From Terriglobia bacterium (GTDB lineage Bacteria; Acidobacteriota; Terriglobia; Bryobacterales; Bryobacteraceae), in assembly GCA_020073615.1 (NCBI GenBank), contig JAIQEX010000054.1, positions 1-41,479 of the forward strand: 41,479 nt of DNA, given 5' to 3'. The notes beneath the pieces were generated by a model, which made no database searches, was not told where the DNA came from, and saw only the letters and a list, made by a program, of their open reading frames with translations. This document shows positions 1-41,479 of the stretch, piece by piece. Positions within the stretch are counted from its first letter, which is position 1, and every line of letters begins with the position of its first letter. The translations under genes and the position numbers were made by a program.

Positions 1-19
1 AAGGAAGTTGGTCGCATAA

Positions 20-65
20 TGTTATAGTTCCGATCAGAACGTTTCTCCCAATCGGAACTATAACA
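20..65. repeat. 15-bp perfect inverted repeat
   Basis: Positions 20-34 and 51-65 are exact reverse complements separated by 16 bases. The arm core reads GTTATAGTTCCGAT. The right arm is followed by mixed sequence and not by a T-run, so it does not look like a typical intrinsic terminator on either strand. It lies upstream of the HEPN-like gene. It could be an operator, a mobile-element end or a terminator stem of a gene outside the window. Confidence 0.6.
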
Positions 66-281
66 AATCGGGACACTCTCGGCAACCAGATCTCAATGTG
101 CGGCTCCGCAGCTTTTTTACAGGCATGCCAAGCTGATTTGGCGGGTTGCAGATACTCCGCCCGTTAAGCCCAGTTATGATAGAGAACCGATCAATTGTGA
201 GTTGTTATTTTTGCGAAGGCCCTTAGATGGCACAACCGCGCGAACGCGGCCGGAAATAGCGATGACGACGCCATTCTGGAT

Positions 282-1094
282 TTGGCTGTTGCCTTCGAGG
301 CTCTTCTTGCGTTGCCGAAGGACGCCAAAACCGATCGTTTTGTCGATGCGATTGCCTTGCTTCTCGGCCGTGTCCCGCGCCTAAATCTGTGGGCTGAGCA
401 ATTCTATGCCACGCGTTCTGATGTCGCGCATGAGGGCAGGGCCGATCGCCTGCGGTTTATGCCGGCGAAGGCAAAAAGCCCATCTGACAGTCCGCTATAC
501 CAACCGCTCATGACATATGGACGGCAGGTCTTCCGATTATGCGTGGGCGCGGTGCTGTTCGGCGCTCACATTGCGGAGCAGGCCGGCTTGCAAGACAAGC
601 TCGTGACGAATCAGGAACGGTTTGAAGTGATATGCAAGACTCTCGCCGATTCGAGTCTGCCGGTCGAGGATCGTTTTGCAGCGATAGAGGACACGGTCGA
701 TGCCATCAACGAATACCGCTTCGTCTCCTCCGAGAAAGGCCTTCTGATCGAAACGATGCTGGGCGCTGTAAAGCTGACTGCCGCCAATCTCCTCGTTTGT
801 GATGCTTCACTGGATTCTGTCATCAAACGGCGGGTCGAAGGCCTGGCAACCGCGCGCAAGTCTACTGACTGTTACGAGGCGCTCGATGCGCTCCGCGCCT
901 ACACAGAGCTCAAATGGACTGAATTGCCCGCGCCGCGAACGCCGCACCGAGCGCTCTATACGCTCGCCGAGAGTGTTTGGCACTACACCTTCCTGCATTC
1001 CTGCACTATTTCTGGATCAAGCGCGAGCGGGAAAAAGAGAATCCACCTACTGATGGTGCGCAGAGCGGCGACGCGAACTAAAGTAGCGGCATAA
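282..1094 (+). CDS. Apea-like HEPN-domain protein, probably decayed at both ends
   Basis: The family call rests on a helical protein with a motif near residues 43-52 (FYATRSDVAHEGR) that resembles the R-x4-6-H signature of Apea-like HEPN domains. These domains occur in RNases of toxin-antitoxin and phage-defence systems and in uncharacterised proteins. The first codon used here is TTG. The frame stays open back to 201, after a stop at 198-200, and the extra residues (LRWHNRAN, then DDDAILDL) read like real family sequence, so the normal N-terminus seems lost. At 990-1005 an exact 8-bp tandem duplication (TTCCTGCA twice) shifts the frame. Removing one copy gives a charged C-terminus (LHYFWIKREREKENPP) that ends at 1081. 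No partner gene is visible. I infer a degenerate gene; function unknown. Confidence 0.5.
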   Translation: MAVAFEALLALPKDAKTDRFVDAIALLLGRVPRLNLWAEQFYATRSDVAHEGRADRLRFMPAKAKSPSDSPLYQPLMTYGRQVFRLCVGAVLFGAHIAEQAGLQDKLVTNQERFEVICKTLADSSLPVEDRFAAIEDTVDAINEYRFVSSEKGLLIETMLGAVKLTAANLLVCDASLDSVIKRRVEGLATARKSTDCYEALDALRAYTELKWTELPAPRTPHRALYTLAESVWHYTFLHSCTISGSSASGKKRIHLLMVRRAATRTKVAA

Positions 1095-1283
1095 AGCTTT
1101 TCTTAGGGTTAGTCGCCAGAATGCGGCCAGCGTGGGTGATCAGGCCCCGCGCCAAATTGCAGTGTGACGCCCTAGCCGTTGAAGTGAACCCACGCGGGCC
1201 CCAAGCCCGGTTCTGGAAAGGTGCCCGAGTGCCACCGGAAAAATGGCCCGCCCCATTGATCTGTTAAGTGAACGACATTGCCG
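1095..1283. other. Intergenic stretch with possible mobile-element residue
   Basis: No convincing gene is present. A short open stretch at about 1180-1267 can be read on either strand and has the look of insertion-sequence end DNA, but nothing in it is diagnostic. No terminator with a T-run was found after the HEPN-like gene or after dmsC. Confidence 0.3.
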
Positions 1284-2132
1284 TTAGAAAGGCTCGTACC
1301 GCGTCCCCAGCCAGTACATCACGGCGCGGCCCATCGCGGTGCCCAACACTACCGCCGCCAACATCGCTCCCGCGAAGGGGGTGATCTCCACTCTCTCCTG
1401 CGGCCAGAGCCGGACTGCGACCGCGGCCGGAAGCACGCTCACCAGGGCCAGGTAGCATCCCAGCCACCAGGAGTTCCTCGACGTCAGCCACTGCAGCACA
1501 CCCGCGAGTCGCGTCGCCGTGTACGGATCGTACGTCCGCCGTGACAGGTTCGTCATCATCCACAACGCGGCAATCAGCAGCAGCAAGCTCCCGGCCACCG
1601 TAGCGCTCAAGAACACGCGCAACAACCCGGTGTTCCCGCGCCACGATATCAGCACCGCGGGGGCCAGCCCGCCCAGCAACACGGCCGTACCCAGAAACGA
1701 CGCCGGAACCCATCCCGAATTCCACGCCGGTTGTGTGGGAACCGTGTAGAGAACCGCTCCCGCCACCACCGCCGCGAGGCCCGCCACGCTGGTGGCCGCG
1801 CCCAACACCAGGCGGCCCTCCGTTCTCCCCATCCACCAGAACCCGCTGTACGCCAGCGCCAGGAGCGCGAACAGCGCCGTCAACACAACTTCCAGGCTGA
1901 GTCGCGACTGCCCCAGGTTCAGCAGCGCTCGCCACGCCATCAGCGGACGGCCCAGGTGGGCCATCGAGAGCAGGAGCCCGCAAGCGATCACCGGAAAAAT
2001 CGCCATGGCGAGCGGGCGCATCAGCACCGCATCCGTGGGGCGGGCCCTGGTCTCGAACACCGTCGCCGCCAGCGCCAGCCCGCAGGCAAGCTGCGTCGCC
2101 AACGTGAACAGGATGAGCGGCCATTCCTTCAT
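1284..2132 (-). CDS. dmsC: DMSO reductase-type membrane anchor subunit (DmsC family)
   Basis: This 282-residue protein is almost entirely hydrophobic, with about eight predicted transmembrane helices and short charged loops. That matches the size and build of the DmsC anchor, which holds the catalytic and iron-sulfur subunits at the membrane and takes electrons from menaquinol. The ATG chosen at 2132 overlaps the stop of the upstream iron-sulfur gene (ATGA), a typical sign of translational coupling. Longer upstream frames run inside the iron-sulfur gene and are shadows. It is the last gene of the three-gene operon. The assignment rests on topology and context; an NrfD-type anchor is the alternative, but length and neighbours favour DmsC. 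Confidence 0.8.
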   Translation of the reverse strand: MKEWPLILFTLATQLACGLALAATVFETRARPTDAVLMRPLAMAIFPVIACGLLLSMAHLGRPLMAWRALLNLGQSRLSLEVVLTALFALLALAYSGFWWMGRTEGRLVLGAATSVAGLAAVVAGAVLYTVPTQPAWNSGWVPASFLGTAVLLGGLAPAVLISWRGNTGLLRVFLSATVAGSLLLLIAALWMMTNLSRRTYDPYTATRLAGVLQWLTSRNSWWLGCYLALVSVLPAAVAVRLWPQERVEITPFAGAMLAAVVLGTAMGRAVMYWLGTRYEPF

Positions 2133-2680
2133 GAGTGCGCCTCTTTCCGCACGCGATAGCGGATCGATGGCCTGGTGAGCGCCGGCGAGGGCAAGTCGCG
2201 TAGCGCGATGGTGGCGCCCGGACGCGCCGCGATCTCCGCAAGCGGGCCCACCTCGATGGCCCGCATGGGACACGCCGCCACGCACACCGGCTCCGCTTCG
2301 CCCAGGCACAGATTGCACTTCCGCACCCGGCCTTCGCGCGCGTCGTACTGCGGCGCTCCATAAGGACACAGCCAGGTGCAGTAGCGGCACCCGATGCACT
2401 TTTCGGGATCGTGCACCACGATGCCATCTTCAAACCTCTTGCTGTACGCTCCCGCCGGACAGCCCTGCACGCAGGCCGGCTCCGCGCAGTGGTTGCACGA
2501 CATGGACACGTTGTAGGCGAACACCGCCGGGAATTCGCCGCCCTCGAAGCTGCGCACCTTGCGAATCCTGCGCCCCACCGCCGCATCGTGAAAATCCTTG
2601 CAGGCGATCTCGCAGGTCTTGCAGTTGATGCACCTGGTGGCATCGACGAAGAACCCGATCTGCGCGCGAGCGGCGGCCAT
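2129..2680 (-). CDS. dmsB: Four-cluster ferredoxin subunit of DMSO reductase-type enzyme
   Basis: This 183-residue electron-transfer subunit has sixteen cysteines in four groups: C17/C20/C23/C27, C62/C65/C70/C74, C95/C98/C101/C105 and C122/C125/C133/C137. This is the DmsB pattern of four [4Fe-4S] clusters, which passes electrons from the membrane anchor to the molybdenum subunit. It has no signal peptide, as expected for a subunit exported together with its Tat-bearing catalytic partner. It starts 6 bases after the dmsA stop and overlaps dmsC by 4 bases. It is somewhat shorter than the E. coli protein, mainly at the C-terminus. Confidence 0.9.
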   Translation of the reverse strand: MAAARAQIGFFVDATRCINCKTCEIACKDFHDAAVGRRIRKVRSFEGGEFPAVFAYNVSMSCNHCAEPACVQGCPAGAYSKRFEDGIVVHDPEKCIGCRYCTWLCPYGAPQYDAREGRVRKCNLCLGEAEPVCVAACPMRAIEVGPLAEIAARPGATIALRDLPSPALTRPSIRYRVRKEAHS

Positions 2681-2686
2681 GGTCTG

Positions 2687-5044
2687 CTATACCTTCTTCA
2701 CTTCCACCAGAATGGTATGCTGCGCGTTGCCGTGCGCCAGCGGCGTGGCCTTCTGGCTGGTCAACACGTTGATGCATCCCCGCCGGCAGACGCCGTCCTT
2801 GCCGGGCGTGTACCAGGCGCCCTGCGGTATGGCCACCACGCCCGGTCGAATGCGTTTGGTGACCCGCGCCCGCGTCAGCAGCGCGCCCCGGTCGTTGAAC
2901 ACCTTCACGCGGTCGCCGTGGGCGATCGAACGCGCCGCTGCGTCGGACGGGCTGATCCACATCTGCTGCGGATCGGCCTCCTCCATCCACGGATCTTCGT
3001 CCCACGTGGAATGCGTGCGCCGCTTGTAGTGCGGCCCGATGCACTGCAGCGGATAGCGCCCGGCCAACTCGCCGGCGGGCCCTTCCCACGCCGGAATGTA
3101 GTGCGGCACGCCGGGAATGCCGGGCTGGTTCATCTCGTAGAGCGTCTTGGAGAAGATCTCCACTTTGCCCGAGGGCGTCGGAAACGGATGCCCCGCGGGA
3201 TCGCGGATCTCTTTTTCGAACGCCACGTACTCTTCCGGATCTTTGCGGTAGAAGCCCCGCTCGCGCAGCTCGTCGTAGGAGGGGAACCCGGGATCCTTCC
3301 GCCGCGCCTCGCGGACAAGCTGCTCGAGCCACTGCTCCTCGGTCCTGCCCTCGGTAAACGCTTCCCCGATCCCCAACCGCTCCGCCACGCGGCTCAGCCA
3401 CCAGTAATCGTGCCTGCACTCGTACGGCGGCTCCACCACCTTGTTGCCGAACACGATGTACCGCTCGCCCGACCACGGGACGCCGATGTCCGAACGCTCC
3501 AGCGAATTGTCGGCCGGCAGCAGGATGTCGGCGAAGCGCGCGCTGGGCGTCAGGAAGTGGTCCGACACCACGATGCACTCGACCAGCGCTTCATCGCGCA
3601 GGATGCGCACCGTGCGGTTGATGTCCGCGTGCTGGTTCACCAGCGTGTTGCCGGCGAGATTGAAAATGAACTTGATATTGCTCGCGAGCGGTCCGTTCTG
3701 GACGCCATCCGCTGCCGTCATCTCGGTGCCGCGCACGATGGCGTCGGTCCACAGAAACACCGGAATCTTTGCCTTGACCGGGTTGTCTCCGGTGGGCAGG
3801 CCGCCGATGGGGATCTCGATGCGCCGGCCGCCCTCGCCGCCGCCCCAGCCGCCGCCCGCGACGCCCAGGTTGCCGGTCATCGACGCCAGCGCGATGCCCG
3901 CCCGCACCGATTCCTCGCCGTGCGCGTGACGCTGCGGCCCCAGCCCCTGCAACAACTGCGCCGGATGGAGCGTGCCGTATTCCCGCGCCAGGTTGCGAAT
4001 CGCGTGCGCCTCGATGCCGGTGATCTCCGCGGCCCACTCCGGCGTTTTCGCCACACCGTCGGACCGCCCCAGCACGTAGCTTTCGTACGACTGCCCGGCC
4101 GGCACGCCCGCGGGCATGTGTTCTTCGTCGAAGCCGATGCAGTACGTATCGAGAAACTCCCGGTTGCACAGGTTCTCGGTGATCAGCACGTGGGCCATGG
4201 CCACGAACAGCGCCGCGTCGGTAGTGGGCTTGAGCGGCAGCCACTCGTCGGCAAACGTCGCCGCCGTCTCGGTGAGCCGCGGATCGATAGCCACCACCCT
4301 TGCCCCCGCTTCTTTGGCGCGCGCCAGGTAGTAGTTCGAATTGGTCTCAAAAATCGTTTCCGCGGGATTGAATCCGTTGAGGATGATGAGCTTCGAATGT
4401 TCCAGCGTCTGGTATGAGCTGGTGTCGCGATACCCCGTCACGAAGGGCGCCGTGTAACTCAGGCACGCGGAGCTGTAGCTGTTGTACCGCGCCAGGTACC
4501 CGCCCATCAGGTTCATCAGGCGCTGCGCGGCGGCGTGCCCGCTGATGAGGCCGCAATCTCCGGTGGCGTACTGGATGTACACCGACGCGGGGCCGTGGCG
4601 CTCCACCATGCGCTTCAGATTGGCCGCGATGGAGTCGATCGCCTCGTCCCACGAAATGCGCTGGAACTTCGCTTCGCCACGCTCGCCCACGCGCTTCATG
4701 GGGTAGCGCAGGCGCGCCGGATTGCGCAGGCGGCTGCGCATGGCGCGGCCTTTCAGGCAGGCGCGCAACTGGGGCCGGCCGGCGGTGTCGGGCGAATCGT
4801 CGGTGCTGATGCGGGTGATGACGCCATCCTTTATATGCGCCTTCAGGTGGCACCGGCCGCCGCAGTTGTGATTGCAGGCCACAGCGACAATCTTCGTGCC
4901 GCCGGCCGCCGCCACCCCCGCCGCTCCCGCCAGCGGCCAGCGGCCCAGTAGCTCGCCCGCCGCCAGCCCCGCGCCCGCCGCTCCGGAAAGTCTCAGGAAG
5001 AGCCGGCGGTCCACCAGGGTGCGATCATGCTCGTTCGTCTTCAT
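2687..5044 (-). CDS. dmsA: Molybdopterin oxidoreductase, DMSO reductase catalytic subunit (DmsA type)
   Basis: This 785-residue catalytic subunit reduces an S- or N-oxide, or a related acceptor, at a bis-molybdopterin centre. A Tat signal is visible at the N-terminus (R13-R14-L-F-L, then an Ala/Gly-rich stretch). The FS0 cluster cysteines are C57, C61, C65 and C96, with RACLKGR after the last spacing. The segment after it (YPMKRVGERGEAKFQRISW) follows E. coli DmsA closely. The motif YNSYSSA at 187-193 corresponds to the DmsA region (DYSSA) that carries the serine ligand to molybdenum, so the enzyme belongs to the serine-ligated group. No DmsD/TorD-type chaperone gene is in the window. The actual substrate cannot be read from sequence. 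It is first in the operon, and its start lies 9 bases from a -10-like TAGTAT. Confidence 0.9.
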   Translation of the reverse strand: MKTNEHDRTLVDRRLFLRLSGAAGAGLAAGELLGRWPLAGAAGVAAAGGTKIVAVACNHNCGGRCHLKAHIKDGVITRISTDDSPDTAGRPQLRACLKGRAMRSRLRNPARLRYPMKRVGERGEAKFQRISWDEAIDSIAANLKRMVERHGPASVYIQYATGDCGLISGHAAAQRLMNLMGGYLARYNSYSSACLSYTAPFVTGYRDTSSYQTLEHSKLIILNGFNPAETIFETNSNYYLARAKEAGARVVAIDPRLTETAATFADEWLPLKPTTDAALFVAMAHVLITENLCNREFLDTYCIGFDEEHMPAGVPAGQSYESYVLGRSDGVAKTPEWAAEITGIEAHAIRNLAREYGTLHPAQLLQGLGPQRHAHGEESVRAGIALASMTGNLGVAGGGWGGGEGGRRIEIPIGGLPTGDNPVKAKIPVFLWTDAIVRGTEMTAADGVQNGPLASNIKFIFNLAGNTLVNQHADINRTVRILRDEALVECIVVSDHFLTPSARFADILLPADNSLERSDIGVPWSGERYIVFGNKVVEPPYECRHDYWWLSRVAERLGIGEAFTEGRTEEQWLEQLVREARRKDPGFPSYDELRERGFYRKDPEEYVAFEKEIRDPAGHPFPTPSGKVEIFSKTLYEMNQPGIPGVPHYIPAWEGPAGELAGRYPLQCIGPHYKRRTHSTWDEDPWMEEADPQQMWISPSDAAARSIAHGDRVKVFNDRGALLTRARVTKRIRPGVVAIPQGAWYTPGKDGVCRRGCINVLTSQKATPLAHGNAQHTILVEVKKV

Positions 5045-5053
5045 CCGCGGCCC

Positions 5054-5059
5054 ATACTA
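5054..5059 (-). promoter_or_regulatory. -10-like element (TAGTAT) for dmsABC
   Basis: TAGTAT on the minus strand lies 9 bases before the dmsA ATG. That would put transcription start only 2-3 bases before, or at, the start codon. No good -35 hexamer is visible. It shares a 57-bp divergent spacer with the DUF362 gene. Confidence 0.4.
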
Positions 5060-5089
5060 CGTTTATCAGATTTCAGCCTCTTCTTCACT

Positions 5090-5095
5090 TATAAT
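5090..5095 (+). promoter_or_regulatory. Perfect -10 hexamer (TATAAT) for the DUF362 gene
   Basis: A consensus TATAAT is separated from the ATG at 5102 by 6 bases, so transcription should begin at about the first base of the start codon (leaderless message). No clear -35 is seen at 16-18 bp upstream. Confidence 0.5.
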
Positions 5096-5101
5096 CGGGG
5101 T

Positions 5102-6628
5102 ATGCCGCACGACCAATGCCCCCGCCGCGCCCGCTCCCGCCGGCAGAAGATCGCCCTTCTGGCGGGCCTCGCCTCCCTGATCTGGTTCCTGGTGCGCGTG
5201 ATTCCCAAGCCTTCGCGCGCCTCTTATCCCTGCCAGCGCGCCGCCGCACCGCTGGCCAGCGGGTTCGTCATCTGGCTGGTGGGATTGCTGAGCGTCCGCG
5301 CTCTCAAGCGTTCCCGCTATGCGCTGGCGGGCGTCGTCCTGGCAGGAGCGGTGGTGGCCATATGGCTGCCGCTGGCCTTCACCGACGATGTCGGCGCGCA
5401 GGAGGCCTTCGTTCCCTCCGACGCGCCCAACACGCCCATCGGCGTCGGCAAAGGCATCTTCCCCGGCCGCGTGGTCTGGGCCCACGAGCCCGCCGCCGCC
5501 AAATGGGACGGCAAGACCGGCGACTGGTGGGACGACGCGAATTCCGATCAGCGCCTCATCAGCACCATGCTCTCCGGCGCCGTGAAATCGCTCGCCGGCA
5601 AGAAGACCGAAAAGGAAGCCTGGGACGCGCTCTTCCGCCACTTCAACCTGACCCACGGCGCGGGGAAATCGGGCTACCGCGCGGGTGAAAAGATCGCCAT
5701 CAAGATCAACGAAAACCAGAACCGCTCGGGCACGTGGACCACTGGCCAGGCGGTGCCCAGCCCGCACATGGTCTATGCGCTGGTGGCCTCGCTCATCGAG
5801 GTGGCCGGCGTGCGCGGCGAGAACATCACCGTCTACGATGCCAGCCGCGTGATCGGCGAGCCCATCGTCAAAAAGATCCGCGCCAATGCGAGCGCCGATT
5901 TCCAGGCGGTGCGCTTCGTCGCCGGCCGGCCGGGCGGCACGGGACAGATTGCCGCCGAGAGCGACCCCGCCAACGCCGTGCACTTCGCCGACCCCGCCAT
6001 CCCCGATGCCTACCTCCCCAAGGCCGCCACCGAAGCCCGGTACCTCATCAACTTCGCGCTGCTGCGGGCACACATCCTGTTCGGCGTGACCCTCACCGCC
6101 AAGAACCATTTTGGCGAAGTCTACTTTCCCAACAACGGCGGTTGGACCCCCAGACCGCTGCACGCCTTCGGCGGGCGCACCCGCCCGCTGGGCTCTTACA
6201 ACTGCCTGGTGGACCTGATGGGCCACAAACAACTGGGAGGCAAGACGCTGCTCTACCTGGTCGACGGCCTGTACCCCGGCGAGCACAACGAAACCAAGGT
6301 GACCAAGTTCGCTTCCTTCGGCGACCAGTGGGCCGCCAGCCTGTTGGCCTCCCAGGACCCGGTCGCCATCGACTCCGTGGGTCTGGATTTCCTGCGCAAC
6401 GAGCCCAAGGCCACGCAGGTCCGCGGCACCGCCGACGCCTACCTGCACGAAGCCGCGCTGGCCGCGAAGCCGCCCTCGGGAACGGTCTACGATCCCGCCC
6501 GCGAAGGCAAGCCGCTCGCCAGCCTGGGCGTCCACGAACACTGGAACAACGCGACCGGCCGCCAGTACTCGCGCAACCTGGGCAAGCAGGAGGGCATCGA
6601 GCTGGTGACTCTGCCCCCGTCGAACTAG
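5102..6628 (+). CDS. Membrane-anchored DUF362 domain protein
   Basis: This 508-residue protein starts with about three hydrophobic segments (near residues 17-34, 50-66 and 73-92), followed by a large domain. Features such as KIAIKINENQ, HMVYALVASLIEVAGV, ITVYDASRVIG, AKNHFGEVYF and LLASQDPVAIDSVGLDFL are typical of DUF362. Many family members carry ferredoxin-type cysteine motifs; this one does not. The biochemical role of DUF362 is not established, although such proteins are often found near redox or cofactor genes. It is transcribed divergently from dmsABC, which may only reflect shared promoter space. The ATG at 5102 was chosen because it lies 6 bases after TATAAT; a longer frame from 5027 runs into dmsA and is unlikely. 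Confidence 0.8.
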   Translation: MPHDQCPRRARSRRQKIALLAGLASLIWFLVRVIPKPSRASYPCQRAAAPLASGFVIWLVGLLSVRALKRSRYALAGVVLAGAVVAIWLPLAFTDDVGAQEAFVPSDAPNTPIGVGKGIFPGRVVWAHEPAAAKWDGKTGDWWDDANSDQRLISTMLSGAVKSLAGKKTEKEAWDALFRHFNLTHGAGKSGYRAGEKIAIKINENQNRSGTWTTGQAVPSPHMVYALVASLIEVAGVRGENITVYDASRVIGEPIVKKIRANASADFQAVRFVAGRPGGTGQIAAESDPANAVHFADPAIPDAYLPKAATEARYLINFALLRAHILFGVTLTAKNHFGEVYFPNNGGWTPRPLHAFGGRTRPLGSYNCLVDLMGHKQLGGKTLLYLVDGLYPGEHNETKVTKFASFGDQWAASLLASQDPVAIDSVGLDFLRNEPKATQVRGTADAYLHEAALAAKPPSGTVYDPAREGKPLASLGVHEHWNNATGRQYSRNLGKQEGIELVTLPPSN

Positions 6629-6638
6629 CGGGCTCCGG

Positions 6639-8363
6639 CTACGCCAACCCGACGCGGCGCAGCATTTCGTGGAACCGGGGAGCGGAGCGTAGCGGATCGA
6701 AAAGCGGCATAATCCGCAGCCAGAAAAGGCCGGTGTCCCGATCTCCGTATGCCTTCTCCAGCCAGTCAAATGCCCGGTCCTGATCTCCGGTGGCCGCATA
6801 GAGGAACACGAAGCACCGGGGCAGCACCGGTTCCCGCTCCCTCCTCGACAACAGTTGTTGCAGCATCGAAACGGCAACATCGATATGTCCCGCCCTGGCA
6901 TGCGCAACTCCCAGATAGGCCACCGACAAGGCATCCGGCGAAATTGCGGCGCCCCGTTCCAGGGCGGCAATCGCCTCGGCGTATCGCGACCTGCACAACT
7001 CCGCGAGCCCGAGTCCCCGCCAGGCCAGCAGCGATTCGGGGAACAGTTCCAGGGTCTTGCGCGCCTGCTCGGCCGCCCGGTCGTAATCCCTCACGAACAG
7101 GTAAATCCAGGCCATGTTCGCATTCACGTACTGCGACAGCGGATCCAGGTCCAAAGCCATCCGCATCTCGCTCACAGCCCGCGGCTGGTCTTTGCCGGTG
7201 GTGATCAGGAAGACGGAGTAGACCATGTGCGCGTGCTCGTCGCTGGGGTTGAGCTGAATGGCGCGGAGGGCCTCCGCTTGGCAGGTGGCCAGGTCCCAGT
7301 CGCAGACCCAAACGGCCCAGGCGAACGCCCAGTGCGCGGAGCTCAGCGAATCGTCGAGCGCCAGCGCGTGGAGCGCGGCCTCTTTCGATTTTTGAAACGC
7401 ATCGTGAAGCGAAAGATGCCCCCAATGCCCCAGCAATGCGTAACAGTCCGCCATATGGGCGTAGGCCAAAGCGTGAGCAGGATCCTTCTCCAGCGCCAAG
7501 CGGAAGTAATCCAGAGCTCTTTCAAAGCTCTCCCGCGTCCACTGGCCCATATGATGCCGGCCCCTAAGGTACGCCAGGTGCGCTTCCGGATCGACGGGAT
7601 GCGGGCAGTCTAGCCGCCTTTTCTCGGCGGGCGTCAAAGACACCCGTACCGCCTCCGCGATGGCCTGAGCGACCTGTCCCTGGATGGTGAGGATGTCGCC
7701 CATCTCGCACTCGTAGCTCTTGGCCCACAGGTGCCGCTCGGGTGCGGCCTGCACCAGTTGAGCCGTGATGCGGACACGGCCGCCGGCCTGCAGGACGGAC
7801 CCTTCGACGACCGCGTCCGTCTTCAATTCCCGGGCGATCTCCGGAAGGGTTCTTCGGGTGCCTTTGAGATGGAGCACCGACTGCCGTGAGATCACGCGCA
7901 AGGTGCTGACATTCCCGAGTGCGGTAGTGAGCGCATCGGCTACGCCATCGGCGAAAAAATCCTGTTCCGGATCATGGTTCAAGTTCTCGAAAGGCAGCAC
8001 CGCCAGTGTGGGTGGAGCCGCCCGCACCGGCTCCACCGGGGCGATAAAGCGGTACCCCAGCCGCGGCAGCGTCTCGATGAACCGGGGCTTCGCCGTGCAA
8101 TCTCCCAGCACCACGCGCAGCCGGTTCACGGTACTGTTCAGGCTGTTGTCGAAGTCGACGAAGACGCCTTGCGGCCACAGACGGTGTCGCAATTCCTCGC
8201 GGGTGACCAGCTCGCCGGGGTGTTCTAAAAGCGCGACCAGGGCCTGGAACGATTTTCCCCGCAGCTTCATCCGGACACCGTGCTTGCGCAACTCCCCGGT
8301 CCGGACATCGGCGCCATAAGGGCCGAAGCGAAATGTCGCCGGGCTGCTTGCGGGCGGGTCCAT
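6639..8363 (-). CDS. Winged-helix (OmpR/CadC-type) one-component regulator with TPR repeats
   Basis: This 574-residue protein is a predicted soluble transcription regulator. Residues about 8-108 form an OmpR/PhoB-type winged helix (KSFQALVALLEHPGELVTREELRHRLWP and the RLGYRF hairpin end). Residues about 117-260 resemble the TolB/FlgO-like alpha/beta domain often found behind this helix (LAVLPFENL, DGVADALTTALG, DAVVEGSVL). The rest is a TPR array of about eight repeats, ending in the DRDTGLFWLRIMPLFDPLR segment common in acidobacterial paralogues. No transmembrane helix or phospho-acceptor domain is seen. It is divergent from the secreted hydrolase gene, a possible target, and has a well-formed promoter of its own. 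The ligand or signal is unknown. Confidence 0.85.
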   Translation of the reverse strand: MDPPASSPATFRFGPYGADVRTGELRKHGVRMKLRGKSFQALVALLEHPGELVTREELRHRLWPQGVFVDFDNSLNSTVNRLRVVLGDCTAKPRFIETLPRLGYRFIAPVEPVRAAPPTLAVLPFENLNHDPEQDFFADGVADALTTALGNVSTLRVISRQSVLHLKGTRRTLPEIARELKTDAVVEGSVLQAGGRVRITAQLVQAAPERHLWAKSYECEMGDILTIQGQVAQAIAEAVRVSLTPAEKRRLDCPHPVDPEAHLAYLRGRHHMGQWTRESFERALDYFRLALEKDPAHALAYAHMADCYALLGHWGHLSLHDAFQKSKEAALHALALDDSLSSAHWAFAWAVWVCDWDLATCQAEALRAIQLNPSDEHAHMVYSVFLITTGKDQPRAVSEMRMALDLDPLSQYVNANMAWIYLFVRDYDRAAEQARKTLELFPESLLAWRGLGLAELCRSRYAEAIAALERGAAISPDALSVAYLGVAHARAGHIDVAVSMLQQLLSRREREPVLPRCFVFLYAATGDQDRAFDWLEKAYGDRDTGLFWLRIMPLFDPLRSAPRFHEMLRRVGLA

Positions 8364-8371
8364 GCAAGATC

Positions 8372-8400
8372 AGCCTAGCGCCAACATGAATCGGAGTCAA
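8372..8400 (-). promoter_or_regulatory. Sigma-70-type promoter of the winged-helix/TPR gene
   Basis: On the minus strand TTGACT (8400-8395), a 17-bp spacer and TAGGCT (8377-8372) form a good housekeeping promoter. The -10 is 8 bases from the ATG at 8363, so the message would be nearly or fully leaderless. Confidence 0.6.
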
Positions 8401-8501
8401 CGGTCCTGAAATCATGTTCTTGGGTGGTGAGAAGACTTCAAGACGCAAGTGAGGAGAATGCCGTGCGGCGGAGGCGCAAACTGTTGCTGGATGGAACTCC
8501 C

Positions 8502-9806
8502 ATGAAAGACAAGAAAACTCCTGTGAGTTTGACCCTGTTGGCGGCCGCCCTGCCGCTTTTGATGGCCGTCGCACCACGGCCGTCCGCCGCTCAGCCGCTA
8601 CCCGGCTCATTGCGCGTTGCGCTGCCCCTGGATCTGGTTGACAGCCTGGATGGGGCGAAGTTCAAAATCCGCATTCCGGCGAACTGGAATGGAACCCTGC
8701 TGGTTTACCTTCAGGGAACCAAGTTGGGGCCCGCGCCGGTGGAACCGGTGCTGGTTCCGCCCGTACTGCCCGGCTCCGAACCGCTGGAGCAAACCCTCCT
8801 GTCCAGGGGCTACGCACTCGCTGCGTCTCAAGTGGCTACTACGGAGTGGCAGCAAAAAGCAGAAGCCCAGGACACCTTTGCGCTCACCACCTACTTTCGT
8901 GGACTGGTGGGGGAGCCCAAGCGCACCATCCTGTTGGGTACTTCACTCGGTGGCCTGGCCACGCTCCGGCTCATCGAAGAGTCTCCCCGATCGTTCGATG
9001 CCGCCATCGCCACCTGCGCGCCCGCTGCCGGCACGCCGAAGAGGTTCGACCGGTCGCTCGATTTCTCCCTCGCCTATGCGGCGGTATTCGGCTGGCCGGA
9101 TGCCTGGGGGCCCATCGACGACCTGCGGCCTGGCATCAACTTCGTCAAAGACGTGAATCCCATCGTGCCCTGGCCGAAGCCGGACGGCAGTAACCGCGGA
9201 GCTTGGGAATTCATTCGACTGGTCAACGGCATTCCATCAGACGCTTTCTGGGGAACCGACCCTCTGCAGGGAGCCACCGGCTTCCTCATGAACATGCTGT
9301 GGGCCACGCAACAGCGGGAGACAATGGAGGCTTGGGCCACCGGGCCCGTCGCGCAGAACGCCGATCACCACTACAGCCTGACGCCCGAGGAGAAGGCGTA
9401 CCTGACGGGCCTGGGTCTGAAGCCCGATGATCTTCTGACGTACATGAACTCGCAGGTTCCGGTAGTGGCCTGTGAGCGGTGCCGTGATTTTGCGTATCGC
9501 TTCGGCACCGTCCGGGGAGCCTTGACCAAACCGGTGATCACTCTGCATACCACGGCGGATGGACTGGCGGATGTCAGTCACGAAAGCTCCTACCGCGCGG
9601 CGGTGGACGTGTGGGGACGCGCGGACTTCCTGCACCAGGCATTCGTGACGGGAGTCGGTCACTGCGCCTTCACGGCAACTCAGTTGCTCACCACACTAAC
9701 CGCAATGGAGAAGTGGCTGGACACCGGCATTCACCCCGATGCTTCGTCCTTCCCCGAGACACAGGGGTTCGACAACCATTTCGTGCCACCACCGTGGCCT
9801 TACTGA
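8502..9806 (+). CDS. Secreted alpha/beta-hydrolase
   Basis: This 434-residue protein has a signal peptide (MKDKK, a hydrophobic core, then APRPSAAQ with cleavage near residue 31). A nucleophile elbow G-T-S-L-G places the likely catalytic serine at S148. A late histidine in GVGHC (H387) and an aspartate in the TTADGLADVSH segment complete a plausible triad. This supports a serine hydrolase of the esterase/lipase or peptidase type acting outside the cytoplasm. The substrate cannot be told. The start was set at 8502 because the signal peptide begins there; the frame extends back to 8424 without signal-like sequence. The divergent regulator lies 138 bp away and could control it. Confidence 0.75.
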   Translation: MKDKKTPVSLTLLAAALPLLMAVAPRPSAAQPLPGSLRVALPLDLVDSLDGAKFKIRIPANWNGTLLVYLQGTKLGPAPVEPVLVPPVLPGSEPLEQTLLSRGYALAASQVATTEWQQKAEAQDTFALTTYFRGLVGEPKRTILLGTSLGGLATLRLIEESPRSFDAAIATCAPAAGTPKRFDRSLDFSLAYAAVFGWPDAWGPIDDLRPGINFVKDVNPIVPWPKPDGSNRGAWEFIRLVNGIPSDAFWGTDPLQGATGFLMNMLWATQQRETMEAWATGPVAQNADHHYSLTPEEKAYLTGLGLKPDDLLTYMNSQVPVVACERCRDFAYRFGTVRGALTKPVITLHTTADGLADVSHESSYRAAVDVWGRADFLHQAFVTGVGHCAFTATQLLTTLTAMEKWLDTGIHPDASSFPETQGFDNHFVPPPWPY

Positions 9807-9822
9807 TGGAAAGACCGGGCCG

Positions 9823-10305
9823 TCAGGCCGCTGATCCGGATGCCAGGGTTTCCAGTTGCCGGACGTGGTTGAGATCGTGGCCCGCCATGGTTTCGACCAG
9901 AACCTGGAAGGTCATCTCCCCGCGTTCGGGATGGCTCAGTTTTTTCGAGAACTGCGGCGGCGGGACGGTGTCGAGCAAGGCCAGGTTCCAGCGGCGCGCC
10001 GCCGAGAAGACCTCGAGCGCGGCCTGTCCCGAGAGCGCCGCGTACGGCTTCGCCCAAGCCTCCTGGTCGAAAGGCTGGATCACGTGGTGCGGCTCGGCCA
10101 AAGCATGGCGGAGCCGCACGGCGAAGACCAGCTCGCAATCCGCCAGGTGGCACAGGATTTCCCGGGCCTTCCATTTTCCGGGAGCGAGGCTGCGCTCCAT
10201 GCCCGACGGACCGAGCCGTCCAGCCAAGGCAGCCAATTGGCCGGGAGTATCCGCGATGACTGTGCGCGGGTCCAGCTTTCCCAACTGGGTGGCGTATGGG
10301 TTCAT
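9823..10305 (-). CDS. DinB-family protein
   Basis: This 160-residue four-helix-bundle protein of the DinB/YfiT superfamily has histidines in LCHLADCE and in MAGHDLNHVRQL that fit the usual three-His metal site. Many relatives act as thiol-dependent metalloenzymes (for example bacillithiol or mycothiol transferases), but the substrate here is unknown. The ATG at 10305 is preceded by TACAAT, and the protein begins MNPYATQLGKLD, a natural start; the frame from 10512 crosses into the neighbouring gene. It lies 38 bp downstream of a DUF4159 gene on the same strand. Confidence 0.8.
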   Translation of the reverse strand: MNPYATQLGKLDPRTVIADTPGQLAALAGRLGPSGMERSLAPGKWKAREILCHLADCELVFAVRLRHALAEPHHVIQPFDQEAWAKPYAALSGQAALEVFSAARRWNLALLDTVPPPQFSKKLSHPERGEMTFQVLVETMAGHDLNHVRQLETLASGSAA

Positions 10306-10312
10306 GGTCCCG

Positions 10313-10318
10313 ATTGTA
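10313..10318 (-). promoter_or_regulatory. -10 hexamer (TACAAT) of the DinB gene
   Basis: TACAAT on the minus strand sits 7 bases before the ATG at 10305, consistent with a leaderless transcript. No convincing -35 was found. Confidence 0.4.
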
Positions 10319-10343
10319 CATCGCGCCCGGCGCCGCGGAGCGC

Positions 10344-11171
10344 TTAATGGGTCATGGAATACACGATGTAATTCACGCCCAGGCGGATGGCCTGGTCGGA
10401 GAATTTCTCGGGATAGGATGCGTCGTCGGCCCACTCCCACGCATCGCCGATATCGGAGTTGAAGGAGATGGCCACCAGGATGCGGCCCTTGTCGTCGTAA
10501 ATGGCGCGCCAATGGGCTCCCTTTCCATCGCGGTATTTGTAGCCATAATTCAGGTGCGCGTAGCCCGGAACCTGGATGCGCTCGCTCAAATCGTAAACCG
10601 TGTGAAAAATCGGGTCGTCATCGGGGATGTCTTTGATCGGCCGGTCGGGGAAGGCGCGCCGGATGCGCGATTCGAACTCGGCCCACTCGGCGCCGCCGTG
10701 GAAATCGTCGGCCATGAAGAAACCGCCGCGCAGCAAATATTCGCGCAGCTCCTGTCCCTGGTGGTCGGTGAGGCCCCATTCGCCCACCTGGACGGCGTAG
10801 AGCCACGGCCAGTCGTACGCGTCGCCTTCGTCGAGGTTCACGCACTGCTCCACGGAGCGCACGTGAATGCGGGTGAGCCGCCGCACCGCCTGCGCGAAGT
10901 GCCGGTCGGCGCGCGGAAAATCCTGGCTCCAGAGGGAGACGCCGACGTGCCAGTCGAGATCGCGGTAGCGGTACCCGTTCAGCGGGCCCGGCGGAAACAT
11001 CAGCCGCGCAAAGGTCCACTCGGTCTTCTCCCGCCAGTCCGGCGGCATGGGAATCTCGCCGATACGGTATTCCACGCCGTTGAATTCGCGGAACGGGCGC
11101 TGGAAGGCATAGAGCGCGCCCATCAGGGTCAGGCCGCACGCCAACAGCCAGGGTGCCTTCCGGAAGCTCAT
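10344..11171 (-). CDS. DUF4159 protein, copy 1
   Basis: This 275-residue protein has an N-terminal hydrophobic segment (LLACGLTLMGALYAF) that is a signal peptide or membrane anchor, followed by a DUF4159 domain. Family features include RADRHFAQAVRRLTR, DWPWLYAVQVGEW, LREYLLRGGFFMADDFHG, and the end GVNYIVYSMTH. DUF4159 proteins are predicted to have a class I amidotransferase-like fold and are common in acidobacteria and planctomycetes; their function is not known. A paralogue lies at 14602-15447 with the same end motif. The start at 11171 has an AAGG/GGAGG stretch upstream; a GTG at 11201 is a less likely alternative. Confidence 0.8.
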   Translation of the reverse strand: MSFRKAPWLLACGLTLMGALYAFQRPFREFNGVEYRIGEIPMPPDWREKTEWTFARLMFPPGPLNGYRYRDLDWHVGVSLWSQDFPRADRHFAQAVRRLTRIHVRSVEQCVNLDEGDAYDWPWLYAVQVGEWGLTDHQGQELREYLLRGGFFMADDFHGGAEWAEFESRIRRAFPDRPIKDIPDDDPIFHTVYDLSERIQVPGYAHLNYGYKYRDGKGAHWRAIYDDKGRILVAISFNSDIGDAWEWADDASYPEKFSDQAIRLGVNYIVYSMTH

Positions 11172-11209
11172 CCCTCCGCCTTGTACTTCCGAGAATATCA
11201 CGCGTTGGG

Positions 11210-11215
11210 TACACT
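11210..11215 (+). promoter_or_regulatory. -10-like hexamer (TACACT) of the DUF1080 gene
   Basis: TACACT is 8 bases before the ATG at 11224, again a leaderless arrangement. A TTGTAC lies upstream at 11181, but the spacer of 23 bp is too long for a normal promoter. Confidence 0.3.
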
Positions 11216-11223
11216 AATCTGTG

Positions 11224-12159
11224 ATGAAACAGCTTTGGCTTCTCTCGATCGCAGCCGCGGCGCTGCTGGGCCTGGCCTTCGCCCAAAAATCCGCGAACCC
11301 GTTTGCCGGACGATGGGACATCACCGTCCTCACGTCGCAGGCGGTGTATCCCGACTGGCTGGAGGTGGTGGAGAAAGATGGCGCTCTCCAGTGCCGCTAT
11401 CAGCCGCGCGCAGGGAGCATGGTGCCCATCCGTGACGCGAAAATGGAAGGCTCGCACCTGATCCTGGCCATGTCGCCGGCCTCCGACAAAGGTCCCGCGG
11501 CCACGTGGGATCTGACCGTAAGCGGCGATAAACTCACGGGCGTGATGAAGCGCGGCGAGACCGAAACCGGAAAGCTCAAGGGCGCGCGCGCACCCGAATT
11601 GAAGCGCGACCCTCCCAAGGCCTGGGCCGATCCCGAGCCGGTATTCAACGGCAAAGACCTCACCGGATGGGAGCTTGCCAACCCGGGCATCAACCACTGG
11701 GTGGCGAAAGGCGGCGAACTGGTGAACGAAGCCAAGGGCGCCAATATCAAAACCACGCGCAAGTTCGACGATTTCAAACTGCACGTCGAATACAACTGCC
11801 CGGACGAGGGGAACAGCGGCGTGTACCTGCGCGGCCGCTACGAGGTGCAGGTGGAGTACGAAAAACCGGGCACCAACGACGCGTTTCACAGCATGGGTGC
11901 GGTCTACAGCATGCTTGCCCCCGCGGTGGAGCTGCCCAAGAAGCCCGGCCAGTGGGAGACCTACGACATCACCCTGATCGGCCGCTGGGTGACGGTGGTG
12001 CGCGACGGCGTCAAGACCATCGACAACCAGGAGATTGCGGGCATCACCGGCGGCGCGCTCGACGCCAATGAAGGCGAGCCGGGCCCCATCTTCCTGCAAG
12101 GCGACCACACCGGGGGGATGAAGTACCGGAATATTACGATCTCGGTGGCGAAGCGGTAA
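11224..12159 (+). CDS. Secreted DUF1080 (3-keto-disaccharide hydrolase-type) protein
   Basis: This 311-residue protein has a clear signal peptide (MKQLWLLSIAAAALLGLAFA) with cleavage before QKSANP. Residues about 20-130 form a beta-rich N-terminal part. Residues about 140-311 are a DUF1080 concanavalin-like domain (PVFNGKDLTGWEL, GELVNEAKGANIKT, HVEYNCPDEGNSGVYLRGRYEVQV, GPIFLQGDHTGGMKYRNITI). DUF1080 is assigned to 3-keto-glycoside hydrolysis in some bacteria, so a role in sugar breakdown outside the cytoplasm is likely but unproven. The start codon could also be the GTG directly before the chosen ATG. It is divergent from DUF4159 copy 1. Confidence 0.85.
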   Translation: MKQLWLLSIAAAALLGLAFAQKSANPFAGRWDITVLTSQAVYPDWLEVVEKDGALQCRYQPRAGSMVPIRDAKMEGSHLILAMSPASDKGPAATWDLTVSGDKLTGVMKRGETETGKLKGARAPELKRDPPKAWADPEPVFNGKDLTGWELANPGINHWVAKGGELVNEAKGANIKTTRKFDDFKLHVEYNCPDEGNSGVYLRGRYEVQVEYEKPGTNDAFHSMGAVYSMLAPAVELPKKPGQWETYDITLIGRWVTVVRDGVKTIDNQEIAGITGGALDANEGEPGPIFLQGDHTGGMKYRNITISVAKR

Positions 12160-12160
12160 G

Positions 12161-12194
12161 GTTCACCGCCGAGGCGCAGAGACGCCGAGAAGAG
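12161..12194. repeat. Short interspersed GAGGCGCAGAGACGC-type repeat
   Basis: Directly after the DUF1080 stop the sequence CACCGCCGAGGCGCAGAG, followed by ACGCCGAGAAGA, shows the loose ~9-base period of an interspersed sequence that I recall seeing between genes in acidobacterial, planctomycetal and other genomes. Only one copy is in this window. Confidence 0.4.
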
Positions 12195-12219
12195 CACCTA
12201 TCGCTCGGCTGCTCGCTCG

Positions 12220-12693
12220 CTAGAACTCCTTGCGCGGGGCGGCCTGCCCGGCTCCCACGCGTCCGGCCACGATCTCCGCCTGAAAGTAGTTTTCGCCGCG
12301 CATGGGCGATCCGGCCATGCGGCGCAGCATGGCGAGTTGCCCCACGTGCGTCAGCGCGTCGGCTACCGGGCCCTGAAACAGCTTCTCCGCCGGTGCGCCG
12401 AGCGGCGCGGCGGAAGCCAGCCGCTGGTCGAGCGCTTCCAGCGCCGCGAAGAAGCGGGCCGATCCCTCGTCCCAGGCGAGCGGCGGCGAATCGTGCCACG
12501 CAGGCCGGCCGTTAGAGAGGGCGAGCGCCCAATCGAGCAGGTCGCCGATGTGCGCCAGAATCTCGGCCGGCGTGCGCGCGCCCGGTGAGGATCGAAAGCC
12601 GGCAGACTCCGCCGGCGCCCCGCGCAGCGCTTTTCCGCCGCGGTATGCCAGCGTGGCTACCGTGTGCCGCAACAGGTCGACGTTGGTTTGCAT
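12220..12693 (-). CDS. DinB-superfamily protein
   Basis: This 157-residue helical protein has DinB-like segments: ILAHIGDLLDWAL in the first half and VADALTHVGQLAMLRRMAG in the second, each with a histidine that could bind metal. It is more divergent than the DinB protein at 9823. Its ATG overlaps the stop codon of the upstream exonuclease by one base (TAATG), so the two are probably made by coupled translation. Function unknown; the pairing with an RNase may only be operonic. Confidence 0.7.
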   Translation of the reverse strand: MQTNVDLLRHTVATLAYRGGKALRGAPAESAGFRSSPGARTPAEILAHIGDLLDWALALSNGRPAWHDSPPLAWDEGSARFFAALEALDQRLASAAPLGAPAEKLFQGPVADALTHVGQLAMLRRMAGSPMRGENYFQAEIVAGRVGAGQAAPRKEF

Positions 12694-14129
12694 TATGCCC
12701 TCCCGAAATCGATGAAGCCGCGCTGCGGATCGGTGCTCAGCAGCCTCACGCGCAGCCGGTCGCCCACGTCCAGCCCCTGCTCGCCGTGCATGAGCCGGCC
12801 TTCCACCGGCGGACCGAGCGCGCGCACGAAGACGCCCTTCGTGGTCACGCCGGTGACCACGGCGGAGAACGCCTGGCCCACGCGGTCGTGCAGCGCCACG
12901 GCCGCTATGCGCTTGTCCATGTCGCGGCGCACCTTGCGCGCGGCGTCCTCTTTCAAGGTGCAGTTGCGCGCGATGGCATCCAGCGCATCGTCGGGGTACG
13001 GCTTCGCGGGCAGCGCCTTCAGCAGGCGCTGCGTCACCAGGTCGGCGAAGCGGCGGTTGGGCGCGGTGGAATGGGTGTAGTCCTGCACCGCCAGACCGAA
13101 GTGGCCCTGTGCGGGATCCGACGGCCGCAACAGCACGTACTGCCCGGGCCCCATCAATTTCAACACTGCGAGCGAGACGTCGGAGTAGTGCACCGCGTCG
13201 GCCTGCTTGCGCCGCGCGAGGAAAGCGTTGAGCGCTCCCGAGTCGGGCGCGGCGGGCAGTGTGTCGCCATACTGCGCCGCCAGTTCCACGATGCGCGGCC
13301 AGCGCTCCGGCTCCTTCACCACGCGCCGGATGGAGGACACGCCGGCCGCGCGCAGCGCTTGCGCCATCACCTCATTGGCCGCGATCATGAAATCCTCGAT
13401 CAATTGCGAAGCGCGATTGGTGCCGCGCGCGGTGATGTCGCGCACCTGGCCGTCGGCGATCACGGGCTGCGCCTCCAGCCGTTCGAAGGTGAGCGCGCCC
13501 AGCCGATGGCGCGCCGCGCGCAGAGCTTGGGCGGCCTCATCCTGCAGCTTGAGCTGCGCCGCAAGATCGGCGGATGCGGCGACCTTCGGGGGCGCGGCGC
13601 CCTTTCCTTCGAGCCACGCGCCCACGGCATTGTAAGTCAGTTGCGCGCGGTTGCGAACCAGCGCGCGATAGACACTGCCTGCGCCCAGCGACCCATCGGC
13701 GGCCACCACGAATTCAATCGCCACGCCGGCGCGGTCTTCGCCCTCGTTGAGCGATGTGAGGTCGGTGGAGAGACGCTCCGGCAGCATGGGGAAGGTGCGC
13801 ACGCCGGCGTAGACCGTGGTGGCTTCCCGGGCCGCATGGCTGTCGATAGGCGTCCCTTGCGCGACCGCGGAATCGACGTCGGCGATGCCCACCAGCACGC
13901 GTATGCCGCCCGCGACGCGCTCGGCCCATTCGATCTGATCGAGATCGCGCGAATCGTCGTTATCGATCGAGCTCCAGGGCAGGGAAGCGAGATCGCGCAA
14001 GCCGTTGCCGGTCTGCGGTCGGATGGTGGCGAGCTGGTGCTCCACTTCGGGCGGAAAATCGGGCGAAAAGCCGCGCTCCATCATTTCCTGGCGGGCCGCC
14101 GCGGCCAGGTTGAACTCGTCGTGAGCCAT
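12693..14129 (-). CDS. RNB-domain 3'-5' exoribonuclease (RNase II/R family)
   Basis: This 478-residue ribonuclease has an RNB domain from about residue 45 to 380 and an S1-like RNA-binding domain at about 415-478 (GQAFSAVVTGVTTKGVFVRAL). It lacks the N-terminal cold-shock domains of E. coli RNase II. The catalytic motif SIDNDDSRDLDQIEWA supplies D56, D62 and D64, but the fourth acidic position (D210 of E. coli RNase II) is Q65. HSTAPNRRFADLVTQR is the typical family segment near the C-terminal end of RNB. It probably degrades RNA in the cytoplasm; activity depends on how the Gln is tolerated. The ATG at 14129 lies 7 bases from TACGCT, and the frame upstream of it runs into a palindrome. Confidence 0.85.
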   Translation of the reverse strand: MAHDEFNLAAAARQEMMERGFSPDFPPEVEHQLATIRPQTGNGLRDLASLPWSSIDNDDSRDLDQIEWAERVAGGIRVLVGIADVDSAVAQGTPIDSHAAREATTVYAGVRTFPMLPERLSTDLTSLNEGEDRAGVAIEFVVAADGSLGAGSVYRALVRNRAQLTYNAVGAWLEGKGAAPPKVAASADLAAQLKLQDEAAQALRAARHRLGALTFERLEAQPVIADGQVRDITARGTNRASQLIEDFMIAANEVMAQALRAAGVSSIRRVVKEPERWPRIVELAAQYGDTLPAAPDSGALNAFLARRKQADAVHYSDVSLAVLKLMGPGQYVLLRPSDPAQGHFGLAVQDYTHSTAPNRRFADLVTQRLLKALPAKPYPDDALDAIARNCTLKEDAARKVRRDMDKRIAAVALHDRVGQAFSAVVTGVTTKGVFVRALGPPVEGRLMHGEQGLDVGDRLRVRLLSTDPQRGFIDFGRA

Positions 14130-14136
14130 GGCATCG

Positions 14137-14142
14137 AGCGTA
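14137..14142 (-). promoter_or_regulatory. -10-like hexamer (TACGCT) of the exoribonuclease gene
   Basis: TACGCT on the minus strand is 7 bases from the ATG. With an 18-bp spacer the matching -35 position would be CTGTCA, which falls inside the outer arm of the 14151-14222 palindrome. Confidence 0.35.
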
Positions 14143-14150
14143 GCACGCCC

Positions 14151-14222
14151 CCTAATTCGGTGACAGGCTACGAAACCCCTAAATACGAGTTTGGGGGTTT
14201 CGTAGCCTGTCACCGAATTAGG
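14151..14222. repeat. 29-bp perfect inverted repeat (palindromic element)
   Basis: Positions 14151-14179 and 14194-14222 are exact reverse complements (29 of 29) around a 14-base centre in which AAA/TTT can pair as well. After a 5-base bulge on the right side, CGCCCC/GGGGCG extends the symmetry. No T-run follows on either strand. It fills the gap between the DUF423 stop and the exoribonuclease start. A stem of this length and perfection suggests a young palindromic mobile element, or a strong transcript-end or mRNA-processing hairpin. Confidence 0.85.
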
Positions 14223-14224
14223 AA

Positions 14225-14593
14225 TCAGGGGCGGCGGAGGCGCCAGGCCAGCAGCAGCCACGCGAGGATGAACGCCACGCCGCCGAAAGGGGTGACGGCG
14301 CCCAGCGCGCGCGTGCCCGTCACCGCCAGCAGGTACAGGCTGCCGGAGAAGATCAGAATGCCCGCCAGCAGCAGCCAGCATACCCCGTTGGCGGCTTCCA
14401 CCGCGAAGGTGCCCGTCTTGGGCAGGATGGAAACGACCAGCATCCCCAACGCGTGGATGAAGTGGTAGAACACCGCTTTCTCATAGACGCTCATCAGGTA
14501 CGCATCCAGCCGAGCGCGCAATACATGAGCGCCGAACGCTCCCAGGATGACCGCCAGTGCCAGAAGGACTGCGCCGATTACGTTCCAGTTCAT
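14225..14593 (-). CDS. DUF423 family small membrane protein
   Basis: This 122-residue inner-membrane protein has about four hydrophobic helices. It begins MNWNVIGAVLLALAVILGAFGAHVL and contains the conserved segments YEKAVFYHFIHALGMLVVS, GILIFSGSLYLLA and TPFGGVAFILAWLLL, which identify DUF423 (YgdD family). Function is unknown. The ATG at 14593 has GAGG six bases upstream. A TTG at 14605 that overlaps the previous gene's stop is the alternative start. It follows DUF4159 copy 2 with 8 bases between, probably in one operon. Confidence 0.85.
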   Translation of the reverse strand: MNWNVIGAVLLALAVILGAFGAHVLRARLDAYLMSVYEKAVFYHFIHALGMLVVSILPKTGTFAVEAANGVCWLLLAGILIFSGSLYLLAVTGTRALGAVTPFGGVAFILAWLLLAWRLRRP

Positions 14594-14601
14594 GGGCTGC
14601 C

Positions 14602-15447
14602 TCAATGGGTCATGGAATAAATCAGGTAGTTCACGCCGATACGGATACCCAGGTCGGAGAACTTTGCGGGATACGCCGGGTTGTCGGCGTGCTCCCAGGA
14701 GTCGCCCAGGTCCATATTAAAGCAGATGGCCACCATGACGCGGCCGTAGTTGTCGTAAATGCCGCGCCAGTGGGGCACTTTCCCGTCTTTTTCGTAAACG
14801 CGCCCGCTTTCCAGGAACTGCGCGCCGGGCACCTGGTAGCGATCGTCCAGATCGTAGATGGTATGAAAGATGGCGTCTCTGGAATCGATCTCCACGATGG
14901 GGCGGTCGGGGAAGACTTTCTTCATGGTGGCCTCAAAGAACGACCATTCGATGGTGCCGTGAAAGTCGTCGCACATGAAGAAGCCGCCGCGCAGCAGGAA
15001 TTCGCGCATGGTTTTGGCCTGCGACTCGGTCAGATCCCAATGGCCCACTTCCACGCCGTAGAGCCAGGGCCAATCGAACACATCGCCGTCATCGAGGTCG
15101 ATCGGTTCTTCCACGGAGCGCGCATGGAGGCGCGTGAGGCGGCGGATGGCGGCCGACAAGTGGCGGTCCGAGCGCGGGTAGTCCATGGTCCAGTTGGAGC
15201 CGCCTTCTTTCCAGCTTCCGTAGAACTCGAATCCGCCGTTGCGCGGCAGCACGGGCGGGTACATGAGGCGCGCGAAGGCCCATTCGGATTTATCCTGCCA
15301 GTCCGGGGGCTTGGGAAAGTTCGAATACTCCACGCCGGGATACTCGCGGAAAGGCTTCTGCCAGGCGTAAAGAGCGGTCAGAAGCAAGCAGAGGGCGGCG
15401 GCGAGGGCTGCGGCGCGCGGGACATGGATGGATCGGAACACGGCCAA
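14602..15447 (-). CDS. DUF4159 protein, copy 2
   Basis: This 281-residue paralogue of the protein at 10344 has an N-terminal hydrophobic anchor or signal (AAALAAALCLLLTALYAW) and the same conserved blocks: DWPWLYGVEVGHWDLT, MREFLLRGGFFMCDDFHG, and the end GVNYLIYSMTH. The start is probably TTG at 15447, since TATCCT lies 8 bases upstream; a GTG two codons later is possible. Function unknown. Having two copies about 3.4 kb apart, each followed by a different small gene, points to duplication within this locus. Confidence 0.8.
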   Translation of the reverse strand: MAVFRSIHVPRAAALAAALCLLLTALYAWQKPFREYPGVEYSNFPKPPDWQDKSEWAFARLMYPPVLPRNGGFEFYGSWKEGGSNWTMDYPRSDRHLSAAIRRLTRLHARSVEEPIDLDDGDVFDWPWLYGVEVGHWDLTESQAKTMREFLLRGGFFMCDDFHGTIEWSFFEATMKKVFPDRPIVEIDSRDAIFHTIYDLDDRYQVPGAQFLESGRVYEKDGKVPHWRGIYDNYGRVMVAICFNMDLGDSWEHADNPAYPAKFSDLGIRIGVNYLIYSMTH

Positions 15448-15493
15448 CTAAGTCCAGGATACCATTCGTCTTAAATGTGATATGGTGAGGCCT

Positions 15494-16342
15494 ATGAAAG
15501 CGAACGATTCCCTATCCCGCCGGTCGTTTCTGGCATTCACAGCGGCGGCCCCGCTGGCGCTGGCGGCGCCGGAAGCGAAGCACATCCCCGTGGGCATCGA
15601 GCTGTACTCGGTCCGCACCGAACTGACTCAAGACCTTCCAGGGACCGTGACGGCGATCGCCAAAATGGGCTACGAGGTGGTCGAATTCTATGGGCCCTAC
15701 TATGCCTGGACTCCCGGCCGCGCCAAGGAAGTGCGCAAGCTGCTGGACGACCTGGGCATCCAGTGCCGATCGACGCATAACGACGCCAAAAACTTCACCT
15801 CCGAGGGGCTGCCCAAGGCCATGGAACTCAATCAGATTCTGGGCACGAAGTTCATCGTCATGGCCAGCGCCGGGCGCGTGGACGGGCTCGACGGTTGGAG
15901 GAAGGTCGGCGACACGCTGACCCAGGCGGCGGAACAACTCCGGCCCGCGGGGATGCGGGCGGGCTATCACAATCACAAGCCGGAGTTCCTCCAGGTGGAG
16001 GGCAAGCGTCCCATCGAGGTGATTGCCGCGAGCACTCCCAAGGACGTCATGCTGCAGCTCGACGTGGGCACGTGTGTGGACGCCGGCGCCGACCCGGTGG
16101 CGTGGATTCAAGCCAATCCCGGACGCATCAATACCCTTCATTGCAAGGATTGGGCGCCCGGCGCGGACAAAGGGTACCGCGTCCTGTTCGGCGAAGGCGA
16201 TGCACCCTGGAAGAAGATCTTCGCAGCGGCCGAATCCACCGGCGGCGTGGAGTATTACCTGATCGAGCAGGAGGGCAGCCGCTTCCCTCCATTGGAGACG
16301 GCCGAGCGGTGTCTGGCCAACTGGAAAAAGCTGCGGGGGTGA
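15494..16342 (+). CDS. Tat-exported sugar phosphate isomerase/epimerase-like TIM-barrel protein
   Basis: This 282-residue protein has a Tat signal (SRRSFL at residues 8-13, then a hydrophobic stretch ending ALAAPEA). The mature part is an AP-endonuclease-2/xylose-isomerase-type TIM barrel. Candidate metal ligands are in YHNHKPEF, QLDVGTCVDAG, HCKDW and the C-terminal IEQEG, in the usual order for the family. Such exported proteins are common next to oxidoreductases and DUF1080 proteins in acidobacteria and planctomycetes, and are thought to act on sugars or cyclitols. ATG 15494 has GAGG nearby; ATG 15482 in the same frame is an alternative. The phosphatase gene follows after 14 bases. Confidence 0.85.
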   Translation: MKANDSLSRRSFLAFTAAAPLALAAPEAKHIPVGIELYSVRTELTQDLPGTVTAIAKMGYEVVEFYGPYYAWTPGRAKEVRKLLDDLGIQCRSTHNDAKNFTSEGLPKAMELNQILGTKFIVMASAGRVDGLDGWRKVGDTLTQAAEQLRPAGMRAGYHNHKPEFLQVEGKRPIEVIAASTPKDVMLQLDVGTCVDAGADPVAWIQANPGRINTLHCKDWAPGADKGYRVLFGEGDAPWKKIFAAAESTGGVEYYLIEQEGSRFPPLETAERCLANWKKLRG

Positions 16343-16356
16343 CTCGCCCGTAAGCA

Positions 16357-16950
16357 ATGTCGACGTTCTATCTCATCCGCCATGCGACCAATGACTTTGT
16401 AGGAAAGGTCGTCGTGGGCTGGACCCCCGGGGTCAGCCTGAATGCCGAGGGCCGCGAGCAGGCCGGCCGCCTTGCCTGGAAGCTATTGGGCCGCGGAATC
16501 ACCACACTCTACAGCAGCCCGCTGGAGCGAGCCCTCGAAACGGCGGGTCCCATTGGCGAAGCACTGGGTCTGCGGGTCCAGGTCCGCGACGCCCTGGGCG
16601 AGGTGCGGTTCGGAGACTGGAGCGGCAAACGCATGGACGAACTGGAGCGCGACCCGCGATGGCGGCTCTTCCAGGAGTACCGTAGCGGCACGCGCGCGCC
16701 CTCGGGCGAACTCATGGTGGAGTCGCAGATGCGCATCGTGAACGAACTCGAACATCTGCGCGCGCGCCATCCCGAGGAGACCATCGCGGTGGTGAGCCAC
16801 GCCGATATCATCCGCGCCGCGCTGGTCTATTACGCGGGCATTCCGATCGATCTCAACCAGCGTATCGAGATCAGCCCGGCCTCCATCAGCATCCTGACCC
16901 TGAACGACCGCGGCCCGCAGATTCTGCGGCTCAACGATACGGCGGAATGA
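16357..16950 (+). CDS. Histidine phosphatase family protein (phosphoglycerate mutase-like)
   Basis: This 197-residue cytoplasmic enzyme of the histidine phosphatase superfamily has the phosphohistidine motif LIRHA with H9. R58 lies in YSSPLERALETA, E82 in the GEVRFGDWSG acid loop, and the second histidine H148 in VVSHADIIR. The overall plan fits small phosphatases such as alpha-ribazole phosphatase or broad-specificity sugar-phosphate phosphatases. The substrate cannot be assigned, and no cobalamin genes are nearby. It is 14 bases downstream of the sugar-isomerase-like gene, probably co-transcribed. Confidence 0.85.
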   Translation: MSTFYLIRHATNDFVGKVVVGWTPGVSLNAEGREQAGRLAWKLLGRGITTLYSSPLERALETAGPIGEALGLRVQVRDALGEVRFGDWSGKRMDELERDPRWRLFQEYRSGTRAPSGELMVESQMRIVNELEHLRARHPEETIAVVSHADIIRAALVYYAGIPIDLNQRIEISPASISILTLNDRGPQILRLNDTAE

Positions 16951-16969
16951 GGCCAGGTTGGGCGGCCGA

Positions 16970-17779
16970 TTATGTCAGCTTGTGCGCGTTGGCCGGATTA
17001 ATCACGGAGCCATCGGCGGCCAGCGTGCCAGCGGGATAAACCATACCGGCAATGGCGGGTCCCGGATCGCCGATCTGGAAGGCCGTATCGGGCGGGTCCC
17101 CCGTGGGCTGCCCGCTCCAGTACGCCTGTTCGTAGTCGTAGAGCTTGGTGATGGCGCTGCCCTGATTGATCTCCTGGGTGAGGTCCGCGGTGAGCTGCTG
17201 GACGCCATAGCCCGCGCAGCGGGCATAGCTGGCAAGGTCGCCGGCATTCACCAACTGGCCGCCCGGCAGCTTTATAAAGTTGGCTAGCGGCGCCTGCCAG
17301 CCCTGCGCGATGGGAAAAGCCTGCCTTTTTACGACGGTTCCGCCCAGCAACTGGGCCAACTGATTGGCGGTCTCGTCGGAAGCATAAGACATCGACCCGG
17401 CCTGGTACGAGCCGTATGGCGTTTTTTCCACCAGTTGGCTGGGGTCAGTGACGTAGCTCGCCTGAAACGTTCCATTCATCATGGCGTGCACCAGCGCGGC
17501 AATGCCCACCGGGTACGCTGTGGGCGCGGCGGTTGTGGCCGGAGTGGCCGTCGTTGGCGTAGTCGCGGCGGTGGCGGCGGGCTGCGCGGTGCTGGATCCC
17601 GACGGCGATTGTCCAGCCGCGGGATTGCCAATCAGCGTCTGGAATAATGGAAAATCCGCGGGCGCCGGCCCTGTCGTGGAGTTATTGCCCGATCCGTGGG
17701 CATGCCGTGCCGCGGCCCCGGTACCGGCCGGTACCCGGGTAGGTTCAATCGGAGTTGCCGTGCGAGAGACGATTCTCAT
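16970..17779 (-). CDS. Hypothetical protein with low-complexity N-terminus
   Basis: I do not recognise this 269-residue protein. Residues about 1-90 are rich in Ala, Thr, Pro, Gly and Ser and look disordered. Residues about 90-269 look folded, with many aromatic and glycine residues (YGSYQAGSMSYASDETANQLAQLLGG, GWQAPLANFIKLPGGQLVNAGDLASYARCAGYG). There is no signal peptide, membrane helix or known catalytic motif. AAGGA lies just before the ATG at 17779. It is convergent with the phosphatase gene (19-bp gap). Confidence 0.6.
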   Translation of the reverse strand: MRIVSRTATPIEPTRVPAGTGAAARHAHGSGNNSTTGPAPADFPLFQTLIGNPAAGQSPSGSSTAQPAATAATTPTTATPATTAAPTAYPVGIAALVHAMMNGTFQASYVTDPSQLVEKTPYGSYQAGSMSYASDETANQLAQLLGGTVVKRQAFPIAQGWQAPLANFIKLPGGQLVNAGDLASYARCAGYGVQQLTADLTQEINQGSAITKLYDYEQAYWSGQPTGDPPDTAFQIGDPGPAIAGMVYPAGTLAADGSVINPANAHKLT

Positions 17780-17915
17780 TTATCCTTCTTCTGCGCGCGA
17801 AGCGCCAGATTCCTCAGAAAGCGCGCGTTCCTGTGAATCTATCGGCCGGCAAAACCGGCCACGTGAATAGATCGGCACCTCCCGCCAGAAGCTTTAGCCC
17901 GCGAAAGCGGCCTGA

Positions 17916-17943
17916 TTGATGGGCGGTGAACTTGTGGCAGAAT
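17916..17943 (+). promoter_or_regulatory. Promoter of the Ser/Thr dehydratase gene
   Basis: TTGATG (17916-17921), a 16-bp spacer and CAGAAT (17938-17943) lie 7 bases before the GTG start at 17951. This predicts a leaderless or near-leaderless transcript; no Shine-Dalgarno sequence is seen. Confidence 0.45.
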
Positions 17944-17950
17944 TGAGACC

Positions 17951-18895
17951 GTGAAAGACGCCATCGCCGCCGCCTATGAACGGATCGCGCCCCTGGTACG
18001 GGAAACTCCTCTGGAGGAATCCGGCGGCCTGGCGCCGGACAGCGGCGTGGCGGTGTTGCTGAAGCTGGAACACCTCCAGCACACGGGATCGTTCAAGTTT
18101 CGCGGCGCCTCGCACAAGATCGCGCGGCTCAGCGCGGCGCAGGCCGCGGCGGGCGTGGTGACCGCCTCCAACGGCAACCATGGCCTCGGCGTGGCCGCGG
18201 CGGCACAGGCGCGGGGCATCGCGGCGGAGGTCTATGTCTCCTCGCAGGTCTCGCCCGCCAAGGCCCGGCGGATTGCCGCCCACGGAGCGCGCATCCACCC
18301 GGCCGGGGACCATCCCCTCGCCGCCGAGCTCGCCGCGCGCCGGGCCGCTGAAGAGTCGGGCCGCACCTTCATCTCGCCCTATAACGATGCCGACGTGATC
18401 GCCGGGCAGGGCACCATCGGCCTCGAACTGCATCGCCAGGCGGCGCGGCTCGATGCGGTCTTCGTGGCCGTGGGCGGCGGCGGGCTGATCGGCGGCATCG
18501 GCGCTTACCTGAAGGCGGTGTCGCCGGCCACCGAGATCGTCGGCTGCTGGCCGGAGAATTCGCCGGTGCTCTACCAGTGTCTGCGCGCCGGCCGCATTGT
18601 GGACGTCCCCGAACGGCCGACGCTTTCCGAGAGCACGGCGGGCGGGCTCGAGCCGGAATCGATCACCTTCGGCCTCTGCCGGCAGGTGATCGACCGCCCG
18701 GTGCTGGTCTCCGAGGCCGAGATTCTGGCCGCCATGCGCCTGACCATGGAGACCGAGCATTGGATTATCGAAGGCGCCGCCGCCGTCGCCGTGGCCGCAT
18801 TTCTCCAGGACCCGCGCCGCTATGAGGGCAGGACCGTGGCCATCGTGATCTGCGGGCGCAATCTATCGCCCGAAGTTCTGAGGCAGTTGTTGTGA
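17951..18895 (+). CDS. PLP-dependent serine/threonine dehydratase family enzyme
   Basis: This 314-residue fold-type II PLP enzyme is predicted to eliminate water and ammonia from serine, threonine or a related beta-hydroxy amino acid. The PLP lysine is K49 in TGSFKFRGA; SNGNHG binds the substrate carboxylate, and VGGGGLIGGIG near residues 173-183 binds the phosphate. There is no C-terminal ACT regulatory domain, so it is of the short, catabolic type. Length and motifs also fit threo-3-hydroxyaspartate dehydratase, serine racemase or the hydroxyectoine-utilisation dehydratase; no ectoine genes are nearby. The GTG start is supported by the promoter at 17916-17943. Confidence 0.85.
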   Translation: MKDAIAAAYERIAPLVRETPLEESGGLAPDSGVAVLLKLEHLQHTGSFKFRGASHKIARLSAAQAAAGVVTASNGNHGLGVAAAAQARGIAAEVYVSSQVSPAKARRIAAHGARIHPAGDHPLAAELAARRAAEESGRTFISPYNDADVIAGQGTIGLELHRQAARLDAVFVAVGGGGLIGGIGAYLKAVSPATEIVGCWPENSPVLYQCLRAGRIVDVPERPTLSESTAGGLEPESITFGLCRQVIDRPVLVSEAEILAAMRLTMETEHWIIEGAAAVAVAAFLQDPRRYEGRTVAIVICGRNLSPEVLRQLL

Positions 18896-18941
18896 CCGAA
18901 AACCCGTGCCTGAATCGATAAGATCGCACCGAATCCCGCCG

Positions 18942-19235
18942 TCAGGGGAGCCTTTCGTCGTGCGTCACGACCGCCCCGCTGACCTCGATCTGGACCTCCC
19001 TCAGAACCCTGCCGGCGTGCGTGACGCGCCAGGTCTGCCGGCCGAACGGGACACCCGCGATGCGGTATCGACCGCGCACGTCGGTGAGGCCGGCGCGCCC
19101 CCCGACCGAGACGGTAACATTGACCGCCGGGGCGCCGTTGCGGCGGGTGACCGCGCCGGTCACCACCGCGGTTTGCCCGTACAGGCTGACGGCCAACAAT
19201 AGAACCAGTAACCACTTTGTGAGACGTACCTGCAT
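18942..19235 (-). CDS. Small secreted carboxypeptidase-regulatory-like (beta-sandwich) protein
   Basis: This 97-residue protein has a signal peptide (KWLLVLLLAVSLYG). The mature chain is a single carboxypeptidase regulatory-like domain (TAVVTGAVTRRNGAPAVNVTVSVGG, TDVRGRYRIAGVPFG), like the domain at the front of acidobacterial TonB receptors but standing alone. Its ATG overlaps the stop of the upstream gene by one base (TAATG), so translation is probably coupled. It is likely periplasmic or at the cell surface. Function unknown. Confidence 0.7.
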   Translation of the reverse strand: MQVRLTKWLLVLLLAVSLYGQTAVVTGAVTRRNGAPAVNVTVSVGGRAGLTDVRGRYRIAGVPFGRQTWRVTHAGRVLREVQIEVSGAVVTHDERLP

Positions 19236-19741
19236 TACTGACCACCCTTCTTTGGCAGCGTGATCTTGACATTGCTGAGGTCGTCGCCCGGGTCAAGTTG
19301 TTGGTGGCTTTGTTCCTGCTCGGTGATCACGTAGATGTCCGGCGGATCGTCGCTCTTGACATCCTTCCGCCGCGCCGAAAAGCGGAACGTACCGTCGTTG
19401 GGAAGCGAGACAGTCTTGGTCGCAAATACAACCCAGGCGTTTCTGGGAGGAGGATCCACGGCTCCCTTGATGCTCACGTCGGAATTTTCATCCTTGCTTT
19501 TTTGGAGGTTAGTTACGCAGACAGCAAGGTCGTTCTTACTCTGATCACGGGCTACTGTAGCCAGGTGGGTATAAGACGAGTAGAGTGCGCCATAAATGAT
19601 CAGAAAGCCGGCGGCGGCGCCTCCCATCTGGTACTCCTTCTTGGTTATCGTAGCCGTACTTTGCAGAAACTTGAACAAAATCCAGGCGGCCACTAAGCTT
19701 AACGTGAATAAAATCGTCACCACGCCGACACTTACATCCAT
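19235..19741 (-). CDS. Hypothetical membrane protein with extracytoplasmic domain
   Basis: This 168-residue protein has two transmembrane helices (about residues 5-24 and 41-60), followed by a ~100-residue polar domain containing VVFATKTVSLPNDGTFRFSARR and DPPDIYVITEQEQSHQQL. That domain reads as a beta-rich periplasmic or cytoplasmic module. No family was recognised. GGAGG lies 8 bases before the ATG at 19741, and a TATGAT further upstream could be its -10. It is translationally coupled to the small carboxypeptidase-regulatory-like protein, so the two may work together at the membrane. Confidence 0.65.
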   Translation of the reverse strand: MDVSVGVVTILFTLSLVAAWILFKFLQSTATITKKEYQMGGAAAGFLIIYGALYSSYTHLATVARDQSKNDLAVCVTNLQKSKDENSDVSIKGAVDPPPRNAWVVFATKTVSLPNDGTFRFSARRKDVKSDDPPDIYVITEQEQSHQQLDPGDDLSNVKITLPKKGGQ

Positions 19742-19799
19742 GGCGTTGCCCTCCGGTCGTTTGTTAAGACACCGATCATACGCCGGGGGTATGGGGAAG

Positions 19800-20432
19800 T
19801 CAACGCCGGGTCGCGGAGGTCGTTGCCGGCCGGCTTGCCAGCGCGAGCCAGGCGGCGAGGGCCGAGAGTTTTTCGTCCTGCCGCCAGGGTGGGCCCGCGG
19901 CCTTGCCCAGCGCGGAGGCACGCCGGAGAAGCTCATCGGCCGGAATGCGCAGCGCGGCGGCAGCCTGGCTCGGCAGGTCTCGCTCGCGGAAGGCGGTCAC
20001 CAGGAGGCCGCACCGCTCGCTGGCCTGGTGGAGCGCCTCTCGGAAGAACACGCCCTCGGCGGTGTGAATCAAGGGATGGGCAGCGAGAATTGCCGCCAAG
20101 GGAGGCAGCGGCCGGCCCGATGCCAGCAGGATGCAGGAGGCCAGCGCGCGATAGCCCTGGCGCCCGAGTTCCGCGACGGCTTCCCGCACCGTCCGTTCCG
20201 CCAGGGCGTTGCTGGCGGCCGCACACCGCTCGAGGAAGGCGCTGCCCTCGCCCGGGCTCATCTCCGCGGCCGCATGGTATGGCTGCACGGAGCCGCGGAC
20301 CCCAGGATCGGCCAGTTCCAAGCGGCGGCGCAAAATCACGGTGGGCGCGTGTGCCTGGCCGGCCACCGCGACCAGCACGGCCCACCCCGAGTGCGCACGG
20401 AATCCGATGGCGGCAGGTGCGGGGCGGTCCAT
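19800..20432 (-). CDS. Conserved hypothetical protein
   Basis: This 210-residue cytoplasmic protein is rich in alanine and arginine. The N-terminal strand pattern (AIGFRAHSGWAVLVAV, then APTVILRRRLELAD) looks like the first hairpin of an RNase H/actin-type alpha/beta fold, followed by helices. This is a weak structural guess and no catalytic motif is clear. TAAATG lies 7 bases before the ATG, as in several other genes of the window. The upstream end of the next gene's frame, read through to 19936, overlaps it but is not needed. Confidence 0.55.
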   Translation of the reverse strand: MDRPAPAAIGFRAHSGWAVLVAVAGQAHAPTVILRRRLELADPGVRGSVQPYHAAAEMSPGEGSAFLERCAAASNALAERTVREAVAELGRQGYRALASCILLASGRPLPPLAAILAAHPLIHTAEGVFFREALHQASERCGLLVTAFRERDLPSQAAAALRIPADELLRRASALGKAAGPPWRQDEKLSALAAWLALASRPATTSATRR

Positions 20433-20477
20433 AGAGTGTCATTTACTCTATCACGGCCGCCCGCGCACGGAAGCGGT

Positions 20478-20750
20478 TCAACGGCGGTCGTCCCAATCGG
20501 GATGATCGTGGCGCCATCGCCAGTACTCGCTTTGCTCGCGCCGGCTGGCTTTGGACCACTCGTGGAATTTATGGTGGCGTTCTTCCGTCAACCAGTGGCG
20601 GTAAGCACGCCCTTCCCGCTCGTTCCACTCGTGGTAGTCCTTGCGGTCGCGGTCATAATAGCGGTGGTCGCGGTCCCTGTCCTGGGCATGAAGGACCACC
20701 GGCGTGATGAGTGCCGCGCTCAGAAACAGAGCGCTCAGGTATCGACGCAT
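20478..20750 (-). CDS. Small secreted, highly charged protein
   Basis: This 90-residue protein has a signal peptide (MRRYLSALFLSAALITPVVLHA). The mature part is extremely rich in Asp, Arg, His, Tyr and Trp (DRDRDHRYYDRDRKDYHEWNE, WRWRHDHPDWDDRR). Similar short exported proteins are frequent in acidobacteria and have no known function. A GAGGAGGAG sequence precedes the ATG by about 8 bases. It is divergent from the bacterioferritin gene; the many histidines and acidic residues could bind metal, which is only an inference. Confidence 0.65.
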   Translation of the reverse strand: MRRYLSALFLSAALITPVVLHAQDRDRDHRYYDRDRKDYHEWNEREGRAYRHWLTEERHHKFHEWSKASRREQSEYWRWRHDHPDWDDRR

Positions 20751-20841
20751 ACGATTTTCTCCTCCTCATGCATATACCATAGGCACGCGAAGGACCAATG
20801 TGAAGGGCCACCATGCGGTGGACGGCCCCGCCGGGGGCTGC

Positions 20842-20847
20842 TAGAAT
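20842..20847 (+). promoter_or_regulatory. -10 hexamer (TAGAAT) of the bacterioferritin gene
   Basis: TAGAAT lies 8 bases before the ATG at 20856 with no Shine-Dalgarno sequence between, consistent with a leaderless transcript. Confidence 0.4.
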
Positions 20848-20855
20848 TCTCGGAT

Positions 20856-21332
20856 ATGAAGGGTAACCCCAAAGTCATCGCCTTGTTGAACGAGGCTCTC
20901 AAGGAAGAGTTGACGGCCATCAGCCAATACTTCCTGCATTCCGAAATGTGCGAGAACTGGCACTACGACCGGCTGGGCTCTTATATAAAGAAGCAGTCCA
21001 TCGACGAGATGAAACACGCCGAGGCGCTGGTCGAGCGCATCCTGTTCCTCGATGGCGCGCCGAACCTGACGGAGCTGCTGCATTTGACAGTGGGGCAGAA
21101 CGTCAAAGACCAGTTGGAGAGCGATCTCAAGCTGGAGATCAATGCCGTGGCGATGTACAATCGCGCCATCAAAGTGACCCGCGACGAAGGCGACAACGCG
21201 TCGCGCGAGCTGTTCGAGCGGCTGCTGCACGACGAGGAAGAGCACGTGGACTGGCTGGAGGCGCAGGTCCACCAGATGAAAGAAATCGGCTACGAGCGGT
21301 ACCTCAGCCAACAGATCCGGGAAGACAAGTAG
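20856..21332 (+). CDS. bfr: Bacterioferritin
   Basis: This 158-residue iron-storage protein forms a 24-subunit shell, oxidising Fe(II) and storing ferric mineral. All ferroxidase-centre ligands are at the same numbers as in E. coli Bfr: E18, E51, H54, E94, E127 and H130. The haem-binding M52 is present (DEMKHAE), so it should bind haem between subunits. Length is the family norm. No bacterioferritin-associated ferredoxin gene is adjacent. The gene is monocistronic by layout, with a -10-like TAGAAT close to the start; no Fur box was recognised. Confidence 0.95.
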   Translation: MKGNPKVIALLNEALKEELTAISQYFLHSEMCENWHYDRLGSYIKKQSIDEMKHAEALVERILFLDGAPNLTELLHLTVGQNVKDQLESDLKLEINAVAMYNRAIKVTRDEGDNASRELFERLLHDEEEHVDWLEAQVHQMKEIGYERYLSQQIREDK

Positions 21333-21342
21333 CGCGCCCGCG

Positions 21343-21384
21343 ATAAAAAGAAAACGCCCGCCGCGCCGCGATGGCGGCGGGCGG
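21343..21384 (-). terminator. Intrinsic terminator of the PEP-CTERM gene
   Basis: A 10-bp perfect G+C stem (21355-21364 with 21374-21383) is followed on the minus strand by TTTTCTTTTT. It directly follows the PEP-CTERM stop at 21414. On the plus strand the T-run is missing, so it serves the minus-strand gene. Confidence 0.8.
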
Positions 21385-21413
21385 GCGCAAGAGATCACGG
21401 GCGGGAGTGGCTG

Positions 21414-22313
21414 CTAGGCCTTGCGGCGGCGCACCACCATGGCCATGGCCAGAAGGCCGCCGCCCATCAACAGCAGCGTGGCCGGCTCGGGCGTCGCGTT
21501 GAGGGTGGTCACGGTCCACTCGGCTGGGGGAGTGAGGAATTGACCCGGGTTGGCGGGATCGGGCACGCCGTTGATCAGGTCGCTCAGCATGATCTGAAGG
21601 GGATCCCCCGTACTCAACGCGTCCCAGGCCACGATGCTTCCGGGATTGGCCTGATTGTCCGGTGTCAACACGAAAAGCCCGAAGGTATCGCCCGCGGAAA
21701 CCGGGACGATGAGGCCGCATGGGTTAGCATTGGGCGTAGAAACATCCGTGCACGCGATGCCGTCGAAGATGTTGACCTCCGTGAACGGGGAGTTACCCGT
21801 GCCCAGCAACGGGGGGGTGGTAAAGTCCTGACCGGCGGTGAGCACGTTCAAGCCAGCGATACCGATCGGAGTGCCCACCGGCGATTGGTTCGTAACGATG
21901 TAACCTGCCGGGTCCCAGAACGAGCCCGCGTCCGCGGTCTGGAACATCCAGTTCAGAAAAAGGAAGCCGTCGGTGGGGATGGTGGTGGTGATCATCGTCA
22001 GGGTTGCTTCAGCCGAGAAGCCGTCCCAACTGGCGCCGTCGCTGCCGACCACCCCGATTGATGGGGCGTCCGAAGCCTGGACGACGGCCGCCGCGTTGAA
22101 CCCCGTGAGAACCCCAAGCAGGGCCAGCATGGAGGCCTGATCCCCCACAGCCCCCGTGGCCGTGCCAGCCGTAGCCGGGACAGGAAGCGCGGGCGTGGGA
22201 GGGAGGAGTATGGTGGTGGCATAGGCGCAAGGGCCGCCCGCCAGAAGAACGGTTGCCAGAAGCAGAATCACGATCCGCCACGCGGCGGCGTGTTGGTGCA
22301 GTGCGTGTGCCAT
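21414..22313 (-). CDS. PEP-CTERM sorting domain protein
   Basis: This 299-residue exported protein has a signal peptide (WRIVILLLATVLLAGGPCAYA) and a C-terminal PEP-CTERM sorting signal (ATPEPATLLLMGGGLLAMAMVVRRRKA), which an exosortase/archaeosortase-type enzyme should process. The middle is Thr, Pro, Gly and Asp rich, beta-type, with no recognised enzyme motif. It probably becomes a surface or matrix protein. The exosortase gene is not in the window. The start at 22313 gives a standard signal peptide and has AAGGA upstream. An in-frame ATG at 22436 has a better GGGAGG site inside a leader shared with the peroxidase gene, but would add 41 residues that do not look like a signal peptide. Confidence 0.8.
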   Translation of the reverse strand: MAHALHQHAAAWRIVILLLATVLLAGGPCAYATTILLPPTPALPVPATAGTATGAVGDQASMLALLGVLTGFNAAAVVQASDAPSIGVVGSDGASWDGFSAEATLTMITTTIPTDGFLFLNWMFQTADAGSFWDPAGYIVTNQSPVGTPIGIAGLNVLTAGQDFTTPPLLGTGNSPFTEVNIFDGIACTDVSTPNANPCGLIVPVSAGDTFGLFVLTPDNQANPGSIVAWDALSTGDPLQIMLSDLINGVPDPANPGQFLTPPAEWTVTTLNATPEPATLLLMGGGLLAMAMVVRRRKA

Positions 22314-22436
22314 TGGTTCCTTCCCTAGAGAACAGAATTTAGGGTCTTGAGATCTGGTGACCCTATTAATCCACGAATAGTCTACTGCCGATTTACTTTG
22401 GTTAACAAGCGAAATTTTACGAATCGTTGACATCAT

Positions 22437-22557
22437 GGCGATAGGCCTCCCTAGTGGCCTTCTTTGAGGATAGGGCCGTCGTAAAAGGTGTTAAATCGCC
22501 GGAAGACGGTATTTCGACCATGGGGAACTACGGAGAGTACTACACGTCCTTTCCGTA
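22437..22557 (-). promoter_or_regulatory. Structured leader A (shared with leader B)
   Basis: Read on the minus strand, this segment has a TACGGA/TCCGTA hairpin (22557-22552 with 22534-22529), then CGAAATACCGTCTTCCG, then CCCTA...TAGGG pairing just at the GGGAGG ribosome site at about 22446-22451. The same parts occur in the same order and with nearly the same spacing in leader B at 22988-23090, in front of the divergent gene. It ends 9 bases before ATG 22436. Confidence 0.5.
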
Positions 22558-22742
22558 CCAAAAGGGTCTTCATGGCGGTACTGAATGAGGGCCAAGCAAT
22601 GATTCGGCAGGGTTTCCGGCCGTTGGGTGAGCACCACGCCACTATATATACATGTGGGTTGCCCCAAAGGGCAGGAGGACCGCCCCCACGGCCGGGGCAA
22701 GGCCGCCACATTGCCGGCGACCGCTCCGTCGAAGCCACGACC

Positions 22743-22758
22743 GTGAGAACGTGAGAAC
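22743..22758. repeat. Tandem 8-bp repeat
   Basis: GTGAGAAC occurs twice in direct succession (22743-22750, 22751-22758) just upstream of the palindromic element at 22775. Confidence 0.5.
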
Positions 22759-22774
22759 GAACCGCCCGGCAACT

Positions 22775-22845
22775 GGCAGGCGGCACCGCCTGCCCCACCA
22801 CTACAAAAAGGGCGCGCGTTTGGTGGCGCAGGCGGTGCCGCCTGT
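22775..22845. repeat. Nested palindromic repeat element
   Basis: Two hairpin-forming units face each other. Positions 22776-22800 and 22821-22845 are inverted copies matching at 23 of 25 bases. Each unit is itself a hairpin (for example GGCAGGCGG/CCGCCTGCC with a 2-base loop). Its design, a GCAGG...CCTGC hairpin beside a run of G or C, is like the larger element at 28130-28307. Confidence 0.7.
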
Positions 22846-22987
22846 GATCGGCGATTCTTCACGGTTCTGGGCCTGAGTGAGCGGTGAAAAAATCGGCAAG
22901 CTCATCCATGCCCCACCAGGACAGCCTGGAGTCATAGCCGCCGCGACCAAGTCCGCGGCCCAACGGGCTGCCAACACTCCCGAGAAC

Positions 22988-23090
22988 TACGGACTCGATT
23001 CCGTATCTTTTGGGGGCCGAAATGCCGTTTTCCGACAATTCAACGATTTAGCGGGCTGCCCTATGCTCAAGAAGACTTCTAGGGAGGTCA
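22988..23090 (+). promoter_or_regulatory. Structured leader B of the di-haem peroxidase gene
   Basis: A TACGGA/TCCGTA hairpin (22988-22993 with 23000-23005) is followed at the same distance as in leader A by CGAAATGCCGTTTTCCG. A CCCTA...TAGGG hairpin (23059-23063 with 23079-23084) then overlaps the AGGGAGG ribosome site. The loop carries CTCAAGAAG, close to CTCAAAGAAG in leader A. Pairing of the site with CCCTA could block translation. This is a candidate cis-acting RNA; ligand or protein partner unknown. Confidence 0.5.
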
Positions 23091-25247
23091 ATGGCTAATA
23101 TGTCAAAAAAGAGTAAACCTACTACATTTCTGAGATCCGCGGTATCGGCCGTCGCGCTGTTAGCCGGAACGGCCCACCTCGGTCTCGCACAAGTCATTCC
23201 ACCGGACCGTCCTCCGATTGTAAACGGCGGCCTGAACCTGATAACCGTACCGCTGCCGGATCTTACCGGAATCGTAGTGGACAGGCAAGCCGCGATCGTG
23301 CTGGGCAAGGCATTGTTCTGGGACCAGCAGGCGGGCAGCGACGGCATGGCATGCGCCAGTTGCCATTTCCACGCCGGCGCCGACAATCGCGTGAAGAACA
23401 CCATGGACCCGGGCCTGCGCCACACCGATCCGAACAAGCAGAACATTTGGAACCCGGTAGCCTCGGGCGGGCATGGCGGCCCCAACTATACCCTGACGCG
23501 GGCCGATTTTCCCTTCCACCAGTTGGCCACCGAGGACCGGGATTCGGCCATTGTGCATTCCACGGACGATATTGTCTCCTCGCAGGGCGTATTCCGCGCG
23601 GACTTCAACGGCATCAACCTGACCGGTCCCGCCAACCAGGCCGAGCAGTGCTCGGCGGCGCTTTCCTCCACTTTCAGCGTGGGCGGCATCAACGTCCGCC
23701 AGGTGGAGCCGCGCAACACCCCCACGGTGATCAATGCGGTGTTCAACTACCGCAACTTTTGGGACGGGCGCGCCAACAATATCTTCAACGGGCGGAACCC
23801 GTTCGGCCCGCGCGATCCAACCGCCGGCATCGACCCCTTCAACAGTGTGATGGTGTGGGACGGCGTCAGCCTGTCGCCGCTGCCCATCGCCCTTCCCGAT
23901 TCCAGCCTGGCCTCGCAGTCCGTCGGGCCCCCCGGCAGCAACCTGGAAATGTCCTGCAACAACCGGGTGTTCGAGCAGATCGGCCAAAAGCTGCTGCGTC
24001 AGAACCCCCTGGCCCTGCAGACCATCGCGGCCACCGACAGCGTGCTCGGCCCCTACGCCAACAAGATCACCGGCACTTCCATCGTCAAGGCGGGCATGTG
24101 GGACCCCATCACCAGGTCGCTGGCCAGCTACGAAACCCTGATCAAGCGGGCCTTCGCTCCCAAGTTCTGGAACTCGCCCATTCCGACGGGCGACAACTAC
24201 CGGCAGATCGAGAAGAACTTCTCGTTCTTCTGGGGCGTGTCCATCATGCTCTATGAATCCACGCTCGTCTCCGACAACACGCCCTTCGACCAGTACGCCA
24301 ATGGCAACATCAGCGCCCTGACCGCCCAGCAGACCCATGGCTTCTCGGTGTTCAACAACAACGGCGAGTGCGTCTTCTGCCACAAGGGCGCGGAGTTCAC
24401 CAGCGCGGCCACCAGCCTGAAGGAAGCCAACGCCGAGGGTACGCAGGTGGAGCACATGGCCATGGGCGACGGCACCGCCGCGCTCTACGACACGGGCTTC
24501 TACAACCTGGGCGTGACGCCCACGGCCGAAGACATCGGCAGCGGCGGCACCGATCCGTGGGGCAACCCGTTGAACTGGGCCCGGCAATTGAAGAACTATA
24601 TCGCGGCCAACGGCTGGAGCAGCCAGTACAACAACATCGGCCCCGACCACATCAGCGTGAACACCGCCCTGTTCCAGGTTCTGGCCCCGTTTAACGGGCT
24701 GGACGGCAATGCCCGCGATGCGGTGGACGGCAACATGAAGGTGCCCGACCTGCGCAACGTGGAGCTGACCGGACCGTTCTTCCACAACGGCGCCTACTCC
24801 ACGCTCGAGCAGGTGATGGACTTCTATGATCGCGGCGGCAACGGGCGGACGACCAACCCGCCGCCGGATTGTCTGCCCGCTCCGCCCCCGGGAGTGCCGT
24901 ATACGTTTCTGACTTGCAACGATGCCGCCAACACCACCGGTTTTGGCAGCAACGCGACCAATCGCGCGCCCTCGATTTTCCCGCTGAACCTCTCGGACGC
25001 GGATAAAGCGGCGCTGGTGGCCTTCCTGAAATCGCTGACCGACGAGCGGGTGCGCTGGGAGAAAGCGCCCTTCGACCACCCCTCGCTGAACGTACCGAAC
25101 GGCCACATGTTCAACGAATACCAGGTCCTGGCGAACGGCACCACCGGTTATGCCATGGACTACATTCTGGCGCTGCCCGCGGTGGGCGCGGCCGGCCGGA
25201 CGGCCGCCATGGGCCCGCTTCTGTCATTCGATGCGGGGCTGAAGTAA
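23091..25247 (+). CDS. Di-haem cytochrome c peroxidase/MauG-like exported protein
   Basis: This 718-residue protein has a signal peptide (about residues 12-33, ending GLAQ). Two c-type haem sites are visible: C88-A-S-C91-H92 and C427-V-F-C430-H431, the pattern of bacterial di-haem peroxidases and MauG. Family segments RNTPTVINAVFNYRNFWDGRA and the late VPDLRNVELTGPFFHNGAYSTLEQVMDFYDRGG support this. It is nearly twice the usual length of about 330-400 residues, with long insertions between and after the haems. It probably performs periplasmic or surface redox chemistry. The start is ATG 23091 or 23100. The PKD-domain protein follows after 52 bases, probably in the same transcript. Confidence 0.85.
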   Translation: MANMSKKSKPTTFLRSAVSAVALLAGTAHLGLAQVIPPDRPPIVNGGLNLITVPLPDLTGIVVDRQAAIVLGKALFWDQQAGSDGMACASCHFHAGADNRVKNTMDPGLRHTDPNKQNIWNPVASGGHGGPNYTLTRADFPFHQLATEDRDSAIVHSTDDIVSSQGVFRADFNGINLTGPANQAEQCSAALSSTFSVGGINVRQVEPRNTPTVINAVFNYRNFWDGRANNIFNGRNPFGPRDPTAGIDPFNSVMVWDGVSLSPLPIALPDSSLASQSVGPPGSNLEMSCNNRVFEQIGQKLLRQNPLALQTIAATDSVLGPYANKITGTSIVKAGMWDPITRSLASYETLIKRAFAPKFWNSPIPTGDNYRQIEKNFSFFWGVSIMLYESTLVSDNTPFDQYANGNISALTAQQTHGFSVFNNNGECVFCHKGAEFTSAATSLKEANAEGTQVEHMAMGDGTAALYDTGFYNLGVTPTAEDIGSGGTDPWGNPLNWARQLKNYIAANGWSSQYNNIGPDHISVNTALFQVLAPFNGLDGNARDAVDGNMKVPDLRNVELTGPFFHNGAYSTLEQVMDFYDRGGNGRTTNPPPDCLPAPPPGVPYTFLTCNDAANTTGFGSNATNRAPSIFPLNLSDADKAALVAFLKSLTDERVRWEKAPFDHPSLNVPNGHMFNEYQVLANGTTGYAMDYILALPAVGAAGRTAAMGPLLSFDAGLK

Positions 25248-25299
25248 GCAACGGAGAACTTGAGTTTGGAATTGGAAGAAATATCTAGGAGCTGACACC

Positions 25300-27945
25300 A
25301 TGAAGACACTTTCTCGAACCTACAAGGCGATCTGCCGCGCGAGACACTCACGAGCGAGCAATCGTTTTCTGACCCTCATTCTGCCGTTGCTGGTGATGGC
25401 GCTGCTGCTGGCGCCGGGCGCGCAAGCGGCCAGGCCCGGCGGCGTAGCCGTATTGCTGCCGCCGTTCATTCCCGTGCTGGACCCGACCGTAGGCCTGCAA
25501 GCCATCTCGCCGGTCAACGCCATCGGCTTCATCCAGGCGGCGACGCTGGACCCGGTGGGCACCAACGGCTGCGCGCATCCGTACTGCGGCGGCACGGTGA
25601 CGGTGAACGGCTCCACGTTCATCGTTCCCGCCAACACCATCTTCCAGTTCCCGGCCACGGCCATGACGTGGGACGACATGTTCGCCAACGCCCCGGCCGC
25701 CTACAAGGCTCTGGGCCAGAGCGGGATGGCCCTGTCGGATACGCCCAAGCCGCTGACCACGTACGAAATTTCCGTCTTCGCCAACCGCGTGATCACCGCT
25801 ACCAGCGACCAGCTCATCGCCGGGCTGCTCTTACCCATCTCCCAGAACATTGCCAATATGAACCAGGGGATGATCAACTTCATTGATTACGCCAGAGCCG
25901 AAGTCTGGGTGGGTGGACCCTTGAACGTCAAGTCGGGCGCGCGCCTGCGCATCAACACCCCGCACGGGCGTTATGGCATCCCGGACCCGCTGGCCGACCC
26001 GCGGTTCGGTTCCGACGAAGACAACCCCACCATCGTGGCGCGCACCGGTTATCCCGTATGCGTTCCGCGCGTGGCCCCTCCGGCGCAGGACGCTCTGTGC
26101 CCGACCTGGAACCGGCCGGTGGACCCCTTCACCGGCGCTTTCGCGGTCAACTATACCATGCCCGCTGCACAGCCTGACGCGGTGCCCGACGCCAACGGCG
26201 TAACCCACCAGCTCGGCTACAATGCCGCCATTGCCGCCGGTCCCGGCGCCACGTTCACTCCGCCGATTACGCCCGATCCGTTCGAGCAAGTCCCGCTGGA
26301 AGTCGGCGACTATGTTACGTTCGCCGGCACGCTGACGCAGGACGTGCCCTGCGTGGCCGGCCAGCCGGTCAGCTCCTGCCAATACATCTCCACGCATACC
26401 CTCACCGTCGAGCTGGGCATCTACACCGCTCCCAGCACGTGGCCGGTGTACTCGTTCATGAGCGAATTCCGCATTGCCATCGGCGGCATTCCCAACCCCA
26501 TCTTCCCGGCGGAATCGCAGGAGAAGGTGTTCGGAGACTTCTTCACCACCGATTTCTCGCAACTGGTGGACGTCTATGCGGTGGACGTGGATCCCTGCAC
26601 CGGCGCCCGCACGCACCGCTACTATGGTTCGTCCGACCCGTTCGGCCCGCCCCTGGGCGGTTTGAAAGGCCGCGCCCGGTTCCGCCAAGTCATCGGCAAC
26701 TTCATTCCCGGCACGCGTGAAATGGCCGTAGCCAGCCGGTCGATGACCGGCGGCGCACCGCTCGACACCGTACTGCCCACCGCCAAGGTGATTGCCAACG
26801 GACTGGTGGCCGGCACGTTCCAGGCGCCGCAGTTCGAGTTCATCCTGCCGGAAAACCTGATTCTGGGCAGCCCGCAGATTCCCTTCCCGTTCGAGGAGCT
26901 TCCGTTCCTGCTCAACGGCTCCGGACCGTATCAACGCTTTGCCGATGGCTTCATCTCGCCGCCTCCGCCGCTGATTCCGCCTCCTGGCGTAGCTGGGGTA
27001 CCGGGCGGACTGGGACAAATAAAGCCTTGGCCCAACCTGAATGCTCCGTCCGCCACCTGCACCGTCGCCATGACGTCTATCAATCCGCCGGTCGCCAACG
27101 CCGGTCCGACCCAGTCCGTGGGTTCGGGCGCGTTGGTCACGCTGGACGGCAGCGCGAGCTCCGACCCCAACGTTCCGGCCATGACGCTGATCTATACCTG
27201 GCAGCAGTTCAACGGGCCGGCGGTCACGCTGGATAACCCCAGCCTGGCGAAGCCCCGGTTCACCGCGCCGACGCTTGCCGTTGGGGCTCCCCCGGTGATA
27301 TTGTCCTTCCAGCTCGCCGTTTGCAACGGCTACACCTGCGGCGGAGTGGCCACCGTCAACATCACCGTTACCGCAGCCGCCGCGGCTGCCTCGGTCACGC
27401 TGAGCACGTCCGCCCCGAACGTTCTGCTGAATACGCCGGTCACCCTGACCGCCGTGGTCACCCCCGCCGGCGTCGCCCAGTTCCGGCAGATCGCCGGCCC
27501 GGCACAGCCCCTGGCTGTGAACGGCAACACCGCCACCTTCACGCCCACCGCAGTGACCATTCCGGGGGGCGTCAACCCGCCGGTGCAACTGACCTTCACC
27601 GCCACGGTCGGCACCTCGGTGGCCACCGTCAACGTCTTCGTGGGCGCCGACACCATCACGGTTACCAACGTGGTGTACGCGCTCAGCAAGTCCCGCTTGC
27701 AGGTCGCGTTCAGCACCAACGCGCCGCTGTTCCCGAACATGGGGCAAGGCGGGCCGGTAACGATGTTGGTTCAGCCGCTTGATTTCGCGGGGAATCCGCA
27801 AGGCCCGTCCCTTGTCCCCATCTATGATCCGACGCTGAACACTTACAACCTTCTGGCGCTGATCATCAACCCGATCCCCAGCGCGGTGCGCATCACGTCC
27901 TCGGGCGGAGGCAGCATAGTAGCAGGCATAACGCGTATCCGGTAG
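25300..27945 (+). CDS. Large exported protein with PKD-like domain
   Basis: This 881-residue secreted protein has a signal peptide with a long basic N-region (about residues 1-43, core LTLILPLLVMALLLAPGAQA). Residues about 45-590 are unrecognised and beta-rich, with several cysteines. Residues about 597-690 resemble a PKD/Ig-like domain (VANAGPTQSVGSGALVTLDGSASSDPN, then YTWQQFNGPAVTL). Further Ig-like beta domains run to the end. No enzyme motif was found. AGGAG lies 8 bases before the ATG. It follows the di-haem peroxidase and precedes a strong terminator, so the pair is one unit; an accessory or binding partner of the peroxidase is a reasonable inference. Confidence 0.75.
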   Translation: MKTLSRTYKAICRARHSRASNRFLTLILPLLVMALLLAPGAQAARPGGVAVLLPPFIPVLDPTVGLQAISPVNAIGFIQAATLDPVGTNGCAHPYCGGTVTVNGSTFIVPANTIFQFPATAMTWDDMFANAPAAYKALGQSGMALSDTPKPLTTYEISVFANRVITATSDQLIAGLLLPISQNIANMNQGMINFIDYARAEVWVGGPLNVKSGARLRINTPHGRYGIPDPLADPRFGSDEDNPTIVARTGYPVCVPRVAPPAQDALCPTWNRPVDPFTGAFAVNYTMPAAQPDAVPDANGVTHQLGYNAAIAAGPGATFTPPITPDPFEQVPLEVGDYVTFAGTLTQDVPCVAGQPVSSCQYISTHTLTVELGIYTAPSTWPVYSFMSEFRIAIGGIPNPIFPAESQEKVFGDFFTTDFSQLVDVYAVDVDPCTGARTHRYYGSSDPFGPPLGGLKGRARFRQVIGNFIPGTREMAVASRSMTGGAPLDTVLPTAKVIANGLVAGTFQAPQFEFILPENLILGSPQIPFPFEELPFLLNGSGPYQRFADGFISPPPPLIPPPGVAGVPGGLGQIKPWPNLNAPSATCTVAMTSINPPVANAGPTQSVGSGALVTLDGSASSDPNVPAMTLIYTWQQFNGPAVTLDNPSLAKPRFTAPTLAVGAPPVILSFQLAVCNGYTCGGVATVNITVTAAAAAASVTLSTSAPNVLLNTPVTLTAVVTPAGVAQFRQIAGPAQPLAVNGNTATFTPTAVTIPGGVNPPVQLTFTATVGTSVATVNVFVGADTITVTNVVYALSKSRLQVAFSTNAPLFPNMGQGGPVTMLVQPLDFAGNPQGPSLVPIYDPTLNTYNLLALIINPIPSAVRITSSGGGSIVAGITRIR

Positions 27946-27966
27946 AGTGTCACATTCCCTAGAGTG

Positions 27967-27998
27967 TGGGGCGGAAGAGTCTCTCCGCCCCATTTTTT
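27967..27998 (+). terminator. Intrinsic terminator of the peroxidase/PKD unit
   Basis: A 9-bp perfect stem (TGGGGCGGA with TCCGCCCCA, 27967-27975 and 27984-27992) is followed by six T residues. It lies 21 bases after the stop of the PKD gene. Confidence 0.85.
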
Positions 27999-28020
27999 GG
28001 TGCCACCGGAGACTGGGAAG

Positions 28021-28097
28021 CGGCCTGGGAAGCCAGGCCGGTATTTTCCAGGTAGTTACTCTCGCGCCCGGCTCAGAAATGAGCCGGGCGTTTTTTT
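28021..28097 (+). terminator. Second terminator with preceding hairpin
   Basis: A perfect 11-bp stem with a GAAA tetraloop (28065-28090) is followed by seven T residues. Just upstream, CGGCCTGG/CCAGGCCG (28021-28040) forms another hairpin. Two strong terminators within 100 bp, with structured sequence between them, could mean a small independent RNA ending at 28097, or a backup terminator. Confidence 0.75.
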
Positions 28098-28129
28098 AGT
28101 TTGGGGGGGCTAACTCTGGGCTAACTCAA

Positions 28130-28307
28130 GTGGGGCAGGTTGTTAACCTGCGGCCGATTGACAATCGGCCCGCCGCTGGGCCAGGGAAATCCCTCCGGCG
28201 CTGGCGTCCGCCCGGCTTTTGCCTGGTTCCGCGCGAATGGAATCGGGATTCGCAAGCAAGCCGGCAGGCCGATTGACAATCGGCCGCAGGTTAACAACCT
28301 GCCCCAC
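28130..28307. repeat. 178-bp palindromic element with 41-bp inverted arms
   Basis: Positions 28130-28170 and 28267-28307 are inverted copies that match at 40 of 41 bases. Each arm holds two hairpins, CAGGTT/AACCTG and GGCCGATT/AATCGGCC. The 96-bp centre contains AGGGAAATCCCT and other small symmetries but no gene. The layout resembles a non-autonomous MITE- or REPIN-type element. No target-site duplication was recognised. Short open frames over it are by-products of its symmetry. Confidence 0.8.
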
Positions 28308-28690
28308 ATCTGGGCTTCGCGCTCTAAAACAGGGCCTCCTTATCCCGAATTGGCAGGCTCTCCGCGAGTTTCCCACCCTTTTCTCTGGATCGCGGCCGAC
28401 CCCTGGTTTGTAGGGTTTCACCACACGGCCGGGCCACTTATGAACAAGTTACATGATTTTACAAAACGGACACAATAAGTCCTTTTTGGTCATGTTATTA
28501 GCGGCGCGGGTGCGTAACTTCCCACCCCCCACATGCCGGAAACACGGGATAGATTCTTACTCCCTTCCCTCCGATGATGGAATGGTCATGATTTCACCAG
28601 GCGACACCTGTCGGCTGCAAGAGGATTCAGCGTCCGCCAAACAGAGGAAGACACACCAACGGCGGTATTCGAAAAAAAGCGGGGGATCAC
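28308..28690 (+). promoter_or_regulatory. Upstream region of the giant TIG-repeat gene, with 19-nt shared motif
   Basis: This non-coding stretch contains ATGCCGGAAACACGGGATA at 28533-28551, which recurs with one change at 38897-38915 in front of the TIGR03437 gene. In both cases it is followed by C/T-rich sequence with CCTCCGA and then GATG...TCATGAT. A weak promoter candidate is TTACAT-17 bp-ACAATA (28449-28477). GGGGG lies 5 bases before the ATG at 28691. The leader would be long, about 200 bases, if that promoter is used. Confidence 0.45.
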
Positions 28691-31600
28691 ATGTTGAACA
28701 AGATAACAGATAAGTTCGGGCTGGCCAGACCCGCCCTGATTGCGACAATAACAGCCCTGGTGCTGGCGGCGCTATGCTCCGCAGCGCCAGGCACGGTCAT
28801 CGTCACGGGCTTGACGACCACAACGACCGGCGGAACCATCTGGGATGGCACGCATCTCTGGGTAGCGGATGCCGTACAGGGCTTTTGCCGCGTAGACCCG
28901 ATCGTAGGGGGCAACACCCTAACCAACTGCCTGAAGCCGACGACCAAGAACGCGGGCGTGGCGCCGCTCATCGGGCAGCCGGCTTACGATGCCGTGAATC
29001 GCTTCGTATACCTTCCCGACCAGAGCACGGGCAGCAACGGAATCTGGCGATACCACTTCAATGGTCTCACCTTCGACACTCCGGTCAACATAGCCAACTC
29101 CCTGGGCGGGCAGCGGCCGGGCGCCGTCGTGCTGGGCCCTCCGGGAGACGACACCCTCTACGTGAGCATGACGGCGAATGCCACCTATCAGCGCGTCAGC
29201 ACTCCGGATCAAGCCGCGCAAACGGTCAGCGCCATGGGTACCACCATCAGCGGGACGCCGGCGCACGGCCTGGCGATCACTGGCAATTCGGTGGCCACCG
29301 CGCAACTGTGGATCGCGGATCGGGATGGCATGGTTCAGATCCCCAACGCCGTCGGTTGCGGAAACAAGTGCAAGGGCGCGATCAACACCAACCTGGGCAT
29401 CATCTCCACTACGTCGGTTACTGTTGATGCGGCGAACACCCTGATGTACATTGGCAACTCGTTTGGCGTTTTCCGGTATGCCTTGGCTACCGGGATAGTG
29501 GATCTCTATTCCAAATCCTTTAACAACGCCAATGGCACTCTCGGCGGCCTGCTGAGCAACGTTATATCGGTGGGTGTGGACGGCAGCGGTAATTTGTTCT
29601 ATGTGGACGACCCCACGGGTGGTCAATCGCCGGCAGCCACTTTGTACACAGTGCCCTTTAATTCCCCGATCGACGGCCAGGGGCCGCTGGGCTCTCCTCC
29701 CCCGACGGTTCCGCCGGCCCTGGTGTTCGGAACGGCGATCAACAACCCCGCCGCGCTCTCCGCCACCGGGGTAACCACGCCGCGGGGCGCGGTCTACATG
29801 GGAACCCACGTATGGGTCGTGGACGGGGCCTTGGGTTTCTGCCAGGCGACGAATACGGTGACCAACAACTGCGCGGTATTACCGGCGGGTTTCGTTCCCG
29901 GGGCTCCGGCCTATGACAGCACGGCCGATAACCTGGGCCACCGGCACGTCTATCTTCCCGACACCAGCGGCACCAACGGTGTCTATCAATGGCCCGTTAC
30001 TGTAACCGCGAATAATGAGACCCTGGGCGCCGCCGTAAGGGTGGTGAACAACAGCGCCATCCTCAAAGGCGCTCCCGGAGGCACGGCGCCGGTAGCGCTG
30101 GCGTTTGGACCAGACAGGCAAATCTACGCCTCGATTGCGGGCAGCTTGAACATCGTGAAGGTGAGCACTCCTTTGCTGGCAACGCACACGGTGTCGTTTA
30201 TCGGCACAATGTTCGAAACCGGCTCGCTCAGCCTGGCGTTCCAGGGCGCGAACCTGTACGACGTGGGGGTGGCCAGCTCCAGCGTCATTTACAATGCCAC
30301 GGTATGTCAGGGAACGTGCACCTTCCAGTTTCTCGCGGTAGTGCTGAATCTCCCCACGGCCGTCGCCGCGGACGCCAACTATGTTTACATCGGCGACACC
30401 GTCAAAGTCTGGCGCTACGACCCGGTGGCCAACACCTTTACGCTGATGGCCGATAACGGATTGGTGGGCACGGCGACTACGCCCTTCACGGTCATAGGCG
30501 GGATCGCGTTGAACCCCAACGGGAAGCAGGTCTTTCCGGTGGATCAGACCCACGTTTGGCTGCTCTCGGACAAGCCGGTACTCAGCAGCGTGGCGCCCGG
30601 GCACGGATCGCCGGGCACCGCCAACCCCGTAGTGATTACCGGGTCCGGCCTGACCGGCGGCGTACTGAATATGCCGGCGGGCATCACCGCCACCGGCGTT
30701 ACTGTGGTCAGCAGCGCGGAGATCGACGCCACCTTCAACGTGGCCGCCAGCGCCGTGATCGGAACGGTTCCGATCTTCACCGTGACCGCCAACGGGATCG
30801 TCAGCAACGCGCTTTCGTTCTCGATTATCGCGCCGGCTCCGGTGCTGAACACAGTTACTCCCGCGGTGGGCGTGCAGGGCACCAGCGTTCCGGTGACCTT
30901 CGCCGGCCTCAACCTCGCGGGCGCTACCCTGAACCTGCCCACCGGTGTTACGGCGACAGGCGTAACGACGACGGCTACCTCGCTATCCGCCACGCTGGTA
31001 ATCGCGGCTACGGCCCCGACCGGGCCACAGGGCATCAGCGTCACCACCTCGGCCGGAACCAGCGGCCAGGTGACCTTCACGATTAATCCGCCGCCACCGA
31101 CGTTGATCTCCATCAACCCGACATCGGGCGTGATCGGCACCAGCGTAACGGTGACCATGGCCGGCACCTTCCTGACCGGCTCCACAATCACTTATCCGAC
31201 CGGCGTCACGGCCAGCAACGTAGTGATTACGCCGACGCAGATTACGGCCCTGCTGGCAGTAGCTCTCACCGCTCCGCAAGGCGCCAAGACCATCAGCCTG
31301 ACGACCGCGGGCGGCAGCGCCAGCATTCCGTTCACCATCCTTCCGCCGCCGCCGGTGCTCACCAGCATCGCGCCGGCCACCGGGTTCCAGGGCCAGATTC
31401 TGGCCGTGACCCTCACCGGCTCCAAACTGACCGGCTCCACGCTCGACGGCAACCTGACCGCGGGCATCAGCGCGACCGGCGTAGTCGTGGTCAGCGATAC
31501 GCAGATCACGGCCACGTTTAATGTCGCCCTGACGGCCACCCTCGGGCCGGCGACCATCGTAGTCAACAACGCCAACGGCGCCAGCAACCCCGTGACCTTC

Positions 31601-34600
31601 ACGGTGACGTTGCCGCCTCCGCCCACCATCACCTCCATCGCGCCCACCTCGGGCGTGGCGGGCACCACGGTGCCGGTGACCATCGCCGGAACCACCCTTC
31701 TGGGCGGCACGTTGAACCTGCCGGCGGGCGTTACCGCCACCGGCGTTACCGCGACTTCGACGCAGATTACGGCCAGCCTGGTGATTACCGCCGCGGCCGC
31801 GACCGGCGCCAAGAACATTACCGTCACCACCCCTGGCGGCACCACGGCCACACCGGTAGTCTTCACGGTGAACGCGCCGGTGCCGACGCTGACCAGCATC
31901 GCTCCCAATACGGGGGTGCAGGGCACTGCCAGTCTGCCGGTGACCATCATCGGTACCAGCCTGACCGGCGCCACCCTGAACTTGCCCGCGGGCGTCACCA
32001 CCACCGCGGCGCCGGTAGTAACGGCTACGCAGATCACCGCCACCCTGGCGATCGCGGCGACCGCCACCACGGGCGCGCAGAACATCACGGCGACCACCGT
32101 CTCCGGGACCAGCGGCCCCGTAACCTTTACGGTTAACCCGCCGGCTCCCACCATCACCAGCATCACCCCGGCAACCGGGGCGCAGGGCGCCAGCGTGCCC
32201 GTGACCATCGCCGGCACCAACCTTCTCGGGGCCACGCTGACGCTGCCGTCGGGCGTCACCACCACCGGTGCACCGGTTGTGACGGCCACCCAGATCACCG
32301 CCACCCTGGCCATCGCGGCGAACGCGACCCTGGGCGCGCAGACCATTACCGCGACCACCACAGGCGGCGCCGCCACCGTGACCTTTAACATTAACTCGCC
32401 GGCGCCCACGCTGGCCAGCATGACGCCGACTTCGGGAACCGCAGGCACCAGCGTACCGGTGACCTTTACCGGTACCAACCTGTTGGGGGCGACCCTCAAT
32501 CTGCCGGCGGGTGTGACTACCGCCGCTCCGCCGGTAGCGAGCGCGACCCAGATCGCCGCCACCCTGGTGATCAGCCTCACCGCCGCTCTCGGCCCGCAGA
32601 ACATTACCGCAACCACCGGTGGCGGAACCTCAGGCCCCGTGACCTTCACCATCGTCCTGCCGCCTTCGGTGACCTCCATCACGCCGGCCTCGGGTAACCA
32701 GGCCGATTCCGTTCCGGTGGTCATCGCCGGGGCCAACCTGTTGGGCTCGGTGTTGCATCTGCCTACGGGCGTGACCGTGGTCGGTTCGCCGGTAATCACG
32801 GTGAGCCAGATCACCGCCACCCTGGCGATCGCGGCTAACGCTCCGGCCGGTCCGGGCAACGTGACAGTGACCACACCGGGCGGCACCACCACCCCGGTGA
32901 CCTTCACCGTGACCGTGCCGCCGCCTCCGGCCATCGCCGCCGTTGCTCCCGCTTCGGGCGTGGTGCTGACCACGGTTCCGGTGACCATCACCGGCAGCAA
33001 CTTCCTGGGTGCCACGCTGACTCCGCCCACGGGCGTTACTGCCACTGGGGTGACCGTTACCGCCACTCAGATCACTGCTAACTTCGCTATCGCGGGCACC
33101 GCTCCGACCGGCCCGCAGACCGTTACCGTAACCACTCCGGGCGGCTCCACAGGCGCGACCTTCACGGTCAACCTGCCGCCGCCTCCGGCCCTGACCAGCA
33201 TCACCCCGGCCCTCGGGGTGACGGGCACCACCGTGCCGGTGACGATCGTCGGCACGGCGCTCAGCAACGGGACGCTCGCCGTGGGGGCGGGCCTCACCGT
33301 GGTCAGCGCGACCGTAGTCAGCGATACGCAGATCAACGCCAGCTTCGCCGTCGCGGCTAATGCCGCGCTCGGCCCGGCGAACGTCACGGTCTCGACCCTG
33401 GGCGGCACCAGCAACGCGCTAACCTTCACCATCAACCCGCCGCCTCCGGTGCTGACCAATATTTCGCAGACCATCGGATTGATCGGCACCACCGTACCGG
33501 TGACCATCAACGGCACCTTCCTGACCGGCTCCACGCTGAATCTGCCCGCGAGCATCACGGCTACCGGCGTGGTGATCACCGCGACTCAGATCACGGGTAA
33601 CTTCGTCATCGCTGCGGCGGCACCGCTGGGCGCGACGAGCTTCACCGTTACCACCCAGGGCGGCACCAGCAATGCTCTGGCGTTTACCATCCTGGCGCCT
33701 CCGGCCCTGACCGGCATCGCTCCGGCCATCGGGGTCACGGGAACCTCGGGCGCGGTGACCATTACTGGCACGGCCCTGACCAACGCAACTCTGGTCGTGG
33801 GACCGGGCATCACGGTGGTCAGCGCGACGGCGGTCAGCGATACGCAGATCAACGCCACCTTCTCCATCGCGGCTAATGCCGCCCTGGGCGCGACCACCGT
33901 CGCCGCCTCGACCCTGGGCGTCGCCAGCAACGCGCTGGCGTTCACCATCAACCCGCCGCCTCCGGCGCTGGCCAACATCACCCCCACTTCGGCGGTGATC
34001 GGCACCACCGTACCGGTGACCATCAACGGCAACTTCCTGGCCCTGTCCACGATGAACCTGCCGGCGAGCATCACCTTTACCCCCACGGCGGTGACCGCGA
34101 CTCAGATTACGGGTAGCTTCGTCATCGATCCGGCGGCCCCGCTGGGCGCGACGAGCTTCACCGTTACCACCCAGGGCGGCACCAGCAATGCCCTGGCGTT
34201 CACCATCATTCCGCCGCCTCCGGTGATCGCGTCCATCACTCCGGCGTCGGCCTTCCAGGGCGACACGGTGGCGGTGGTCATCAGCGGCCAGTTCCTCACG
34301 GGCGGGACGCTGGGCGCCATCCCGGGCGTTACGGTAACGGGCTTCAGCGTGGTCAATGACACGCAGATCAACGCCACGTTCATCCTGACGCCCAACGCTC
34401 CCGGCGGCCCCACCGGCCCGCAGAACGTCGTCATCACCACGGCGGGTGGGCCTACCGCCGTACCGGGGACGTTCACCATCAACCAGCCGCCTCCCACGGT
34501 GAGCGGCATCTCGCCGGCATCCGGCAACCAGGGCACCAGCGTGCCGGTGACCATTAACGGCACCAACCTGACGGCCGTCACGCTGAATCTGCCCGCGGGC

Positions 34601-35032
34601 ATCACCGCCACGGGCGTGACCGGCAACGGCAGCTCGATCACCGCTACCCTGGTGATCGACCCGGCCGCACCGATCGGCGCGCAGAGCATTACGGTTACGA
34701 CTCCGGGTGGCACCACCGGCGCGGTGAGCTTTACGGTTGTTCCGCCGCCGCCGACACTGACCTTGATGTCCACGCCCACCATCAGGCGGGGCGGGAACAC
34801 GGTAGTCAACCAGGAGACCATTACCGGCACGCACCTGACTACCGCCACGCTCGCCGGGCTCAACTTCAACCCGGCCCTGTCGGGCGTCACCCTGAGCGGC
34901 TTTACGGTCCTCTCGGATACCCAAGTCAGGGTGACCTTCTCGGTGGCTCCCACGGCTACCGCTGGGGCCTTCGCCTTGACCGTCACTACACCGGGAGGGA
35001 CCAGCAACGCGCTGACCTTCACGATCCTCTAG
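28691..35032 (+). CDS. Giant exported protein with two-fold propeller-like N-part and 17 IPT/TIG-like repeats
   Basis: This 2113-residue protein has a signal peptide (about residues 1-32). Residues about 33-628 form a beta-propeller-like region made of two related halves: GTHLWVADAVQGFCRVD...FVYLPDQSTGSNGIWRY and GTHVWVVDGALGFCQAT...HVYLPDTSGTNGVYQW. From about residue 630 to the end there are 17 tandem beta-sandwich repeats of about 86 residues (I-x-P-x-x-G ... G-T-x-L ... TQITATL ... TVTTPGGT ... FTI-PPPP), typical of IPT/TIG domains. There is no membrane anchor, sorting motif or catalytic motif. It is likely an adhesin or extended surface or matrix protein. Repeats 11-12 and 13-14 are a recent duplicate. 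A perfect terminator follows. Confidence 0.85.
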   Translation: MLNKITDKFGLARPALIATITALVLAALCSAAPGTVIVTGLTTTTTGGTIWDGTHLWVADAVQGFCRVDPIVGGNTLTNCLKPTTKNAGVAPLIGQPAYDAVNRFVYLPDQSTGSNGIWRYHFNGLTFDTPVNIANSLGGQRPGAVVLGPPGDDTLYVSMTANATYQRVSTPDQAAQTVSAMGTTISGTPAHGLAITGNSVATAQLWIADRDGMVQIPNAVGCGNKCKGAINTNLGIISTTSVTVDAANTLMYIGNSFGVFRYALATGIVDLYSKSFNNANGTLGGLLSNVISVGVDGSGNLFYVDDPTGGQSPAATLYTVPFNSPIDGQGPLGSPPPTVPPALVFGTAINNPAALSATGVTTPRGAVYMGTHVWVVDGALGFCQATNTVTNNCAVLPAGFVPGAPAYDSTADNLGHRHVYLPDTSGTNGVYQWPVTVTANNETLGAAVRVVNNSAILKGAPGGTAPVALAFGPDRQIYASIAGSLNIVKVSTPLLATHTVSFIGTMFETGSLSLAFQGANLYDVGVASSSVIYNATVCQGTCTFQFLAVVLNLPTAVAADANYVYIGDTVKVWRYDPVANTFTLMADNGLVGTATTPFTVIGGIALNPNGKQVFPVDQTHVWLLSDKPVLSSVAPGHGSPGTANPVVITGSGLTGGVLNMPAGITATGVTVVSSAEIDATFNVAASAVIGTVPIFTVTANGIVSNALSFSIIAPAPVLNTVTPAVGVQGTSVPVTFAGLNLAGATLNLPTGVTATGVTTTATSLSATLVIAATAPTGPQGISVTTSAGTSGQVTFTINPPPPTLISINPTSGVIGTSVTVTMAGTFLTGSTITYPTGVTASNVVITPTQITALLAVALTAPQGAKTISLTTAGGSASIPFTILPPPPVLTSIAPATGFQGQILAVTLTGSKLTGSTLDGNLTAGISATGVVVVSDTQITATFNVALTATLGPATIVVNNANGASNPVTFTVTLPPPPTITSIAPTSGVAGTTVPVTIAGTTLLGGTLNLPAGVTATGVTATSTQITASLVITAAAATGAKNITVTTPGGTTATPVVFTVNAPVPTLTSIAPNTGVQGTASLPVTIIGTSLTGATLNLPAGVTTTAAPVVTATQITATLAIAATATTGAQNITATTVSGTSGPVTFTVNPPAPTITSITPATGAQGASVPVTIAGTNLLGATLTLPSGVTTTGAPVVTATQITATLAIAANATLGAQTITATTTGGAATVTFNINSPAPTLASMTPTSGTAGTSVPVTFTGTNLLGATLNLPAGVTTAAPPVASATQIAATLVISLTAALGPQNITATTGGGTSGPVTFTIVLPPSVTSITPASGNQADSVPVVIAGANLLGSVLHLPTGVTVVGSPVITVSQITATLAIAANAPAGPGNVTVTTPGGTTTPVTFTVTVPPPPAIAAVAPASGVVLTTVPVTITGSNFLGATLTPPTGVTATGVTVTATQITANFAIAGTAPTGPQTVTVTTPGGSTGATFTVNLPPPPALTSITPALGVTGTTVPVTIVGTALSNGTLAVGAGLTVVSATVVSDTQINASFAVAANAALGPANVTVSTLGGTSNALTFTINPPPPVLTNISQTIGLIGTTVPVTINGTFLTGSTLNLPASITATGVVITATQITGNFVIAAAAPLGATSFTVTTQGGTSNALAFTILAPPALTGIAPAIGVTGTSGAVTITGTALTNATLVVGPGITVVSATAVSDTQINATFSIAANAALGATTVAASTLGVASNALAFTINPPPPALANITPTSAVIGTTVPVTINGNFLALSTMNLPASITFTPTAVTATQITGSFVIDPAAPLGATSFTVTTQGGTSNALAFTIIPPPPVIASITPASAFQGDTVAVVISGQFLTGGTLGAIPGVTVTGFSVVNDTQINATFILTPNAPGGPTGPQNVVITTAGGPTAVPGTFTINQPPPTVSGISPASGNQGTSVPVTINGTNLTAVTLNLPAGITATGVTGNGSSITATLVIDPAAPIGAQSITVTTPGGTTGAVSFTVVPPPPTLTLMSTPTIRRGGNTVVNQETITGTHLTTATLAGLNFNPALSGVTLSGFTVLSDTQVRVTFSVAPTATAGAFALTVTTPGGTSNALTFTIL
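30581..35029 (+). repeat. 17 tandem IPT/TIG-like coding repeats
   Basis: About 258-bp units encode ~86 residues each, separated by Pro-rich linkers (PPPP). Each unit has the pattern P-x-x-G, PVTI-x-G, NLP-x-G, QITA and TTPGGT. Units are well diverged at the DNA level, except for the 516-bp pair beginning at 33191. The last unit is the most divergent. Confidence 0.85.
33191..34222 (+). repeat. Tandem duplication of a 516-bp (two-domain) unit
   Basis: TIG repeats 11-12 (33191-33706) and 13-14 (33707-34222) align with an exact period of 516 bp. Long stretches are near-identical at the DNA level; for instance the segment starting CCGCTGGGCGCGACGAGC at 33623 recurs at 34139 with only a couple of silent changes over about 70 bases. 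Confidence 0.8.
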
Positions 35033-35063
35033 TAGCAGCATTACAAGCAGGTGGTTTCCCCAT

Positions 35064-35103
35064 CCCTGCCCGGCGGACTCAACCGCCGGGCAGGGTTTTT
35101 TTT
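35064..35103 (+). terminator. Intrinsic terminator of the giant TIG gene
   Basis: A perfect 13-bp stem (35064-35076 with 35083-35095), a 6-base loop and eight T residues, 31 bases after the stop codon. Confidence 0.9.
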
Positions 35104-35174
35104 CGCCTCCAGACCCTGCCCGGCCTGTAGACCCGCGCTCCCCGTGCCCTTCCCCGCATGAACCCTCTCCTCGA

Positions 35175-35208
35175 GTTAACACCCACCTTGAAGAGGTTTA
35201 GTGTTAAC
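35175..35208. promoter_or_regulatory. Operator-like inverted repeat GTTAACAC/GTGTTAAC
   Basis: GTTAACAC (35175-35182) and GTGTTAAC (35201-35208) are exact inverted copies with an 18-base spacer, about 50-80 bp before the TonB-receptor start. The half-site centres are about 26 bp apart, between two and three helical turns. It is A+T-rich compared with its surroundings. A dimeric regulator site is a fair inference; no regulator gene is adjacent. Confidence 0.5.
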
Positions 35209-35254
35209 ATTTATCCAATCAGGGGATACACGACCTTTAGAGGGGGTCTTCGCA

Positions 35255-38200
35255 ATGTATGGACGTGTGTCTGTTTTTGGGCTGGGTCTGGCGTTCGCCG
35301 GACTCGTATTCGCCCAGGTAGCGGGCCAGGTTACGGGTTCGGTTGTCGATCCGTCCGGCGCCCAGGTTCCCAACGCCAAGGTCAGCCTGTACCTGACCGG
35401 AGGCAAAACTCCGATTCTCACCACGCACACCACCAGCGACGGCGTTTTTAACTTCAGCACCGTCCGGCCGGAGACCTACCGGCTGCAGGTGGAAGCCACC
35501 GGCTTCGCCCCCGCCACCCAGGAAAATGTGGTGGTGGACCCGGTGCATGCGACCGCTCTGCGGCCCATCCAGGTAAGCATCCAGGCCACGGCGGCCACCA
35601 TCGAAGTGGCAGCCTCCAGCGCCACGCTCGATACCTCGACGGCGGAAATCACCAGCACGGTCACCAATTCGCAGGTGGTGAACCTTCCGGTGCTCGACCG
35701 GCAGGCGAGCAACCTGTGGTACACCCAGCCCGGCGTGAACAGCAACGGCCGCGCCGACACGGTGATCAACGGCCTGCGCGCGCAGAACACCAACGTCACG
35801 CTCGACGGCGTCAACGTCCAGGACAATTTCATCCGCATCAACGGCCTGGACTACATTCCCAACAAGCTGACCATCGGCGAGGTTGCCGAGATCACGGTAT
35901 CGAGCTCGAACGCCAATCCGACGGTGGGCGGCAACGCCAACGCGATTTCGCTTTCCACGCCCTCGGGCACCAACCGGTATCACGGCAACGCCTACTGGTT
36001 CAACCGCAACAGCGCGGCATCGGCCAACGACTGGTTTAACAACCGGGACGGCGTAGACCGGCCGTTCCTCAACCTGAACCAGTTCGGCGGCTCCATCGGC
36101 GGGCCGATCAAGAAGGACAAGCTGCTGTTTTTCGTCAACTATGAGACCTACGACGAACATCAGACGTTTCCCGAATCGCGCACCATCCTGACGCCCACCG
36201 CCGCGCAGGGCATCCTGCAATACCGGGTGGGAGGGGCGGTGCAGCAGTTTAACATCCTGCAGGACCAGGGCCTGCAGATTGATAAAGTAATGCAGGCCGA
36301 GATCGCGCAACTGCCCAAGGTGGGCAACAGCACGTCCCAGGGCGACGGGTTGAACACCACCGGCTTCCAGTTCAACGAGCGGAGCAACGAGCGCCGCGAC
36401 AGCATTGTGGGCAAGATCGACTACATGTACTCGCCCAAGAACGTGTTCAGCGGCACGTACCGGTGGAGCCGGGATATCGTGGACCGCCCCGACATCGGCG
36501 GTGGTTTCAACTTCATTCCGGCGGTGTCGAACAATATCGGGGTGAACCTGTTCAGCGCCAGTTGGCGCTGGAACCCGAAGGCGACCCTGACCAACGAGCT
36601 GCGCGGGGGCGGCAACCTGGCGACCGCGCCGTTCGACGTGTCGGGCACTCAGCCCACGTCCTTCATCGGGGGATCGATTTTCTCGAACCCGGTGAATACG
36701 TTTCTGTCGCAAGGCCGCACCACGAACAGCTACAACCTGCAGGACAACGCCAACTGGGTGCACGGGCGGCACATCGTGTCGTTCGGTTTCCAGACCCAGC
36801 AGAACCGCACGGCGCCCTTCAATTTCGGCGGCATCGTGCCCACCTACAACCTGGGCTTCTCGGCCACCAGCCCGTTCGGCTTCGGCGTGGGCGATATCCC
36901 GGGCGCTTCGGCCACGGACATCAACACCGCCAACAACCTGCTGCAATCGCTGGCCGGAATCGTCACCTCGGCGACGCAGCTCTACAACATCACCAGCCGG
37001 ACCTCGGGATTCGTGCCCGGCGCCCAGCAGCTCCAGCACCTGAGCTTCAACGACTACGCCGGCTACGTCACCGACACCTGGAAGATCAAACCGCGCTTCA
37101 CGGCGGTGCTGGGCGTGCGTTGGGACTTCTTCCCGCCGGTCAAGGAAAGCGACGGGCTGCTGATCCAGCCGACGCTGATCAACAACAACCCGGTCACCAC
37201 CCTGCTTTCCAACGCCTCGCTCAACTTCGTGGGCAACTCCCTTTACCATAACGACCTCCACGCCTTCGCTCCCAACGTGGGCCTGGCCTGGGATGCGCGG
37301 GGCAACGGCAAGACCGTGATCCGCGCCGGCTACAGCATTTCCTACGCGCAGGACGACATGCTCGAGGCCGTGCTCAATACGCTTACGGTGAACACCGGTC
37401 TCCAGGGCACTTCCGGTTTGCAGAACCTCAACGCGTTCGCCGCCGCGCCGCCGGCCATCCCCACGCCGGTGTTCCAGATCCCGGTGACCACGGCGCAGAA
37501 CTTCGTCACCACGGGCAACAACAACGTGCAGGGACTGATTGATCCCAACATGCGCCCGCCGTACGTGCAGCAGTGGAACTTCGGAATCCAGCAGGATTTC
37601 AAGGGCACCATCTTCGAGGCGCGCTACGTGGGCAACCACGCGGTGAAACTGGCCCGCCAGATCGACTTCAACCAGATCCACATCAAGGACGGCGGGTTCC
37701 TCACCGACTTCATCAACGCGCGCAACAACGGCCTGGCCTCGCTGGCGGCCACCGGCACGTTCAACGCGACGTTTAACGCGAACATCCCCGGCAGCGTGCC
37801 CCTGCCGTTCTTTAACGCCCTGCCCAGCGGCGGCCTGCTGACCAACGCCACGGTGCGCGGCGACGTCCTGAGCGGCCAGGTCGCGGCCCTGGCGCAACTC
37901 TACCAGGCCAACAACTTTTTCCCGAGCACCATCCCCGGATACAGCTATTTCCCCAATCCGAATGCGCTGTATTCGAGCGAGCTGGCCCCGTTCAGCAACT
38001 CCAGCTACAACGGGCTGCAACTGGAAGCGCGGCGGCGTCTGTCGCACGGCATCCAGTTCCAGGCCAGCTACGTGTTCAGCAAGGCGCTGAGCGACACCAG
38101 CGTGGAGCGCGGCCTGGACGCGCTGCTGGACAACGGCAATCCCTCCATCGAGAAGGCGCGGGCCCCCTGGGACCTCACCCACTCCTTTAAGGCGAATTTC

Positions 38201-38809
38201 TTCATGCCGCTGCCCTTCGGGGCGGGGCATCGCTTCGGCGGCGGCCGCATGGCGAACCGGGTCATCGGCGGCTGGGCGTTCAGCGGGATTGTCACCATCA
38301 ACAGCGGTGCGCCCATCTCGATCCTGTCGGCGCGCGGCACGTTGAACCGGCCGGCGCGGGCGGGCGAGAACACGGTCGATAGCACCAGCACGCTCGGCCA
38401 GTTGACCGCCAACTCCGGACTGTTCATGACCGGCAACGGGCCGTTCTTCATCAACCCGGCGGCCATCGGGACCAATGGCCAGGGCGTGGCGCCCGACGGC
38501 CAGGCGCCCTTTGCCGGCCAGCTATTCACCAACCCGGTGGCGGGTTCGGTGGGCGGACTCCAGCGCCGCGACCTCAGCGGCCCCTGGTTCAAGAACTACA
38601 ATATGTCGCTCCTGAAGGACACCAAAATCACCGAGCGGCAGAGCATCCAGTTCAAGGCCGACTTCTACAACCTGTTCAACCATCCGAATTTCTTCGCTGG
38701 CGACACCAATGTCAACAGCACGACTTTCGGACAGATCACGAGCATGCTGTACAGCGCCGACGGGGTAGGCCCGCGGCTACTCCAGTTCGGGCTAACCTAC
38801 AAATTCTAA
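35255..38809 (+). CDS. TonB-dependent receptor, Oar-like, with N-terminal carboxypeptidase-regulatory domain
   Basis: This 1184-residue outer-membrane protein has a signal peptide at residues 1-20 (VFGLGLAFAGLVFA). A carboxypeptidase-regulatory beta domain follows at about 22-105 (GQVTGSVVDPSGAQVPNAKVSLYL, TTSDGVFNFSTVRPETYRLQVEATGF). Then comes a plug domain with VVNLPVLDRQ and LDGVNVQDN, and a large barrel ending in the aromatic YKF. This is the common acidobacterial Oar-like group, which includes many paralogues thought to import oligosaccharides or peptides; the ligand is unknown. The start at 35255 follows AGAGGGGGT and gives a normal signal; a GTG at 35201 in frame lies inside the operator-like repeat. 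It is monocistronic, with terminators on both sides. Confidence 0.9.
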   Translation: MYGRVSVFGLGLAFAGLVFAQVAGQVTGSVVDPSGAQVPNAKVSLYLTGGKTPILTTHTTSDGVFNFSTVRPETYRLQVEATGFAPATQENVVVDPVHATALRPIQVSIQATAATIEVAASSATLDTSTAEITSTVTNSQVVNLPVLDRQASNLWYTQPGVNSNGRADTVINGLRAQNTNVTLDGVNVQDNFIRINGLDYIPNKLTIGEVAEITVSSSNANPTVGGNANAISLSTPSGTNRYHGNAYWFNRNSAASANDWFNNRDGVDRPFLNLNQFGGSIGGPIKKDKLLFFVNYETYDEHQTFPESRTILTPTAAQGILQYRVGGAVQQFNILQDQGLQIDKVMQAEIAQLPKVGNSTSQGDGLNTTGFQFNERSNERRDSIVGKIDYMYSPKNVFSGTYRWSRDIVDRPDIGGGFNFIPAVSNNIGVNLFSASWRWNPKATLTNELRGGGNLATAPFDVSGTQPTSFIGGSIFSNPVNTFLSQGRTTNSYNLQDNANWVHGRHIVSFGFQTQQNRTAPFNFGGIVPTYNLGFSATSPFGFGVGDIPGASATDINTANNLLQSLAGIVTSATQLYNITSRTSGFVPGAQQLQHLSFNDYAGYVTDTWKIKPRFTAVLGVRWDFFPPVKESDGLLIQPTLINNNPVTTLLSNASLNFVGNSLYHNDLHAFAPNVGLAWDARGNGKTVIRAGYSISYAQDDMLEAVLNTLTVNTGLQGTSGLQNLNAFAAAPPAIPTPVFQIPVTTAQNFVTTGNNNVQGLIDPNMRPPYVQQWNFGIQQDFKGTIFEARYVGNHAVKLARQIDFNQIHIKDGGFLTDFINARNNGLASLAATGTFNATFNANIPGSVPLPFFNALPSGGLLTNATVRGDVLSGQVAALAQLYQANNFFPSTIPGYSYFPNPNALYSSELAPFSNSSYNGLQLEARRRLSHGIQFQASYVFSKALSDTSVERGLDALLDNGNPSIEKARAPWDLTHSFKANFFMPLPFGAGHRFGGGRMANRVIGGWAFSGIVTINSGAPISILSARGTLNRPARAGENTVDSTSTLGQLTANSGLFMTGNGPFFINPAAIGTNGQGVAPDGQAPFAGQLFTNPVAGSVGGLQRRDLSGPWFKNYNMSLLKDTKITERQSIQFKADFYNLFNHPNFFAGDTNVNSTTFGQITSMLYSADGVGPRLLQFGLTYKF

Positions 38810-38830
38810 ATCGGTTATTTCCAGTTTTCA

Positions 38831-38866
38831 GCCCTGTGCGGCCCCCCCGCCGCGCAGGGCTTTTTT
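38831..38866 (+). terminator. Intrinsic terminator of the TonB-receptor gene
   Basis: A 12-bp stem with one G-T pair (38831-38842 with 38849-38860), a C-rich loop and six T residues, 21 bases after the stop. Confidence 0.85.
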
Positions 38867-38896
38867 GTTACATTTGCGTAGTATCGCGCCCGCTCG

Positions 38897-38915
38897 ATGG
38901 CGGAAACACGGGATA
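38897..38915 (+). promoter_or_regulatory. 19-nt motif shared with the giant TIG gene
   Basis: ATGGCGGAAACACGGGATA matches 18 of 19 bases of 28533-28551. It lies 33 bases before ATG 38949, and the following CTTCC, CCTCCGAAGATG and TCATGAT also recall the other copy. It may be a regulatory protein site or part of an RNA element. Confidence 0.45.
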
Positions 38916-38948
38916 CCCTCCTTCCTCCATACCTCCGAAGATGAAATC

Positions 38949-40487
38949 ATGATGCTCCAGAAACTCCTTCGAGGGACAGGTATCTTCGCACTACTCCTGG
39001 CTTCGGCGGCGGCATCGCAGGCGGGCACCACCGTCTGGGCGTTCAACGCCAGCCTGGGCAATCCGCACATACAGGCATACGACCTGGCCACGGGAAACAA
39101 TCTGGCCGATTTTGAGGCGCCGCACAACGACGCCCGGCGCGGGCGGGCCAACGGCCGCGGAATCGCGGTAGTGGGCAACACCATCTACTACTCGCTGGCC
39201 GACACGCCCAACGTTTACAAAACCGACGCGGTGACGCACGCCGACCTGGGCATCGCCTTCGCCACCGTGCTGACGCCGGGCATCAACAGCCTCTCCTGGG
39301 ATGGCGCGAGTCTGTGGATGCTGGCCTCCCACCCCAACGACCCCAACGCCCCGGCCGACGACAAGGTCTACCAGTATTCGCCGGCGGGTCAACTGCTGCA
39401 GACCTTGACCCTGGCGCGTCCCCAGAACAGCAACCTGGCGCGCGACGGCTTCGAGGTGCTGCCGGACGGCCGCTTCATCGCCAACCGCGGCAGCGTCCCG
39501 TACGACATCTACGATGCCGCCGGGAAAATGCAGAAATCCGTCTTCATAACCTCCACGGCGCGCACCACAGGGATTGCATGCGACGGCGCCAACTACATCA
39601 TCTCCGTTCCGTCGTTCACCGAGGCCGGCGGCGGCGGGCTGGCGACCTACGACGCCAACGGGCAGTTTGTGCGGTTGATCGCTCTCCCGGTGGCGCTCAT
39701 CCCGTTCGGAATTGTGGATCTCGCGGTCGACCGGGCGGCCACGCCGCCGCCCGCCGCCGCCCCGCCCGCCATCGCCCAAGGCCAGGTGCTGAATGGCGCC
39801 AGCTTCGAACCGGGCATCGTTCCCAATTCCTTTATGACGATCAAGGGGACCAATCTCGCCCCTACCACTGTAGACTGGACGAATTTCATCGGCCCCAATG
39901 GCGAGCTGCCCATATCGCTCGCCGGCGTGAAAGTGAGCGTAGGCGGCAAGCCGGCGTATGTCAACGCCGTCAGTCCGGGACAGATCAACGTGCTGGCGCC
40001 GGACGTGGGCTTCGGGCCGGTGCAAGTGACCGTGACCACTGACGTGGGCACGAGCGCGGCGGCAACGGCCAATTCCCAGCAGTACGGGCCGGCGTTCTTC
40101 CTGTGGAGCAATACTTACGCCGTGGCCACCCGGCCGGACTTCAGTATCGCGGTCAAGAACGGCACTTTCAGCGCGGCCACCGTGCCGGCCAAGCCCGGGG
40201 ATGTGATCATCCTGTGGGGCACGGGCTTCGGTCCGACCAATCCGGTGGCGCCGGTCGGTGTCAAGGTGCCGTTCGGCACGCTGTACCTGACAGCCAGCCC
40301 GGTGACGGTGACCATCGGCAACACGCCGGTGCAGGTTTTCGGAGCCGCGCTGGCGGCGCCCTATGCGGGCCTGTACCAGGTGAACCTGAAGATCCCGGAC
40401 AACATGCCCGATGGGGACTGGCCAATCGTGGCCACCATCAACGGCGTTTCCTCGCCGGCGAGCACGTTGCTCACGGTGCTGCGCTAG
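38949..40487 (+). CDS. Exported propeller protein with TIGR03437 (Solibacterales) C-terminal domain
   Basis: This 512-residue protein has a signal peptide (LLRGTGIFALLLASAAASQAG). Residues about 25-265 look like a beta-propeller (IQAYDLATGNNLADFEAP, GIAVVGNTIYYSLADTPNVYKTD, FEVLPDGRFIANRGS). Residues about 280-512 match the TIGR03437 domain plan: NGASFEPGIVPNSFMTIKGTNLAP, YVNAVSPGQINVLAPD, PAKPGDVIILWGTGFGPTNP, and AGLYQVNLKIPDNMPDG. That domain occurs mainly in Solibacter-type acidobacteria on extracytoplasmic proteins; its function is unknown. The start at 38949 (or 38952) begins the signal peptide; the frame open from 38865 crosses the shared motif and is not used. Confidence 0.85.
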   Translation: MMLQKLLRGTGIFALLLASAAASQAGTTVWAFNASLGNPHIQAYDLATGNNLADFEAPHNDARRGRANGRGIAVVGNTIYYSLADTPNVYKTDAVTHADLGIAFATVLTPGINSLSWDGASLWMLASHPNDPNAPADDKVYQYSPAGQLLQTLTLARPQNSNLARDGFEVLPDGRFIANRGSVPYDIYDAAGKMQKSVFITSTARTTGIACDGANYIISVPSFTEAGGGGLATYDANGQFVRLIALPVALIPFGIVDLAVDRAATPPPAAAPPAIAQGQVLNGASFEPGIVPNSFMTIKGTNLAPTTVDWTNFIGPNGELPISLAGVKVSVGGKPAYVNAVSPGQINVLAPDVGFGPVQVTVTTDVGTSAAATANSQQYGPAFFLWSNTYAVATRPDFSIAVKNGTFSAATVPAKPGDVIILWGTGFGPTNPVAPVGVKVPFGTLYLTASPVTVTIGNTPVQVFGAALAAPYAGLYQVNLKIPDNMPDGDWPIVATINGVSSPASTLLTVLR

Positions 40488-40549
40488 ACGGTAACGAGGC
40501 TGCGCCTCAGACGGGGCTGCACTTCCGGCACGTCCACTCACCGCGGAGC

Positions 40550-41166
40550 GTCCGGCCCCGGAAGACCGGGTTCGAGCCGCCGGACAATCCCGCCGGTGGC
40601 GCGGTGTGGGTTCAAAGATTCCCCGACGGCACGGCGGTGGAAACGGCAACCGGATTCGGGACGTTGAATAGTTCCCAAATCGCGTTCAGTTCGGGGCCGC
40701 AGAACTACCTTGGGCAGGCCCTCGCCGCGATGGCTGGTCTGATGCTGGCAGCAGGACTCACGCCGAAGCTCCAGTTCGGCGAAATCCTCTGGTGGTTCCA
40801 GGCGAACGCTTCCGGCATGGCGTTTTGCGATGCTGACACGCAGGCCGCGGGGCAATCGGCGCTCGGCCGCGCGCTGGCCACTTTCACACGCCGAACGACG
40901 ACCCGTCGGTCAACAGCTATGCCGACGCCAACTTCCTGCGGACGCGCCTGTACAACTACGTGGCCGCGATCCAGAGCTACGTCCTATCGCGGTGCGCGTC
41001 GGCCGTCTTCGAACTGTTGTGGCCGATGGCCGTAAACGACCCGGACAACTGCAAGCTGCTGCGGTACATCAACCTGCCTTCGCAGTGGACGACGCGGTCG
41101 GGTTCCGGCTTCGACACGTTCCTAATCGAGGGTTACCAATACCCAATCCCTCGCCTGCCGCAGTGA
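40550..41166 (+). pseudogene. Frameshifted C-terminal fragment, possibly of a phage tail-sheath-like (TIM-barrel) protein
   Basis: Two adjacent frames read as one protein. The first has FPDGTAVETATGFGTLNSSQ and LQFGEILWWFQANASGMAF up to about 40885. The second continues HTPNDDPSVNSYADANFLRT, FELLWPMAVNDPDNCKLLRY and IEGYQYPIPRLPQ to the stop at 41166. Restoring one C at about 40885 joins them. No start codon or signal is found and the N-terminus is absent; the first frame only continues upstream as a shadow of the TIGR03437 gene. The sequence reminds me of phage non-contractile tail-sheath/TIM-barrel proteins, from memory and with modest certainty. It is probably a relic. Confidence 0.45.
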
Positions 41167-41289
41167 GGGGCAGGGGCAAGCGGAAGACAGCTCCCTCACG
41201 GTCTGGCAGGAACGCCCACAACGCTCAGCCGACACGGGACGTCCGGCTACACAGACGGGAAAATCCGAGATTGACTGGCCAATCTTTCC

Positions 41290-41479
41290 TCATTTTTCGG
41301 CTGTAGTGATTTGCGCGAGCTGATCCGCTACGGCGCGGAGGCGCCGATCGAGACGTTGGAACTGGCGCCGGGCCTTTTCATCGGTTAAGCAGCGACGGTG
41401 CATCTCCAGAAGGTGGCGGGCGGCCGCCAGTGCCTGCTGGATGGCGGGAAGGCCGGCGGCGCGGGCGTGCTCGGGAAGA
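41290..41479 (-). CDS. 3' end of an unidentified gene (partial at window edge)
   Basis: On the minus strand an open frame enters at the window end and stops at 41290. The visible 62 C-terminal residues are helical and charged (LPAIQQALAAARHLLEMHRRC, DEKARRQFQRLDRRLRAVADQL) and probably form a coiled coil. No family can be assigned from this piece. Confidence 0.45.
   Translation of the reverse strand, partial: LPEHARAAGLPAIQQALAAARHLLEMHRRCLTDEKARRQFQRLDRRLRAVADQLAQITTAEK

Follow-up and report, generated by a model that had tools for sequence, protein, structure and literature searches.

A leader shared by two divergent genes of a Terriglobia bacterium, with two further copies before paralogous genes in a genome of another family

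We analysed a stretch of 41,479 nucleotides from a Terriglobia bacterium, referred to below as the window. In the window, two genes face opposite ways across an intergenic region, one for a PEP-CTERM protein on the minus strand and one for a di-haem peroxidase on the plus strand, and each of them has a leader in front of it (A and B, respectively). The features of the locus, in plain order of coordinates, were as follows.

21414..22313, minus strand: PEP-CTERM gene behind leader A, counted from its likely own start at 22313
22320..22344, minus strand: third CCCTA..TAGGGAAG pair (CCCTA-TAGGGAAGG), directly before the start at 22313
22431..22436, minus strand: ATGATG closing leader A; its second ATG (22433) aligns with that of B (ATGTCAA)
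22446-22534, minus strand: leader A
22446..22475, minus strand: second block of leader A, CCCTAT..CTCAAAGAAG..CTAGGGAGG, containing the Shine-Dalgarno-like AGGGAGG (22446-22452)
22491..22534, minus strand: 44-nt conserved block of leader A, with ungapped identity of 30/44 to B and 33/44 to G273:C20 (a copy in another genome, described below)
23000-23087, plus strand: leader B
23000..23043, plus strand: 44-nt conserved block of leader B
23059..23087, plus strand: second block of leader B, CCCTAT..CTCAAGAAG..CTAGGGAGG, containing AGGGAGG (23081-23087)
23091..25247, plus strand: di-haem peroxidase gene (CCP_MauG / MbnH-like, 718 aa) behind leader B

The peroxidase matched Pfam PF03150 (CCP_MauG, 4e-20) and NCBIfam TIGR04039 (1.1e-30, below the cut-off of TIGR04039). 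Its N-terminus looked signal-peptide-like by eye, and an alternative start at 23100 aligns with leader A. The closest peroxidase paralogues in the same genome, L200 (G000:C17) and L201 (G000:C191), were 73% and 61% identical. They lie within open frames of 1617 and 1770 codons, respectively, beside repeat-rich regions that resemble IPT/PKD-type domains (naming by eye). The leader was found at neither the C17 nor the C191 paralogue.

The PEP-CTERM product matched PF07589 (8.6e-06). Its open frame reaches 22436, which gives 340 aa from there. From residue 42 (MAHALHQHAAAWRIVILLLATVLLAGG) the frame looked signal-peptide-like by eye, and this second start, at 22313, has its own ribosome-binding site. 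Therefore the second ATG of leader A may precede the real start by 120 nt. We did not find any match to the PEP-CTERM gene at 1e-10 in 199 other genomes of the family, with at most the best 11 candidates per genome scored.

The site before 22313 repeats part of the vocabulary of the leaders. The pattern CCCTAN{8,24}TAGGGANG had 4 matches in the genome, 3 of them in this region, and the reversed pattern had 13. Counting both strands of 441 kb (the window plus a 400 kb sample), we found CTAGGGA at six sites, three of them here. Further, the 22313 site was similar to C107:12636 of the same genome (p = 0.005) and showed a looser, gapped similarity to leader B (p = 0.005); the A-C alignment in that comparison is trivial, because its two pieces overlap. 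The element CCCTAAATT..TAGGGAAGG was present in two copies in the genome, at 22319-22344 (minus strand) of the window and at G000:C107:12635-12658 (minus strand), and its pattern CCCTAAATTN{3,18}TAGGGAAGG did not occur in any of 256 other genomes searched in the order. A 24-nt GC-rich inverted repeat (CAGGCGGCACCGCCTGCCCCACCA, 22777-22844 of the window, 96% complementary) lies midway between the two divergent genes and resembles a dispersed palindromic repeat.

The original prediction had described the same named words in both leaders, and we confirmed them at their positions. CGAAATnCCGTnTTCCG was exact in A and B, 12 bases separated it from TCCGTA in both, and the CCCTA and TAGGG pair overlapped AGGGAGG in both. 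The best local alignment of A with B scored 52, far beyond chance, compared with a background mean of 16.4 (sd 2.8, maximum 49) obtained from as many as 4000 length-matched random pairs drawn from the window. This alignment was ungapped from TCCGTA to ATTYA and contained one gap beyond. The inverted similarity extended approximately 17 nt past the second ATG (arms 22416-22464 / 23069-23117, 71%), and identity along the alignment showed only mild clustering (p = 0.03 for window variance and p = 0.12 for runs). Judged from sequence comparison, leaders A and B are a real shared element, with putative functions. For copies related by duplication, function need not follow from kinship.

Searches for further copies were based on two covariance models, R1 (built from A and B) and R3 (built from A, B and C20); both models match the leader A block, and both were built from leader A among others. 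In the own genome (6.96 Mb draft, 252 contigs) R1 detected A and B at 110 and 108 bits. No third copy was found there with R1, and the next match had 13 bits (E = 5.6). We did not observe anything above chance with R1 in 249 other genomes of the order: matches at E <= 0.5 occurred in 28 other genomes, the best E of 0.004 is the chance level for about 250 genomes, and the best matches outside the leaders were poor alignments. Among 398 other genomes of the class, R1 gave one match at E <= 0.001. This match, G273:C20, scored 28 bits (E = 6.3e-4 per genome); G273 is a genome of the same class but a different family. The match is correctly oriented before CTAAGGAGG and a start codon. Approximately 0.25 matches of this grade are expected across 398 genomes, with rough calibration of the model, and RGGAGG with a start codon at that distance was present at 0.2% of sampled G273 positions. 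We therefore estimate that a chance match in such a place would have a probability of about 5e-4 (0.25 expected x 0.002), a value that carries the roughness of the E-value itself.

In 368 relatives of G273, with at most the best 11 candidates per genome scored, R3 detected a second copy, G273:C77, at 46 bits, while the other matches listed (E <= 0.05) reached at most 20.6 bits. The genome sets of the order, class and G273-relative searches overlap. With R1, a model built without G273, C77 scored 19 bits. C20 and C77 are paralogous, with 162 of 186 columns identical and with leader and gene start duplicated together; since C77 is a paralogue of C20, it mainly confirms C20 and adds little independent weight. 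Thus, of the search for copies that had been proposed, the part concerning related genomes yielded two copies in G273; no third copy was found in the own genome, and the matches in the order were at chance level. The core shared across copies was 44 nt. All four copies had constant orientation and distance upstream of genes, 96-101 nt from the start of the block to the aligned ATG (A 101, B 100, C20 96 and C77 101 nt); counted to the first ATG of each leader instead, the values were 98 nt for A and 91 nt for B.

The protein encoded after C77 has 211 aa and includes a fibronectin type III domain (Pfam 3.7e-10; weak PHROG tail matches). Behind C20, the contig ends after the initial 28 codons of a close paralogue (89% identity across these 28 residues). 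At L268:2181-4869 (minus strand) the leader heads a cluster composed of the fibronectin-III-type protein, small ORFs, an endolysin-like ORF and a sigma/antiterminator-like ORF. The endolysin and the sigma-factor/antiterminator matches were both weak, and the cluster is possibly a phage-derived cassette. Upstream of the C20 leader (L238:240-620) we observed a dense array of ATCATGATC-like palindromic words. Leader B had no match in plasmids; the G273 leader matched nothing in phages and had a single 31-base match, attributed to chance, in plasmids, and the G273 protein had none in plasmids. Scans of viral contigs with pattern and protein gave no match.

The leaders had also been proposed as a regulon leader for exported proteins. 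This is not supported: two copies were found in 6.96 Mb, R3 gave none in 100 of 113 peroxidase-relative loci, some of which are short of upstream sequence, and the R1 matches in 249 other genomes of the order were at chance level.

Pairing positions had been said to be kept in the leaders while loops vary. We observed that the CCCTA/TAGGG arms are identical in A and B, which means no covariation, and that the loop is also mostly kept (12 of 17 columns). The spacer of the TACGGA/TCCGTA hairpin measures 17 nt in leader A and 6 nt in leader B, and the 5' TACGGA arms of this hairpin do not align. The words of this hairpin were seen in A and B only; the G273 copies read TCCGCA and ACCGCA, with no matching upstream partner detected by eye within 100 nt. 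When stem covariation was assessed in the four copies, CCCTA/TAGGG had 0 covarying pairs and 2 invariant ones, and 3 of its 5 pairs were broken in both G273 copies (14 of 20 cells paired, a count that depends on the MAFFT alignment). Folds of whole leaders were about as stable as those of shuffled sequences (z = 0.2, 0.9, 0.1 and -0.6 for the four copies), and consensus folds gave z = -1.3 (p = 0.11) for A and B and z = -1.7 (p = 0.06) for the four copies. Rfam 15 had 0 matches at gathering score in the whole window; below the cut-offs there were four weak matches (E 0.5-2.7) to miRNA, snoRNA and SgrS families, and none for G273 C20. A long-range CCGUY/RRCGG stem was rejected, with a pair probability of at most 0.11, and a pseudoknot was considered on paper and set aside. 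The proposed RNA hairpin is not supported, a verdict that holds as far as four sequences allow. Of the predicted cis-regulatory RNA or regulon leader, the shared leader is real and recurs before other genes; the structured RNA and the regulon are not supported.

An alternative hairpin covering the Shine-Dalgarno sequence weakly keeps the case for RNA alive. According to this explanation, the leader would be a structured 5' untranslated RNA which controls translation through a short stem over the Shine-Dalgarno (A, GGCC-ACUAGGGA-GGCC; B, GACUUC-UAGG-GAGGUC), perhaps in competition with CCCTA/TAGGG, and not through the earlier hairpin. Between A and B, one pair of the four-pair stem is changed in a compensatory way (G-C to A-U) and another on one side only. 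In the alignment of the short UTRs, folding was better than after shuffling of columns (p = 0.03). For B alone the short UTR gave z = -3.2 (p = 0.004), and 1.1% of 278 start regions reached this value. By eye, the 22313 site can form GUUC/GAAC around the same CUAGGGA, and RNAalifold gave another structure for the four copies, in which both sides differ at 3 of 15 pairs. However, the stem was picked post hoc and could not be made out by eye in either G273 copy, the short UTR of A alone gave z = -0.76, and 51% of the 278 crudely predicted start regions were at or below -9.0 kcal/mol, the value of leader A. The folds of whole leaders, the four-copy consensus and the Rfam result given above also speak against it. 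We consider such an RNA unlikely.

The leaders may also be non-functional relics of a duplicated fibronectin-III-type gene family, whose 5' ends would have stayed behind next to other genes. In that case leader A would still read into the truncated start of such a gene (MSTIRKISLVNQ...). Convincing copies were present in 2 genomes only, and in G273 leader and gene start were duplicated as one. The ATG-anchored peptide after leader A resembled the fibronectin-III-type N-terminus (p = 0.004; gapped, p = 0.035), a likeness that we treat as a lead and not as a result. However, the same peptide did not resemble the other G273 paralogue, L274 (p = 0.63), its free local alignment gave p = 0.09, and the anchored comparison for B gave p = 0.15. 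Further, both copies retain the Shine-Dalgarno as well as the ATG distance, and an intact gene stands directly after B. On this evidence a relic seems improbable.

Also improbable is a cis-regulatory element of an undescribed kind, whether RNA or DNA, which would be mobile between unrelated genes and lineages as a 100-bp start cassette complete with control block, Shine-Dalgarno and start codon.

A short upstream reading frame, that is a leader peptide coupled to the main gene, is very improbable: the favoured frame differs from pair to pair and none is significant overall, amino-acid tests of A versus B gave p = 0.04-0.13 before frame correction, by eye no Shine-Dalgarno precedes the putative leader-peptide ATG, Pfam, NCBIfam and PHROGs gave no match, and the 73-aa ORF had matches at E <= 0.01 in 5 of 256 other genomes of the order versus approximately 2.6 expected (best E = 0.001, three of the five from one genus). 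In its favour, one frame reads GRNTVFRRFN.. in A and GRNAVFRQFN.. in B (11 of 20 identical), with core changes mostly at third positions (4, 4, 9), and a different frame gives MV(E/Q)(I/F)P(S/F)SG(D/N)L for A, C20 and C77, with few second-position changes. Both a leader peptide and a duplicated small gene were rejected, as the evidence was weak.

Several candidate promoters and operators were assessed. A sigma-70 promoter, TTYAAC-17-TATnCT, was readable in A and B and was set aside, as the G273 copies are without the second hexamer. A palindromic operator, CGnAAnnC-n-GnnTTnCG, was attractive in A and B and was likewise set aside, the dyad in CGAAATnCCGTnTTCCG not being kept in G273. We did not find any -35/-10 pair or dyad common to all four copies, and the spacing between the blocks was, by eye, 22-23 nt in the G273 copies versus 16 nt in A and B. 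A promoter scan of 153 upstream regions of the own genome gave no signal above shuffles. Allowing up to 2 mismatches, CGAAATnCCGTnTTCCG had 24 matches in the own genome versus 8 for the backwards control. Among the 22 matches outside the leaders, 17 were inside genes (crude finder) and 5 were not, two of these five lying within 70 nt of a predicted start; none of the 22 was picked up by R1.

The sigma-54 consensus is TGGCAC-N5-TTGCA. RpoN (sigma-54)-dependent promoters of PEP-CTERM genes are reported for Aquincola (PMC9850573), and the gene behind leader A is likewise a PEP-CTERM gene. Unlike those promoters, A, C20 and C77 had no good match to the consensus (best 7, 6 and 6 of 11, with 368 nt upstream covered for leader A). 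The best match for leader B (8 of 11) was inside the GC-rich inverted repeat, 277 nt upstream.

We favour, with a probability of roughly 0.5, a small, sporadic shared start module, putatively a promoter/operator plus ribosome-binding site. On this reading, A and B would be two diverged head-to-head copies of one gene-start module of approximately 100 bp, with, in this order, a conserved block of 44 nt, a variable-length spacer, a strong Shine-Dalgarno and a start codon, and the same module precedes the two paralogous fibronectin-III-type genes in G273. The module would act as DNA, as a putative promoter/operator region followed by the ribosome-binding site. A regulator may bind the 44-nt block, and genes given a copy would share one transcription control. 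The copies presumably have a common descent, and they may have spread with the fibronectin-III-type gene family; the genomes searched gave no further convincing copy. A promoter/operator would account for a block that is conserved at a fixed distance from the start codon without folding, and the DNA reading is preferred mainly because the other readings are weaker.

Paralogous or co-regulated genes of bacteria can share a promoter and 5' UTR which were duplicated together with the gene. The present copies are like such shared upstream regions in that similarity runs from approximately -100 to the start codon and in that the G273 leader was duplicated with its gene start. They differ in that the two window genes and the G273 gene have no Pfam family in common. 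With riboswitches that sequester the Shine-Dalgarno, and with Rfam RNA leaders, they share a Shine-Dalgarno in a pairable region, but they have no Rfam match at cut-off, no significant consensus fold and no covariation in CCCTA/TAGGG.

To our knowledge, gene control in this bacterial group has been little studied. We did not find this leader described in the titles and abstract openings of the papers listed on PEP-CTERM and on Solibacter and Acidobacteria promoters, leaders and riboswitches. Ancient gene acquisition and duplication in Solibacter (PMC3174227) form a relevant background.

In summary, were the leaders relics, they would be an ordinary trace of duplication. If the shared module is functional, the PEP-CTERM surface protein would share one control with the di-haem peroxidase, both would be linked to a fibronectin-III-type gene of possible phage origin in another family, and the locus would offer a small, testable example of promoter/5'-region capture. 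Should the copies indeed travel as a start cassette, newly acquired surface genes would fall under one existing control.
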